The notes beneath the pieces are model-generated. The model saw only the letters and a list, made by a program, of their open reading frames with translations. It did no database searches and was not told the origin of the DNA. A stretch of 50,478 bases of DNA from a virus, in the IMG/VR virus record IMGVR_UViG_3300013093_002068, positions 1 to 50,478 of that record, one strand, 5' to 3'. The position numbers and the translations under genes were made by a program. How positions within the stretch are numbered: the first letter of the stretch is position 1; every line of letters starts with the position of its first letter. Below are positions 1-50,478 of this stretch, one piece after another.

Positions 1-3000
1 ATATGTACCAGGGGCGCCTCCCCAAACACCGCCAGTGTCTGTGATAGTTATAGTAACAGGAGCACCTTGTATAGATACAGAATCACCAGTTAAACTTCCA
101 GGTAGTGTTAGGGTACCATCTGTGTTAAATTGCCAAACTTGTTGAGGAGTTCCTGCTTCGATATAAACACCAGCTAGACTGTTTATTAATCCTAGTGCTT
201 GGTAGTTTGTGTTTGGTATAAAGATATTACTGCTTGTTGTACCAATGTTGATAGCACCACCAATTTTAGTTCCAGGATACGCTGTTGTCTGAACTGAACT
301 GTCTGGGAATGTTAGACTACCATCTGCGCCAAAGGTCCAAGCCTTAGTTCCTACATCAGTGGCAGCATTTGATCTGATAACCACCTGTCCATGCGATCCT
401 ACTTTTAGATTAGTATCTGTGGTTTCTAAATAGCTATCATATGGCAATGCTAGGACACCACTAGTTCTAAATATCCAATTATTGCCGTTATTGCTTCTTA
501 AAGTATAACCATTACTATCAGTATAAAAACCACGACCGCTTGCATCACGCAGGTCAATGTATTGCGTTACGCTGTTGTCAGTAGCAAATTTGTAAGGTGT
601 TCCAACATCCAACTTACTACCGTTAGGGAATGTTGTGCTACCATCTAAGCCAAATGTCCATGTATGGAAAACTGTTCCGCTGTTGTTCGCACTAGTTTGA
701 ACATAGGCACCATCATCTTGTACAAACACTACCTGGTATCCGGAATTATTAGCTATCGATACTCCTTGTCCGGGATAACCAGCTACAAGTTCTAATCCAT
801 AACTACCTGTATTGGTATTTGAAATATATGAGGGGATATATAAGTTTCCAGAACTATCTAGTGAAACTGCATAACTGTTGTTGACCAGTGTTGATGTAGT
901 AGCAGAACCACCACTGCCTGAGACTTGTGAACCGTTAACTAATAATGTGTTTGTAGCTGTGTCAACTGTTAATGGAACATTGCCAACATAGATTGTGTTT
1001 GTACTTACATACAAGCTCTTCCATTGATGGCTTGGACTGCCTAGATCGTAAGTTGAATCTAAGTTGGGAATGATGTCGCGATCAATCGCAGATAGGTCTA
1101 TAGAGTTTGTACCTGTTTGACCTTCATACGCGGTATGCTGTATAGTTCCGTCTGGAAAATGTATTGAGCCATCGCCATCAACGTTAAAGTTAAAGAAGTT
1201 TGTACCAACTGAATCTCCAGGTAACGTTGTTCGTCCGCCAACATGTAATGTTACAGCCTGACCATCATTAGTTAACGATGCAACCGTTCCTGTCCATGCT
1301 GTAGTTTGTAAGCTACCATCGGCAAATGTAATACTTGCTGTTGAGTTTGCTAGAACAAGTGTGCCTGCTTTAATCGTAGCATATTGTGTTCCGTGGAATT
1401 GACTTTGTGAACCATCAAATCCGCCGTTACTATAAAATTCAAACCACTGTGTATCGTGTGCTAATATGATAGTAGCTGTAGCATTTGAATTAACTGTGTT
1501 GTTGTAATAATCGAACTGGATGCCGATATCTTTAGCATCATCAAAAGTCCAATGTCCGCCAGTTGGCTGATGTAGCTCTAATATATTAGTTGTAGTTGTA
1601 GCGTTGGCCGCATAGTTGTTAGTTACGGTGCTGTTAAATGTAACTTGTCCGTAGAATACAGTATGTCTGTAGGGATTAAATGCTGTTGGTTGTACAGTAC
1701 TATCAGGGAATACTATTGTGCCGTCATTATTAAAAGTCCAGAAGTTACCCTGGCTGTTAATTCTTATTGGGTTTGTACTTTGGATCAGTGCTCCTTGACC
1801 ATCTAATCCGTTAGGAAGGTTTAGATATCCGTCTGGTCCAATTGAAATTGAGTAAACACCGTTATTGATGCTAGCAGTTGATACAGCGGCTAGATCTGGA
1901 ATACCTGTGATGTTGCTCCATGCAACAGTTCCTGTGAACGCTGTGAATTGCTCAGTATAGTCTGGGAATCTTATAGCACCATACTTATGGAATGTAAATG
2001 TCTGTATAGGACCCTGTGTTCCTAATGCAATATTAGGATTACCATTGACTTCATAGTCAACTTCATTTACTACTGTTATTGTTTGTACAGGAGAATTTGG
2101 AAAATTAGTACGATCAACAAACGCATATTGCGGATTGATCATCGGTAACGACAACACCGTGCCTGCTACCTGTTGTTGCTGACTTACTGGAAATAATGTA
2201 GGTACTGTGATGGTCGATGCTGCGGGAGTGTAAATTGCATTTTGAACGATTCTTATAGCACTTAGTTGACCAAAGAATAGCGAATTATAAGTCTTACCTA
2301 TTAGAGAAGTTACTCCGCTATAGTTGAACGAATCAACTTGTACTCCGCTAGTCGATGGATTGCCATCCAACCATGCCATTTCATTTCCACTGTTATCACG
2401 GGCCACAGCAAAATGATGCCATCCGCCGCTGGTCGCTGCGCCTATAGTAAATGATTTCTGTCCTACACCTGCACAGTCAACAACTATGGTATCGTTGTTT
2501 GCAAATACCAAGCTCAGTCCGCCGCTACTGGTTGTGGTTCCAAGTGCTGGTTGTGGTGCTAAGAAGTTGTCAAAATAAACCCAACCTTCGATTGTAAATG
2601 CTCCTGTGCCGAATGTAACACCAGGACTCATTGTAACATAGTTTGTAGTCGTAGTTCCTGTAGGAAAATTATATGAACCTGCGGTACCAGTTACTTCTAA
2701 AATCATTCCTGTACCAAATGCTTGGATCTTTGGACCAAAAGCAGGAGGTGTGGGTAATGTTAAATTACCCGAAGTATCAAAAGTCCATGCCGCATAACTA
2801 CCGCCTGCATCGAGTGTTATAGGACTCGCTGATTGTAATAGTGAGTTATTGGTATAACTGGTTGGAAGGCTAATATTACCGTTATTAGCTAGGTTAAGCG
2901 AGTATGATCCATTTACTAAAGTATTAGTATCAGACCATGTCAGTATACCTGCGCCGTTGTCTACCAATACTTGTCCTAGCTGACCGTGTGTAGCAGGAAA

Positions 3001-3543
3001 TCTGTATTGCGGAAATGACACAACCCCATCAGCTGATAGATTTACGACTGCTGTGCCGCTTGTTAATTCCCAACCATTGGCTGCGCTTCCACCGCCAGTT
3101 GCTGTGTTGTTTGCACTGATCACACCTGTAGTTGAGTTAATGGTGATAGTGGTTCCGTCAACTTTGACTCCGCCTAATTCAGTTGTGCTGGCGATAGGAA
3201 TAGAGAGGTTGGCCGGATTTGTATCGACCCATACACCTTCAAAATATGTATAAGTGCGTCCGCCTACTGTATCATACCATAAGGTTGTAGTGCTTGCAGG
3301 AATTGGAGCAGTTGCACTTTGGATAATGTTTCCGTTTCCTGATCCTGACCCAGTCGCTGATATAATAACATTGCCAGTTGATGTGCTAATGTGGATCCCT
3401 GACCCAGCGATAATAGTGTTAACACCACCGCTTGATGTGCTCAGAAACCCAAAGTTTGCATTAATTTTGGTAAATGCTGTGCGTAGGGTATCGCCGTCAC
3501 CTTTGTTTGGGCTAGAGCCTGTGTTGATGTATAAAATGGTCAT
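1..3543 (-). CDS. Large repetitive tail-fibre/adhesin-like virion protein (partial)
   Basis: The frame is open from the ATG at 3543 to the window edge (1,181 codons, no stop), so the C terminus lies outside. The protein is rich in T, S, G, N and V. At least eight units carry the pattern W-x-F-x2-DG-x-[LI]-x-[FL]-P, for example WTFGADGSLTFPDSSVQTTA near nt 285-345. Residues about 290-440 resemble a LamG/concanavalin-A-like jelly roll (GAFTIEGWVYF, then GGWHHFAVARD, then FFGQLSAIRI), a fold used for glycan binding. Size, composition and repeats fit a phage tail fibre or other adhesin that contacts the host surface. The start overlaps the stop of the upstream 98-residue gene (TAATG), so the two are probably translationally coupled. 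The exact place in the virion is not shown. Confidence 0.8.
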   Translation of the reverse strand, partial: MTILYINTGSSPNKGDGDTLRTAFTKINANFGFLSTSSGGVNTIIAGSGIHISTSTGNVIISATGSGSGNGNIIQSATAPIPASTTTLWYDTVGGRTYTYFEGVWVDTNPANLSIPIASTTELGGVKVDGTTITINSTTGVISANNTATGGGSAANGWELTSGTAVVNLSADGVVSFPQYRFPATHGQLGQVLVDNGAGILTWSDTNTLVNGSYSLNLANNGNISLPTSYTNNSLLQSASPITLDAGGSYAAWTFDTSGNLTLPTPPAFGPKIQAFGTGMILEVTGTAGSYNFPTGTTTTNYVTMSPGVTFGTGAFTIEGWVYFDNFLAPQPALGTTTSSGGLSLVFANNDTIVVDCAGVGQKSFTIGAATSGGWHHFAVARDNSGNEMAWLDGNPSTSGVQVDSFNYSGVTSLIGKTYNSLFFGQLSAIRIVQNAIYTPAASTITVPTLFPVSQQQQVAGTVLSLPMINPQYAFVDRTNFPNSPVQTITVVNEVDYEVNGNPNIALGTQGPIQTFTFHKYGAIRFPDYTEQFTAFTGTVAWSNITGIPDLAAVSTASINNGVYSISIGPDGYLNLPNGLDGQGALIQSTNPIRINSQGNFWTFNNDGTIVFPDSTVQPTAFNPYRHTVFYGQVTFNSTVTNNYAANATTTTNILELHQPTGGHWTFDDAKDIGIQFDYYNNTVNSNATATIILAHDTQWFEFYSNGGFDGSQSQFHGTQYATIKAGTLVLANSTASITFADGSLQTTAWTGTVASLTNDGQAVTLHVGGRTTLPGDSVGTNFFNFNVDGDGSIHFPDGTIQHTAYEGQTGTNSIDLSAIDRDIIPNLDSTYDLGSPSHQWKSLYVSTNTIYVGNVPLTVDTATNTLLVNGSQVSGSGGSATTSTLVNNSYAVSLDSSGNLYIPSYISNTNTGSYGLELVAGYPGQGVSIANNSGYQVVFVQDDGAYVQTSANNSGTVFHTWTFGLDGSTTFPNGSKLDVGTPYKFATDNSVTQYIDLRDASGRGFYTDSNGYTLRSNNGNNWIFRTSGVLALPYDSYLETTDTNLKVGSHGQVVIRSNAATDVGTKAWTFGADGSLTFPDSSVQTTAYPGTKIGGAINIGTTSSNIFIPNTNYQALGLINSLAGVYIEAGTPQQVWQFNTDGTLTLPGSLTGDSVSIQGAPVTITITDTGGVWGGAPGTY

Positions 3544-3839
3544 TATCTAATTCCTGCTAATCTTTTGATGTCAGTTAAAGTGTCTTGTTGAGCGTTAACC
3601 GTTATAGGTTCCTCTATTTCAATAATAGGGTCTTTAGGCTCTAACTTGCGAGCTTCTGCTTCTAGTTGTGCTTCTAACATCTGTTCAATATTCATTCCTT
3701 GTTGAACAGGTGCGATTAAACTTTTTAAAAATCCAGACGGTTTATTAAGATTTTCTTGTTGGATAGGTTCGGATCTGGCCTGTTTCAGCGCAGATGCACT
3801 TGATGCAACTTCCTGTAGAGATCGTTTAGTCGGGTTCAT
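3543..3839 (-). CDS. Small hypothetical protein upstream of the tail fibre
   Basis: 98 residues, not recognised. The sequence is hydrophilic and predicted helical, with an acidic middle (EQMLEAQLEAEARKLEPKD) and no membrane segment or cysteine. It shares a TAATG stop/start junction with the tail-fibre gene, so it may be a chaperone, assembly factor or small virion component for that fibre; this is inference from position. The ATG at 3839 lies 5 nt downstream of a late-type octamer, which supports this start. Confidence 0.65.
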   Translation of the reverse strand: MNPTKRSLQEVASSASALKQARSEPIQQENLNKPSGFLKSLIAPVQQGMNIEQMLEAQLEAEARKLEPKDPIIEIEEPITVNAQQDTLTDIKRLAGIR

Positions 3840-3844
3840 ACTGC

Positions 3845-3852
3845 TATTTAGT
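3845..3852 (-). promoter_or_regulatory. T4-type late promoter octamer (ACTAAATA), 5 nt before ATG
   Basis: The octamer ACTAAATA reads leftward and ends 5 nt before the ATG at 3839. It keeps the TAAATA core of the T4 late element TATAAATA. The spacing would place transcription initiation at the start codon. Confidence 0.5.
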
Positions 3853-3872
3853 TTGCCGTTTTATACTCCGAA

Positions 3873-3880
3873 TGTAAATA
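3873..3880 (+). promoter_or_regulatory. T4-type late promoter octamer (TGTAAATA), 4 nt before ATG
   Basis: TGTAAATA reads rightward, with four bases (CCCG) before the ATG at 3885. With the leftward element at 3845-3852 it forms a compact divergent pair. No Shine-Dalgarno sequence lies between octamer and ATG. Confidence 0.5.
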
Positions 3881-3884
3881 CCCG

Positions 3885-4172
3885 ATGCTATTACAAATAT
3901 TTCAAATAACACAAGAGCATTCACGGCCTAGCAAAAACGGAAAGCTACATTCCTATGTTAGAAGCCACAATGTAGCATTACTGAAGTGTGATTGTTGCGG
4001 TAGGGAATTTGAAAGGAGAGTCAGTCAGATGGATCCAAGACGACTAACTAACGAGCATGTACATGTATGCCCTAGTTGTCCTAGCAAACGGTTCGCACAA
4101 ACTAAAGGAATTGAGAGTAGAAGATTCTGGAATACTACTGTCGACCTTGATCAAGGGCTAGATTCTCTTTGA
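3885..4172 (+). CDS. Small zinc-ribbon-like protein
   Basis: 95 residues with two CxxC pairs (CDCCGREF near residue 35 and CPSCPSKRF near residue 62) separated by a basic stretch. This fits a treble-clef or zinc-ribbon fold that binds nucleic acid. The N-terminal part (RPSKNGKLHSYVRSHNVALLKC) is also basic. The last 38 nt overlap the 3' end of the convergent epimerase gene. No enzymatic motif is visible. It could be a degenerate HNH-type or regulatory zinc protein. Confidence 0.65.
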   Translation: MLLQIFQITQEHSRPSKNGKLHSYVRSHNVALLKCDCCGREFERRVSQMDPRRLTNEHVHVCPSCPSKRFAQTKGIESRRFWNTTVDLDQGLDSL

Positions 4173-4956
4173 TCCAATCTAGCAGTTGATATTCTGGTGT
4201 CCAGTTAATAAATTTTCGAGTATTGTATGCGTTAGCTCTTGTTGACGATGCATATCCAGGTAGCTCAGGTTCTGTCGTATATTCGCAATTAAATGCTTTG
4301 ACAATATCTATTAGTTTTACATTTACTCCTGTGCCAATATCTAATACTCGATTCAAGGGCTTTTCTAAACAACAGGCTAGTATAGCACGGCAAGTATCTT
4401 TAACATGGATAAAATCTCTGCTTTGATTTCCCGTGCCTCTTAACAATAACGGTTCGCCTTTTTTGTACTGATCTAGCCAACGACTGATAACCAGTCCGCT
4501 AGGATCATCTTCTCCGTAGTTTGTAAAGATACGCAGGATAGTGTATTCTAGATTACGGCTACGACTGTACATCTGTATGCTTTGCTCGCCAGCATACTTT
4601 GTCCAACTGTAGGGATTTAGGGGGCCGTCACCGTTGCCATATACTGAACTAGAGCTAGCAAAAATTAAGTGTTTATGTTGTTCTGCACAAATACGAGCGA
4701 TTTGATCTGTAACACCTATGTTATTATCTCTGTAGTGATCTGCATTTGCCCAGCTTGCGGGTATTCTAGGAGTGGCGGCTAAGTGTACTACAATATCACA
4801 ATCCGCTAATTTCTCTTGAAACGGAGTTATATCTTTGAGCAGATCCTCGCCGTCTAAACGATCAATTCCGACCCAAAACATTCCAAGACTGTCTAATAAT
4901 TTGGTAAAATTGCTACCAATCCAACCGCGGTGTCCTGTAATTAAAACCTTGTTCAT
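4135..4956 (-). CDS. NAD-dependent sugar epimerase/dehydratase (extended SDR)
   Basis: 273 residues. The N-terminal nucleotide-binding signature TGHRGWIG (residues 7-14), VVHLAATPR, a serine cluster followed by VYG, and the catalytic YSWTK pair identify an extended short-chain dehydrogenase acting on nucleotide sugars. The family interconverts or dehydrates NDP-hexoses through a bound NAD(P). It is slightly short for UDP-glucose epimerases but has the later RDFIHVKD motif. The start is preceded by AAGGACG at normal Shine-Dalgarno distance. Likely role: supply of a sugar for glycans. The substrate cannot be read from sequence. Confidence 0.85.
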   Translation of the reverse strand: MNKVLITGHRGWIGSNFTKLLDSLGMFWVGIDRLDGEDLLKDITPFQEKLADCDIVVHLAATPRIPASWANADHYRDNNIGVTDQIARICAEQHKHLIFASSSSVYGNGDGPLNPYSWTKYAGEQSIQMYSRSRNLEYTILRIFTNYGEDDPSGLVISRWLDQYKKGEPLLLRGTGNQSRDFIHVKDTCRAILACCLEKPLNRVLDIGTGVNVKLIDIVKAFNCEYTTEPELPGYASSTRANAYNTRKFINWTPEYQLLDWIKENLALDQGRQ

Positions 4957-4977
4957 TTAGCGTCCTTGTGTTATAAT
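4949..4977 (+). promoter_or_regulatory. Sigma-70-type promoter upstream of the HNH gene
   Basis: TTGTTC (4949-4954), a 17-nt spacer and TATAAT (4972-4977) preceded by TG (extended -10). It would start transcription near 4984, about 30 nt before the HNH ATG. A late octamer lies just downstream, so this gene may be expressed both early and late. Confidence 0.55.
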
Positions 4978-4998
4978 TATCACTGTTATCCACGCACT

Positions 4999-5006
4999 TA
5001 TAAATA
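4999..5006 (+). promoter_or_regulatory. Consensus T4 late promoter TATAAATA before the HNH gene
   Basis: Exact TATAAATA, 7 nt before the ATG at 5014. It also supports choosing the ATG at 5014 rather than the upstream in-frame ATG at 4966, because the promoter lies between the two. Confidence 0.6.
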
Positions 5007-5013
5007 TGTGATT

Positions 5014-5523
5014 ATGTCAGACGTTCTACTTTTAAATTCAGACGCAAGTCCAGTTTCATATTTGCCATTGAGTGTTATCGATTGGCAAGAAGCTATTCGT
5101 TACATGGTCCTTGACAAGGTTTCCGTGTTAGAGTGGCACGATGATTGGATTGTGCGTTCCGCAAAATGGGAAACTCGTGTTCCTGCTATTATCATGTTGA
5201 AAGAATTTACCAAAAAGAAAGGGTATATTCGTTACAGTAAGATGAATGTGTTCTTGCGAGATGATTTTAAATGTCAGTACTGTGGTTGCGAAGTAAATCG
5301 CCGCACAGCTACACTTGACCACGTACACCCTGTAAGCCATGGTGGTAAGTCAACTTGGGAAAACAGCTCTTGCGCTTGCTCTAAATGTAATAGTGCCAAG
5401 GGCAACAACAAAAAGATTAAGCCTAAGCGTATGCCTTATAAGCCTACATATTGGGAATTAGTTGAAAAGCGTAAGAGAATGAAGTTTGACCTACGCCACC
5501 CTAGCTGGGCTATGTACTTGTAA
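5014..5523 (+). CDS. HNH endonuclease family protein
   Basis: 169 residues from the ATG at 5014 (MSDVLLLNSD). The C-terminal half holds the zinc/HNH module: CQYCGCEVNRR, then the metal-binding LDHVHPVSHGG, then the second zinc pair CACSKCNSAKGN. Such free-standing HNH nucleases are common in phages and act in DNA cleavage, packaging or homing; the job here is unknown. The N-terminal part (SDASPVSYLPLSVIDW) matches the conserved N terminus of the phage/bacterial HNH type that begins NASYEPL. The stop abuts the stop of the convergent IF-1 gene. Confidence 0.85.
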   Translation: MSDVLLLNSDASPVSYLPLSVIDWQEAIRYMVLDKVSVLEWHDDWIVRSAKWETRVPAIIMLKEFTKKKGYIRYSKMNVFLRDDFKCQYCGCEVNRRTATLDHVHPVSHGGKSTWENSSCACSKCNSAKGNNKKIKPKRMPYKPTYWELVEKRKRMKFDLRHPSWAMYL

Positions 5524-5742
5524 TCATTTATATCTATAAGTGACTCGACCTCTGGTCAAATCGTAAGTACTAACTTCTAATTTTACTTTGTCGCCAAGCA
5601 GGATTTGAATCCTGTTTTGGCGCATTCTGCCTGATATCACACATAGTGGTGAATAGTTTTCGTTAACTCGAACACGGAACATCGCATTGGGTAGAACCTC
5701 TTCTACCTCGCCGTCAAATTCAAGTAGATCATCTTTTGCCAT
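5524..5742 (-). CDS. infA: Translation initiation factor IF-1
   Basis: 72 residues, the same length as bacterial IF-1, with the whole S1-like OB fold: MAKDD start, LPNAMFRV (residues 17-24), VISGRMRQNRIQILLGDKV (about 35-53) and YDLTRGRVTYR at the end. By eye about half the positions match remembered E. coli IF-1. IF-1 binds the ribosomal A site and works with IF-2 and IF-3 during initiation. It lies just downstream of an 80-residue gene and the DNA ligase in one leftward unit. The SGRMRQNRI loop that contacts 16S rRNA is kept, so it is probably active. A phage copy could bias host initiation towards phage messages. Confidence 0.92.
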   Translation of the reverse strand: MAKDDLLEFDGEVEEVLPNAMFRVRVNENYSPLCVISGRMRQNRIQILLGDKVKLEVSTYDLTRGRVTYRYK

Positions 5743-5745
5743 TTT

Positions 5746-5988
5746 TTACTTTACATCTCCTTTCAAAGTTCTTAAGACAATATCTTTAGCTCGTCTATCA
5801 AGATCTGCTTCTTCTGCTTCTATCATTTTATAACCTATAATGGTCATATACTCTGCTAGGGCCTTTTGCCCTTCTTCAGTCCAATGACAGTATTGTGCAC
5901 CTACTGTGCTACGATAAAAATAGTGGCTGTTACGCATTAACTCCGCGATGCCGCCGTACATTAATTCTTTAACAGCCCGTCTATCCAT
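5746..5988 (-). CDS. Small hypothetical protein between ligase and IF-1
   Basis: 80 residues starting MDRRAVKELMYGG. A longer open frame extends upstream, but it would run 200 nt into the ligase gene. The ATG at 5988 sits one base after the ligase stop (TAAAATG) and has GGTGAAA upstream, so it is preferred. The protein is mixed charged and helical with an aromatic centre (NSHYFYRS, YCHWTEEGQKALAEYMTIIGYK). It resembles small winged-helix or phage 'YxHxTxxG' proteins only loosely. Function unknown; probably co-expressed with ligase and IF-1. Confidence 0.6.
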   Translation of the reverse strand: MDRRAVKELMYGGIAELMRNSHYFYRSTVGAQYCHWTEEGQKALAEYMTIIGYKMIEAEEADLDRRAKDIVLRTLKGDVK

Positions 5989-5989
5989 T

Positions 5990-7279
5990 TTATATTTTTT
6001 CACCTTGTCTAAACCCGCGGAACCGTAAAAAGCGAGGGAACCGTAGCGAGTAGATGTCTTCACTATCTTGGCTCCTAGTAGCCGCATCCGCTCTGACTTC
6101 GACCACCTGGCCCACCACTGCTTCCTTATCTGTCCAAAACTCATCGCGATCAGCGTCACTAAAGCCGGAACCAACATTAACAACAATTCGTTTGCCGTCA
6201 TCTACACCCTCGCATACTAATGCACCTAGTTTACCCTCATTACGGCCTGTACCTTCTTCTACGGCTGTAACAGTTAGTGATACTTCAATAAATGGTTTTT
6301 GTTTGAGCCAGCTGGTGCTACGCTTACATTCATAAGGAGCATCTGGCACTTTGATCATGATACCTTCGTAGCCGGCGTCAATAGCGTCTTTGTTAAATTG
6401 CTTAAACTCAAGCTCGCCTACATAACCGTCTAGGTCGATTTCTTTTTGTGGAATAATATCAATATGGCCGCACTTGTCAAATATGGGCTTAAGAGTTCTT
6501 AGCAAAGTACTACGGCGCTTTTGGCCCATAACACTTTTGCCTTTCTTGAATTCGCTTAGTGGAAGGATGTCAAACAGCATCAAGCGAGCATCGCCTGCTT
6601 GTACATCATCTTTGCGATGTACCTGTTTCATTAGATCTTGGAATGATTTGGAAACTACTTCTCCGTCAAGAACATACGATCTGCCCAAGTCATCGATATT
6701 AGCCAAAAGGCTATCTGATATGTGGCTAAAGTTTTCCAATACTTTGCCATTTCTTGTGTACTGTACAACGGTACGAGCTTCAAAGTCAACGACGGTGATG
6801 CATCGTACTCCGTCCAACTTTGGCTCAAGGAGTCGTACACCGTTAATTTTCTTTTCATGATTGGCTCCATCGTGTGCCAACATACATTCAAATACAGGCA
6901 CAGCGTTCTTCTTAACCTTATTTACGGTCTTTTCGCTAACACCGCAACGTAAGTCTTTGATTAGAATACGGCGATACCAGTCATTCCACTGTACTTGTGT
7001 GCTTGCAGAAAGTGCTAGTTCAATCGCATTTTTAGCATCATCGCCCGTAAGTTTGCGAGTGCTTAACAAGTGGCACAATTCTTTAAATGCCGCCCAGGGC
7101 AGTCCCTGTCCATCAGGCCCCCCATGCTTAGGAACCTTCTTAACTCCGAATGTGATATAGGGGCTAAGGGATAATTCAAAACCTTCAAATAATTCTACGT
7201 TGTCTTTTTCACGCTCAATAATTGCTTCTTTGGCGAGACGTGAATTATCTGCTTCAAGTTCTTGGATAATGCTGTACAT
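5990..7279 (-). CDS. ATP-dependent DNA ligase, T4 gp30-like
   Basis: 429 residues. Motif I, EPKLDGVR, puts the adenylated lysine at residue 154. DGEVV (205-209) is motif III, YEGIMIK motif IV, and WLKQKP motif V, followed by an OB-fold C-terminal domain with GRNEGKLGAL. The N-terminal helical domain (TRKLTGDDAKNAIE, LIKDLRCGVS) is like that of T4 gp30. The enzyme seals nicks in duplex DNA using ATP during phage replication and repair. The ATG at 7279 follows GAAAAGGAC. A near-consensus sigma-70 promoter lies directly upstream, which fits early expression. Confidence 0.93.
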   Translation of the reverse strand: MYSIIQELEADNSRLAKEAIIEREKDNVELFEGFELSLSPYITFGVKKVPKHGGPDGQGLPWAAFKELCHLLSTRKLTGDDAKNAIELALSASTQVQWNDWYRRILIKDLRCGVSEKTVNKVKKNAVPVFECMLAHDGANHEKKINGVRLLEPKLDGVRCITVVDFEARTVVQYTRNGKVLENFSHISDSLLANIDDLGRSYVLDGEVVSKSFQDLMKQVHRKDDVQAGDARLMLFDILPLSEFKKGKSVMGQKRRSTLLRTLKPIFDKCGHIDIIPQKEIDLDGYVGELEFKQFNKDAIDAGYEGIMIKVPDAPYECKRSTSWLKQKPFIEVSLTVTAVEEGTGRNEGKLGALVCEGVDDGKRIVVNVGSGFSDADRDEFWTDKEAVVGQVVEVRADAATRSQDSEDIYSLRFPRFLRFRGFRQGEKI

Positions 7280-7310
7280 TAAGGATGTCCTTTTCTAACT
7301 GTGTTTATAT

Positions 7311-7339
7311 AGTATAACAGGTAATACCACAGTTGTCAA
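7311..7339 (-). promoter_or_regulatory. Sigma-70 promoter for DNA ligase (TTGACA-17-TATACT)
   Basis: Leftward TTGACA (7339-7334), 17-nt spacer, TATACT (7316-7311). The -35 box overlaps the stop codon of the upstream 82-residue gene. Transcription would begin near 7304, 25 nt before the ligase ATG. This is a strong host-polymerase (early) promoter. Confidence 0.85.
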
Positions 7340-7584
7340 GAGATTTGGATAACATGTATTGTTGCGGGTTTATCTAAACCGTTGATTAAGCGTACTTTTC
7401 CTGTAATTTGGGTATCAAATGTCATAGTAAAAGTATTACGAAGTTGGCCCTTGTCGTTAAGCCAATGTATAAAGATTTTGGATTCTGTAGGAGGAACTAG
7501 AATTACACCATCGCCTGCGTCAAATTCTACTTTGGCTTTGGGCTCTAGTTGTATGTTGTGATGTTTAAGAGATTTGTATAGCAT
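7336..7584 (-). CDS. Small β-rich hypothetical protein next to the Fe-S genes
   Basis: 82 residues from the ATG at 7584, which overlaps the stop of the ErpA-like gene as TAATG; the longer in-frame extension would lie inside that gene. The protein begins [15 protein letters not shown] and continues as alternating β-strands (VEFDAGDGVILVPP, NTFTMTFDTQITGKVRLI) with no cysteine. That argues against metal binding by thiols. Function unknown. Coupling to erpA and iscU suggests it is made with them, but a role in cluster assembly is only inference. Confidence 0.6.
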   Translation of the reverse strand: MLYKSLKHHNIQLEPKAKVEFDAGDGVILVPPTESKIFIHWLNDKGQLRNTFTMTFDTQITGKVRLINGLDKPATIHVIQIS

Positions 7585-7913
7585 TATACTGAAAACGATG
7601 AACCGCAACCACATGTAGTTTGGGCGTTTGGATTTTGGATAGTAAAGCTACTGCCCATTAGTTCTTCTTTATAGTCTATTGTAGCGCCTACAAGATATTG
7701 ATAGCTCATAGAATCTACCAAAAGTTTAAATCCAGGCTTGCTTATTTCAAAATCATCATCTGCCTGTTCTTCATCTAAGGTAAAGCCATAACTAAAACCT
7801 GAACAACCGCCACCTTGCACAAACACACGCAGGGAAACAGCAGGATTGTTTTCTTCTGCTAGTATATCAACTATTTTGGCAGTAGCTGACTCAGTTATTG
7901 TTATTGGTTCCAT
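7584..7913 (-). CDS. erpA: A-type iron-sulfur cluster carrier, ErpA/IscA family
   Basis: 109 residues. The three conserved cluster-binding cysteines are present: C37 in GGGCSGF and C101/C103 in [18 protein letters not shown] at the C terminus and [13 protein letters not shown] are more like ErpA than IscA. A-type carriers take [2Fe-2S]/[4Fe-4S] clusters from the IscU scaffold and deliver them to apo-enzymes. It overlaps the end of iscU by 23 nt, so the two are probably co-translated. Likely clients are the nine radical-SAM enzymes in this window, each needing a [4Fe-4S] cluster; this link is inferred. Confidence 0.93.
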
Positions 7914-8283
7914 GTTTTTCTCTATAGTTTTTTATGGCTTCTCTGATAGCATCTTCAGCTAAGATTGAACAGTGGATCTTAACCGGAGGCAAAGCAAGTT
8001 CTTCCGCGATGTCACTGTTCTTAATTTTTTGAGCATCATCAAGCGAGCGGCCCTTAACCCATTCTGTAACGAGACTGCTACTGGCGATTGCACTTCCGCA
8101 TCCGTATGTTTTAAACTTTGCATCAGTAATCACTCCGTCATGTACTTCAATCTGAAGTTTCATTACATCACCGCAGGCAGGAGCACCAACCATACCCGTA
8201 CCTACATCTGGACTGTTTTTGTCCAAACTGCCCACATTACGTGGATTTTCATAGTGATCTATTACTTTGTCCGAATATGCCAT
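7891..8283 (-). CDS. iscU: Iron-sulfur cluster scaffold IscU
   Basis: 130 residues from the ATG at 8283 ([19 protein letters not shown]), which matches the usual IscU N terminus; a TTG four codons upstream is less likely. Cluster ligands C37, C62 and C105 with D39 are all present, as is the LPPVK motif (98-102) recognised by the HscA chaperone. IscU builds clusters from sulfur given by IscS. No iscS, hscA or fdx is seen here, so the phage protein probably plugs into host machinery. Similarity to gamma/betaproteobacterial IscU is high by eye, suggesting capture from such a host. Confidence 0.95.
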
Positions 8284-8320
8284 ATAAATTCTCAATACAT
8301 CAAAAAAGCATTCTACGAGC

Positions 8321-8328
8321 TATTTATA
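8321..8328 (-). promoter_or_regulatory. Consensus T4 late promoter TATAAATA upstream of iscU
   Basis: Exact TATAAATA reading leftward, 37 nt before the iscU ATG at 8283. Unlike most late octamers here, it leaves room for a short leader. It would drive iscU-erpA and the following gene late in infection. Confidence 0.65.
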
Positions 8329-8382
8329 GTGTAAATAGTAGCACAGAACAAAATAAAGAGCAATCAGCCTTTTTAAAAACGT

Positions 8383-8390
8383 AATAAATA
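8383..8390 (+). promoter_or_regulatory. Late-promoter-like octamer (AATAAATA) for the virion gene
   Basis: AATAAATA, one mismatch from TATAAATA, 20 nt before the ATG at 8411. The leader contains GGAG 7 nt before the ATG. This is a conventional late unit with a Shine-Dalgarno site. Confidence 0.45.
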
Positions 8391-8410
8391 TAGGTTAATG
8401 GAGATCACGA

Positions 8411-9553
8411 ATGGCTAGTACAGGAACAATTATCTACGGTGCAGACTATAACACCGTACAAACTAAGGTTAATCAAGTATTAGGAGATGGCTATCCTTAC
8501 GGGCCAAAATACGTAGTGTATACTCCTACTCAGTACAGCCTGTTGCCTCCACAATATAATTGGGCAGAAGATCAAAACACTTTACAAACCACTATTACAT
8601 ACAATCCATACGGAACTGTATTTTTCGCAGGCATCGGCACTACTACGACCTATTATGATTCTGTAAGCAAAAACACATATTATAGAGGTGCGTTTGAAAC
8701 TACTCAATCAGGTGCAACAACAGTTAATCAATATGCTGTCGGACTTATCACATACTATCCAGACTTTGGTTATAATCAGATCACTAGCTCTACTTCTGTT
8801 GCTTCATCTGCTACGATTACACACGCACATTGGCAAAATTTAGCTAATGATACTAACAAAGTTTGGATCCATCAAACTGGTAATACATACACAGGTTACG
8901 CACAGCTAGTAGGTAAAATTACCTACGCAAACTTGGCCACGATTGACAGTTACATGACTACAGCTATCGCAAATCGTACAACTGTAGCTGCTAGTCAATT
9001 AGTACAAACATTAATTGGTTCTAGCACAAACAGCGGTTCATGGGGTGGTCCTAACGGAAGCTCGAACAGTGGTACACAAAGTACAACTAATATTTCGTTT
9101 AGTTCAACAAACGCAACTACCTACTTCTTTAATCAGGGCGGTAACGTATCGTTCCAAGGTATTTTCCCAACAGCTTCTGGATCTGCACAAGATCAAAACT
9201 GGCTAACATTCATGAACAGCTTTACCTATGTTCTAAATGCACCACAATATGATATCTTGTTTACAGCAACATCATCAACTTTATTGCTACAATTATCAGA
9301 TCCGCTAGCTACTAGTGCGTACTCAAAAAACAAAGTAGAAGTTTGGGGATTACCTGCATTGAATACTACAACAGTTTCAATTAATGTTAGATACATTGAC
9401 TATCACACAGCAACAGGAAGCCCAACACTAGGTCCAGATTCAGTTAGTGGCGGTATTGGTTTTGCCATTTATCAAAACGTAGCGGCTGGTGCGTTCGGAG
9501 GAATAGTTCCGTCAAGCATCACAACTACTACATGGACAGTCGCATCAACTTAA
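8411..9553 (+). CDS. Probable virion structural protein (fibre/appendage-like)
   Basis: 380 residues, very rich in T, S, N, Y and A, with few charged residues, as in phage fibre and decoration proteins. The N terminus (MASTGTIIYGADYNTVQTKV, then VLGDGYPYG) resembles a short module seen at the start of many marine-phage fibre-like proteins, followed by SSSTNSGSW linker-like repeats. No enzymatic motif. It stands alone between a late-type promoter with a GGAG ribosome site and a strong terminator, so it may be expressed at high level. Whether it is a fibre, neck appendage or decoration protein cannot be told. Confidence 0.7.
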   Translation: MASTGTIIYGADYNTVQTKVNQVLGDGYPYGPKYVVYTPTQYSLLPPQYNWAEDQNTLQTTITYNPYGTVFFAGIGTTTTYYDSVSKNTYYRGAFETTQSGATTVNQYAVGLITYYPDFGYNQITSSTSVASSATITHAHWQNLANDTNKVWIHQTGNTYTGYAQLVGKITYANLATIDSYMTTAIANRTTVAASQLVQTLIGSSTNSGSWGGPNGSSNSGTQSTTNISFSSTNATTYFFNQGGNVSFQGIFPTASGSAQDQNWLTFMNSFTYVLNAPQYDILFTATSSTLLLQLSDPLATSAYSKNKVEVWGLPALNTTTVSINVRYIDYHTATGSPTLGPDSVSGGIGFAIYQNVAAGAFGGIVPSSITTTTWTVAST

Positions 9554-9560
9554 TCTAGTC

Positions 9561-9590
9561 TTTACAATCCCTATGGTAAGATAGTATAAT
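9561..9590 (+). promoter_or_regulatory. Sigma-70-like promoter overlapping the terminator
   Basis: TTTACA (9561-9566), 18-nt spacer, TATAAT (9585-9590). It would start transcription near 9597, about 20 nt before the ATG at 9618, which has AGGGA upstream. The -10 box lies inside the terminator stem-loop. Confidence 0.5.
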
Positions 9591-9617
9591 TACAATACTA
9601 TATCATAGGGATTTTTT
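9566..9617 (+). terminator. Rho-independent terminator after the virion gene
   Basis: Outer arms AATCCCTATG and CATAGGGATT enclose an inner stem (AGATAGTAT / ATACTATAT) and end in six Ts immediately before the next ATG. It would insulate the 8411-9553 gene from the downstream glycosyltransferase operon. Confidence 0.75.
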
Positions 9618-9968
9618 ATGGACGAAAGGTTACAAAAGGCACTTGATTTTTCCAATTTTAGACATACTCAGCATTTAGAAAAACAACGTCTAAGAGAAAA
9701 AGTTAAAGTAGATCTTACGCTTGCATACAATGGTGGGCGGTTCTTTCTTGATAAAAATTTCCTAGCATTTATTAATACGCTTATTCCAGATGATGGTACT
9801 GACACTCTTGTTGTGTTAGATGACAAACTTGATCCTATCCTTATCCAGGATATTGTAGAGTTTAGACGAGTATGCTGGGATAGATACTTCCGTACTGTTA
9901 ATCAATACTACATCGATATCGAAGCACTAAAAAAGAAACGATCAGTAGGAGCCGTAGTCGATCTATGA
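9618..9968 (+). CDS. Hypothetical protein, first gene of the glycosyltransferase operon
   Basis: 116 residues, mixed helix and strand, with no recognisable motif. It begins MDERLQKALDFSNFRHTQ with a basic helical N terminus (EKQRLREKVKVDL) and ends KKKRSVGAVVDL. The ATG follows the terminator poly-T directly with AGGGA at about 7 nt. The stop overlaps the start of the next gene by 4 nt (ATGA), so it is coupled to the first glycosyltransferase. The function is not known; the context suggests virion or glycan work. Confidence 0.65.
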   Translation: MDERLQKALDFSNFRHTQHLEKQRLREKVKVDLTLAYNGGRFFLDKNFLAFINTLIPDDGTDTLVVLDDKLDPILIQDIVEFRRVCWDRYFRTVNQYYIDIEALKKKRSVGAVVDL

Positions 9969-10819
9969 CTAAGGGCTGTTTGATATTTGCTCACAACGGT
10001 ACTATCGACTACGGTAGTCAGGCTGTGCTTGCGGCCGGCCTAGCCTCTAAACATCTAGGAGTTCCTGTAAGTTTAGTCAGTGATATAGCGACAGTAGATG
10101 ACATAAAGTCTAAATTTGATTCTCTGCCGTTTGATCAGATTATTATTATTAATAAGCCCTCTGTAACAAACTACAGATATCTAACAGATGGGGTTACAAG
10201 CCAAAAGCATCTAATTGAATTTAATAACAGCAATAGAAATAGTGCATACGATCTAACACCATATGATCGGACGTTGGTTATTGACAGCGACTTTTTAATC
10301 TTTAGTGATGTGCTAAATCAATACTGGGAAGATACAAATGATTTCTTAATCACTCCTGGTATGTACAATCCTTTTGAAGAACAATATCGTCCTACAGAAT
10401 ATATCCTAAACCCCTCAAGCATTAATATGTTATGGGCTACTAACATAATGTTTAGTAAGACTCCAGAAGTTAAACTAGTATTTGATTTAGTAGAACACAT
10501 CAGAGAAGAATATGTTTACTATGCTGGACTGTATGAATTTTCACCAGACAAGTATAGAAACGACTTTGCGTTTAGCGTAGCTTGCCACATCATGAGTGGG
10601 CACGGAACAAATCAATGGCACGGCGAATTACCCGTTCCTGTGCTTTACGATGACAATAGCGAACTTGCAAATATTAGATCCGATCAATTAACCTTTGTAT
10701 CAAAGGATCAGCACAGCCCAAACAACTATTTCTTGTCTCGCTGTAAAAATCAAGACGTTCATGTATTAAACAAATTTAGTATCCTTGCTAACATACAATC
10801 GCTAATGGAGTTAGTATGA
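9965..10819 (+). CDS. GT-A-type glycosyltransferase-like protein
   Basis: 284 residues. The N-terminal half looks like a nucleotide-sugar-binding Rossmann-like domain (MTKGCLIFAHNG, QAVLAAGLASKHLGVPVSLV), and LVIDSDFLIF carries the DxD metal motif (D107, D109), typical of GT-A enzymes such as GT8. The C-terminal half has H-rich loops (HGTNQWHGELP). It would transfer a sugar from an NDP donor; donor and acceptor are unknown. Its best relative in the window is the next gene, suggesting duplication. Both ends overlap neighbours as ATGA. Confidence 0.7.
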   Translation: MTKGCLIFAHNGTIDYGSQAVLAAGLASKHLGVPVSLVSDIATVDDIKSKFDSLPFDQIIIINKPSVTNYRYLTDGVTSQKHLIEFNNSNRNSAYDLTPYDRTLVIDSDFLIFSDVLNQYWEDTNDFLITPGMYNPFEEQYRPTEYILNPSSINMLWATNIMFSKTPEVKLVFDLVEHIREEYVYYAGLYEFSPDKYRNDFAFSVACHIMSGHGTNQWHGELPVPVLYDDNSELANIRSDQLTFVSKDQHSPNNYFLSRCKNQDVHVLNKFSILANIQSLMELV

Positions 10820-11628
10820 GCCGAGGTTACTTGCTATTCGCATTAAACACAGATTCTACAGATTATGTTAAGTTAGCTCATGCTTGTGCGTTAAGTATAA
10901 AAATTACACAGCCAGATGGATATAACAAGGTAGCACTTGTTACAAATACTCCTGTAGACGAGTCTGCATTTGATATTGTAATTCCGTATATAGGTCCGCT
11001 AGGCATGGATGCTAGAAGTAGAGCCTATGATTATACTCCGTTTGACGAAACTATATTATTAGATGCAGACATGCTATTCCTTAAGGACATGTCGCACTAC
11101 TGGAGTTTGGTAGACAGCAAAGATCTGTTTGTAACTACAGCACCACAAACTTACAAGAGTAAACTAATAACAAACTACGGACACTATAGAAAGTTGTTTG
11201 CTGAAAACAAATGGCCTAATGTGTATAATGCGTGGACTTACTTCCGTAAAGCTGATATTAGCAATCAATTCTTTAGTCTGGTTAAAACTATAACTGATAA
11301 TCCTGCAGAGTTTATTGACGCTATCATTCCCGGATGTGGGCTGAATACTATTCCTACAGATGAAGCGTTTGCACTAGCACTAATCATATTAGATATTGTA
11401 GATGACGCAACAAATCCAGATTGGCAATTTCCAAGAATCACACACATGAAGCCTGCTGTACAACTTTGGGACAGTTACATATCAGACTGGAACGAAAAAT
11501 TAAGATTTAGTTTAGATACTAAAGGGCAGATTAAAATTGGTGTATGGCAACAAACAGAACTCCTGCACTATGTAAAGAAAGAATTAATTACAGATGAAAT
11601 AATTGATACATTAAAGGACGCACTATGA
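10816..11628 (+). CDS. GT-A-type glycosyltransferase-like protein, paralogue of the previous gene
   Basis: 270 residues with the same plan as its neighbour: short β-strand start (MSRGYLLFALN), a helix with ACALSIK, and a DxD motif in ILLDADMLFL (D83, D85). YDYTPFDETILLDADMLF mirrors YDLTPYDRTLVIDSDFLIF of the previous protein, showing shared ancestry. GCGLNTIPTDEAFALAL and ITHMKPAVQLW in the second half are like acceptor-site regions of GT8-type enzymes. Expected to act on the same pathway as its partner. The 4-nt overlaps on both sides point to coordinated translation. Confidence 0.72.
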   Translation: MSRGYLLFALNTDSTDYVKLAHACALSIKITQPDGYNKVALVTNTPVDESAFDIVIPYIGPLGMDARSRAYDYTPFDETILLDADMLFLKDMSHYWSLVDSKDLFVTTAPQTYKSKLITNYGHYRKLFAENKWPNVYNAWTYFRKADISNQFFSLVKTITDNPAEFIDAIIPGCGLNTIPTDEAFALALIILDIVDDATNPDWQFPRITHMKPAVQLWDSYISDWNEKLRFSLDTKGQIKIGVWQQTELLHYVKKELITDEIIDTLKDAL

Positions 11629-12176
11629 GTCATATCTTTTATGCACTTTATGAAATCAAAACATTGAATCCTGTATCTATTGGTGGAGTTCCGTTCGTAG
11701 AAATTCCAGAAGGGTTTGATACTTGCACACTAAGTCAACAGGATGCAGAAAGTTTACTTTCACATCAACGCAGGATGCACGATCATTTTCTAAGTATTGA
11801 AAACGGACACGGAACTCTAAAAAACAAACTATCTACTTTATTAAGTAGAAGAGATGTTATTTCAAATAACATAGTTCGTGACTTAGATTATCGTATCATG
11901 TTCTTTGATCATTTTAACATTAAAGTTAGTTTTGCTGATTCAACACTTACACTTGATTTAGATTTAGATAGCCTAGAAGAAGATGCTCAACAAACGTTTA
12001 AAGATAAAGTTACTGAAAAGAATAGACTGTCAACGTTTTATGTAACGGCCTATCAAGATCCAACTAAATTATTATGTAAGTTTAATTTAGACTTACATCA
12101 ATTAAGCAAAGATAAAACATTCCAGACTAATGTAGATTTTGATAATACAGTTAGTGTTTGGGCGAGACAAATATGA
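11625..12176 (+). CDS. Hypothetical protein within the glycosyltransferase operon
   Basis: 183 residues, not recognised. The N terminus (MSHIFYALYEIKTLNPVSIGGVPFVEIPEGFD) is strand-rich; the middle is helical and charged (LLSHQRRMHDHFL); the end is acidic with repeated leucine/aspartate (LTLDLDLDSLEEDAQQ). No cysteine motif, membrane segment or catalytic pattern. It sits between two pairs of glycosyltransferase-like genes with ATGA overlaps on both sides, so it probably belongs to the same process, perhaps as an accessory or structural acceptor; that is inference. Confidence 0.65.
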   Translation: MSHIFYALYEIKTLNPVSIGGVPFVEIPEGFDTCTLSQQDAESLLSHQRRMHDHFLSIENGHGTLKNKLSTLLSRRDVISNNIVRDLDYRIMFFDHFNIKVSFADSTLTLDLDLDSLEEDAQQTFKDKVTEKNRLSTFYVTAYQDPTKLLCKFNLDLHQLSKDKTFQTNVDFDNTVSVWARQI

Positions 12177-13066
12177 AACTTAATATAGCAGAATTAGACT
12201 GTATCTTTATCAGTTACGATGAACCTAATGCTGAACAGAATTGGGCTGACTTACTTGATAAGTGTATGTGGGCTAAACGTGTTCACGGAGTTAAAGGCAG
12301 TGACGAATGCCACAAAGAAGCCGCACGGCAAAGCGATACTGAATGGCTTATAACTGTAGATGCAGACAACATTGTAGATACTAAGTTCTTTGATCAAGTA
12401 ATAGATATACCTTCTGGAGCTCAAGCATTTAGCTGGCCCGGAGTTAACGTTGTTAATGGCTTACGATACGGCAACGGTAGTCTTAAAGTATGGCGCAAAG
12501 ATTTTATCTTAAACATGCGATCGCACGAAGCCGCAACAGACGATAAAGGGCAAGTAGACTTTTGTTGGGAAGACGGTTATCGTCCTATGGTAGACAGTTA
12601 CTCTGTTACATATCCTAACGCAACTCCTTTCCAAGCATGGAGAGCAGGATTCCGTGAAGGTGTTAAGATGTGTTTGATTAATGGATCTAAAGTTGCTAAG
12701 AGTATTGATGAAATGCACTGGCACAATCTACATAGACTTAAAGTATGGATGAGCATTGGCGCACACGTAGACAATGGCTTATGGGCTATCCTTGGTGCTC
12801 GTCACGGTGCTTACAAAGCAACCTGCGAAGATTGGAATTGGGTTGATGTGCGTGACTTTGATTGCCTTAAGACTATTTGGCAAGAAGTTGCATCGTCTGA
12901 TCCATTAACAGAAATAGAACGTTATGGTCGCGGACTTGCTAATGAGTTCAATCTAAAGACTGTATTAGCAGATCTTACTATCAGCGAGTTTGTAGTAGGA
13001 ACATTTGCAGAACAGTATCAACAGGCCGTAGAACAAGTTATGTGGGTTACTAAAAGAAATGTTTGA
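12173..13066 (+). CDS. Glycosyltransferase-like protein with DAD motif
   Basis: 297 residues from the ATG at 12173, which overlaps the preceding stop (ATGA); an upstream in-frame ATG at 12158 is less likely. CIFISYDEPNAEQNW at the N terminus and WLITVDADNIVD (D63, D65) indicate a GT-A-like domain with a metal-binding DxD. WPGVNVVNGLRYGNG and PFQAWRAGFREGVKM are shared nearly word for word with the next gene and mark a distinct phage family. The reaction is inferred from the DxD only; donor and acceptor are unknown. Confidence 0.65.
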   Translation: MKLNIAELDCIFISYDEPNAEQNWADLLDKCMWAKRVHGVKGSDECHKEAARQSDTEWLITVDADNIVDTKFFDQVIDIPSGAQAFSWPGVNVVNGLRYGNGSLKVWRKDFILNMRSHEAATDDKGQVDFCWEDGYRPMVDSYSVTYPNATPFQAWRAGFREGVKMCLINGSKVAKSIDEMHWHNLHRLKVWMSIGAHVDNGLWAILGARHGAYKATCEDWNWVDVRDFDCLKTIWQEVASSDPLTEIERYGRGLANEFNLKTVLADLTISEFVVGTFAEQYQQAVEQVMWVTKRNV

Positions 13067-13751
13067 TATTACATTTATATCTTATAATGAGCCGAACGCA
13101 GATGCTAATTGGGAAAAGTTAAAATCACGATTTCCATTTGCTAGACGGGTGCATGGAGTTGAAGGAATACATAATGCTCACATACTTGCGGCAAGGAAAT
13201 CACGCACTTCAATGTTTTGGGTAGTAGATGGCGATAGTCAAATTGCAGATACATTTACATTTAAAGATCCAGACGGTGTATGGATTGAAAGTGTGTATGT
13301 TTATAAAGCTCTAAACCCTGTCAATGGATTAAGTTACGGTAACGGTGGAGTTAAGCTATTGCCGAGAGTAGCAACTATGAACATGGATACTAACAGCGTA
13401 GACATGACTACTTCTATTGTTAAGCACTTTACTGCTGTACCAGAAGTCGCATCAGCTACATATTTTAACACAGATCCATTTAACGCATGGCGTAGTGCTT
13501 TTAGAGAATGTGTTAAATTAAGTTCAAAGGTTATCAACGGACAAGTTGATGCAGAAACTGAAGAAAGATTAAATGTTTGGTGTACTAAGGGTGCAGGAGT
13601 TCAATACGGAATTAATGCGATTGAAGGAGCACAGTTAGGTAGAGCTTACGGCGAGTTGAATAAAGATAAACCAGAAGAACTACAAAAGATAAACGACTTT
13701 AAATGGCTTCGATCAAAGTTTTTGGAGTCAGCCAATTCAGCGTTGACGTGA
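13059..13751 (+). CDS. Glycosyltransferase-like protein, paralogue of the previous gene
   Basis: 230 residues, about 70 shorter than its paralogue. FISYNEPNADANWEKL, RRVHGVEG, VVDGDSQI (D57, D59), NPVNGLSYGNGGVK and PFNAWRSAFRECVKL match the upstream protein segment by segment. The C-terminal third is reduced. The start overlaps the upstream stop by 8 nt. The last 53 nt overlap the convergent gene at 13699-13953. Duplication within the operon followed by loss of the C-terminal domain is the simplest reading; it may have a different acceptor or only a supporting role. Confidence 0.65.
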   Translation: MFDITFISYNEPNADANWEKLKSRFPFARRVHGVEGIHNAHILAARKSRTSMFWVVDGDSQIADTFTFKDPDGVWIESVYVYKALNPVNGLSYGNGGVKLLPRVATMNMDTNSVDMTTSIVKHFTAVPEVASATYFNTDPFNAWRSAFRECVKLSSKVINGQVDAETEERLNVWCTKGAGVQYGINAIEGAQLGRAYGELNKDKPEELQKINDFKWLRSKFLESANSALT

Positions 13752-13953
13752 AGTCTGCAACTTCAGCAAACAAAACAACTTGATTTTTATATCGTAATTC
13801 AATATGTGTGTAAAAGTCTTGCTTGTCTACTAGGAAATAATTCAATATAGTAATTAAGGCATTTGGAATTAGGAAATTGCCATCGGCTCTAACCATCTTA
13901 GTGTCGTCTTTCCAAAGAGTTACTTGAAAGTTTAAATCGTTAACGGTTGCCAT
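13699..13953 (-). CDS. Small hypothetical protein
   Basis: 84 residues, strand-rich, beginning MATVNDLNFQVTLWKDDTK. No cysteines or catalytic motif. The start lies 22 nt inside the upstream gene at 13932-14693, and the 3' end overlaps the convergent glycosyltransferase-like gene by 53 nt. It reads like a small β-protein, possibly a virion accessory. Not recognised. Confidence 0.55.
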   Translation of the reverse strand: MATVNDLNFQVTLWKDDTKMVRADGNFLIPNALITILNYFLVDKQDFYTHIELRYKNQVVLFAEVADFTSTLNWLTPKTLIEAI

Positions 13954-14693
13954 TTTTCGCTCATTAATGTTTGTAGTGTTTGTTGTTCATCACTAGACAT
14001 GTTTGTTAATGCGTAGTTTGTAACAACATCCATTGCTTCTTGCTGAACAGCAAGTCCTTGTTCAGCTGTTGCGGCCGGTGTAGGAAATATAGTATGGAAC
14101 AGTCCTTGATTATCAATTCCCATGTACTCGTAACTTAAACTTAGTCTAGGAAATGGTATACTTACTTCTTTGAATGTAGATAAAAGTTTGCAAGACTGAT
14201 CTACTAGTTCTGTTAATACAGGCAAAGTAGTTGTGTTTTCAAACCCTTCTCCAAAGAACAAAGCAGGAGTTATTATTCCGCCTGTTGGTGAAGTAAACTG
14301 AGTGTAATAAAGTGTTCTAACCTGACTTTGATTATCTAGATTAAAATAAAGATCTGTATGAGGAACAATGCTAACTTCTTCAATCGACACAGGAGTTAAG
14401 CAACGATAACCGGTATTTTGAAAATCATTATAGATACGCTGATATAAATCAAAATATGTTTGATCGTGTCTCATACCTAGTAAATGTACTGAGCCGTCAT
14501 TTCCGTAAAAACGTAGCTCAGGGCAGGTATTTATAGGGTGTACTGTCCAAAACCCGGTATCTGTATATCCCCATATCGGTAGCCCTGTAAACCCGCTCTT
14601 GAACACAGGCATACTTTTAGTAACAGCATTTGTAAACGCTATTAAAGTATCTTTAGTAAGAGAATTAAATTTGTCTAGTAAGAATTGTTTCAT
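13932..14693 (-). CDS. Hypothetical protein behind a late-type promoter
   Basis: 253 residues, not recognised. Notable parts are GYTDTGFWTVHPINTCPELRF, HLLGMRHDQTYFDLYQRIY and a repeated Q/E-rich C terminus (AEQGLAVQQEAMDVV). It has no signal peptide or membrane span. The ATG at 14693 follows a late octamer by 7 nt with no clear Shine-Dalgarno site, so it may be translated from a near-leaderless late transcript. A TATAAATA inside its coding sequence (14529-14536) is probably accidental. Confidence 0.6.
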   Translation of the reverse strand: MKQFLLDKFNSLTKDTLIAFTNAVTKSMPVFKSGFTGLPIWGYTDTGFWTVHPINTCPELRFYGNDGSVHLLGMRHDQTYFDLYQRIYNDFQNTGYRCLTPVSIEEVSIVPHTDLYFNLDNQSQVRTLYYTQFTSPTGGIITPALFFGEGFENTTTLPVLTELVDQSCKLLSTFKEVSIPFPRLSLSYEYMGIDNQGLFHTIFPTPAATAEQGLAVQQEAMDVVTNYALTNMSSDEQQTLQTLMSEKWQPLTI

Positions 14694-14700
14694 AACTTAC

Positions 14701-14708
14701 TATTTAGT
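14701..14708 (-). promoter_or_regulatory. T4-type late promoter octamer (ACTAAATA), 7 nt before ATG
   Basis: ACTAAATA lies between the TAA of the 14709-15830 gene and the ATG at 14693. It is identical to the octamer in front of the gene at 3839. Confidence 0.5.
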
Positions 14709-15830
14709 TTACTCCTCCCAGACGTACGGACCCTTTTTCGGAACAGCGAAATTCAAGTAAGTTTCAATCTTTTCTAGATCATCTACAGTTTTCAACGCAC
14801 ATAATTCGTTAGCAAAATGCAATTCTACGCCGTTGTCTAATGCTAGTTGTAGCAATTCACTTCTACGAACAACATCGTCAGTAAGTGCATACATGCTAGA
14901 TAGCACGATGCCATCTGGACGTTCTTTAATATAATATTCTAGTCCTGGTTGCCAATCCATGTGTTCATTTTCAAATTCGTAGCTGTTGTAACTAATCTTG
15001 TTTTTAACACAATACGGCTCAATAATAGCACGTTGCATCGGCAAAGGAATGTTTTTACTAAATGTACTGTTCCATCCTGCATAGGTAATAAAGCTCTTAC
15101 CAGTATAGTCACCAGTTTGTGTTACTTCATAGTCGCCCGGTAATCGCATAAAGCCGCCAGGAAGTCTACGTCCCCATTCCTCGCCTTCAATAAGAATACG
15201 CATATCCATACTAACACGAGTATACCCTTCATCATTGTTTACGTTGCCGTGAATATGTTCTTGGAAGAACAGATGACTTTGTCCAGGTTGTAAGGTTACT
15301 GGCCAAGCATGTTTTAAACACTCGTCCTCAAACTGTTCCATAGTCCATTTTTCAGCAAGAACACGCTTAGTAATCACACGACTAATGTCTAAGTCTAACA
15401 TCCACATGGTGTTAGTCTTTTCTGCTTTGGTAAACGGAGTCCAAATAGTTCTACAGCCGCGTCCGTTGCCCACAAAGATACCTTGATGGAAAGCAAGTCT
15501 GCGACCTACTTTTGCTTGATTAGGAATAACAACACGCAGAGTACCTTGACGCTGTATCATAAAACGCTTACCATCAATACGCTGAGGAACTACACTCATA
15601 GCGAACTCATCAAAGCGTTCCATAAAGTCTCTGCGACTACACGCATTTTGTACGTGATTGCCAACTTTAACGATTTCAGCAGGAGTTAGATACAAGTGCA
15701 TTGTTTCTAGCTCTTTAATTTGCGGAGCGACTTCTTGGATAACGCTTAATGCCCATGCAGGCCAGTTATATTTTTTTAAGTCGTAGTCGAGTGTTTTATT
15801 GTCCCAGTGTGTTTGTAGTGATGTAAGCAT
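14709..15830 (-). CDS. Fusion: Fe(II)/2-oxoglutarate oxygenase-like domain plus LIC12192-like domain
   Basis: 373 residues. Residues about 1-245 resemble the 2-oxoglutarate-Fe(II) oxygenase of 'sporadic carbohydrate clusters': FHQGIFVGNGRG, TIWTPFTKA, PGQSHLFFQEHIHGNV and TRVSMDMRI. The distal His and Arg are present, but the usual HxD reads HxG (HQG). Residues about 255-365 (LPMQRAIIEPYC, DGIVLSSMYAL, ELHFANELCALK) resemble the LIC12192 family from the same clusters. Both parts are associated with unusual surface-sugar loci, so a sugar-modifying role is plausible. The family names are from memory and need a profile search. The start has AGAGGA upstream. Confidence 0.68.
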   Translation of the reverse strand: MLTSLQTHWDNKTLDYDLKKYNWPAWALSVIQEVAPQIKELETMHLYLTPAEIVKVGNHVQNACSRRDFMERFDEFAMSVVPQRIDGKRFMIQRQGTLRVVIPNQAKVGRRLAFHQGIFVGNGRGCRTIWTPFTKAEKTNTMWMLDLDISRVITKRVLAEKWTMEQFEDECLKHAWPVTLQPGQSHLFFQEHIHGNVNNDEGYTRVSMDMRILIEGEEWGRRLPGGFMRLPGDYEVTQTGDYTGKSFITYAGWNSTFSKNIPLPMQRAIIEPYCVKNKISYNSYEFENEHMDWQPGLEYYIKERPDGIVLSSMYALTDDVVRRSELLQLALDNGVELHFANELCALKTVDDLEKIETYLNFAVPKKGPYVWEE

Positions 15831-15848
15831 ATCGTCCTCTATATAAGT

Positions 15849-16331
15849 CTATTTAAGACTGTTTACTTGGCAAGTAACAAATCTAGAGTTACTAGCATTA
15901 GCTGCACAATGGGTAGCTTGATAATCAAACTTGTAAACATCACCCTTATGCCATTTGGTTAATTCAAAATTTTCAAACTCAACAAAGTGGCCGAGTTCCC
16001 AATCTTGTAGGAATACTAGATACCTAACACATTGTTCTATATCTACAGAATGTTTCTGTCTTAGTTTATAAAAAGCATCTTGATGTATAGGAATAGCCTG
16101 TCCGGGTTCTATACAGGTCCAGCTAACAGCAACATTATCTAATCCAAGTGCTGTAGGAAACTTTTCGTAGTTAGGTATTTCGCTATCAAATGCTTGCGGT
16201 AAATCATTATTTGCTTTACTGTAATTTGTATGAAAGCTATCACGTTGCCCGGTAGGACTTAGATGCGGAAATACAAACGATTGTAAATCACTTGTCCAAA
16301 AGTCCTCAATGCGGGTAACGTATTCTATCAT
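15849..16331 (-). CDS. Double-stranded β-helix (cupin/2OG-Fe(II)-like) protein
   Basis: 160 residues from the ATG at 16331, which overlaps the amidinotransferase stop (ATGA). The metal-site pattern is IPIHQD (HxD), later ATHCAAN (distal His) and SRFVTCQV (Arg). It is linked by LGHFVEF and WHKGDVYKFD, a signature shared by six other small genes in this window. The family would bind Fe(II) and possibly 2-oxoglutarate and hydroxylate a small molecule, peptide or nucleotide; none of this is shown directly. It is the last gene of the 20.6-15.8 kb leftward operon. Confidence 0.65.
   Translation of the reverse strand: MIEYVTRIEDFWTSDLQSFVFPHLSPTGQRDSFHTNYSKANNDLPQAFDSEIPNYEKFPTALGLDNVAVSWTCIEPGQAIPIHQDAFYKLRQKHSVDIEQCVRYLVFLQDWELGHFVEFENFELTKWHKGDVYKFDYQATHCAANASNSRFVTCQVNSLK
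15850..15857 (-). promoter_or_regulatory. Possible late promoter octamer (CTTAAATA) with a conventional leader
   Basis: CTTAAATA is 19 nt before the ATG at 15830 and overlaps the stop of the upstream gene. The short leader carries AGAGGA. Two mismatches from TATAAATA make this a weak call. Confidence 0.35.
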
Positions 16332-17383
16332 GAAAAGTAATCTTCTAATGTGCCTGTACGGCGTAGGTCTAGTGTAGCACAATGTATGCCACCGCTTAGT
16401 GTCATAGCATGACGGAACTGTACAGGAATACTGTCGATACCATACTTGTCTAGTTCACGCATTAGTGGCTCTTGTGTGCTGTCGCAAATAATCGTGTTAG
16501 GATTAACACTAAGGATGTTCATACCGATGTACGGACTACACGGAGCAACACCCCCAGGTACTTTGCTACCTTGCACAACACAATCTTCGAACCATATCTT
16601 GTCCCACTTCTCAAACAGTTTAGGACAGTTGTCTGGAGTAACACGGCTACTGTTTAGTAGCACTAGTCCAGGACGTAAGGGAATGATCGTACTGTCAAAG
16701 TGTCCGTAACTGTAAATGTGTTCAGCAGGATGAATACGATAACCACGTGGCTCTAGTGTATTACGCAACCATTGTAGTCCCCAGTGATTACCTGTGTTAC
16801 TAATTTGGAACATAATGTCTTTGCCCATACGCACACAGTTAGGCGCATCAAACACTGGCTCTAAGTTTGTTAGGCTTGGCTTGCGATCAATGTCTTCAAA
16901 CTGATAGCTTTCATCGGGTAGGATAGGCTTAGGAGCCGCGATCCACTCGACGCCATCTTTGATAGCAGATAGCATTACGTCACGGTACGCACGAGTTTCA
17001 AAGTATCTAGCACGACAGCTACTAGGAGTTTCGATTATTAGATTGTTTAATGGCAATAACAAATCACGAGGACACCAAGTATACCAACCAGTAGTTTTCC
17101 ATTCAGGAGTACTAAACTCTACGCTATGATCAATTGCTTTAGGACGATGTACAATAACACCTAGCTTGCTAAGTATGTCTGCAAGTCCTTGCATGTCTTC
17201 ATTTGCTTCGTCAATTAACGCTTGAGGATATGCTCCTTCTAAAGGTTTAATCTTTTCAATAGGATGGTTAGTGTAGCTCATACTCATAGTGCTACGATCT
17301 ACTGTAGGCACACGAGCGTGATCTGCGATGCCTACTATAATTTCTTCTAGTGGATCCCAATGGTTGTGTGTTGATATCTTCAT
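16328..17383 (-). CDS. Amidinotransferase, glycine amidinotransferase-like
   Basis: 351 residues from the ATG at 17383 (MKISTHNHWDPLEEIIVG), overlapping the upstream stop. The fold-defining steps of the guanidino-modifying family are present: FDAPNCVRMGKDIMFQ with the Asp, YSYGHFDSTIIPLRPG with the catalytic His, and GGIHCATLDLRR with the catalytic Cys at about residue 335. Such enzymes move the amidino group of arginine to an amine, giving a guanidino compound and ornithine, or hydrolyse it. Length and the CATLD end fit arginine:glycine amidinotransferase better than arginine deiminase. The acceptor here may be an amino sugar or another pathway intermediate. Confidence 0.88.
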   Translation of the reverse strand: MKISTHNHWDPLEEIIVGIADHARVPTVDRSTMSMSYTNHPIEKIKPLEGAYPQALIDEANEDMQGLADILSKLGVIVHRPKAIDHSVEFSTPEWKTTGWYTWCPRDLLLPLNNLIIETPSSCRARYFETRAYRDVMLSAIKDGVEWIAAPKPILPDESYQFEDIDRKPSLTNLEPVFDAPNCVRMGKDIMFQISNTGNHWGLQWLRNTLEPRGYRIHPAEHIYSYGHFDSTIIPLRPGLVLLNSSRVTPDNCPKLFEKWDKIWFEDCVVQGSKVPGGVAPCSPYIGMNILSVNPNTIICDSTQEPLMRELDKYGIDSIPVQFRHAMTLSGGIHCATLDLRRTGTLEDYFS

Positions 17384-17943
17384 TCGTTTATAAATCCTCT
17401 TTGTGTGTAACAAATTAATATAACCCACCACTCGCTAGATTTATTCCAAGCATAGTGTGGATGTTTACTTTCAAATACTATTGTATCTTGTACATCTAGT
17501 ATTGTATCTTCTAGTTGAACTCCAACTAGTTCTGTTGTACCTTTAGGAACACATGCAGGAATTAAGATGTTGCACTTGCTTATTCTTTCGCGTTCTTCAT
17601 CTGTCATGTGCATCCCATCTTTGTGCCACGGCACTAAAGAGTTAGGACCAATGAATACCATTTGTATCTTGTTCACTCCTGGCAATGCTTTACCAATTGA
17701 CACTAACTCTTTAAAGCTGTCTACAGTACAAACATCACCCTTTTCTAAACTGTATAAAGAAAGATAGTGTGTATCTACATTGTCGTAATCCTTAACGGGC
17801 TTGCCGTAAAGATCGATATCGTTATTGTCTGCTCCTACATTATACGCTGTTTTGAGATATTCAGCAATAGCATCGTATTCAAAGACTTCATGCAGTTTTG
17901 CTGTAATTTCTGTAAGGTCGCCCTGGTAATTTCTTATGTCCAT
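17380..17943 (-). CDS. Aspartyl/asparaginyl β-hydroxylase-like dioxygenase
   Basis: 187 residues from the ATG at 17943, one base after the upstream stop. PNSLVPWHKDG provides the HxD, CNILIPACVPKG and GVQLEDTILDVQDTIVFES the middle strands, and HPHYAWNKSSEWWVILICY the distal region. This order is typical of the PF05118-type Fe(II)/2OG hydroxylases. The known family hydroxylates Asp/Asn in proteins or small peptides. It sits between an amidinotransferase and a glycosyltransferase-like gene in a coupled operon, so the substrate may be a small molecule made there. Confidence 0.75.
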   Translation of the reverse strand: MDIRNYQGDLTEITAKLHEVFEYDAIAEYLKTAYNVGADNNDIDLYGKPVKDYDNVDTHYLSLYSLEKGDVCTVDSFKELVSIGKALPGVNKIQMVFIGPNSLVPWHKDGMHMTDEERERISKCNILIPACVPKGTTELVGVQLEDTILDVQDTIVFESKHPHYAWNKSSEWWVILICYTQRGFINE

Positions 17944-17944
17944 A

Positions 17945-19087
17945 TTATACCAAATGTGTAAAACTCTTTTGACCAAACCAATAATCTATATCAGTTAGCG
18001 AATACTGTTGTTGTAGCTTATCAAGTGTTTGCTTGTTCTGCTCTACTATTTGTAAAAATACATTATAGTTCGCATCTACATCTGCTTGTATTTGAGCAGA
18101 GTGTTCTTTAAATGTTTCTAATAAATGTTTGGTATTATCTACAATAGCATTGAATCTATTTTGAATTGATGTTATGTAAGGATAGTCTTTAATCGTTAGA
18201 TAATCTGTAAACGAACGTAGGCCCAAAGATTCTAAATGTGCAAACTGTTCGGGTTCTCCAGCAAATATAAACGGATGTCGATTAATAACAGCTCGCCAAG
18301 TTTTTTCAGTTAAAAATCTATAGTCATTGCCCGGAGCATACACGTTACCTTCTGATACTACGCTAAATGCTGTACTTTCAAATACCTTAGGATCTATATA
18401 AGATGGATCCTGGCACCATTGGGTATTATGTATATTGGACTGTTTAATTTCTGTATTGGACAATCTTGAATAGTCCTTTGCTTCATCATATAGCGTATCA
18501 ATCGAGCTAGTACAGTCTACTAAAAATTTATCGTATATGTTAGCAGGCACGTCTTTTAATAATTGTCTACATTCTATTTTATCATTGTCAGTCCATGGAG
18601 GAAAGAAACTCCAAACACTATTTTCTAATAAACCAGAAATGTAATAATTGTACAATAGCGATATGCGATTAGGACGACTAGGAACTCCGCCTAAGAATAA
18701 AAACTTATCTGCAGAGCTATTCCATTGTGCTGTTGATTTATCTTTGTATGATTGATATACTAGATTAACATTAAAGTCCCAAAATACTATTTCATAGTCT
18801 AGTCCTCTAGCATCTAGTTTGTGTTGATATTGCTCTGCCATTCCTAGTACTAGTATTTTCTTTTTAATACCTTTGGCTGTTGCATAATCTTGGACAGCAT
18901 TTAATATTGCATAAAATTCTTCATTATTTTTATATAAGAATCCATCGACCAGCATCAGCCCAACGATTGCATCGCAACCTTCTTCGGCCGCTTGATCAAT
19001 GTCAACAAGAATACGCTTGTGCAGGTCTTTTATAGGATCATCTGCATACAGTAGTTCAAAGTTAATTATTTTACCAGTGTAGGTCAT
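17945..19087 (-). CDS. Glycosyltransferase-like protein (FLTEKTWR family)
   Basis: 380 residues. The C-terminal half has KFLFLGGVPSRPNRISLLY, then SVVSEGNVY, FLTEKTWRAVINRHPFIFAG and LGLRSFTDY. This pattern is like the donor-binding half of GT10/exostosin-type GT-B enzymes, where an EKxW/HPFI block contacts the nucleotide sugar. The N-terminal half (GCDAIVGLMLVDGFLY, KKKILVLGMAEQY) would be the acceptor domain. Similar genes occur in marine T4-type phages from memory. The C-terminal 60 residues are helical and Q-rich. The call as a glycosyltransferase is inferred from the motif order only. Confidence 0.55.
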   Translation of the reverse strand: MTYTGKIINFELLYADDPIKDLHKRILVDIDQAAEEGCDAIVGLMLVDGFLYKNNEEFYAILNAVQDYATAKGIKKKILVLGMAEQYQHKLDARGLDYEIVFWDFNVNLVYQSYKDKSTAQWNSSADKFLFLGGVPSRPNRISLLYNYYISGLLENSVWSFFPPWTDNDKIECRQLLKDVPANIYDKFLVDCTSSIDTLYDEAKDYSRLSNTEIKQSNIHNTQWCQDPSYIDPKVFESTAFSVVSEGNVYAPGNDYRFLTEKTWRAVINRHPFIFAGEPEQFAHLESLGLRSFTDYLTIKDYPYITSIQNRFNAIVDNTKHLLETFKEHSAQIQADVDANYNVFLQIVEQNKQTLDKLQQQYSLTDIDYWFGQKSFTHLV

Positions 19088-19976
19088 TAATCTGCTCAGG
19101 AGTTAAGTGTAGCATTTTGTGGAAACTAAGTCTGTTAGTAGCACACCCGCGATTATATTCCTGCCACTTTTCTCCGCCAATACCAAACAATACAGTATTA
19201 CTAACTTCTACCGATAGTTTGTTACACAATGTAAGTTGAGTTTGTTTATACTTGTCAACTATATAATCTGGAGAGAATTGTTTCATGTATGCTAGTCCAA
19301 TAGCACAGCCAATTCTGTTTACGTAGCCTGCTTTATTACATACGAATAAACTATCATCGTCATCTGTTCTAGTAAAACGAATGCCGGCTCTTGCATGTGC
19401 TATTGGGAATGTCTTACTTAAACTAAACACCACATCAGTGATACACTTGTGCGTGAAGTCAAAGTTAATATCTGAACATATACCAAAGTACGCACAATCC
19501 ACTAACACAGGAATTCCAAGTTCATCACATCCATCTAATAGAGCTTGATGCAAATGATGTTCTTTGCCCGTGTCACTAAACGGTAAACTGATTACTACAG
19601 CATCGTTAGGATCTAAGCAAGCATCATCTAACCAGAACCAATCCGGCCAGCTGTTGCGCCACATCAGCTGATGATACATATACTCGCCGCGGAAACAACG
19701 AAAACGTCTAGTGCGATTTTTGATATAAAACTTATCAAAGGATTCTGTTGTTCCATTAGAATAGCAAGCATACGGAAACTGCTCTAGCCCTGTTATAGTA
19801 TTACCCTTAGATGATAGTATCCAATCTCTATAGGTAGCACAGTATTCAGCAACTGTATCTCTTGCTAGAGCAGATGATAAGTCCACTTGATCTAATACAG
19901 ACAACGTATCGTCATCCATTATAGCAGCAGAATTTCCAAAGGGCAGATGACGTTTGTCATGTGGTAAGCGTGTCAT
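19071..19976 (-). CDS. PLP-dependent aminotransferase-like enzyme (fold type I)
   Basis: 301 residues. VLVDCAYFG gives the Asp that pairs with the PLP nitrogen (D160), and VVFSLSKTFP the PLP lysine (K188) in an S-x-S-K loop. ISLPFSDTG precedes them as in class-I aminotransferases. RAGIRFTR follows. At about 300 residues it is shorter than typical 380-400-residue aminotransferases and may lack part of the C-terminal small domain. It shares D160 and K188 at identical positions with the protein encoded at 30679-31542. Likely role: amino transfer or another PLP reaction on a sugar or amino acid in the operon's pathway. Confidence 0.75.
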   Translation of the reverse strand: MTRLPHDKRHLPFGNSAAIMDDDTLSVLDQVDLSSALARDTVAEYCATYRDWILSSKGNTITGLEQFPYACYSNGTTESFDKFYIKNRTRRFRCFRGEYMYHQLMWRNSWPDWFWLDDACLDPNDAVVISLPFSDTGKEHHLHQALLDGCDELGIPVLVDCAYFGICSDINFDFTHKCITDVVFSLSKTFPIAHARAGIRFTRTDDDDSLFVCNKAGYVNRIGCAIGLAYMKQFSPDYIVDKYKQTQLTLCNKLSVEVSNTVLFGIGGEKWQEYNRGCATNRLSFHKMLHLTPEQINDLHW

Positions 19977-20611
19977 TTATAACCTATGAAATGAAATATG
20001 TAATATGGAGTTAGGCCCATGTTTGCAGCCGCATGCCATTCGTGAACATGGTTCCATTTGTAAATTTTACCAACGGGCTGATTTTGATAGCAAGCATCTT
20101 TAAATGCAAGAACATGTCCCCATTGCGGTTCTTGTACAAAGCAAGTATATCTAGACACTTCACCTAAGGCTTGATACGGAGTTAGATCAGGAAATACATC
20201 AAAGTGCATTGGTGCAACTTTACCAGGAAGTAATCGTGTTATGAATACACGTATAGGAGTTTCTCCTGTTAGTTTAATAAACGCATCTTGCACAGCGATA
20301 TCAAAATGCTCACCTGCGTAAAAATCTTCCCAGTATACTTCAGATTTCTTATAACCAACGTCCCACCATGCACCTAGTACTTTGCGAGCAGTCTTAACGA
20401 TATCCCCAAAGTAATCCTTGTCCTTGTTTTCTTCGAGCATTCTTTGCATGTCTACTTCTAGTTTTTCTGCGGCTGTTTCTTCTGCAGGTTTCGAATCGTC
20501 ATACTCTAGCTCAGGGTTATATATGTCGTATATCCCTTTCTTATCTTTAATTGATTCAAGTACTGACTTCCAATCAATTAAATCTTCGGTATTACCAAAA
20601 TAGCTGGGCAT
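19973..20611 (-). CDS. Double-stranded β-helix 2OG-Fe(II)-like protein
   Basis: 212 residues, the longest of the small oxygenase-like family in this window. It has the family N-terminal signature (FGNTEDLIDWKSVLESI), then LLPGKVAPMHFDVF with HxD, WGHVLAFKD, GKIYKWNHVHEWHAAANMG with the distal His, and PYYIFHFIGYK. An extra acidic insert (residues about 30-65, PAEETAAEKLEVDMQ) separates the signature from the core. The fold suggests Fe(II)-dependent oxygenation. It is the first gene of the leftward operon ending at 15849. The ATG is preceded by AGGAGA. Confidence 0.68.
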   Translation of the reverse strand: MPSYFGNTEDLIDWKSVLESIKDKKGIYDIYNPELEYDDSKPAEETAAEKLEVDMQRMLEENKDKDYFGDIVKTARKVLGAWWDVGYKKSEVYWEDFYAGEHFDIAVQDAFIKLTGETPIRVFITRLLPGKVAPMHFDVFPDLTPYQALGEVSRYTCFVQEPQWGHVLAFKDACYQNQPVGKIYKWNHVHEWHAAANMGLTPYYIFHFIGYK

Positions 20612-20628
20612 CCATGTCTCCTATCCTG

Positions 20629-20636
20629 TATTTAAT
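20629..20636 (-). promoter_or_regulatory. Possible late promoter octamer (ATTAAATA) for the 20.6-15.8 kb operon
   Basis: ATTAAATA reads leftward, 17 nt before the ATG at 20611, with AGGAGA in the leader. One of the few late-type elements here with a usual ribosome-binding leader. Confidence 0.45.
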
Positions 20637-20648
20637 GCACGGATAACT

Positions 20649-21407
20649 ATGTACATGATAGATATGAGCACCTTAGAATTTTACCAAAAGAACAAAGACT
20701 GTTCTTGGACATTGCCAGATGTCCCTAGCAATCTTACTACGAATATAGAAATAGCCAGCTGGCTATTAAATCAAACAGACTTTGGATGGCTTGAACTCGA
20801 TATTAATATAGATATTGGAGGATGGCAACTAGAATCACTTATGTCTGCACCTTGGTTAGTTCCGCATAGGGAAGATGAAAACACAGGTTGGAATAGTGCT
20901 TGCTTACATGGTATTGATATTGCGTCCACAGGTGCTTGGACAAACTATGGATACACTGAAGAAAAGACAGTACCATATCATTGGACCTCATTATCGTATA
21001 GAGCACCTACTATTAGACGATTCTGGGAAACACAGTTTCCTACAGACAAGTATCGCAGAATTAGATTTATGGAACTAGAACCTGATTGTGCAATTAATCC
21101 ACATAGCGATATGCCTGGTAGACTTCCTGGAGAAGAAAACTTTGATGCACTTGCATTTGGGATTCCAATCAATATTGCTGTTATACAACCAGACAACTGT
21201 TATATGGTATTAGAAGGCAAAGGTGTTGTGCCTTTTAAAGAAGGCAAAGCCTTTATCGTAAACATTAGACATACCCATGCTGTAATAAATCAATCAGACG
21301 AACCGCGTATGCACGTTATTGGTCACAGTTACGGGTACGGAGAAAGGCTAGAAGAATTTGCAGAATTAGTAGTTAGAAGTTATAATCTAGCCAAGATTGC
21401 TCAATAA
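20649..21407 (+). CDS. Aspartyl/asparaginyl β-hydroxylase-like dioxygenase
   Basis: 252 residues. RFMELEPDCAINPHSDMPG supplies the HxD and KAFIVNIRHTHAVINQSDEPR the distal His and the 2OG-contacting Arg; MHVIGHSYGYGERLEEFAELV ends the core. This is the PF05118-like order. The N-terminal 100 residues (WLLNQTDFGWLELDINID) may be a substrate-recognition part. Three in-frame ATGs (20649, 20655, 20664) are possible; the first has CGGA upstream. The 3' end overlaps the convergent radical-SAM gene by 21 nt. Confidence 0.7.
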   Translation: MYMIDMSTLEFYQKNKDCSWTLPDVPSNLTTNIEIASWLLNQTDFGWLELDINIDIGGWQLESLMSAPWLVPHREDENTGWNSACLHGIDIASTGAWTNYGYTEEKTVPYHWTSLSYRAPTIRRFWETQFPTDKYRRIRFMELEPDCAINPHSDMPGRLPGEENFDALAFGIPINIAVIQPDNCYMVLEGKGVVPFKEGKAFIVNIRHTHAVINQSDEPRMHVIGHSYGYGERLEEFAELVVRSYNLAKIAQ

Positions 21408-22550
21408 GTTTAACATTTGTGTATTAAGAAATTCTTTGCTGTCAACCCTAACAGGATTTTGTGTTTGATACGCATCAACATAGTCTGCTAATAATTCATT
21501 ACAGTTTCTTAAGTTTTCATTACGTAGCTCATCTAACTTATTATGAAAGTTTAAAAAATGCTCAAACAGATTATCTCCGGGCATGTTTAAATGATTAAGT
21601 ATGTGCTGTTGGCTAGGTCCATAACTTTCTATTACAGGACGCATTATATCTTTTAGATCCTCGGGCATGTTGCTTAAGGATAACTGTGGAGGCCAACTCA
21701 ATACTTTAGTCAACCATGCAACTCTTGGAAATTCTTTTTTAAGGAAATCTCCTAAGTCTGATAACTTAGTAGCGTTGTATATGCTGACCACTGTTGTAAT
21801 TTGTATCAATGTCTTTGTCTTACGTAGATCAATAAGTTTTTCTAATTCTCTTAGATTAGCGATCACTGTATCGAAGTTTGAAAGACTTCTAAAGTATTCT
21901 GTTACTGACCCGTACCCTTCTAAACTTATAGATAAGTCAAGCGATTTACAATTTAACAGGGCATTGTAAAATGCAGGGCCAGGCAAAACCGTTCCGTTAG
22001 TTGATACAGTTAAATCAATGTTTTCAATATTATCTAGTTTGGCAAAGAATGCTTCTGCATTAGGGCTAAGGAATGGTTCTCCACCAGATACAATAATTTT
22101 ATCAAGTCCGCTGTAATCTATAGATTCCCATAAGTTTGATTTGTCATATTTCTTATCAAAGAACGTCCGACCATATATTGCTTCCTCATCGTCTCTCCAC
22201 AAATGACTAGCAGCACTAATACATCCGCGACATTTTAAATTACAAATATTATCAAAACTAATATCTAATGTACGTAACTTAACTTCCTCAACTCTACCAA
22301 TTCTTTCGTTAGCGTGCTGTCGCCTAGACCATATGCCTATGTCTTCGTTGTGATAACATTGTGAGCATCCGGCCACTAGCTCGTTCTTTAACATCTTATC
22401 TCGAGTAACAAACAGTATCGGCGACTCTATTGCGTTAGACTGATTGACTTGGCTATAGGGAATGCGTTCGCTTGACCAGCAACAAACAGACGCACTTCTT
22501 GGAGTAATGTTTAAGCCTGTCCAACCTAAGGCACAATAAGTTTCTCTCAT
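21387..22550 (-). CDS. Radical-SAM enzyme, twitch/SPASM-like, with N-terminal Cys cluster
   Basis: 387 residues. The radical-SAM motif is CNLKCRGC (C103, C107, C110), with SGGEPF (155-160) for the methionine amino group and STNGT downstream. An N-terminal Cys-rich segment (C6, CC at 23-24, GCSQC at 62-65) probably holds an auxiliary cluster as in twitch/SPASM-type proteins. These enzymes cleave S-adenosylmethionine to start radical chemistry on peptides, sugars or small molecules. The ATG at 22550 lies 5 nt after a consensus late octamer, with no Shine-Dalgarno site, so it is probably read from a leaderless late mRNA. Confidence 0.85.
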   Translation of the reverse strand: MRETYCALGWTGLNITPRSASVCCWSSERIPYSQVNQSNAIESPILFVTRDKMLKNELVAGCSQCYHNEDIGIWSRRQHANERIGRVEEVKLRTLDISFDNICNLKCRGCISAASHLWRDDEEAIYGRTFFDKKYDKSNLWESIDYSGLDKIIVSGGEPFLSPNAEAFFAKLDNIENIDLTVSTNGTVLPGPAFYNALLNCKSLDLSISLEGYGSVTEYFRSLSNFDTVIANLRELEKLIDLRKTKTLIQITTVVSIYNATKLSDLGDFLKKEFPRVAWLTKVLSWPPQLSLSNMPEDLKDIMRPVIESYGPSQQHILNHLNMPGDNLFEHFLNFHNKLDELRNENLRNCNELLADYVDAYQTQNPVRVDSKEFLNTQMLNLLSNLG

Positions 22551-22555
22551 GCCGA

Positions 22556-22563
22556 TATTTATA
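22556..22563 (-). promoter_or_regulatory. Consensus T4 late promoter TATAAATA, 5 nt before ATG
   Basis: Exact octamer reading leftward, then TCGGC, then the ATG at 22550 of the radical-SAM gene. No room for a ribosome-binding site if initiation follows T4 spacing. Confidence 0.7.
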
Positions 22564-22579
22564 GATAAGTACTACTATA

Positions 22580-23803
22580 ATGAATATAATAAAATTCCCA
22601 GGCGGATCATCTAAGATAGTGTTTTGTTTTGTTGACAGAACTGATTCTGCTTGTGATGGTTTTTCCAAAGAACTAATTAAGAATCAAAGCGACTTTACTA
22701 TTTCTAATCTACACATCAAAGGTTACGATGTATATCAAGGACTAGATGAAGATACATTGTTGCAGGCCGTAAGTAAACAGATTTATACACATGCCGTTGT
22801 GTTTAGTACAGGCACAGAATTTATTAATGGTATGCAGTTCTTTGATGCGATAGACGAATTGTGCAAACAGCAGTTCTTTATTGCAGGACATGTATTAGAC
22901 AGAGGCGATGCGTATTATGAATTGCACCAACAATGTTATATTGTTAATCTAAGTGCTTATAAAGAATTTAACTGTCCAATAATTGGCCAGCAAGAACTAG
23001 GCGCTAGTCATACACAGGTCGAACCTATACGTAGTACACACAATATACACGATGACTATACTCCAACATGGGTTGACAAAGGTTGGGATGATAAACTATA
23101 TTCTCATAAAGCACACGGCTGGAATATACTGTCAGTAGCATTTGCCAATAACGAAACTGTAGAAGTGTTTACAGATTCTATTAGAGATAACAAGCGACAT
23201 CATTATCCAGAATCTAAAAAGGATTGGCAAAAACATTTACCCTGGATCTATCACAGAGAACGAGTATGTGCTACTCGCTTTGTACATACACAGAACAACG
23301 AATGGGCTAATGCCGCAGAGGGCGATGTACAACAACTGTTCATACCTGCAAGCGGAACTGTTTATTTTGAATTACTAAATCCAAACACGGATAACACAGT
23401 TATATTCTACGACTACAATCTAAGAGCATTAGACTACTGGCGCAATCATGCACCTAAGTTAGATAATGTAACTTACAAGTTTGTGCATTTAGATTTGCTA
23501 GGTGAAGATCAAGATATTACACAGTACTTTGATAATACATTACCTACTATGATTAACTTGTCTAACATATTTTGTTACGAAGGTACAACTATGTTAAGTC
23601 CGCTAACACATCGAGTATACAAAGAAAATCAAATACTTGAACAACTAATAGCACACATACCTGATGCACAACTTAACTTTACTATGCGAGCCGCAAGTGG
23701 GTTTACAGAGTTGCGTATGATAGGACGAGTACGTGAGTTCACTGTTACTGATATTAAACAACTAATAAAACCAACATGGCATATTAATCAGGACTGGTGT
23801 TAA
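22580..23803 (+). CDS. Hypothetical two-part protein, C-terminal half methyltransferase-like
   Basis: 407 residues. The first 170 (HAVVFSTGTEFINGMQFFDA, FFIAGHVLDRGDAYYELHQQ) look like an acceptor- or nucleotide-sugar-binding domain with no sure family. The last 150 (NTVIFYDYNLRALDYW, KFVHLDLLG, INLSNIFCYEGTTML, LNFTMRAASGF) have the strand-helix rhythm of a Rossmann SAM-dependent methyltransferase, but no clear GxGxG. The ATG is flanked by CTACTATA, an 8-nt sequence repeated before the ATG at 30661. The 3' end meets the convergent radical-SAM gene. Confidence 0.6.
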   Translation: MNIIKFPGGSSKIVFCFVDRTDSACDGFSKELIKNQSDFTISNLHIKGYDVYQGLDEDTLLQAVSKQIYTHAVVFSTGTEFINGMQFFDAIDELCKQQFFIAGHVLDRGDAYYELHQQCYIVNLSAYKEFNCPIIGQQELGASHTQVEPIRSTHNIHDDYTPTWVDKGWDDKLYSHKAHGWNILSVAFANNETVEVFTDSIRDNKRHHYPESKKDWQKHLPWIYHRERVCATRFVHTQNNEWANAAEGDVQQLFIPASGTVYFELLNPNTDNTVIFYDYNLRALDYWRNHAPKLDNVTYKFVHLDLLGEDQDITQYFDNTLPTMINLSNIFCYEGTTMLSPLTHRVYKENQILEQLIAHIPDAQLNFTMRAASGFTELRMIGRVREFTVTDIKQLIKPTWHINQDWC

Positions 23804-24954
23804 GTCTTTAGTTTAACTATTGCCTGTTTAAAGAACTGTTGGCTTTCAGATAACTCTACTCTGTTAGGATATAGATTCATAAAGCTAGATAAGAATCCGT
23901 TGTAGCTGTGTATATGTTCGCTACGAATAGAATCTAATTGTTCAGTAAAGTTAATAAAGTGAGCGAAGTAATCCTCTCCTGGAGAATCAAGATAATTTAT
24001 TATCTCTTGATTAGTAATATATTTCCTAACGGCATCTTTATAAGACTGTGGTGTATTTTTAATTGATAGGAATACAGGAAACTGTGCCACTTGATAACTT
24101 AACTGAAAGTTAGGAAAGTGTTCTCTTACCCAATTCTCAAGTAAGTCTAGTTTATTAGCATTGTAGATACTGACCACAGTATGGACAACAATGTTAGTAG
24201 TACCAACAGGACGCTTTTCATAAAGTGTATTGTAGAATTGTAAACTATTGTCTATCGCTTCAAACTTAGCACCACCACGCACATATTCATTAAAAGATCC
24301 AAACGCATCAACACTTACATTAAGATGTAAGTATCTACAGTTTAGCATAGCATCTAACAAATCACCTGATGCTTGTTCAACTCCGTTAGTGCTTAACTGT
24401 ATGCGTAACTGTCGAGCTCGATCCTGTTCACGTATCATTTTAAAGAAGTCTGCTGTACCTGGACTAACTGTAGGCTCTCCACCTAACACTTCAATCTCTT
24501 CTAAGTAGGTTAAGTCTAAGTCTGTGTATAGGGTATTCTTAGAATACTTTTTATCTAATAATGTTTCACCGTAAAGTGCTAGTTCATCTTCATACCATAG
24601 ATGACTGTTAACACTTCCGCAACTACGACATTTAATGTTGCATACATTATCAAATACTAATTCTAACTTGCGTAGTTTTAAATCTGTTTGGAATCCAAAT
24701 CGTGCGATGCCATCTTGACGCATCGAGCCCATGCCTGCCGCTTCTTCTGCATAGCATTGACAACCTTCAACTAGTTCTCCGTTTAACATCTTACGGCGCA
24801 TCTCTTCCATCACAGGACCTGTACGCACTTCGTTGATAGGAATTACTTTTTTAAACAGAGAAGACTTCATAAACTGTCCACACGGCAATACTGTATTGTC
24901 TGCTTGTAAGCTAGCTGATGCAAATGGATAGATGCAATAGGTTTTTGGTATCAT
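23800..24954 (-). CDS. Radical-SAM enzyme, twitch/SPASM-like, with N-terminal Cys cluster
   Basis: 384 residues. CNIKCRSC (C105, C109, C112) binds the [4Fe-4S] cluster and LGGEPTVSPG follows. The N terminus starts TYCIYPFASASLQADNTVLP with further cysteines (C7, C25, GCQC at 65-67) for a likely auxiliary cluster. It is closely related to the gene at 21387-22550: shared SHLW, LDKKY, VVSIYNA and EDYFAHFINF. The start overlaps the stop of the oxygenase-like gene upstream (ATGA), which couples the two. Substrate unknown. Confidence 0.85.
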   Translation of the reverse strand: MIPKTYCIYPFASASLQADNTVLPCGQFMKSSLFKKVIPINEVRTGPVMEEMRRKMLNGELVEGCQCYAEEAAGMGSMRQDGIARFGFQTDLKLRKLELVFDNVCNIKCRSCGSVNSHLWYEDELALYGETLLDKKYSKNTLYTDLDLTYLEEIEVLGGEPTVSPGTADFFKMIREQDRARQLRIQLSTNGVEQASGDLLDAMLNCRYLHLNVSVDAFGSFNEYVRGGAKFEAIDNSLQFYNTLYEKRPVGTTNIVVHTVVSIYNANKLDLLENWVREHFPNFQLSYQVAQFPVFLSIKNTPQSYKDAVRKYITNQEIINYLDSPGEDYFAHFINFTEQLDSIRSEHIHSYNGFLSSFMNLYPNRVELSESQQFFKQAIVKLKT

Positions 24955-25445
24955 AGATATTCAGTAATCATTAGCATGACTCTAGGAGTATGCCCAATGT
25001 TGGCAGCACCGTGTAGTGCTGTTGAATCTGTAAACTTGTACAAGTCGCCCATCTTGTAGTTAGATATCATTTGATCTTCGTATATGAATACATGGCCAGG
25101 AGCATAGTCTTGCATGGGCATCCAATAACGATTGCAGGGTGCATCGTGTGCATGTGGATCTGTGTGTACAGGCATATACTGTCCAGGTAGTAGTTTAGTG
25201 AACCACCAATGTACTTTACCTGTAGTCCATGTAGGTTTTATTTGTACGTTTAGATCTTGTTCTTCATACACCCACCAGTTAACAGTAGTTAAATCATATC
25301 CTGCTGTTTGATACCGGTCGTACTCTGCAGACTCGACTGCCGTAGCAGGAGGCCAGTCACGAGGGCGAGCTTGTCCGTCAGTTGTTAATACCTTATGTTC
25401 CCATAAAGGTTCAACCCAACTACTGTAGTTGCCTATGTATTCCAT
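24951..25445 (-). CDS. Double-stranded β-helix 2OG-Fe(II)-like protein
   Basis: 164 residues. LLPGQYMPVHTDPH (HxD), YAPGHVFIYED, YKMGDLYKF, STALHGAANIGHTPR (distal His and Arg) and MLMITEYL give the full small-family core. The N terminus is MEYIGNYSSWVEPLW. It overlaps the next radical-SAM gene by 4 nt and the upstream dioxygenase by 1 nt, so three iron enzymes are made as one set. A radical-SAM partner that depends on this oxygenase, or the reverse, is plausible but not shown. Confidence 0.7.
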   Translation of the reverse strand: MEYIGNYSSWVEPLWEHKVLTTDGQARPRDWPPATAVESAEYDRYQTAGYDLTTVNWWVYEEQDLNVQIKPTWTTGKVHWWFTKLLPGQYMPVHTDPHAHDAPCNRYWMPMQDYAPGHVFIYEDQMISNYKMGDLYKFTDSTALHGAANIGHTPRVMLMITEYL

Positions 25446-26260
25446 TAGTAAGTATCTAAATGATCTATGCCTAGTTTCTTGCGGAACTCATCAGTGAACA
25501 CGCAATCTATTCGTAGTGCATACTCTTGTTCGTTACTAGTATCTCCACCGTGCCAGTCTTCGTCATTCCAAAAGCCTGCATGTGAATTGATATAGTATTT
25601 GTTTTGTGTATCAGGATCCCAAATGTAGAATCCACGCTTGGTTCTATAACGGATGTGTATAAACTCGTTACGATGATCAGTATATGAATCTTTATCTAAC
25701 ACACCATTGTCTGCATCTAAATCTCTATGCTCAAATGCTAGTCCGTTATGATCGCAATGAAAGAATATCACACGTCCAATTTGGCTAATAATGTTTTGTT
25801 CTACTAGGCTGTTTACCCAACGGACAACACCTGGAAAGTATTTGCTTTCTTCAGTAGGTTCACGGACAGCATTACGCTGATTCCAATCGCCCTGTTCCCA
25901 TAAGAAATAGTATATGTAAGGATCGCTTGCACCTAGTACGCTTTTTAGATATCTGGTAAATGTATTGCGATTCTTAAAATCACTTAGGTCAGTAAAGTAT
26001 AAGTCATCACCATTCTTACGAATAGGATGTTCAGTAGGTAATGCCAGATATTCTTCAACAGCTTTATAGATAGGTTTCCAATTGACTGTATAGCTAGCGT
26101 CTTTCCAATCAAAGCCAGGTTTCATCCATGTGCCTTCTTTAGCATAATCTCTGGCCAACGCAAAGCCTCTGCATATTTCTGGATGCAGATCTACAAATCC
26201 TTGTATATCAAGATGTTCGTCTAAACTGATGTAGGGCTTTCCGCCAATTCCGCGTATCAT
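25445..26260 (-). CDS. Putative Fe(II)/2OG oxygenase-like protein
   Basis: 271 residues from the ATG at 26260 (MIRGIGGKPYIS). The core reads RVIFFHCDHNGLAFEHRDLD (an HxD in EHRD), HIRYRTKRGFYIWD, and DWHGGDTSNEQEYALRIDCVF with a distal His and Arg. That is consistent with a jelly-roll dioxygenase distinct from the small family. The first 150 residues (YFTDLSDFKNRNTFTRYLKS, YYFLWEQGDWNQR) are helical. It is first in a three-gene iron-enzyme operon. A weak late octamer (CATAAGTA) sits 5 nt before the start. Confidence 0.6.
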   Translation of the reverse strand: MIRGIGGKPYISLDEHLDIQGFVDLHPEICRGFALARDYAKEGTWMKPGFDWKDASYTVNWKPIYKAVEEYLALPTEHPIRKNGDDLYFTDLSDFKNRNTFTRYLKSVLGASDPYIYYFLWEQGDWNQRNAVREPTEESKYFPGVVRWVNSLVEQNIISQIGRVIFFHCDHNGLAFEHRDLDADNGVLDKDSYTDHRNEFIHIRYRTKRGFYIWDPDTQNKYYINSHAGFWNDEDWHGGDTSNEQEYALRIDCVFTDEFRKKLGIDHLDTY

Positions 26261-26274
26261 GCACGTACTTATGC

Positions 26275-26282
26275 TATAATTA
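26275..26282 (+). promoter_or_regulatory. Promoter-like octamer TATAATTA, 5 nt before ATG
   Basis: TATAATTA is one base from the late consensus and is followed by AGGGT and the ATG at 26288. The first six bases also read as an extended sigma-70 -10 (TGCTATAAT), without a good -35. Either way the transcript would begin at or beside the start codon. Confidence 0.45.
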
Positions 26283-26287
26283 AGGGT

Positions 26288-26980
26288 ATGCAAGACAACT
26301 TTGAATACTACTACAATCAAATACCTGGGGGCGAGCCCTGGAGAAACAACTTAGTTTATACCAGTTTGGTAAACAAAGACAAAACAGTATTTTGTCAATG
26401 GTTTAATAATGATAGCGAATATCACAAAGGTATGAACCAAGTAGATCCTGCACTAATGAAAGATAAATGGCAACGTGAGATGCACTTCTTATCTAACATG
26501 GCATGGCACAATCCAGATATGGTTCCTAAGATCCGCGAAGTAAATGTTCCAGAACGTAAGATCTATTTAGAAATAGATGGACCTGATCTATGGCAACGTA
26601 GCTTGAACAGAGCTTGCGACTTTGATGCGGTATTACCAGATTGGCAAGAACAGATGCTGGCTATCTTACAAGCACACAAAGACTTGGGATGGTATAAGAT
26701 TAGTCTACATCCTAACAGTTATTTTATTGTAGACGGAAAGTTAAAGAGCATCAACTACTTCTTTACCTATGATGATAAAGAAGCACCTATTACAGTAAAC
26801 AGTTTCCTTAGTCATATTAGCGAAGGCCGCAGGATAGAACTTAAGAAACATTCTGATGCTATGGGCATAGATTGGGATAAGCCTGCACCTATTAAAGATA
26901 TACAGATGCTGGCCTTTAATAGTTTTAGTGCAGACTATCCTAAAGAGTTTATCGAGCGTGCCAAAGAGATCTATGTATAA
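26288..26980 (+). CDS. Kinase-fold-like protein with altered catalytic residues
   Basis: 230 residues. KWQREMHFLSNM, VPKIREVN, KIYLEIDG, WQEQMLAILQAHKDLGWYK and then ISLHPNSYFIVDGKLKSINY follow the order of a protein-kinase/aminoglycoside-kinase fold. The catalytic-loop HRD aspartate and the DFG aspartate appear replaced (SLHPNS, INYFF), suggesting a pseudokinase or an atypical phosphotransferase. It is paralogous to the gene at 36159-36848. Both lie near small oxygenase-like genes, so they may serve the same pathway. The fold call is from sequence pattern only. Confidence 0.5.
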   Translation: MQDNFEYYYNQIPGGEPWRNNLVYTSLVNKDKTVFCQWFNNDSEYHKGMNQVDPALMKDKWQREMHFLSNMAWHNPDMVPKIREVNVPERKIYLEIDGPDLWQRSLNRACDFDAVLPDWQEQMLAILQAHKDLGWYKISLHPNSYFIVDGKLKSINYFFTYDDKEAPITVNSFLSHISEGRRIELKKHSDAMGIDWDKPAPIKDIQMLAFNSFSADYPKEFIERAKEIYV

Positions 26981-27524
26981 AGTCATACAGTGGACACAGC
27001 CGTTACGCTTAACGGAGTTTTATGCAGAAGCAGAACGTAGAGGCTTTGCTAATAACTCTAGTCAAAAGGCAATGATAGATTGTTTTAAGAATGAACGTGA
27101 GTGGGCTGTTTGGATTTTGTATCAAGATGATCGTGCTGTAGGATCTGTCGCGGCACATTCATTTCCAGAGATGGGTCCTAATGCTTATCGTGTGCTTGCA
27201 CGTACATGTACGTTTGGAGATGCAAGACCTAACGGCGGACTTATTACTACTAAGAAACTAATTGCTGAACATCAGAACTTAACAGATCAATTCTTGTTAC
27301 CAACGTGTATTGAGTGGGCCAAAGGAGAATTGTATGCTACCAGCAACGAAAGCACAGTTGCCAGTCAACGTCTAGTACACAGACATTATTTTCCTACACT
27401 GGCCAAGTTAGGTATCGCAGAAAGAGTATGCGAAATGAATTATCGTAACACAGATCAAACTGTCTGGCGCATCTATCCAGACAAGTTCCTTGAGAACCTA
27501 GAACGTTATCCTAGATGGATCTAA
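26973..27524 (+). CDS. GNAT-like acetyltransferase family protein
   Basis: 183 residues from the ATG at 26973 (MYKVIQWTQPLRLTEFYAEA), overlapping the upstream gene by 8 nt. REWAVWILYQDDRAVGSVAAHSF is like the β-strand pair in GNAT N-acyltransferases; the expected RxxGxG/A acetyl-CoA loop is not obvious. GELYATSNESTVASQRLVHRHYF resembles the later helix/strand where family members place a Tyr. Similar proteins are widespread in marine T4-type phages from memory. The 3' end overlaps the convergent SDR gene. Acyl donor and acceptor unknown. Confidence 0.6.
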   Translation: MYKVIQWTQPLRLTEFYAEAERRGFANNSSQKAMIDCFKNEREWAVWILYQDDRAVGSVAAHSFPEMGPNAYRVLARTCTFGDARPNGGLITTKKLIAEHQNLTDQFLLPTCIEWAKGELYATSNESTVASQRLVHRHYFPTLAKLGIAERVCEMNYRNTDQTVWRIYPDKFLENLERYPRWI

Positions 27525-28091
27525 TCCGGGATTGATGCGTTTAAATTCGCTGTAGACAAAAGGTGTTAGTTTCCATCTAAACTCAGCTTGCCTAATAGAA
27601 GGATGATTCAACCAAAACGCAATAGTATCAACGATGTCTTTATGACTAGTTGTATTGTCGCTAACAAACGCTGATTCATCTTTTTCTTCTATAGTAGTGC
27701 CTTCTATAAAACTTAAATCTAAATGCAGGATTGGAATAGACTTAGGATCTATACTAGCAAGTCTGCAGGCTTCTGCTAATTCTTGTTTGTCGTGTACATA
27801 TTGAGTTGGAATAATCTCAGGATAGAAGCGACTAACACTACCCATAACTACCATCTTCTTTACATTATCTTTTAAGGCATTAAGTAACTTTAACTGTTGC
27901 TGATCACGATATGCGTTATTGATAAACAATGCACAGCCACTTGCAGCTTCTACTACCTTGTCAAAGTCTGTTTCAATATCGTATCCGTTGCTACGACTAA
28001 GCCCTTCAACTTCCCAGTTACCTAACGATTGGAAGTATTCGTATATAGATTTACCAATGCCACTAGTATGTCCTGTGATTACAACTTTCAT
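27498..28091 (-). CDS. Short-chain dehydrogenase/reductase-like protein
   Basis: 197 residues. VVITGHTSGIGKSIYEYFQ is the TGxxxGIG NAD(P)-binding loop, CALFINNAYRD the NNAG-like motif, VVMGSVSRF the catalytic Ser and YVHDKQELAEA the Tyr/Lys pair, so the active-site set S-Y-K is complete. It is shorter than the usual 250 residues and lacks much of the substrate loop. It is a duplicate of its upstream neighbour. Last gene of the 30.6-27.5 kb leftward operon. Likely oxidises or reduces a hydroxyl or keto group on an unknown pathway intermediate. Confidence 0.75.
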   Translation of the reverse strand: MKVVITGHTSGIGKSIYEYFQSLGNWEVEGLSRSNGYDIETDFDKVVEAASGCALFINNAYRDQQQLKLLNALKDNVKKMVVMGSVSRFYPEIIPTQYVHDKQELAEACRLASIDPKSIPILHLDLSFIEGTTIEEKDESAFVSDNTTSHKDIVDTIAFWLNHPSIRQAEFRWKLTPFVYSEFKRINPGLDPSRITF

Positions 28092-28552
28092 CTATTAGGT
28101 TCTCCGGGATTAAATGCTACACAGTTTACTGTAGGATTGGCTAACCAAAAGTCTATTGTGTCTGTTATCAATTTAGGATTGTTGTGGCTTTCACCTGTCA
28201 GCTGTAGTAACAAGATGTCTGCTTTGGTAGCAGAACTGTTAGCAACTTCTAACACACGTTCTTTTAGTTCTTTCTTATGTATGCTGTACAAGGGCATTTC
28301 AGGATCTGGATAATCGGAAGCTATGCTGCCCATTACAACCATCTTAGCAACGCTAGCGTACAGTTGGTTAAAGATATCTATTTGAAGTCCTGTTATGTAT
28401 GCGTTGTTGATAAACAAGTCGCAACCTACAGCAGATTCAATTATCTTATCTCCACGATTAAGCTCTACAACTTCCCACCCTAATTGATTAAAGTGTTCAG
28501 CTAGAGATTTACCAATGCCGCGTGTTGTTCCTGTTATACAAACCTTAGACAT
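28088..28552 (-). CDS. Short-chain dehydrogenase/reductase-like protein, short paralogue
   Basis: 154 residues from the ATG at 28552 (MSKVCITGTTRGIGKSLAEHF), overlapping the upstream stop by 8 nt. CDLFINNAYITG, KMVVMGSIAS and YSIHKKELKE mirror the neighbour at 27498-28091. The C terminus ends soon after IDFWLANPTVN, so the substrate-binding end is reduced even further. A tandem duplicate, possibly acting as a heterodimer with its partner; that is inference from adjacency and 4-nt overlap. Confidence 0.7.
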   Translation of the reverse strand: MSKVCITGTTRGIGKSLAEHFNQLGWEVVELNRGDKIIESAVGCDLFINNAYITGLQIDIFNQLYASVAKMVVMGSIASDYPDPEMPLYSIHKKELKERVLEVANSSATKADILLLQLTGESHNNPKLITDTIDFWLANPTVNCVAFNPGEPNR

Positions 28553-29213
28553 ATTTGATATCAAACCTTTTGCTGTCGAAAGCAGACAATTCATCTTTTA
28601 CATGTTCTGCTATACTAAACGATACAAACGTATCTTTGTAGACAAAATTATCTAATGTGCCTTCTTGGTTCTTACGATTAAGCCAAGGACTTATTTGATT
28701 GTCAAACTGATAGCGATAATCAAACTGATCATACGTTGGAGTTATTTCAACAGCTACTAGGTCAGTGTGATGGCTATGTTTTAAAGGCTCACGCACTACT
28801 AATTGTCTGCGTGGCACACTACCATAGTTACTGGCTGTATGTATTCTATTAGCAAACATATATCTCCAACGATTATCCTGTAGTTGTTTATACATTTCTT
28901 TTTTATCTAAATCAATTAGATAAGAATGTTCGCCTGTTAAATTTAAATGCCAACGATTATCAATATCAGCATGTGCCATATAACTCGCTCCGGGCTCTAA
29001 AGTAATAATACGAGCTTCACCTATACTATAAGGTAATGTATCTAATACTTGTTCCCATACTGTTCCTTTAAACTCATCGCTAATGATCCAAGGGTCGTAA
29101 AAGAAATCGCCTGTTGGCTTATTCAATACAATACGATTACCTGTGATTGGATGTTCTGCTAATGCTTGTTCTATAAGTCCAGGAGGACATTGCCATATTG
29201 TTGCGTTGATCAT
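28545..29213 (-). CDS. Fe(II)/2OG dioxygenase-like protein (Asp/Asn hydroxylase-like)
   Basis: 222 residues. ARIITLEPGASYMAHADIDN has the HxD (H-A-D), HLNLTGEHSYLIDL the following strand, and RIHTASNYGSVPRRQLVVRE the distal His with the 2OG-binding Arg. The C-terminal 70 residues are outside the core (YQFDNQISPWLNRKNQ). It overlaps the radical-SAM gene upstream by 4 nt and the SDR downstream by 8 nt, so radical-SAM, oxygenase and two SDRs are produced as a set. Confidence 0.68.
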   Translation of the reverse strand: MINATIWQCPPGLIEQALAEHPITGNRIVLNKPTGDFFYDPWIISDEFKGTVWEQVLDTLPYSIGEARIITLEPGASYMAHADIDNRWHLNLTGEHSYLIDLDKKEMYKQLQDNRWRYMFANRIHTASNYGSVPRRQLVVREPLKHSHHTDLVAVEITPTYDQFDYRYQFDNQISPWLNRKNQEGTLDNFVYKDTFVSFSIAEHVKDELSAFDSKRFDIKYV

Positions 29214-30637
29214 ATTAGATGCCCTAGCTCTGGAAATGTTTCTTTGAAGTTGGTCTTACGTTGTGCATCCATAGTTGTTACATATTCTTTAAAGTCAGGA
29301 AGCAAGTTTGTATGATCCTCAGCATCCATCCAATCTAATATACTTTCCCAGCGTTTCCATCCGTACGGATTAACTTCCCAGAATTCCTTATCCTGTGTAT
29401 AGTGTTTCCATAACCAATCCTGCAACTCTGCAAATAGTTTACGCACTTCTGCTTTATCTTCTTTAGGCAATACACGTAGACTTAACCACGTAGGGATCCA
29501 TAGCAGGTGTACTCCTACAAGTCCGCCGCCCATTATCTGACCAGATGCGTTTGTATCCATGTTAATCTTTTTAAAGTCGCTCTTAACTTTCCATTTGATA
29601 AACTCTGGAATATGTTTGATGTTTAAGATCTGTACAGCAAGTGCTATGTTAGTTTGTATGTTGTCGGGTGTGTTATCTAATCTACGCAAGTTCTGTTCTA
29701 TAGTAGCCCAGTCGCTAGGATAACGGATGTAATGATTGCGCTCGCCCATACCATCTAAACTAAATCCAACTTTAACTTTTTTAAACTGTGTCCATATCTC
29801 AATGATTTCTTCATTAAGTAGAAGACCATTAGTATTGTAACGTAGGCTAATTTGGTTTGCAAATCCACGACGGATTATTTCTTCTAGGAACATCTTGTGT
29901 TCTTTGATCAGCAAGGGCTCACCGCCAGCAAAATATAACTGTTTGATGTTAGGAATTTGATCGTATATCTGTTCCCAGAACGCAGGATTCTCATGCCACT
30001 TGTTATTAAAGTCATCAGCGGTCCAATCCATTTGTTTTTTAATTAACGGACTTTGGAATATAGGATAGACTTTCTTATGTTCAGGAACCCACATGCTACT
30101 ATCATGTGGACTACACATAATACATTTTAAGTTACAGGTGTGTCCTAAGCGTAAGTCTAAGTATTGTAACTTATAAGGAACAGTTCCGTCTGCTTCAGTT
30201 TCTGCAATAAGTTCTTTAATGTCTAGCTGTTCTTCTAGATGCCATGTACCTGTTTCCCAAACACGTTTGCTTACAATACCTTTGGCTTCTTCTTCATAGC
30301 ATTTTAAACAGCTGGCGGGAACTTCTCCAGCAAGCATTGTCTTACGTACACTTTTCATGTAGTCATTGTTAAATGCTTCTGTTGGTAAATCCTGTGCAAA
30401 GTTAGCAGGTTTACCATCTTCCATTTTAACTAGGCCAACAGTATAGTCACCACTGTCTGCGCCACTGGCATTAGCAACACAGCATATACGCATATCACCA
30501 TTTGGGCGAGTTGCTAAGTGTATCCATGGTAGGACACACAGCGATTGAGATCCTGTAACATCGGCTAATTGTTTTTGCCATTTACCAAGTTGTGTGTCTT
30601 CAGGCTGTAACCAAAAAACCTTTGCTGTGTCATTCAT
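29210..30637 (-). CDS. Radical-SAM enzyme with twitch/SPASM-like N-terminal Cys domain
   Basis: 475 residues, the longest radical-SAM protein here. CNLKCIMC (C168, C172, C175), then FAGGEPLLIKEH and FSLDGMGERNHYIRYPSDW, typical of the twitch-domain phage group. The N-terminal domain has SLCVLPWIHLATRPNGDMRI followed by CC (52-53) and SCLKC (109-113), a probable second cluster. It is close to the gene at 42110-43402 (same SLCVxPWIHL start). First gene of a four-gene operon, with the ATG 5 nt after a consensus late octamer inside a perfect 15-nt inverted repeat. Confidence 0.88.
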   Translation of the reverse strand: MNDTAKVFWLQPEDTQLGKWQKQLADVTGSQSLCVLPWIHLATRPNGDMRICCVANASGADSGDYTVGLVKMEDGKPANFAQDLPTEAFNNDYMKSVRKTMLAGEVPASCLKCYEEEAKGIVSKRVWETGTWHLEEQLDIKELIAETEADGTVPYKLQYLDLRLGHTCNLKCIMCSPHDSSMWVPEHKKVYPIFQSPLIKKQMDWTADDFNNKWHENPAFWEQIYDQIPNIKQLYFAGGEPLLIKEHKMFLEEIIRRGFANQISLRYNTNGLLLNEEIIEIWTQFKKVKVGFSLDGMGERNHYIRYPSDWATIEQNLRRLDNTPDNIQTNIALAVQILNIKHIPEFIKWKVKSDFKKINMDTNASGQIMGGGLVGVHLLWIPTWLSLRVLPKEDKAEVRKLFAELQDWLWKHYTQDKEFWEVNPYGWKRWESILDWMDAEDHTNLLPDFKEYVTTMDAQRKTNFKETFPELGHLI

Positions 30638-30642
30638 GCGAA

Positions 30643-30650
30643 TATTTATA
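30643..30650 (-). promoter_or_regulatory. Consensus T4 late promoter TATAAATA, 5 nt before ATG
   Basis: Leftward octamer followed by TTCGC and the ATG at 30637; sole visible promoter for the four-gene operon down to 27498. Confidence 0.7.
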
Positions 30651-30665
30651 TGCTACTATAATGAC

Positions 30666-30673
30666 CATAAATA
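30666..30673 (+). promoter_or_regulatory. T4-type late promoter octamer CATAAATA, 5 nt before ATG
   Basis: Rightward octamer followed by TTCGC and the ATG at 30679. It drives the five-gene operon up to 34966. Confidence 0.6.
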
Positions 30674-30678
30674 TTCGC

Positions 30679-31542
30679 ATGACACGCTATAAGATCGCTC
30701 CATCATACTCTGCAGAATATCTAGAAGTTGAAAGACCTCAACCACTTTCTGACAATCTTATCGAGTCAACAATACAAGATGTACTTTCTGGTAAAATGGA
30801 TCGTGATATTACAGACACAGTCTACACCAATTTTAAAAAAGAAATGACAGATTGGTTAAAAGATAGTAAAATTAATACTATATCTGGATTTGATCAATTC
30901 AATCGTGTAGACATTATCAACGGGTGTACACAGTTTATTGATAGTTTGTATATGAAAGGTCCTGTACAAACACTAAAAGGTGATTATAGATATCACAGCA
31001 GGCTAAATCCAAATTTAGTTTATAGTATCCCAGGATACTTGCGTAAAGGATTACCATTAATAATTGCTATGCCGTTCCCAAGCACAGGAGCGCCGCATAT
31101 ACAAATGAAGGATATATTAGATGAGTGTTTGGATAAACAGATTGCTGTACACATTGATGGGGCTTGGATTAGCTGTTGCCGTGATATTGAGTTTGATTTC
31201 AATCACCCAGCTATACGTTCGTTTGGAATTAGTCTTTCCAAAGGTCTTGGGCTTGGCTGGAATCGTATAGGGCTGCGCTGGACTAGAGATACTGAAGCTG
31301 ATTCAATTACTATCATGAACGACTTTCGTATGAATCTACGGGCACCTGCAATGATTGGGTTACACTTTATTAGAAAGTTTCCTGTAGATTACCTATGGAC
31401 AACGCACAGCCGTAGTTACTATAAAGTTTGTTATGACTTTAATCTCATGCCAACTAACAGTATCTATCTAGCACTACGTGATGGACAGCCTGTAGGAGTA
31501 AGTCCGTTAATAAGGTATTTAGAAAATGCAGATGTTTCATGA
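30679..31542 (+). CDS. PLP-dependent aminotransferase-like enzyme (fold type I)
   Basis: 287 residues from the ATG at 30679 (MTRYKIAPSY). With this start the PLP-nitrogen Asp (VHIDGAW, D160) and the PLP lysine (ISLSKGLG, K188) fall at exactly the same positions as in the paralogue at 19071-19976, which supports the choice over ATGs at 30661 and upstream. MPFPSTG and RIGLRWTR are also shared. It is compact for the fold. Co-transcribed with a QueC-like PP-loop enzyme, two radical-SAM enzymes and a sulfotransferase, so probably part of a biosynthetic route. Confidence 0.75.
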   Translation: MTRYKIAPSYSAEYLEVERPQPLSDNLIESTIQDVLSGKMDRDITDTVYTNFKKEMTDWLKDSKINTISGFDQFNRVDIINGCTQFIDSLYMKGPVQTLKGDYRYHSRLNPNLVYSIPGYLRKGLPLIIAMPFPSTGAPHIQMKDILDECLDKQIAVHIDGAWISCCRDIEFDFNHPAIRSFGISLSKGLGLGWNRIGLRWTRDTEADSITIMNDFRMNLRAPAMIGLHFIRKFPVDYLWTTHSRSYYKVCYDFNLMPTNSIYLALRDGQPVGVSPLIRYLENADVS

Positions 31543-32257
31543 TATAGACGGTGTGCGTATTCCATTTAATAAAGACTGGAATAGTATTGCTATAAGTTTA
31601 AGTGGAGGTGCTGATAGTGCCTTGCTAGCCTACCTATTGTGTAGCCTAATACCAAACGATATGTTAGTACACGTTATTAGCCATACTAGGATGTGGAAGA
31701 CTCGCCCGTGGCAACAGGAAGATAGCAAGAGAGTTTTTAATTGGTTGTCTGTAAGATTTCCAAAAATAAAAATGATACGGCATGTTAATTTCATTGCACC
31801 AGATATAGAGTACGGTAACATAGGTCCTAGTATTCCTGATGAATACAATAAATTTGTCAGCGGAGATAATATACAACAAAGAGCATACGCAGAATGGCTT
31901 TGTCACAAGTACAATGTCAAAGCCTATTACAATGCTGTAACACACAATCCTAGAGATATAGACCTAGGAGGTATGACGGAACGTAATGTTGAACGTAATG
32001 CCGACACTGAACATCTAGAGTACATGATACACATGGATATTGTTGCTAGTCATCCTTTCCGTTTTATTGATAAGTCATGGATAGTTGCACAATATAAGAG
32101 ATTAGATATCATGGAGTTGTTTGATATAACTCGCAGTTGTGAAGGTGAGTTTGAAGGATTAGATTATAAAACATACAAGCCAGGACAAGTAGTTCCAACA
32201 TGTGGAGAATGTTTCTGGTGTAAAGAACGAGAGTGGGCGATTGAACAAAACAAGTAA
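31526..32257 (+). CDS. PP-loop ATPase, QueC-like (7-cyano-7-deazaguanine synthase-like)
   Basis: 243 residues. The pyrophosphate loop is SLSGGADSALLAY (residues about 25-37). The C terminus has DITRSCEG, then CGECFWCKEREWA, like the C-x2-C-x2-C zinc site and trailing Arg of QueC. QueC makes preQ0, the precursor of deazaguanine bases used by some phages to modify DNA. The usual GCNYxD segment of QueC is replaced (AVTHNPRDIDLGG), and no QueD, QueE or FolE homologue is visible here. It may therefore be an ATP-dependent amide/nitrile-forming enzyme with another substrate. Overlaps both neighbours. Confidence 0.65.
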   Translation: MQMFHDIDGVRIPFNKDWNSIAISLSGGADSALLAYLLCSLIPNDMLVHVISHTRMWKTRPWQQEDSKRVFNWLSVRFPKIKMIRHVNFIAPDIEYGNIGPSIPDEYNKFVSGDNIQQRAYAEWLCHKYNVKAYYNAVTHNPRDIDLGGMTERNVERNADTEHLEYMIHMDIVASHPFRFIDKSWIVAQYKRLDIMELFDITRSCEGEFEGLDYKTYKPGQVVPTCGECFWCKEREWAIEQNK

Positions 32258-33509
32258 AACATTTTGTATGCACCCATTCACGGGGTTAGCAACTAGAGAA
32301 GACGGCGCCATATGTGCTTGCTGTCGTAGCCATCCTATTGGCTTTATACAAGATGATACTTTAGAAGGTATTTGGAATAACACTACAATGAAGCGTATTC
32401 GTAAACAAGTGCTTAACAACGAGCGTCCTCCAGAGTGTGAACCTTGTTTTAGTTTAGAGGATCAGGGTGTAGAGAGTTTACGAATGCGACACATCGCAGG
32501 TAAAATTCCAGAAGCACGTATTAACTTATATCCTAACGCATTAGATAAACTAAAAGAAGATTACTCAATGCCGTTTGAGATTCCTACAATGGAACTTAAA
32601 CTAAACAACCTGTGTAATCTTAAATGTCGAATGTGTCATCCTATGGATAGCACAAGCTGGAACGACTGGAGTGAAGTTAAAGAGTTCTATAGACGTGAAG
32701 GTAACATCATGTATGCTATCGTAGAACAACATAACTTAGAAGAAAAACCATTTCTTGATAAGTTTCAAGACAGCCCAGAATGGTGGGCGAGTTTAGAAAA
32801 ACTATTGCCCTATTTTAGACGAGTAGAGTTTGCGGGCGGCGAGCCTTTAATGGATCCACAGCACTATCGTATATTAGATATGCTTAAACCTTACGGGCAT
32901 CAAATAGAATTAAAGTATGCGACTAATGGCACAACATTAGGAATTTCAAAAGGAAGAACTATACATGAATATTGGCCAGCTTTTAGATCAGTTGCCGTTA
33001 ACGTCAGCCTTGATGGCATTGGGTCTGTTTACGACTACATACGTGGTAACGCTGACTGGACTCAGGTTGTACAGAATATTAAAGAGATACAAACGATCCC
33101 GAATGTCCGTAGAATCGTCGGAGCCGTTACTGTACAAGTAAGCAACGTACTAACCTTAGATAAGATGATAGAGTACTTCTTAAACGACTTAGGTATTATA
33201 TTCCATACACATCGTGTAGAATATCCTAAGCTGTTGTCAGCACAAGTATTACCTAAAGAGTTACGTGAGCTAGCTGTTGAAAGATTACAAGCTGTAAGCC
33301 TACGTGTCAAAGACTTTAAGATGTGCAAGGATAATCCAGAAGTATTAGAATACACACTTGGACAAATACAAGACAACATTAACTATCTACAAGCACGTGA
33401 TCAAAGCGAGCTATGGCAAGACTGTATTATGTTTAACAGACGATTAGATCGTTCACGACTTAGCAAAACATTTGAAATGGTTAATCCGGAGTTTGTAAAG
33501 TATGTTTAA
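32241..33509 (+). CDS. Radical-SAM enzyme with twitch/SPASM-like N-terminal Cys domain
   Basis: About 422 residues from a TTG at 32241 (LNKTSKTFCMHPF); a GTG at 32202 is the other possibility. No ATG precedes the conserved CMHPF start seen in relatives. CNLCNLKCRMC carries the triad (C125, C129, C132 from the TTG), FAGGEPLMDPQH follows, and NVSLDGIGSVYDYIRGNADW matches the 29210 and 42110 genes. The N-terminal CACC and CEPC pairs likely bind another cluster. It overlaps the PP-loop gene by 17 nt. Substrate unknown. Confidence 0.82.
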   Translation: MNKTSKTFCMHPFTGLATREDGAICACCRSHPIGFIQDDTLEGIWNNTTMKRIRKQVLNNERPPECEPCFSLEDQGVESLRMRHIAGKIPEARINLYPNALDKLKEDYSMPFEIPTMELKLNNLCNLKCRMCHPMDSTSWNDWSEVKEFYRREGNIMYAIVEQHNLEEKPFLDKFQDSPEWWASLEKLLPYFRRVEFAGGEPLMDPQHYRILDMLKPYGHQIELKYATNGTTLGISKGRTIHEYWPAFRSVAVNVSLDGIGSVYDYIRGNADWTQVVQNIKEIQTIPNVRRIVGAVTVQVSNVLTLDKMIEYFLNDLGIIFHTHRVEYPKLLSAQVLPKELRELAVERLQAVSLRVKDFKMCKDNPEVLEYTLGQIQDNINYLQARDQSELWQDCIMFNRRLDRSRLSKTFEMVNPEFVKYV

Positions 33510-34392
33510 GGTAACCAGTCGTTGGCCGCATCAGGATTCTATTAAGGTAGAATGGAACTTAGGTAAAAGATGCAACTACGACTGTAGTTATTGTCCAGCT
33601 AGCATACACGACAACTCAAGCCCGCATACTGATATAGAAATACTTAAAGGTGCTGTGGATAATCTAGTACTACTAGGTAAACCTATCCGTTTAAGTTTTA
33701 CAGGTGGAGAGCCTACTGTACATCCTAAGTTCAAAGAACTTATCCAATACTGTAAACATGTAGGAGTTAGTTGGATCAGTGTAACAACTAACGGAACATT
33801 ACCTTATGAATTTTATCAAAGCCTTAATGTTGATCAATATGTGTTTAGTCTACATTTAGAATACGATTGGCAACGAGTTTATAGCACGTTAAGTAAATTA
33901 AAAGAAGATTCTAAAGTAAGATTGATTGCACAGATTATGTGCCATCACGATCATATGCCATCTGCATATACATTGTTTGCTAGATGCTTAACTGATCAGA
34001 TATCTTGTACACTAAGACGAATAAGATGGACTGAAGGTGATCACGATCTATTTGACGATATGCGATATCATCCAGATGATTTAAAATGGATTAAGAAACA
34101 AGAATCTACAGTACAAGGTAATACTGTCATAGATGATACAACAATAATACATGCTAATGATGTAATCAAACTACATCTTAACAAATACAAAGGTTGGACT
34201 TGCAACGCAGGTATAGAAAGCCTAATGATAAATTGGGACGGAGACGTACACAGGGCAACTTGTAGAGTTGGAGGAAGCCTTGGTAACATTTACGAAGGCA
34301 CATTTGTCGTACCTAGCGAACCAGTAGTTTGCGATCGTAATTTCTGTACCTGCGCGGCAGACATTCCATTAACTAAACATGCAAATCAATAA
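33502..34392 (+). CDS. Radical-SAM enzyme with C-terminal SPASM-like cysteines
   Basis: 296 residues. The triad sits near the N terminus: CNYDCSYC (C24, C28, C31), then SFTGGEPTVHPKF and TTNGT. The C terminus has WTCNAGIESLMINWDGDVHR, then CRVGG and CDRNFCTCAAD, a SPASM-like auxiliary-cluster region. This is a different subtype from the twitch-type gene just upstream and is related to the genes at 40223 and 41187. Two adjacent radical-SAM genes of different type suggest consecutive reactions. It overlaps both neighbours by a few nt. Confidence 0.85.
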   Translation: MFKVTSRWPHQDSIKVEWNLGKRCNYDCSYCPASIHDNSSPHTDIEILKGAVDNLVLLGKPIRLSFTGGEPTVHPKFKELIQYCKHVGVSWISVTTNGTLPYEFYQSLNVDQYVFSLHLEYDWQRVYSTLSKLKEDSKVRLIAQIMCHHDHMPSAYTLFARCLTDQISCTLRRIRWTEGDHDLFDDMRYHPDDLKWIKKQESTVQGNTVIDDTTIIHANDVIKLHLNKYKGWTCNAGIESLMINWDGDVHRATCRVGGSLGNIYEGTFVVPSEPVVCDRNFCTCAADIPLTKHANQ

Positions 34393-34966
34393 GTTTCCTA
34401 TACTGATCTACGCAAACTATAGAACAGGTAGTTCTCCTTTATTGTCTGCACTTGCAATCAAGTACGGATTAGAAAGATATTCGGAACCGCACTACGATAT
34501 AGATAAGTTATCAAAACTAAAACAAGATTGGCAAACATCAAATTATGTTGTAAAGTTTATGCCAGATCAAATTGCCGACTATCCTATATATCAAAAGATA
34601 CTAGCTAGCGATTGTTATAAGATTAGACTGACTAGAGAAAATAAGATAGATCAGATTGCTAGTTTTTATATCGCATCATACACAGATAGATGGCATACTG
34701 ATCCAGATGTTGTTGTAGAGGATTATGAAGTAGATATTGATACAGCTATATTAGATAACGCAGTTCGTACTATTCGTTATAACGATAAGTTATTAGCAGA
34801 ATCTACAGTGAAGTTTGATTTAGATACAACATACGAACAGCTTGGATACTTTGAAGAACTAGGCCCTAAAACACATCAGCCTACAAACTTAGACGAATTA
34901 CGCAGGGCAATTCTTAATCACATCAGAGATGTTAACGCCCAATTCCAATTCAACTTGTTCCTTTAA
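34379..34966 (+). CDS. Sulfotransferase-like protein
   Basis: 195 residues. ILIYANYRTGSSPLLSALA near the N terminus is the PAPS-binding P-loop-like motif of sulfotransferases (YxRTGSS), and CYKIRLTRENKIDQIASFYIA is the later 3'-phosphate-binding segment with Arg and Ser. It is shorter than typical 250-300-residue enzymes, as are many phage members. It would move sulfate from PAPS to a hydroxyl group on a sugar or small molecule. Last gene of the rightward operon. The 3' end overlaps a small convergent gene by 69 nt. Confidence 0.7.
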   Translation: MQINKFPILIYANYRTGSSPLLSALAIKYGLERYSEPHYDIDKLSKLKQDWQTSNYVVKFMPDQIADYPIYQKILASDCYKIRLTRENKIDQIASFYIASYTDRWHTDPDVVVEDYEVDIDTAILDNAVRTIRYNDKLLAESTVKFDLDTTYEQLGYFEELGPKTHQPTNLDELRRAILNHIRDVNAQFQFNLFL

Positions 34967-35071
34967 TTTAGGCGACTCGTTTATCTTAAGCAATAGTTTA
35001 TACATAACAACATTCTGCTGTTGTATTTCCATAAACTTTTCAATATAAAATGTATCTGTAATCGGTGTCAT
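34898..35071 (-). CDS. Small hypothetical protein (57 residues)
   Basis: Begins MTPITDTFYIEKFMEIQQQ and is helical with a hydrophobic stretch (NVVMYKLLLKI), ending VIKNCPA. The ATG lies 3 nt after the stop of the oxygenase-like gene upstream in the same leftward operon. It would be the operon's last gene, and 69 nt overlap the end of the convergent sulfotransferase gene. Function unknown. Support comes from tight spacing and regular composition only. Confidence 0.45.
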   Translation of the reverse strand: MTPITDTFYIEKFMEIQQQNVVMYKLLLKINESPKLKEQVELELGVNISDVIKNCPA

Positions 35072-35074
35072 AAT

Positions 35075-35590
35075 TTACCAAATGTTAAAAAGATATTTAG
35101 GAGTAAGTCCTGCATTCATTCCTGCATGCCAAGACTTTCTACTATTCCACTCGTAAGTAGATCCCTGCGGCTGATTGTATAAACATTTATCATCTACTAC
35201 TAATACATGTCCATGTACAGGTTTACCAATATGACAATGGAACCTACGGAACTCTCCTAGCTCTGCTTCATTATCATTTACATCCCAATGCCAGGGTGCC
35301 ATCTTACCTGGACGTATTCTACTGATCCAACAGGTATTATAATTGTCTATGCCCACATAGTCCATAAACTGTTCTGCGATAGATATATCAAAAGCATCAC
35401 CAGATATAAACATATCCCATTCAGCATTGGCTCCAAACTTAGCACGTTGCCATATATCTGTTACTTCGCTTAGTCCGGGAATAGGATCTCCTAACTTGTG
35501 GCTAGGTCCAATGTATGTAGGTGTTTGATGTTCTAGTGATTTGATTACACTATCCCAATCTATTATATCGCATATACCTAAGTATTTCAT
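35075..35590 (-). CDS. Double-stranded β-helix 2OG-Fe(II)-like protein
   Basis: 171 residues. Family start KYLGICDIIDWDSVIKSLE, then RIRPGKMAPWHWDVND (HxD), HGHVLVVDD, GSTYEWNSRKSWHAGMNAG (distal His) and LTPKYLFNIW. It is adjacent and clearly paralogous to the next gene upstream, with ATGA coupling. The core follows the family closely, so it is expected to bind Fe(II). The tandem pair suggests two related hydroxylations or a heteromer. Confidence 0.7.
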   Translation of the reverse strand: MKYLGICDIIDWDSVIKSLEHQTPTYIGPSHKLGDPIPGLSEVTDIWQRAKFGANAEWDMFISGDAFDISIAEQFMDYVGIDNYNTCWISRIRPGKMAPWHWDVNDNEAELGEFRRFHCHIGKPVHGHVLVVDDKCLYNQPQGSTYEWNSRKSWHAGMNAGLTPKYLFNIW

Positions 35591-36162
35591 TTTTTATATC
35601 CTAAGAAATGAAAATAGTATTGTGGGCTGTCGCTACCGTTAACAGCACTATGGAAATCTTTATAATGATTCCATTCGTAGATATCGCCTTGTGTGTTTAA
35701 TGTAAGTGCTTCAGTATCGAACATTAGTACGCTAGCGGGTTTAGGTACATCCATACAACATACATATCGATATAGCATACCGTACTCAGCTAACCATTCT
35801 TCTTCTTTATCTTCTACGTCCCAATGATAAGGAATAGTAACTCCTGGATATACTTCACTAACAAACACACGCAACGGTTCTGCACCTATTAGTTTAGCAA
35901 ACGTATCTTGTACACTGATATCAAAATGTTCTCCAGGATAGTAATCATACCATTCTATCTGATTTAGGTCGTATCCTGCTTGTTGCCATGTGCCTATTAC
36001 TTTTCTATATGAATCTAATAATCCGCGATTGCCTACAGCTTCTGCTTCGCTTCTATCTACAACAGAACTAACTGTATTCTTATCACCCGTAGTGCTTGAT
36101 TGGCATAACTCAATTACGTTATTCCAATTGATAAGATTATCTGTGTTTGCTATAAACTTCAT
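35587..36162 (-). CDS. Double-stranded β-helix 2OG-Fe(II)-like protein, tandem paralogue
   Basis: 191 residues. FIANTDNLINWNNVIELC, VYPGVTIPYHWDVED (HxD), ASVLMFDTEAL, GDIYEWNHYKDFHSAVNG (distal His) and YYFHFLGYKK. A segment of about 35 residues after the signature, with GTWQQAGYDLNQIEWYDYYP and GEHFDISVQDTF, matches the same region in the gene at 19973-20611, so these two are the closest pair. Overlaps the kinase-like gene upstream by 4 nt. Confidence 0.7.
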   Translation of the reverse strand: MKFIANTDNLINWNNVIELCQSSTTGDKNTVSSVVDRSEAEAVGNRGLLDSYRKVIGTWQQAGYDLNQIEWYDYYPGEHFDISVQDTFAKLIGAEPLRVFVSEVYPGVTIPYHWDVEDKEEEWLAEYGMLYRYVCCMDVPKPASVLMFDTEALTLNTQGDIYEWNHYKDFHSAVNGSDSPQYYFHFLGYKK

Positions 36163-36848
36163 TTGAATATCTCGTTATAGATATACATCATAGATTGGTT
36201 GCCCCAAGTAACATGTTCGCTCATAGAACGCTTAAACATTGTTTCTAGATTATACTTGTTATCTATTAGTGCGCCTGTTTCAGCTAAACGGAACTTAGCT
36301 GTTTCATGTACTATGCCATCCATGTACTTTGCATCAACTAAAGGATTAGTTACAGGAATACATCCATACCAATCAATCGCTTTAATCTGTCCATCTTCTA
36401 TGTAATGACAGTGAGGATACATTGTTAATTTATAAGTTCCTTCGTTATGCAGGTCAACAAAGATATGCTTAATTTGCTCTCGCCATGTAGGACAGTAATC
36501 ATCTAGGTTACGACCAGAATATATAATTTCATTACAGGTCTCACCTTGCCATCTAAAGAATATTCTACGCTTATCGTGATCAACGTCTATTACCTTAGGC
36601 ATATACTCTTTGTCTTGGTACTTAAGAATATGATATAATTCATTTTCCCAAAACCAATCAACAACTTCTTGTGTATACTTTTCTCTAACAGGATCTTCGT
36701 GTCGTTGATATTTGTTAGCCCAATCGTAGTTTGCACAGAATACTGTACGTTCTGGATTGATTAAAGGTTCGTAGGTTTGCTGTGCCATACAACGTGTATG
36801 ATCCTCGCTATCTATTTTCCAGAAAGGTGTCCAGTTATCTAATATCAT
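36159..36848 (-). CDS. Kinase-fold-like protein with altered catalytic residues
   Basis: 229 residues, paralogue of the gene at 26288-26980. Order: YTQEVVDWFWENELYHIL, MPKVIDVDHDKRRIFFRW, WREQIKHIFVDLHNEGTYK, then LTMYPHCHYIEDGQIKAIDW. The last part corresponds to a kinase catalytic loop and DFG region in which the HRD Asp reads T, while an Asp remains in AIDWYG. It may be an atypical phosphotransferase or a pseudokinase. It lies between an oxygenase-like gene and a prolyl-hydroxylase fusion in one operon. Confidence 0.5.
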   Translation of the reverse strand: MILDNWTPFWKIDSEDHTRCMAQQTYEPLINPERTVFCANYDWANKYQRHEDPVREKYTQEVVDWFWENELYHILKYQDKEYMPKVIDVDHDKRRIFFRWQGETCNEIIYSGRNLDDYCPTWREQIKHIFVDLHNEGTYKLTMYPHCHYIEDGQIKAIDWYGCIPVTNPLVDAKYMDGIVHETAKFRLAETGALIDNKYNLETMFKRSMSEHVTWGNQSMMYIYNEIFK

Positions 36849-37642
36849 TTTACTCTAGGTTGATTAGCAAAGAAACAAGCTGATATCCATTTAGTTCCTT
36901 TAGTAATCAAAGTGCTTTCGTGTATTGTTTTCCAATTGGTTGCTTCATCGTATCCTTGTTCAAAGTATAGGAATCCGCCTAGTGTAGGTTTTACATTAAC
37001 ATCTAGTTGTGGGAAGTATGTATCGCCACCTTCGTAGTCTGTGTTCAGCCAAAAGATGCCTGTGCCTACTCGATCTCCGCCGTTCTTATAATAAGGTATG
37101 AGTGTAGGATCATAAGGATAGTCGTGATGTAGATCTAAGTATTGCCCTACTTCATAATTGTAGATATCAATAGCTTCTATATGACTATATGGCAAACGTA
37201 TTGTATTGTGTATTAGATCTGCAAGATAGTTTACATGGACGGGCAACATGCCATTACTGATTCCACGTTGCTCAACTAGTTCAGTTACTTGTCCGCTTGC
37301 TTGCTCACGGCTAACATATCCCGAGTTAGGATTCATACCTGCTTGATTGTAATAGTTCACAAGAGACTTACAGTATTCAGGAGGAATAACATTTTCAAAT
37401 ACACTGATACGAGGTACTTCGCATAGTACTGTTTCTTTAACAGGAATGATCTTTACATTTCTAGCAATACGTGTGCCCATGCTATCAGTGTCTGTATAGA
37501 AAGATACGAATTGATGTTCGCACAGATATTGTGCATCAACTATATCCTCAGCAGACACATACACAGAATAGCCACTGACAAGCGCATTAATGACTCCTTG
37601 TGCTTTGCTATCGTTGTACCATTTAACTGTGCCGTATTCCAT
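36845..37642 (-). CDS. Fusion: cold-shock-like domain plus prolyl-4-hydroxylase-type dioxygenase
   Basis: 265 residues. Residues 1-66 follow the cold-shock plan (MEYGTVKWYNDSKAQGVI, YSVYVSAEDI, FVSFYTDTD, TRIARNVKII), but the aromatic RNP1/RNP2 residues that stack on RNA are mostly lost. Residues 75-262 form a prolyl-4-hydroxylase catalytic domain: HHD at 172-174, IFWLNTDYEGGDTYFP, distal H241 and K251 for 2-oxoglutarate (HESTLITKGTKW). P4H-type enzymes hydroxylate proline or other residues. The added OB-like domain could guide it to RNA, ribosomes or a nascent chain, which is inference. All catalytic ligands are present. Confidence 0.78.
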   Translation of the reverse strand: MEYGTVKWYNDSKAQGVINALVSGYSVYVSAEDIVDAQYLCEHQFVSFYTDTDSMGTRIARNVKIIPVKETVLCEVPRISVFENVIPPEYCKSLVNYYNQAGMNPNSGYVSREQASGQVTELVEQRGISNGMLPVHVNYLADLIHNTIRLPYSHIEAIDIYNYEVGQYLDLHHDYPYDPTLIPYYKNGGDRVGTGIFWLNTDYEGGDTYFPQLDVNVKPTLGGFLYFEQGYDEATNWKTIHESTLITKGTKWISACFFANQPRVK

Positions 37643-37643
37643 G

Positions 37644-38735
37644 TTAACTCATAAAGGTATCTAAGTCTAAGAATTGATCTCTGCACTGACTGATCACAGG
37701 TTCTGGAAACTTGCCACAGACTCTAGCACACATAAGGATTTCGTTGTTATCAAAACTCTTATCCCACATAGTCTGCCACACTTCGCTATCAATGATATCT
37801 TTCATATCATGCTTGTTAAGATCTAATCCGTCTAGTCCACCAAAGGCTTCTAGTTTCTTTAACAGACCGCCTGTGCTTTCTTGCATAAAGTTCCACACTA
37901 GTCTATCTGGAGTTGAATACTGATAAGGAACACTACCTAAGAAACAACAAGGATATAAGTGTCCTTGTGCATCTACATATACGCTAGGCCATTGTTCTAC
38001 TTCACACTTAACTGTTGCTTTAGAAAATACTTCTTTGTAGTTCTCTACAGTTTTGCGATCAATAAACACTAACTTCTGTTCATTAGGCTGTTCTAACTTG
38101 TGTGTAACATTACCTAGTTTATCATATACTTCAAAGTATGGATTACCAATAAAGCGACTTGTTTGCTTTTCTTGGAAGCTGTCAAACCCTAAGTCTTTAC
38201 TCATTTGACGACATGCTTCTAACTGATGTTCGTTGTGTCTAAATGTAATAAAGTTCCAACGAGCTTTACCACCTGCACCTATAAATGCTTTTGCATTTTC
38301 TATAATCTTTTTCCAGTTAGTACCAACACGATACAAACTGTGTGTATCTTCTAAGCCGTCAATACCAAATAGCACTAGATGATTCTTAGGTAATGCTTGT
38401 GCTAGATCAATCCACCATTGCTTTGTTCTAGCACTACCATTTGTATGCACATGAATATCAATGTTTGGATTATGTTCTGCTGTATGTCTAATCATGTCAA
38501 TCAAATCATTGTTCATGATAGGATCGCCAAAGTTACCACACATAGATATAGATACTAATTGCTTTAGTAGTTCAGGCGGTAGTATCTTTTTATAAAAGTC
38601 TAGACTGAGATTCTTTTCTGGTAAGTTAGGATTGGGTAACCCGCCGTGGTTATTCCTTGCACACATAGGGCAACTGGCTTGACATAGAGAAGATATCTCT
38701 AAGTGTACTTGTTGTAGTTCGTTATACTTGTACAT
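37644..38735 (-). CDS. Radical-SAM enzyme with SPASM-like C-terminal cysteines
   Basis: 363 residues. CQASCPMC (C18, C22, C25) lies very near the N terminus, followed by SMCGNFGDPIMN in the place of GGEP and VHTNGS. The C terminus has CEVEQWPSVYVDAQGHLYPC followed by C, then CARVCG. The CxxxCPMCAR form and NFGDP are typical of a group of phage and bacterial radical-SAM/SPASM proteins. One base separates it from the downstream fusion gene, and it overlaps the upstream epimerase gene by 14 nt. Substrate unknown. Confidence 0.85.
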   Translation of the reverse strand: MYKYNELQQVHLEISSLCQASCPMCARNNHGGLPNPNLPEKNLSLDFYKKILPPELLKQLVSISMCGNFGDPIMNNDLIDMIRHTAEHNPNIDIHVHTNGSARTKQWWIDLAQALPKNHLVLFGIDGLEDTHSLYRVGTNWKKIIENAKAFIGAGGKARWNFITFRHNEHQLEACRQMSKDLGFDSFQEKQTSRFIGNPYFEVYDKLGNVTHKLEQPNEQKLVFIDRKTVENYKEVFSKATVKCEVEQWPSVYVDAQGHLYPCCFLGSVPYQYSTPDRLVWNFMQESTGGLLKKLEAFGGLDGLDLNKHDMKDIIDSEVWQTMWDKSFDNNEILMCARVCGKFPEPVISQCRDQFLDLDTFMS

Positions 38736-39645
38736 TCAGTTTTTGTTTCCAAATTTCTATAGTTCTATCTAAGCCATCGCTTAATGATACTTTTGGTTCC
38801 CAACCTAATGTTTGTGTAATTAGATTGTGATTGCTGTTTAGCCAATATATCTCCCCTTGACGCTTAGGTTTCATATCCCAACGGATCTCTCCATCCCATC
38901 CTAGCTTACGAGCGATAAGGTTAGCATAGTCGCGTATCTTAATTGGATTGTTAGGACCTATCGTGAATATCTTACCTTGCACTTTGTCTGGATTACTAAT
39001 CACAGCCATCCACGCATCAAGCAGGTCATCAATGTAGATAAAGTTACGATATGGTTCTGCATATCCTAAACGTATCTCACGAGAGTTAGTCAGCATCTGC
39101 CAGATGATCTGTTCTGTTACAAAGAACTCATTGTCTTTACGTCCATACGAATTAGTTTGTCTAATAGCGGCAAATGGAAAGTCGCAGGTACGGTGCATGT
39201 ATTCTAAGTATTTCTCTACACCAAACTTAGCAACAGAGTAAGGAGCATTAGGATAAGGAACTGTGTTTTCATCAAACGCTACAAACTCATTTGGTATTCC
39301 GTTTTGTTCTACTTCATCACTGATTGGTTGCCAACCGTATACTTCCATCGTGCTAGCAAACACAAAGTTTTTAAAGTTAGGAATACGTGCAGCCGTTTCA
39401 ATTAGGTTAACAGATCCTACATAGTTTACTTCACTAAAAGTTAATTGTTCATAGAAGCTTTTTTCAACTTCTGTACGTGCAGCCAAATGTACTATGATGT
39501 CCGGAGCAAATGCTAAAACTTCTTGAGTCACAGACTTGTGATCAGTTAAGTCGCTAACCAAATGATGTACTTCGTGTTCTTGTTCAATTAACGGACCTAA
39601 ATGCGATCCTATGAAGCCCGAGCTTCCTGTCATTAATATTTTCAT
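38722..39645 (-). CDS. NAD-dependent sugar epimerase/dehydratase (extended SDR)
   Basis: 307 residues. ILMTGSSGFIGSHLGPLI is the Rossmann loop, FAPDIIVHLAARTEVEKS the second strand, FVFASTMEVYGW the catalytic region, and YSVAKFGVEKYLEY the Tyr/Lys. RNFIYIDDLLDAW and TIGPNNPIKIRDY are the substrate-side motifs seen in NDP-sugar 4-epimerases and 4,6-dehydratases. It is longer and more complete than the epimerase at 4135-4956. Its presence in a radical-SAM operon suggests that a nucleotide sugar is one pathway input. Confidence 0.88.
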   Translation of the reverse strand: MKILMTGSSGFIGSHLGPLIEQEHEVHHLVSDLTDHKSVTQEVLAFAPDIIVHLAARTEVEKSFYEQLTFSEVNYVGSVNLIETAARIPNFKNFVFASTMEVYGWQPISDEVEQNGIPNEFVAFDENTVPYPNAPYSVAKFGVEKYLEYMHRTCDFPFAAIRQTNSYGRKDNEFFVTEQIIWQMLTNSREIRLGYAEPYRNFIYIDDLLDAWMAVISNPDKVQGKIFTIGPNNPIKIRDYANLIARKLGWDGEIRWDMKPKRQGEIYWLNSNHNLITQTLGWEPKVSLSDGLDRTIEIWKQKLNVQV

Positions 39646-40232
39646 TGTCGTCCTATTATCATATATCTAGTGTAGTTAGGTAACTGTAGCTCACCTGCCC
39701 ACAACGTATTAATATGACATTGTTGTTTAAATTCATCTAGGCTATTAGCGATCCTAATATGCTCTGCTATATTGTAGTTATTACTCTGTAGTACCAACAG
39801 ACTGTTGTGAGGCATTCCGCTTAACCATAAGTCATACTGATCTTGTGTAATATGTTCACAGCTGGTATTGATTACAACATCTGCATCACTTCGTATGGTA
39901 CACATGTCTGCTGTAATAGCACGGAACTTGCCTACCATTTCTTCTGCTTTGTTCATCATGTTAGCAACAGATTCACATTCTGGATCTATATCGATACTGC
40001 GTATTTTACCACAGTAGATATCTGATTGGAATAACATGCTGGCAAGAACTCCTACCCATCCGCCGTATATATCTATGCTAACAACTTTCTTAACGTGCTT
40101 ACGAAGTTCTCTGATTAACCACTCTTTACTTTGTATCTGCCCACTCCAGAACGCATCAAGAGTCCGCATAGGATCTTTGCTTTCACGGATAGCACACATC
40201 CAATAATGTAAGTGATCAGTATCTATTTGCAT
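39642..40232 (-). CDS. SAM-dependent methyltransferase-like protein (class I fold)
   Basis: 196 residues. VVSIDIYGGWVGVLASML takes the place of the glycine loop, IRSIDIDPECESVANMMN has the acidic ribose-binding position, FRAITADM the next strand, and DVVINTSCEHI the motif-IV region. This order fits a class I methyltransferase, and similar small genes recur in marine T4-type phages from memory. The glycine motif is unusual (DIYGGWVG). Overlaps neighbours on both sides (ATGA). Acceptor unknown. Confidence 0.65.
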   Translation of the reverse strand: MQIDTDHLHYWMCAIRESKDPMRTLDAFWSGQIQSKEWLIRELRKHVKKVVSIDIYGGWVGVLASMLFQSDIYCGKIRSIDIDPECESVANMMNKAEEMVGKFRAITADMCTIRSDADVVINTSCEHITQDQYDLWLSGMPHNSLLVLQSNNYNIAEHIRIANSLDEFKQQCHINTLWAGELQLPNYTRYMIIGRQ

Positions 40233-41212
40233 TTAGGTATCTTTGAGTCTGCCGAGCTAACACAGCTAGGAGTAATACACTTCTGTGGTTGTTTGAATAA
40301 ATCAAATCCATCTGTTAGTGTGCCTAGGATATCATCGTGGCAACTGTAGCCACGCTTGACTTCATTACTACGTATTATAACACTTTGGTACCCGCTATTG
40401 CAAGTCCAATCCTTAAACTGATTAAAACCAAAAGCATTAAATCGTTCTGCTTGATCTATATAGTAATTGTCTTTACCATCTGTTAATCTAATTTGGTACA
40501 CAGGCACACCTAATGATTCTTGTTGGAAATCATTTTGCATTATCTTTATTTGCTCTTCTGTATATCCACTAACAATAGCACTGGCTGTTTCATTGCTCTG
40601 CGGCTTTAGTGTTACGTTGATACCACGCTTGCGTAAACGTAAGCATCGTTCGTACAGCTCATCAAACTTCTCAGGAACCATTACTTGGTTAACTGTTACA
40701 TGAACAGTTTCGTACATCAACTGTAAACACTTGTCCCCAAACTCCTGCTCTTTAGCAAACTCATCGTGATAGCTGGCTGTGATACTACGGCGTTGTAACA
40801 TAGCTGTTGCATCACACCAACTCTTCCACCACTTGCTTCCTGGACTAAGATTAGTAGTCATATGTATACTTTGGTATGCACTACCTTTAGGGCCATCATC
40901 CAAATGTTTAATTAGTTCGAGAAAGTGTTTGTAGGCAGTAGGTTCACCGCCACTGAAGCTCCAATGAAAACGAGTAAATCCATTTTCTCTTGCTTGTCGT
41001 TTAATCTCATCTACTGTATTCATATACACAGATAAGGGCTGATGATCTAATACATCACTTCGTGCATACGGCCAGCAATAGCTACACTTGTAATTACAAA
41101 AGCGTCCTAATATCCAACTTACGTTAAACAAGTCTTGGTCCAGCATAGTCTGCTGTCCAAAGTGTGTTATTGATTGCCAAGGTATATTATTTTCTTTTTG
41201 ATACATATACAT
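40223..41212 (-). CDS. Radical-SAM enzyme with SPASM-like C-terminal cysteines
   Basis: 329 residues. CNYKCSYC (C39, C43, C46) with WSFSGGEPTAYKHF and TTNLS; C-terminal WTCNSGYQSVIIRSNEVKR, then CHDDILG and CITPSCVSS for the auxiliary site. NVTLKPQSNETASAIVSGYT and TEEQIKIMQ are shared with the neighbour at 41187 (ITPWIKSTVGCDYTEEQIKIL), showing that the pair arose by duplication. An alternative ATG lies two codons in. Likely handles a related but different substrate. Confidence 0.85.
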   Translation of the reverse strand: MYMYQKENNIPWQSITHFGQQTMLDQDLFNVSWILGRFCNYKCSYCWPYARSDVLDHQPLSVYMNTVDEIKRQARENGFTRFHWSFSGGEPTAYKHFLELIKHLDDGPKGSAYQSIHMTTNLSPGSKWWKSWCDATAMLQRRSITASYHDEFAKEQEFGDKCLQLMYETVHVTVNQVMVPEKFDELYERCLRLRKRGINVTLKPQSNETASAIVSGYTEEQIKIMQNDFQQESLGVPVYQIRLTDGKDNYYIDQAERFNAFGFNQFKDWTCNSGYQSVIIRSNEVKRGYSCHDDILGTLTDGFDLFKQPQKCITPSCVSSADSKIPKCK

Positions 41213-42113
41213 CCGTAGTACAATGACAAAATGTCTGAGGGCATGTTACAGCTTCACTAGGCCATTGTATATTGTCTATATCGAGTAAGCTACCGATTCT
41301 TAAACTACTATTACAATTTCCTGTTCTAATAATACCATTAAAATAAACAAATAAACTTTCAAGTCCTATGTTACATTGCCATCCTTGAAAATTAGTTAAT
41401 TTCTTATTAATAATATCTTGAGCATCTCCTCGCTCATCTACTGTTCCGTCTTCATAGTAGAATGTTCCACCTATGCGACTTTTAATCTTTGGACTAACTC
41501 CTTTTGTAGCTTTTTTTGATTGCAACGAAGTTAGTATTTTGATTTGTTCTTCTGTATAATCACAACCTACTGTACTTTTAATCCAAGGAGTAATACGCAC
41601 AGGCTCAACTGTTAACTGTTCGTATTCACATAATTTGTGATACATTTCGACACTTTTATCAAAGTGTCTACTGTCCATCATAACTGATATGCAAGTAGGT
41701 GTGTGCTTTGCAGAAACTAGAGCTTTGTCTATTAGTGTTGGATCTTCAAAGCTAGGATGATAGCTGAATACAATGTAACTCATATACTGTGCTATGTCAT
41801 CAAAGTATCTAACACTTCTTGCACCATTAGTGGTCATTCCAACAGCATGTCCGTTATCAAAGAACAGTTTAACTAAATCACGGAACCAGGGGCTTACTGT
41901 GGGCTCGCCACCGCTTATCGCTACATTTATACGAGGGTACTTGGTTAACAGTAATTTAATAAATTGTTCGGCATGACTCCATTCGTAATGATGATTAGTT
42001 CCATTATGTGTTATAGGCGGACAATAGCTACATTTGTTTGTACAAATATTATTGATAATCCATGTTAAATATAACACAGGTTCAAGTTGTTTAATCTCTA
42101 TCAGTTGTTTCAT
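41187..42113 (-). CDS. Radical-SAM enzyme with SPASM-like C-terminal cysteines, paralogue
   Basis: 308 residues. CTNKCSYC (C24, C28, C31), VAISGGEPTVSPWF and TTNGA; C-terminal WQCNIGLESLFVYFNGIIR, then CNSS and CPQTFCHCTTD. The C-terminal ending is almost the same as that of the gene at 33502-34392 (CDRNFCTCAAD), so the radical-SAM genes in the two operons share ancestry. It overlaps both neighbours: 4 nt upstream, 26 nt downstream. Confidence 0.86.
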   Translation of the reverse strand: MKQLIEIKQLEPVLYLTWIINNICTNKCSYCPPITHNGTNHHYEWSHAEQFIKLLLTKYPRINVAISGGEPTVSPWFRDLVKLFFDNGHAVGMTTNGARSVRYFDDIAQYMSYIVFSYHPSFEDPTLIDKALVSAKHTPTCISVMMDSRHFDKSVEMYHKLCEYEQLTVEPVRITPWIKSTVGCDYTEEQIKILTSLQSKKATKGVSPKIKSRIGGTFYYEDGTVDERGDAQDIINKKLTNFQGWQCNIGLESLFVYFNGIIRTGNCNSSLRIGSLLDIDNIQWPSEAVTCPQTFCHCTTDVYVSKRK

Positions 42114-43402
42114 TTAAGTGCTTCAACTAATTCTGGAATTGTAGCATACGTATCTTCTTGGCGTAGCACATCCATTTGTTTAGTCAGTTGCAAAAAGCGA
42201 TTCTTAGCACCTTGATTAGTAGGTTGGCGAAGCTCATGTATAATTTGATTTAACTTAGGTAAGATACGCATAGTACGATACTTCTTTTCGTATTCGGCGG
42301 CCCATGCTGTTAACTTATCAATAGTTTGCATTCTAAATGTTTCATTCCAAATACTAACATGCAAGTTATCAGGTTCTAAAATAAGATTAATGTACCAATT
42401 GTGATAGTGTTGCTTAGAGTTAATAACTCCAATACTAGTCAGATGCTCGACAATCTCCGGAATACGATGTGCGTTCAATGCACCAACTGTAATATTAGGG
42501 CGAACGATTAAGTTATCTAATTCACTCATTGCGATAAGATTACGCTCAATCTTATTCCAATCGGACCCACTACGAATAAGTTCAGCACGTGGTCCAATCT
42601 CATCAATGCTAGGCCATATTTCAATATGTCCTTTCTTCCACTTGCGCCAGTAGTCTAATACATTCTTACCTTTGTGCGTAAGGCTACTACAATTAGTGTT
42701 ATATGTAATTGTAACATCAAATCGATCCTGTTGTTCAAGTAAGTCTAGTATTTGCCAATGCTCATCCATGAGCAACGGCTCACCTCCAGCAAAGTAAATG
42801 CGTTCAACATACTTCGATTGTTCCACTATAAAGTCAAAGTTAGTTTTATCACTTACAGAGTCTACTTGAATAACTTTACCTATCTCATTAGGTTTGATCC
42901 AACCCAATGCTTCAGCATCTGGTTTCCATGCACTACTATATTGCGGGCCACATGAACGACATTTAAGGTTACATATATTGCTAAAGCGGAAGTCCCAATA
43001 CAACAACTTCATGTCTTTGACTGTACCATCAGGCTCAGTCATATCTGGAATACGTTCAACAACATGCCCAAATTCTCTATTGCGATGGATCCTGCTGCTT
43101 TCTCCGGTGACTTCTTCTTGCTTCCAACAACGGCTACAAATTTCTGGACGCTTTCCGTTTAACATTTGTGTACGCATTGTACGTAGAACTTCACTGTTCC
43201 ACACTTCTTCTATAGAGGTTTCGTTGATGTTGCCTAGATTCTTAACCTTAGTACTGGTAAGACAGCAAGGAGTCATTCTACCATCAGGTTCGATGTTAAG
43301 ATGTATCCATGGGACTACACAGAGACTTTGTTCTCTATTAGTTGCTGTTGTTTGAAATGTTATTGGTTTGGCTGTGGTTAGCCAGGGTAGTTTATCGAAC
43401 AT
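42110..43402 (-). CDS. Radical-SAM enzyme with twitch/SPASM-like N-terminal Cys domain
   Basis: 430 residues. CNLKCRSC (C144, C148, C151), YFAGGEPLLMDEH and EIWPSIDEIGPRAELIRSGS. N-terminal SLCVVPWIHLNIEPDGRMTP followed by CC (46-47) and CSRC (89-92) forms the extra Cys region. It is the first gene of the 8.5-kb leftward operon. Its ATG follows TTTAAATA by 4 nt within a near-palindrome and has no Shine-Dalgarno site, so expression of the whole operon may start from a leaderless message. Confidence 0.88.
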   Translation of the reverse strand: MFDKLPWLTTAKPITFQTTATNREQSLCVVPWIHLNIEPDGRMTPCCLTSTKVKNLGNINETSIEEVWNSEVLRTMRTQMLNGKRPEICSRCWKQEEVTGESSRIHRNREFGHVVERIPDMTEPDGTVKDMKLLYWDFRFSNICNLKCRSCGPQYSSAWKPDAEALGWIKPNEIGKVIQVDSVSDKTNFDFIVEQSKYVERIYFAGGEPLLMDEHWQILDLLEQQDRFDVTITYNTNCSSLTHKGKNVLDYWRKWKKGHIEIWPSIDEIGPRAELIRSGSDWNKIERNLIAMSELDNLIVRPNITVGALNAHRIPEIVEHLTSIGVINSKQHYHNWYINLILEPDNLHVSIWNETFRMQTIDKLTAWAAEYEKKYRTMRILPKLNQIIHELRQPTNQGAKNRFLQLTKQMDVLRQEDTYATIPELVEALK

Positions 43403-43403
43403 A

Positions 43404-43420
43404 GCGTATTTAAAATACGC
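43404..43420 (-). promoter_or_regulatory. T4-type late promoter (TTTAAATA) in a near-palindrome, 4 nt before ATG
   Basis: GCGTATTTAAAATACGC is almost self-complementary. Its leftward octamer TTTAAATA (43414-43407) precedes the ATG at 43402 by CGCT. It is the only promoter-like element seen for the operon 43402-34898. Confidence 0.6.
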
Positions 43421-43429
43421 ACCTGTTGA

Positions 43430-43645
43430 TTAGCTGTAATCTGGAACATCGCCACCGTACTTAGTAGACTTTTTCTTCTTGCCTTTTAAGTAGTGGCCTT
43501 TGCCATCTGTATGACCTTTGCCTTTAGAAGTGTGAGCTCGGAGCCCTTGGCTCACACAACTAGCATAATCGCTACGTCCTAGACGGCGACCTGAATGGCA
43601 AAGTGCTGCGCTGGTTTTTTCTGTTATAAATTCATGGGCTCTCAT
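43430..43645 (-). CDS. Small basic protein with a T4-like capsid-targeting peptide
   Basis: 71 residues. The start MRAHEFITE is close to the capsid-targeting peptides of T4 internal proteins (remembered as MKTYQEFIAE), where prohead protease gp21 cuts after the Glu of an [LI]-x-E site. Cutting after E9 would leave 62 residues, very rich in Lys, Arg, His and Gly (GKGHTDGKGHYLKGKKKK), fit to bind DNA. It may be packaged with the genome and injected into the host. This is inference from the N terminus and charge. The ATG is 5 nt after a late octamer, as expected for a virion gene. Confidence 0.65.
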   Translation of the reverse strand: MRAHEFITEKTSAALCHSGRRLGRSDYASCVSQGLRAHTSKGKGHTDGKGHYLKGKKKKSTKYGGDVPDYS

Positions 43646-43650
43646 AACAA

Positions 43651-43658
43651 TATTTATC
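43651..43658 (-). promoter_or_regulatory. T4-type late promoter octamer (GATAAATA), 5 nt before ATG
   Basis: GATAAATA followed by TTGTT and the ATG at 43645. The octamer overlaps the TAA stop of the hydrolase gene upstream. Confidence 0.6.
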
Positions 43659-44352
43659 TATAGACAACTCGTTGTGTTGCTTCTTTGTCTTGATAAAACC
43701 AATGTCCTCCGACACGTCCAATGGCTGTCTTTTGATGAGCCCAGGGCGGTCTGACATTCGTAGCATGAAAGTACAATGCACCGTCATACTTGTTGCGCCA
43801 ATCACTGTAAGTATCGTCACTAGACAATAACTCTCGAGCAATTTGTTGACTTTCTACCCAACGTTCGTCTTCTCCTTTTGGAGTCTTGACAAACACACAG
43901 CGCCATGAGAATTGACACACAGCACGATTGACGTAGACAGTTTGAGTTTCCTCAACTGTACGGAAAAACTGACGCTTTTCCACGACAATATGTTTGGGAA
44001 CATTAAAGATCGTCTTTTGGTCGACCACGTTACATACTGAACGACCGAAACGTCCATCTTGGACACGGTTCAGTGTAACTAGGCCTACTGCTACCTTACC
44101 CTCTTCCGGCTCATTGGCCGCTTCGAAGAATATGTTACGGGCTAGGCATTGTAACTCTTTCATATTGACTACGGGAGTTGAAATCGCAGTTACGAACGAT
44201 CCAATCCTATCTCTAGCATCTGCTACTACATACCCAGCTAGATTGGGTTGACCCTCTTCTGTCACTTGCGGGGTCTCGGCATGACTGACACTTTGGAAAG
44301 CCAGAACCGATAATACTACTAGCGCACAAACTGCTTTGCGTATTATAGACAT
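43654..44352 (-). CDS. Cell-wall hydrolase, SleB/CwlJ type, secreted
   Basis: 232 residues. Residues 1-25 form a signal peptide (basic MSIIRK, hydrophobic ALVVLSVLAF, SHA before E26). The hydrolase_2/SleB domain has LARNIFFEAANEPEEGK with catalytic Glu about residue 77, VGLVTLNRVQDGRFG and CQFSWRC. The family cleaves peptidoglycan glycan strands as a lytic transglycosylase. In a phage this may be an exported endolysin or a wall-remodelling enzyme. It has the best ribosome-binding site in the window (AAAGGAGG at 44368-44361, 8 nt before ATG). An intrinsic terminator and a consensus promoter lie upstream, which suggests attenuation control. Confidence 0.88.
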   Translation of the reverse strand: MSIIRKAVCALVVLSVLAFQSVSHAETPQVTEEGQPNLAGYVVADARDRIGSFVTAISTPVVNMKELQCLARNIFFEAANEPEEGKVAVGLVTLNRVQDGRFGRSVCNVVDQKTIFNVPKHIVVEKRQFFRTVEETQTVYVNRAVCQFSWRCVFVKTPKGEDERWVESQQIARELLSSDDTYSDWRNKYDGALYFHATNVRPPWAHQKTAIGRVGGHWFYQDKEATQRVVYR

Positions 44353-44396
44353 ATCGTTGTCCTCCTTTGTTGTTAATTCCTCTCTGTGTGTGTTTA

Positions 44397-44426
44397 AAAC
44401 AAAAAGCCACTAACAAATGTAGTGGC
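44397..44426 (-). terminator. Rho-independent terminator upstream of the hydrolase gene
   Basis: Leftward hairpin GCCACTA-catttgt-TAGTGGC followed by TTTTTGTTTT. It ends any transcript coming from the right 45-74 nt before the hydrolase ATG. Confidence 0.8.
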
Positions 44427-44488
44427 CGTGTATATAATTACTTCAAATGACCATATACAGGACTAAAATAGGCTCAAAATGGCCCGTT
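44397..44488 (-). ncRNA. Candidate small RNA or hydrolase leader/attenuator (~92 nt)
   Basis: A perfect sigma-70 promoter (44523-44495) would start RNA near 44488, and the intrinsic terminator ends it near 44397. Between them lie two more possible stems: GGC-n8-GCC near the 5' end and TGTATAT/ATATACA in the middle. No open frame of note is present on this strand. Two readings fit: an independent small RNA, or a leader whose terminator blocks the lysis-type gene until read-through is allowed. The first 29 nt resemble a block at 48415-48444. Confidence 0.6.
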
Positions 44489-44494
44489 TAATAC

Positions 44495-44523
44495 ATTATA
44501 TACGCATTTAACTTATTTGTCAA
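44495..44523 (-). promoter_or_regulatory. Perfect sigma-70 promoter (TTGACA-17-TATAAT)
   Basis: Leftward TTGACA (44523-44518), 17-nt spacer, TATAAT (44500-44495), 12 of 12 consensus bases. It overlaps the last codons and stop of the kinase/adenylyltransferase gene. The next downstream signal is a terminator, not a gene start. Confidence 0.85.
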
Positions 44524-45292
44524 TGCCCATGCTACGTCTTATCTTAGTAGCACTGATTTGGGTTACAGCTTCATCAAATGATTCTTGTTCAATACGATAT
44601 CCTACATCACGTCCGTAGGTAATGTTTACTATATTTGGTACAACCTGTATTAGATACTGTCCTTGATATAGGGGATCCAGATCACGGCGGATAAAACTCT
44701 TAACTTTTTCAATTTCAAAAGGATTTGATCCTTGCCATCCTTGGCAGTCACGTATCTGTATTACTACCTGCCCTGTTTTAGCGATAGCACGTTCAAATAG
44801 AGCACGATGTCCATCATGCCAAGGTTGCCAACGGCCCAGCATCTGTACAGTTTCCTTCCGCCAATCAAATGTAGGGCGACGGCGGCGGTCTAGGATATGA
44901 TCAGCTATAAAGTCTGCCCACTTGTTAGCGTCCTGTTCTGTGATACGGAAGTCATAGTACTCGGGCTCTTGGAACATAGCGTTAGTATCAGCGTATCTGC
45001 TTTCACGGATAGTGTCTACCCAGATAGTCCAATCAGCTTTAAAGTTATTACGCATTTCCACTAAGGGCGCAACAAAATCACAGATTACGAATCTATCACC
45101 ACTTTCATCTGCTAGATCACGCATACGTTTACTTTGACGTATGCGTCCTTCATAACTGAAATCCCAATCGTTGTAATGTTTACGAACATCATCTGCATTG
45201 AACTGTACGGCGTCTATTTTCTCTGCTAGTGCTTTTGCTAGGGTAGTTTTACCTGCACCTGGTAAACCCATTATTAGTATTCTTTCGGTCAT
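44513..45292 (-). CDS. Fusion: P-loop kinase (APS-kinase-like) plus NMN-adenylyltransferase-like domain
   Basis: 259 residues from the ATG at 45292 (MTERILIMGLPGAGKTT); the frame continues upstream only to a TTG. Residues 1-115 carry Walker A (9-17) and FNADDVRKHYNDWDFS, GRIRQSKRM and CDFVAPLVEMR, the APS-kinase pattern. Residues 150-259 are a nucleotidyltransferase: GRWQPWHDGHRALF (HxGH-like DGH) and ISATKIRRSM, as in NadM/NadR-type NMN adenylyltransferases. It may join phosphorylation and adenylylation of a nicotinamide compound, as NadR does, or act on another substrate. The domain order is reversed relative to NadR. Confidence 0.78.
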   Translation of the reverse strand: MTERILIMGLPGAGKTTLAKALAEKIDAVQFNADDVRKHYNDWDFSYEGRIRQSKRMRDLADESGDRFVICDFVAPLVEMRNNFKADWTIWVDTIRESRYADTNAMFQEPEYYDFRITEQDANKWADFIADHILDRRRRPTFDWRKETVQMLGRWQPWHDGHRALFERAIAKTGQVVIQIRDCQGWQGSNPFEIEKVKSFIRRDLDPLYQGQYLIQVVPNIVNITYGRDVGYRIEQESFDEAVTQISATKIRRSMGIDK

Positions 45293-45336
45293 ATTAGTAT
45301 ATATCAGCCACAAATTTTACTAGGGCCAGTTCTGAC

Positions 45337-45344
45337 TTTAAATA
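45337..45344 (+). promoter_or_regulatory. T4-type late promoter octamer (TTTAAATA), 5 nt before ATG
   Basis: TTTAAATA, then CGCAC, then the ATG at 45350. The octamer plus CGC repeats the arrangement at 43402 on the other strand. Confidence 0.6.
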
Positions 45345-45349
45345 CGCAC

Positions 45350-45799
45350 ATGCACACATCAACTACAGTTCTAGTAACAGGCGGCTTTGACCCTATACAT
45401 TCGGGCCATATTGCGTTACTAAACTCTGCTAGGGCCCTGGGTGATAGACTAATAGTAGGTGTCAATTCAGATGCGTGGTTAACTCGTAAAAAGGGTGCCG
45501 CATTCTTGCCCATCCCGGAGCGTGTGATAATCTTAGAAAACCTTAGAGCTGTAGATGGAGTTATCCTATTCAATGACAACGATGACACAGCCATAGAAGC
45601 CATACGCAACGTGCTAGCCTTATACCCTAACGATCAGATCATATTTGCCAACGGGGGCGATCGTGGTGCAGACAATGTGCCAGAAATGACCCTAGTGGAT
45701 CCTAGGCTAAGATTTGAGTTTGGTGTTGGGGGTACTACAAAAGCTAATTCTAGCAGTTGGCTTTTAGATAAGTGGCTACAGTCTAGGCCACATTCATAA
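45350..45799 (+). CDS. Nucleotidyltransferase, RfaE/HldE-C-terminal-like
   Basis: 149 residues. VTGGFDPIHSGHIALL has the HxGH motif, GDRLIVGVNSDAWLTRKKG the sugar/phosphate region, FLPIPERVIILENLRAVDGV the ER-type motif, and FNDNDDTAIEAI follows. This is the pattern of the adenylyltransferase part of HldE, which makes ADP-heptose from heptose-1-phosphate, and of glycerol-3-phosphate cytidylyltransferases. The C-terminal part (FANGGDRGADNVPE) fits the HldE-like group best. It may activate a sugar for phage or host-surface glycans. The 3' end overlaps the convergent gene by 17 nt. Confidence 0.82.
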   Translation: MHTSTTVLVTGGFDPIHSGHIALLNSARALGDRLIVGVNSDAWLTRKKGAAFLPIPERVIILENLRAVDGVILFNDNDDTAIEAIRNVLALYPNDQIIFANGGDRGADNVPEMTLVDPRLRFEFGVGGTTKANSSSWLLDKWLQSRPHS

Positions 45800-46184
45800 T
45801 CCACATGGGTATACGCCCACAGTTGCCCGCACGTAGGGGCAAATCAGCTTTGGACCATTTGAACGTATCGCCCTGGAACTTGTTGTAAAAGTTAAACCCG
45901 TCAGCGAACCATACGTGTCCGGGATCACAAGGAGCCATGTGTGTATGAGCCCTAGGACCCTTACCCATAGCACCTGAGTCTGTGTATGTCTGCCCTGGGT
46001 CAATCCTAATAACCCAACAGCGTGAGTAGTCACTGATGCCACAATAGTCAGCATAAGCCCGCTGTTGCTCGGGGGTTAGTATACCCCCTAGCTCATACTG
46101 ATTATCTTGAGCCTGCTGATCCTTTAACTGATCAATTAGCCAATTCCAATCAATAAAGTTATAGTTGCCGTGAAAGTTGATCAT
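45783..46184 (-). CDS. Double-stranded β-helix-family protein lacking Fe(II) ligands
   Basis: 133 residues. The family frame is clear: FHGNYNFIDWNWLIDQL start, RIDPGQTY, PGHVWFADG, FQGDTFKWSKADLP and GNCGRIPMWI. However, the HxD position reads DSGAMG and the distal His position reads PLRAGN, so the iron site is missing. It is probably a non-catalytic relative, perhaps a binding or regulatory partner of the active copies. It overlaps the upstream, also degenerate, gene by 4 nt. Base composition is more GC-rich than most of the window. Confidence 0.6.
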   Translation of the reverse strand: MINFHGNYNFIDWNWLIDQLKDQQAQDNQYELGGILTPEQQRAYADYCGISDYSRCWVIRIDPGQTYTDSGAMGKGPRAHTHMAPCDPGHVWFADGFNFYNKFQGDTFKWSKADLPLRAGNCGRIPMWIMNVA

Positions 46185-46708
46185 AGTCTAGTAGTACCCA
46201 CAAAGTCTAGTAGCCAAAAGTCCTGATCGCTTAGATTTATCTGGGCCCAGGGCTTGGTCCAATCTTCCCATAGCCAACAGTCACCCTCGGGTATCTGGCT
46301 CAGGGTCTGCTGACCCAGTGCATCCAGCATCCATACTTGCCCAGGCGTCTTAGGGTTGACCCATATGGTATAGCGTTTGATCAGCTGTCCGGGTACCCTA
46401 GTCCATTCTTGTGCTCGGGTTATCCGTAGACTGCGGAAGGGTACCATACCCCCGGGTTTCAAACAAGTTAGGGTAGCGAACCTGGGTATAAGGTTAGTCC
46501 ATTTAGCTATGAGGGCTAGGGTCTGGGGGTATAGGGCTGCGTAGTCCCACTCTAGCCATTCAACTGTACTAGGGTCATGCCCCCATTCAGTCCACTGTTC
46601 AGATTGCTCAGGATCAATCGTGCCCTGCTGGCCCTGACCTAGCTGTGCTAATTGCTCAGCCCATACGACATCACGGTGTTTGATAGTGCCAGCCCAGTGT
46701 AGACTCAT
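46181..46708 (-). CDS. Degenerate double-stranded β-helix-family protein
   Basis: 175 residues. The similarity to the small oxygenase-like family is weaker but visible: WAGTIKHRDVVWAEQLAQL, CLKPGGMVPFRSLRI, TPGQVWMLDALG, EGDCWLWEDWTKPWAQIN. The HxD is replaced (PFRSL) and the distal His is absent (KPWAQIN), so no Fe(II) site is expected. Tandem with another ligand-less copy. The start overlaps the upstream stop as TAATG. GC-rich with many GGG/CCC and CTAG runs. Confidence 0.52.
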   Translation of the reverse strand: MSLHWAGTIKHRDVVWAEQLAQLGQGQQGTIDPEQSEQWTEWGHDPSTVEWLEWDYAALYPQTLALIAKWTNLIPRFATLTCLKPGGMVPFRSLRITRAQEWTRVPGQLIKRYTIWVNPKTPGQVWMLDALGQQTLSQIPEGDCWLWEDWTKPWAQINLSDQDFWLLDFVGTTRL

Positions 46709-46902
46709 TACTCTTCTGAAGTTGTAGCTGTAGGGTTAGGTGCAGATGCTCGCTTTTCTTTGCGTGGTGGAGCGATTTGGCTTTGTAGCACGGCCTGTAC
46801 CATATCGTTTAGGAAACTGCGGCGAGCAGCTTTATCTACGTAAGTAGCGGCCCAGCGTTTGTATTCTTTGGGCATCTTGAAGTTTGCTGTTGGTTTTAAC
46901 AT
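46708..46902 (-). CDS. Small basic hypothetical protein
   Basis: 64 residues, basic N-terminal half (FKMPKEYKRWAATYVDKAARR), then a low-complexity tail (PPRKEKRASAPNPTATTSEE). It could be a small DNA- or RNA-binding or virion protein; no family is recognised. The ATG at 46902 follows AAAGGAAT at a good distance. First gene of the leftward unit with the two ligand-less oxygenase-fold proteins. Confidence 0.6.
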   Translation of the reverse strand: MLKPTANFKMPKEYKRWAATYVDKAARRSFLNDMVQAVLQSQIAPPRKEKRASAPNPTATTSEE

Positions 46903-46978
46903 TGGATTCCTTTAATGTAAAATATCTGTACACTTAATTATCTAAGAACCAGAACCACAGACCTAACTGCTGACTCGA

Positions 46979-46986
46979 CCTAAATA
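46979..46986 (+). promoter_or_regulatory. T4-type late promoter octamer (CCTAAATA), 5 nt before ATG
   Basis: CCTAAATA, then GTCAT, then the ATG at 46992. Two mismatches from TATAAATA but with the TAAATA core and exact spacing. Confidence 0.5.
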
Positions 46987-46991
46987 GTCAT

Positions 46992-47255
46992 ATGTATAAC
47001 TTAAACAAAATCCGTGGTCATATCAAGATGCTAGAGTTTGAGCAGATGAAGTTGACTCGCTACTTAAAAGAACAACAGGGCGAAGTTGTACCCAATCCTA
47101 GACGCATCGCAGACATAGAACGTGCCCTAGCTCGCGTGACTAAGAACATAGAAGCGTATAAGAGTCGTATCGCAGCCTTTGAAGTAGCACCTGCACCAAC
47201 TCCCCCACGCCCAGCTATTGGTTCAGACGACCCCGACCGTCCACTTATACAGTAA
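46992..47255 (+). CDS. Small coiled-coil protein
   Basis: 87 residues. Residues 1-65 form a likely coiled coil (NLNKIRGHIKMLEFEQMKL, RRIADIERALARVTKNIEAY); the tail is proline-rich (APAPTPPRPAIG). No catalytic motif. It could be a small structural or scaffold-like protein expressed late. The 3' end overlaps the convergent 58-residue gene by 11 nt. Confidence 0.6.
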   Translation: MYNLNKIRGHIKMLEFEQMKLTRYLKEQQGEVVPNPRRIADIERALARVTKNIEAYKSRIAAFEVAPAPTPPRPAIGSDDPDRPLIQ

Positions 47256-47421
47256 CAGTCAGCAGGTGCAGAACATATTCCCGTTCTGATAGTAGCTGTG
47301 TATGATGAGTAGCGACCCAATGCTGATCCAGTCCCACGATCCAATAAACACAATCACATACACAAGCCCCCGATGTCAACCGCACGGGATAATAAGCATA
47401 ACACTTGATTGAACGAGTCAT
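47245..47421 (-). CDS. Small Cys-containing hypothetical protein (58 residues)
   Basis: Starts MTRSIKCYAYYPVRL at 47421. The frame runs further upstream, but this ATG lies exactly 5 nt after a late octamer (ATTAAATA), the arrangement seen at many other genes, so it is preferred. It has three further cysteines/aromatics in ACVCDCVYWIVG and a histidine pair (VATHHTQLL). A metal-binding role is possible but unproven. Confidence 0.5.
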   Translation of the reverse strand: MTRSIKCYAYYPVRLTSGACVCDCVYWIVGLDQHWVATHHTQLLSEREYVLHLLTVTV

Positions 47422-47426
47422 ATGCC

Positions 47427-47434
47427 TATTTAAT
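47427..47434 (-). promoter_or_regulatory. T4-type late promoter octamer (ATTAAATA), 5 nt before ATG
   Basis: ATTAAATA, then GGCAT, then the ATG at 47421. This element was used to choose the start of the small gene. Confidence 0.5.
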
Positions 47435-47495
47435 GGTAAAACCTCAGAGCCGAGAGTCCAACAAAGATTTCCCACGAAGTGGCAGCGCAGAGCGC

Positions 47496-47520
47496 AAAAT
47501 TTTGCCCTCAGCAGGCAAAA
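47496..47520 (-). terminator. Possible weak terminator hairpin
   Basis: Leftward TTTTGCC-tgctgag-GGCAAAA followed by only four Ts. It could end transcripts from the 47634-47891 gene. The T tract is short. Confidence 0.35.
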
Positions 47521-47535
47521 GAGCTATATACTAGT

Positions 47536-47637
47536 ATGAACTCAGAAACTCGCGTGAGAATCGTAATGTGGATTAGCTTATTGATACTAGGCGCAGCAGA
47601 ACTAGCTCTAGTATATTTGATATACAAACAAAGTTAA
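47536..47637 (+). CDS. Very small single-span membrane protein (33 residues)
   Basis: MNSETRVRIVMWISLLILGA, then AELALVYLIYKQS. A charged N terminus is followed by an uninterrupted hydrophobic helix of about 20 residues and a short basic end, as in small phage membrane proteins such as holin-like or lysis-timing factors. It overlaps the convergent gene's stop by 4 nt. No convincing Shine-Dalgarno site (AAGAG is distant). Could be real or chance; the membrane pattern is the main support. Confidence 0.45.
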   Translation: MNSETRVRIVMWISLLILGAAELALVYLIYKQS

Positions 47638-47891
47638 GCCCAACGTAATAAGAATAAGGATTTGTATTTGGCTTGACTGAAAGCTATGCAGGCCTGCCAC
47701 GATTCCTGCTCACTAGTTGTAGCGTAGATCCAAGCGGTATAGTGACTGCCTACATGTGACTTCAACCACTCTTCTAATACGCCTATAGTTTCAATCCAAT
47801 CGCTTTGTTGTTCACGATATGATATGGGCCACGGAGCTAGTGCTATATGTGGAAAGTAAGGTTGTACAGGATGATCAACCAAGTAACGCAT
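47634..47891 (-). CDS. Small hypothetical protein (85 residues)
   Basis: Starts MRYLVDHPVQPYFPHIALAP and contains YREQQSDWIETIGVLEEWL and YTAWIYATTSEQESWQACIA. Tryptophan-rich and mixed helical, with no known family. The ATG is exactly 5 nt after an AGTAAATA octamer, so it is probably a late gene with a leaderless or near-leaderless message. The stop overlaps the small membrane gene on the other strand. Confidence 0.58.
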   Translation of the reverse strand: MRYLVDHPVQPYFPHIALAPWPISYREQQSDWIETIGVLEEWLKSHVGSHYTAWIYATTSEQESWQACIAFSQAKYKSLFLLRWA

Positions 47892-47896
47892 ACAGA

Positions 47897-47904
47897 TATT
47901 TACT
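47897..47904 (-). promoter_or_regulatory. T4-type late promoter octamer (AGTAAATA), 5 nt before ATG
   Basis: AGTAAATA, then TCTGT, then the ATG at 47891. It overlaps the end of the 66-residue gene upstream. Confidence 0.5.
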
Positions 47905-48100
47905 GTATGTAGTCTAATTTAGGTATTCTTTCCGCCCTAGAGTCATACAAATATACTAGTGAAGAACGAGTCTCGGGCACTAGATAATCCACACAGTCTA
48001 GACTGCGTATGTGCATCCAACCACCCGCTCGCTGTACAGCTAGTGATAGAGCATCGCCTTCTTGTAATGGCAAGTAACTACGATAACAGTGATATAACAT
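47900..48100 (-). CDS. Small hypothetical protein (66 residues)
   Basis: MLYHCYRSYLPLQEGDALSL, then VQRAGGWMHIRSLDCVDYLV, ending AERIPKLDYIQ. Compact, mixed β/α composition, with no family recognised. It lies just upstream of the 85-residue gene (8 nt between). A sigma-70-like promoter about 85 nt upstream on this strand could drive it. Support is modest: position, open frame and promoter. Confidence 0.45.
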   Translation of the reverse strand: MLYHCYRSYLPLQEGDALSLAVQRAGGWMHIRSLDCVDYLVPETRSSLVYLYDSRAERIPKLDYIQ

Positions 48101-48186
48101 ATACAGTAATTATCTCTGTGTATACGTGCTTTAATTTCGCTACGCACAGTGACTCTAACTTGATGTATATGTATATGTGTGTGACT

Positions 48187-48216
48187 ATTATACAGTCTCG
48201 ATAGTCTAGTGTGCAA
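48187..48216 (-). promoter_or_regulatory. Sigma-70-like leftward promoter (TTGCAC-18-TATAAT)
   Basis: TTGCAC (48216-48211), 18-nt spacer, TATAAT (48192-48187). It could serve the small genes at 48100 and 47891. Its -35 box overlaps the first CAAGACCCCGCTGCA repeat. Confidence 0.5.
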
Positions 48217-48228
48217 GACCCCGCTGCA
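48214..48228 (+). repeat. 15-nt repeat CAAGACCCCGCTGCA, copy 1
   Basis: Identical to 48571-48585. Close copies occur in coding sequence at 48951-48965 (AGAGACCCCGCTGCA) and 49265-49278 (AATACCCCGCTGCA). Confidence 0.6.
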
Positions 48229-48317
48229 AAGGATCGTATCTACGATACTCTCTCACTAATAGAAGATAGTTGATAGGGTGAGTCAGGGCTGGCGGCGCCC
48301 GGGGGAAAGAATGGGAA

Positions 48318-48335
48318 AAATGGTTGGAACCATTT
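48318..48335. repeat. 18-bp palindrome AAATGGTT-GG-AACCATTT
   Basis: Perfect 8-nt arms around GG in the non-coding region, the size and form of a repressor operator. No known operator is recognised. Confidence 0.5.
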
Positions 48336-48402
48336 AGCATAGTCTGTCACGACCACACTCTCCAAAAATTTTTTTACCTTAAATTCCTAGTATTTTTACC
48401 AG

Positions 48403-48469
48403 ATTCTGAACCAAAACGGCGCCAATTTGAGCCTATTCTGAGCCAGATTTGACTCATTCTGGACCAGAT
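48403..48469 (+). repeat. Three direct repeats ATTCTGRRCCARA
   Basis: ATTCTGAACCAAAA (48403), ATTCTGAGCCAGAT (48435) and ATTCTGGACCAGAT (48456), spaced 32 and 21 nt (about three and two helical turns), just upstream of the strong rightward promoter. Iteron- or activator-site-like. Confidence 0.55.
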
Positions 48470-48506
48470 TTCCTACAGTGGTTCACCGATCTCCACAACA
48501 TTTCCG

Positions 48507-48535
48507 TTGACTTTCTACGGTAATTCCAGTATAAT
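48507..48535 (+). promoter_or_regulatory. Strong sigma-70 promoter (TTGACT-17-TATAAT)
   Basis: TTGACT (48507-48512), 17-nt spacer, TATAAT (48530-48535), 11 of 12 consensus bases. Transcription would begin near 48542, giving a leader of about 70 nt to the ATG at 48611. A second, weaker promoter TTGCGT-17-TATACT overlaps at 48537-48565. Confidence 0.8.
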
Positions 48536-48570
48536 ATTGCGTATACACAGTAGGATCAGTATACTATATA

Positions 48571-48585
48571 CAAGACCCCGCTGCA
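48571..48585 (+). repeat. 15-nt repeat CAAGACCCCGCTGCA, copy 2
   Basis: In the leader of the 48611 gene, 357 nt from copy 1 and in the same orientation. Confidence 0.6.
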
Positions 48586-48610
48586 CTATAACTAAGAAAG
48601 GTTCACTAGT

Positions 48611-48760
48611 ATGTACAAATATCAATTGTGGGTGCGTATCAATCAGCTGCAGACTGCTAACACAGTAGTATTCGCTGATTCAGACTATCATGCTAAACAG
48701 CTAGGTGAAGCACAGTATGGCGCAGGTAATGTGCTCAATTATACAAGGATATATGAATGA
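48611..48760 (+). CDS. Small hypothetical protein (49 residues)
   Basis: MYKYQLWVRINQLQTANTVV, then FADSDYHAKQLGEAQYGAGN, ending VLNYTRIYE. The composition is regular, and it resembles small proteins common in marine phages from memory (KYQVWVK start and GEAQ-GAGNVLNY end). It overlaps the GT9-like gene downstream as ATGA and lies behind the strong promoter at 48507. AAAGG is about 10 nt before the ATG. Function unknown. Confidence 0.7.
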   Translation: MYKYQLWVRINQLQTANTVVFADSDYHAKQLGEAQYGAGNVLNYTRIYE

Positions 48761-49632
48761 AGAGAGGTATTATACAGTCGAGAGGTCTAGGGGATATAGT
48801 AATAGCATTACCAATCGCGAAGTATTATGCGGATCAAGGTGATGAGATCGTGTGGCCCATATGTGTAGAGTTCTATGAGTCGTTTAAAGACTCTGCACCG
48901 TGGGTCTCTTGGATTCCTATAGAGACGGACGCTGCTGGTAAGTTCTTCCTAGAGACCCCGCTGCAGGAGTTGATGAAAGCGGGCTGTGATCCCAACGAGA
49001 ACCTATACTTATATCAGTACTTAAACACCCGTCCAGATCTAACTGATCCAGAGTTCTTCAGTTTGTTAAAGTTTGATCAGTACAAGTATGCGATCGCGGG
49101 AGTGCCCTTTGGTCGTAAGTGGCGGTTGTCAGAGTGCATCACACGTGATCCTGCTCGTGAGAGTCAGCTGACTGAATCGCTGGGAGTCAAGGGAGAATAT
49201 GTGCTAGTACACCTAGAGGGCAGCACACACAGGGCCGATATAGATCTAGGGTGGCTAAGTGAGCAATACCCCGCTGCAGAGATCATAGAGATCCGAGCAC
49301 GTACTGACAATATCTGGGACTGGATCAGTGCCATCGAAGCAGCTGCCGCTGTAGTATGTGTGGACTCTGTATACGCTAACATCATTGATCAAATGGGGAT
49401 AGAAGGACCTGATCTCTACTGGATACGTAGGAGCGGATGGGATCTAACGCCCGTACAGCACAGTCAATGGACTTGGGTGCCCGCGGATCTACCTACGACT
49501 GATCCACAAAGGGTGAATCCTGCACAGCAAACGCTTAAAATGAGGGGTCAGTCAGCGGGCATGAGCTCACACGCACCTTTCCAAGCCGGCGGGCAAATTC
49601 CCCAAAACTTCATGTACGCTGTGAAGAAATGA
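48757..49632 (+). CDS. GT9-like (heptosyltransferase-type) glycosyltransferase
   Basis: 291 residues. GIIQSRGLGDIVIALPIAKY is the N-terminal glycine-rich loop of ADP-heptose:LPS heptosyltransferases, GEYVLVHLEGSTHRA the donor-domain strand (the family usually has PG.S....K.W), and AAVVCVDSVYANIIDQMG the VDTGxxH-like segment, with the His replaced by Asn. The last 50 residues (Q-, G- and P-rich) fall outside the fold. It would transfer a sugar in GT-B fashion. The altered key segment means activity is uncertain. The gene is likely early, being behind a sigma-70 promoter. Confidence 0.72.
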   Translation: MKRGIIQSRGLGDIVIALPIAKYYADQGDEIVWPICVEFYESFKDSAPWVSWIPIETDAAGKFFLETPLQELMKAGCDPNENLYLYQYLNTRPDLTDPEFFSLLKFDQYKYAIAGVPFGRKWRLSECITRDPARESQLTESLGVKGEYVLVHLEGSTHRADIDLGWLSEQYPAAEIIEIRARTDNIWDWISAIEAAAAVVCVDSVYANIIDQMGIEGPDLYWIRRSGWDLTPVQHSQWTWVPADLPTTDPQRVNPAQQTLKMRGQSAGMSSHAPFQAGGQIPQNFMYAVKK

Positions 49633-49635
49633 GTG

Positions 49636-49641
49636 TATAAT
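49636..49641 (+). promoter_or_regulatory. Possible -10 box (TATAAT) before the tRNA
   Basis: TATAAT 10 nt before the tRNA 5' end, preceded by TG. No good -35. It could give a separate tRNA transcript, although read-through from the upstream gene is equally possible. Confidence 0.35.
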
Positions 49642-49651
49642 ATATAGTATA

Positions 49652-49730
49652 GGGCCTCTAGCTCATGTCTGGTTAGAGCAAACGACTCATAATCGTTGGG
49701 TGCCGTGTTCGACTCACGGGAGGCCCACCA
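49652..49730 (+). tRNA. tRNA with CAU anticodon, probably tRNA-Ile2
   Basis: Full cloverleaf: acceptor GGGCCTC/GAGGCCC, D stem GCTC/GAGC, anticodon stem AACGA/TCGTT with loop CTCATAA, T stem CCGTG/CACGG with TTCGACT, and encoded CCA. It is not initiator type because pair 1:72 is G-C. Pairs C4:G69 and C5:G68 and the GACTCATAATC arm are like tRNA-Ile2, whose anticodon C is changed to lysidine by TilS to read AUA. Elongator tRNA-Met usually differs at 4 and 5. This would supplement AUA decoding, a common use of phage tRNAs. Confidence 0.9.
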
Positions 49731-49735
49731 GTTAG

Positions 49736-49950
49736 CCGTAACAGTGATCGAAGTTGAGGATTCTAGGTGAGAACTGACGTCAGGATCTAGCTCTGTCAAC
49801 CTAAGCCCGGGACCTAGTCCTAGCCATATCGTGAGATATCATTGCGTAATCACTGTGAATTGCCTACCGTCGTCAGCGGTTCCATACTCTCAGAAAAAGA
49901 GGAGTGGCGAGCGGTCCCTGACCTGAGCTGGCAGAGTCAGGGGACCCACC
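49736..49950 (+). ncRNA. Candidate structured RNA downstream of the tRNA
   Basis: About 215 non-coding bases with nested pairing: ACAGTGAT (49741-49748) with ATCACTGT (49849-49856) as a closing stem; GTTGA/TCAAC inside it; the 10-nt palindrome CTGACGTCAG; the stem ATATC-GTGA-GATAT with a GNRA-type loop; CTCT/AGAG; and a strong hairpin GGTCCCTGAC/GTCAGGGGACC (49913-49946). No open frame with a start explains it. It probably shares the tRNA transcript. No known RNA family is recognised. It could also be a processed leader or a DNA-level structure. Confidence 0.5.
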
Positions 49951-49957
49951 CCCAGTG

Positions 49958-50155
49958 CTAGTACATTCCGATGTCTTCGGCTGTCTCTAGCATGTCCCGT
50001 ACATTATAATCGAAACTTTGCGCTAGCTCGCACACGTCCATTATAATAGCAAGCATACGCTGCTCGTTGTCATTGTCGTTAGCTACATTAGTTAATTGTT
50101 TTGCATCTGCTAGGATGCGGGCTTGCAGCTGTTTAAATTGTTTAGTTGTTAGCAT
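49958..50155 (-). CDS. Small hypothetical protein (65 residues), early
   Basis: MLTTKQFKQLQARILADAKQ, then NDNDNEQRMLAIIMDVCELA, ending RDMLETAEDIGMY. Helical and acidic, fit for a small host-takeover or regulatory protein. It has AAAGGAG 8 nt before the ATG and a consensus sigma-70 promoter just upstream, so it is one of the clearest early genes in the window. Not recognised. Confidence 0.75.
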   Translation of the reverse strand: MLTTKQFKQLQARILADAKQLTNVANDNDNEQRMLAIIMDVCELAQSFDYNVRDMLETAEDIGMY

Positions 50156-50180
50156 AGTGTCGCTCCTTTAGTGTATGTGT

Positions 50181-50209
50181 AGTATACTGTCACTTGTCCA
50201 AAATGTCAA
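50181..50209 (-). promoter_or_regulatory. Sigma-70 promoter (TTGACA-17-TATACT), leftward
   Basis: TTGACA (50209-50204), 17-nt spacer, TATACT (50186-50181). Drives the 65-residue gene. Confidence 0.85.
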
Positions 50210-50258
50210 CTGCTTTTTTAATACCCGACTGCTGCATAGGGTCATTTTCATGAAGTGG

Positions 50259-50287
50259 TTGACAACTGGTAAAACCTATGCTACAAT
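50259..50287 (+). promoter_or_regulatory. Sigma-70 promoter (TTGACA-17-TACAAT), rightward
   Basis: TTGACA (50259-50264), 17-nt spacer, TACAAT (50282-50287). Transcription would start near 50294, 50 nt before the ATG at 50344. Divergent from 50181-50209. Confidence 0.8.
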
Positions 50288-50343
50288 GTACACATACAGT
50301 AAGAAGTTATTACTGCGTTCTTTAAACACTACAGGGAGCTTAT

Positions 50344-50478
50344 ATGAATATAGATTGGATTAACGATACACATCCCAGCGTTCGCTATGCTTACGAGGGC
50401 ATTGAGGACCCAATTGAGACGCTTACAGAGCGTTTTGAACGGGAGTTTCATGTAGCAGACGGCGAGGACATAGGCGGG
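50344..50478 (+). CDS. Hypothetical acidic protein (partial, runs off the window)
   Basis: 45 codons to the window end, no stop: MNIDWINDTHPSVRYAYEGI, then EDPIETLTERFEREFHVADG. Acidic and hydrophilic. AGGGAG lies 5 nt before the ATG, and a strong promoter is upstream, so it is an early gene. The product cannot be named from this fragment. Confidence 0.65.
   Translation, partial: MNIDWINDTHPSVRYAYEGIEDPIETLTERFEREFHVADGEDIGG

Follow-up and report, generated by a model that had tools for sequence, protein, structure and literature searches.

Phages must avoid making wall-degrading enzymes too early; T4 exerts this control at translation, and lambdoid phages exert it by antitermination. In the lambdoid pR'-tR' arrangement, transcripts from a strong sigma-70 promoter are terminated while still short, ahead of the lysis genes, and read-through switches these genes on. 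The Q site and terminator read-through of lambdoid phages have been described (PMC6266700). In T4, the early mRNA of gene e (lysozyme) hides its ribosome-binding site and is thus blocked at translation, and late promoters are located inside the leader hairpin (PMC3014915). T4 also makes two small RNAs whose role is unknown (PMC3014915).

Here, we analyzed a 50,478-base virus record (the whole stretch is called the window), in which a SleB-type cell wall hydrolase gene is preceded by a strong sigma-70 promoter and an intrinsic-terminator-like hairpin. We propose, with a probability of about one half, that this region is the 5' leader of the hydrolase gene and that the leader terminator limits early hydrolase transcription. 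Leader control of this kind is already known, and the window would represent a new variant of it; a leader terminator behind the strongest promoter type in a T4-like lineage would be a third arrangement.

Organization of the hydrolase leader

The hydrolase scores 64.9 bits against PF07486, above the curated cut-off of 27, and also matches PHROG endolysin families. Its N-terminus is signal-peptide-like by inspection, which suggests an exported wall-cutting enzyme. According to the original prediction, a 12/12 sigma-70 promoter drives only ~92 nt before a terminator, and the hydrolase ATG follows 45 nt further on, and each of these elements is present (Table 1). Transcription is expected to start near 44488, the T-run ends near 44397, the predicted transcript from start to T-run end is ~92 nt, and the ATG is located at 44352. 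The claim that the hydrolase possesses the best Shine-Dalgarno (SD) sequence of the window also holds, as no other AAGGAGG of the window stands at the right distance from a start codon.

Table 1. Features of the hydrolase leader and its flanking genes
Feature	Position	Strand	Remarks
12/12 sigma-70 promoter	44495..44523	-	TTGACA 44523-44518, 17-nt spacer, TATAAT 44500-44495
Hairpin 1 remnant (AAACGGGCCATTTTGAGCCTATTTT)	44465..44490	-	weak, -4.8 kcal/mol; imperfect dyad 44490-44476 inside
Hairpin 2 (GTATATGG...ATTATATAC)	44429..44459	-	predicted; sequence not conserved
GTAATTATATACAC	44428..44441	-	window counterpart of the conserved GTAACTAAACTTAC / GCTAACTAAAACTAC of relatives
Intrinsic-terminator-like hairpin and T5GT4 run	44397..44427	-	8 pairs, 7-nt loop
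ACACACACAG, unstructured leader stretch	44384..44393	-	conserved in relatives
Shine-Dalgarno AAAGGAGG	44361..44368	-	relatives keep AGGAGGACA
SleB-type cell wall hydrolase gene, 232 aa	43654..44352	-	PF07486 Hydrolase_2
Kinase-like gene upstream, phrog_10255	44513..45292	-	cargo, neighbours variable
Small MLKP-type gene	46708..46902	-	directly 5' of the hydrolase leader in relatives

The promoter is the single 12/12 sigma-70 site of the 50-kb window, compared with 0.125 expected from a first-order Markov simulation. Its -35 box is built from the last codons of the kinase-like gene (ATT GAC AAA TAA) and overlaps the stop codon (TTGACAAATAA). Therefore, the promoter lies in an intergenic leader and not in a free-standing locus.

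The terminator-like hairpin comprises the stem-loop GGCCACTACATTTGTTAGTGGCT at 44427-44405, followed by TTTTGTTTTA, and combines a G+C-rich stem (4 of 8 pairs G-C, approximately -10.4 kcal/mol) with a U-run. Because terminator-like sites are no more numerous than chance predicts across the 10.5 kb scanned (6 versus 6.7 expected), the weight of this hairpin derives from its strength and position; of the six sites, it ranks first in pair count, T-run and G-C pairs. The hairpin is also present in the predicted fold of a 90-nt RNA ending after the T-run (-22.1 kcal/mol, z -1.9). The 92-nt segment had no match above the gathering score among the small RNA and riboswitch families of Rfam 15, and we found no paper on this hydrolase leader.

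How does this organization compare with the described systems? As in T4 gene e, a leader element in a T4-like phage would keep early transcripts from yielding a wall-degrading enzyme. However, the element in the window looks like a transcription terminator and not like a translation block, and no TAAATA late promoter (TATAAATA) occurs in the leader. SD sequestration of the gene e type is unsupported by the predicted SD accessibility, which is 0.51 for the full leader and 0.65 for the short leader of the window and exceeds the shuffled 5' control in most relatives, being clearly lower only in G031 and L228. The lambdoid pR'-tR'-Q system shares with the window a sigma-70 promoter and then an intrinsic-terminator-like hairpin 5' of a lysis-type gene. 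Nonetheless, the phage here is T4-like and not lambdoid, the terminator precedes a single hydrolase gene that has its own SD and begins 45 nt past it, and none of six records, which are mostly fragments, matched the Q-type antiterminator families PF06530 and PF03589. The late co-activator family PF16805 gave no match anywhere, controls included. We favor a gating outcome like that of T4 gene e or lambda pR'-tR', which would be reached without the tested defining features of either system.

Phage group and promoter class

The window belongs to a T4-like large phage. Its relative G001 (331,570 bases), which carries a hydrolase homologue, encodes the T4-type capsid protein Gp23 (E 3.8e-82), and TAAATA late-promoter motifs are enriched 5' of G001 genes (TATAAATA in 8 upstream regions versus 0.5 expected). 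G001 also contains 16 perfect TTGACA-N16-18-TATAAT promoters, compared with 1 in the reversed control, and an excess is found in several further relatives. This excess indicates that perfect sigma-70 promoters are ordinary promoters of the phage group and that they are probably its early promoters. Given that such promoters are typical of the group and are normally located directly before ORFs, the 12/12 promoter of the window looks like a genuine early promoter.

The window promoter thus resembles T4-type early promoters, which are near-consensus sigma-70 promoters for the unmodified host polymerase, in a group whose member G001 has Gp23 and TAAATA; it differs in its ~140-nt leader with a terminator. 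A survey of six records yielded 132 promoters that score 11 or 12 and lie no more than 300 nt upstream of an ORF, and their median leader from promoter to ORF is 31 nt. A terminator-like hairpin precedes the ORF at 6 of the 132 promoters, compared with 1.1 expected in shuffles. Two of these six cases are hydrolase leaders, one from the window and one from G031, its closest relative; in both, the promoter scores 12/12 and the hairpin is located in the leader proper, and none of the other four promoters reaches 12/12. A search of viral contigs for the pattern of a promoter plus a hairpin start returned no match.

Further promoter features were observed elsewhere in the group. Approximately 22 perfect sigma-70 promoters lie on one strand within 17 kb of G033 (G033:C1:50435-67079), as an early-gene array. 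In G001:C1:219186-228919, early promoters have the spacer motif GTGGTAAA in common, as well as the leader ACACACATACACTAAACAA 5' of the SD; a further window promoter at 50209-50181 has the same leader.

Conservation of the leader

Hydrolase homologues of 50-62% protein identity in viral contigs share the leader, and 120-145 nt upstream of the hydrolase is conserved by descent. The leaders of the relatives align with that of the window from the -10 box through the start codon, in the order TATAAT (or a degenerate form), hairpin-1 region, GTAACTAAACTTAC / GCTAACTAAAACTAC, variable stretch, ACACACA-AGACAG, AGGAGGACA and ATG. In a profile search with this alignment, hydrolase leaders and nothing else convincing were retrieved from six records (window, G001, G031, G032, G033 and G038), which indicates that the leader belongs to the hydrolase gene. 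The conservation of the 92-nt sequence, a check suggested by the original prediction, is thus found in relatives as an aligned hydrolase leader; among sequenced phages, the segment and its neighboring genes have no nucleotide-level match. The alternative antiterminator fold that had also been suggested did not emerge, as no conserved one was found in the leader. RNAalifold gave no consensus structure when run on the leader alignment, and the covariation of the GGCC pairing in hairpin 1 does not go beyond that of shuffles.

The genes upstream of the leader are variable. The hydrolase leader directly follows the MLKP gene in relatives, for example G031 and L001; in the window, the two are split by a four-gene cassette that includes the kinase gene (45783-46708 and 44513-45799). 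The kinase-like phrog_10255 gene occurs in hundreds of viral stretches with changing neighbors. Eighty kinase homologue loci were kept, and in none of the 31 inspected is the hydrolase the next gene.

A dyad, AAAA-NNG-N-CNN-TTTT, lies directly 3' of the -10 box in the window and the aligned leaders, operator-like at the start site. As a 7-bp dyad with a 1-nt center, it has a covariation score of 0.295 versus 0.154 in shuffles, and 0 of 500 shuffles reach this value, with 10 related sequences compared. The hint of an operator was dropped and the dyad is left without explanation because these sequences are only 10, the window has an imperfect version of it and dyads of this type are not in excess at strong promoters in general.

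Promoters and terminators in related phages

The 12/12 promoter occurs at the same place of the leader in the window, G031 (L220/L307) and L229. The upstream genes of G031 (MLKP type) and L229 (another gene) differ from that of the window. TATAAT stands without a -35 box in L126, L001 and L228, and neither box is found in L125, L127, L129, L176, L130 and L159. In L001, L125, L129 and L176, whose proximal promoter is weak, the MLKP gene, located ~350 nt upstream, carries an 11-12/12 promoter; in the window and G031, whose proximal promoter is perfect, the MLKP gene lacks a strong one. By the same measure, L126, L228, L130 and L159 have a strong promoter at neither place. From this small sample, a single strong promoter seems to feed the leader, and it may sit at either place. 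Overall, a sigma-70-like site of at least 10/12 is found in 19 of 44 distinct hydrolase leaders, compared with 3.6 in shuffles.

Hairpins between upstream transcription and the hydrolase recur among the relatives, at differing places. Strong terminator-like hairpins (-13 to -15 kcal/mol) separate the MLKP gene from the hydrolase in L126, L001 and L125. They are located at the leader start, where the window retains only the weak hairpin 1 remnant, and in two of these relatives, L001 and L125, the MLKP gene also has the 11-12/12 promoter. In G031, a stable hairpin begins almost at the expected start site and is followed by a poor T-run; the promoter-hairpin survey counted it, yet a separate terminator scan did not report it. 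The 3' terminator is unique to the window; relatives are without that stretch or have a short hairpin there without a T-run. The terminator scan gave no hit in the leaders of L228, L229, L129, L176 and L130, and L229 thus has a perfect promoter without a clear terminator. Given its presence in some relatives and absence in five, the leader terminator appears to be common in the group but not universal.

Candidate later starts were identified in two sets of relatives. The leaders of a distant hydrolase group contain TTGACT-N17-TATTAT together with TTAAATATC, a T4-type late motif located 34-56 nt 5' of the ATG, and TAAATA is present in L128, L132-L135 and others; in this group, the hydrolase is likely to have both early and late starts. 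In the last 80 nt of L128, L132-L135, L138, L140 and others, a hairpin lies between TTAAATATC and the SD, and its sequence varies while its pairing is kept. In group A relatives, AACTAAA(A/C) is conserved 67-89 nt before the ATG, with a hairpin after it in some, and the corresponding GTAATTATATACAC of the window is a possible second (late) start signal. AACTAAA is not enriched upstream of other G001 genes and is thus no evident late promoter.

Proposed mechanism and alternatives

The promoter, the hairpin with its T-run, the conserved leader and the recurring hairpins are features of the sequences themselves. From these features, we infer early use of the promoter, transcription termination at the hairpin that serves to hold back the hydrolase, and some form of relief of this block. 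Transcription would start at the strong host-type (early) promoter at the leader 5' end, and the intrinsic terminator inside the leader would stop most early transcripts before the hydrolase gene. The same terminator would also stop transcripts that read out of the upstream kinase gene. The hydrolase would be made from the read-through fraction and probably also from a second start later in infection. The block may be relieved by leakage or antitermination, or bypassed by a later start, for which the AACTAAA element (GTAATTATATACAC) is a candidate. A delay of the hydrolase to late infection is plausible, although the leader of the window lacks the TAAATA late promoter carried by more distant homologues. 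The original prediction offered either a small RNA or an early cut-off; we favor the cut-off because the leader aligns to the hydrolase start and hairpins recur in relatives, and we consider the small RNA less likely.

A plain operon boundary is somewhat unlikely, although it explains several observations. In this explanation, the hairpin ends the kinase operon, the promoter is the hydrolase's own and has no timing function, and leakage suffices for expression. The hairpins of L126, L001 and L125 are located directly 3' of the MLKP gene, like ordinary terminators, the hairpin of the window lies ~90 nt past the kinase gene, and relatives with a strong promoter at the MLKP gene or at the hydrolase do not have one at both, as if one suffices. 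However, the terminator of an upstream operon would be expected 5' of the next gene's promoter. The hairpin of the window instead lies 3' of the strongest promoter of the window and, because of this downstream location, must act on the transcripts of the 12/12 promoter too. Moreover, a hairpin after a 12/12 promoter is otherwise unseen in these genomes.

It is doubtful that the ~92-nt transcript is a phage small RNA that is produced early and acts in trans. The promoter and terminator do bracket a short ORF-free stretch whose predicted fold is somewhat more stable than shuffles, and the two T4 small RNAs provide a precedent (PMC3014915). Nevertheless, the segment is conserved solely as a hydrolase leader, diverges fast and was not found in other places, and its terminator occurs in the window alone. 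It is very improbable that a hydrolase mRNA started later, at GTAATTATATACAC, has the hairpin at 44427-44405 mainly as its 5' end, stabilizing and not terminating: the variable hairpins after the late promoter of the distant homologues and the hairpins after AACTAAA in some group A relatives fit such a role, but the window element mismatches the late consensus TAAATA, AACTAAA lacks enrichment in G001 and a stabilizing hairpin needs no T5GT4 run.

Leader termination as the preferred reading of the window could extend to the group. T4-like large phages may restrain a lysis-type hydrolase by leader termination and a phage antitermination factor unrelated to Q, with promoter and terminator positions that turn over while the arrangement is kept; we regard this generalization as unlikely. 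Relatives with a promoter and a hairpin at differing places make the arrangement directly testable by reporters.

Two further observations concern the surroundings of the hydrolase gene. The window contains a long run of cargo genes at 9965-42113; judged by eye from their translations, many resemble radical-SAM enzymes, 2-oxoglutarate-type oxygenases, and sugar-nucleotide and glycosyltransferase-like proteins. On the minus strand, a T4-type late motif TAAATA at 43656 overlaps the end of the hydrolase gene and stands 5' of the next small gene (MRAHEF..., 43645-43430).
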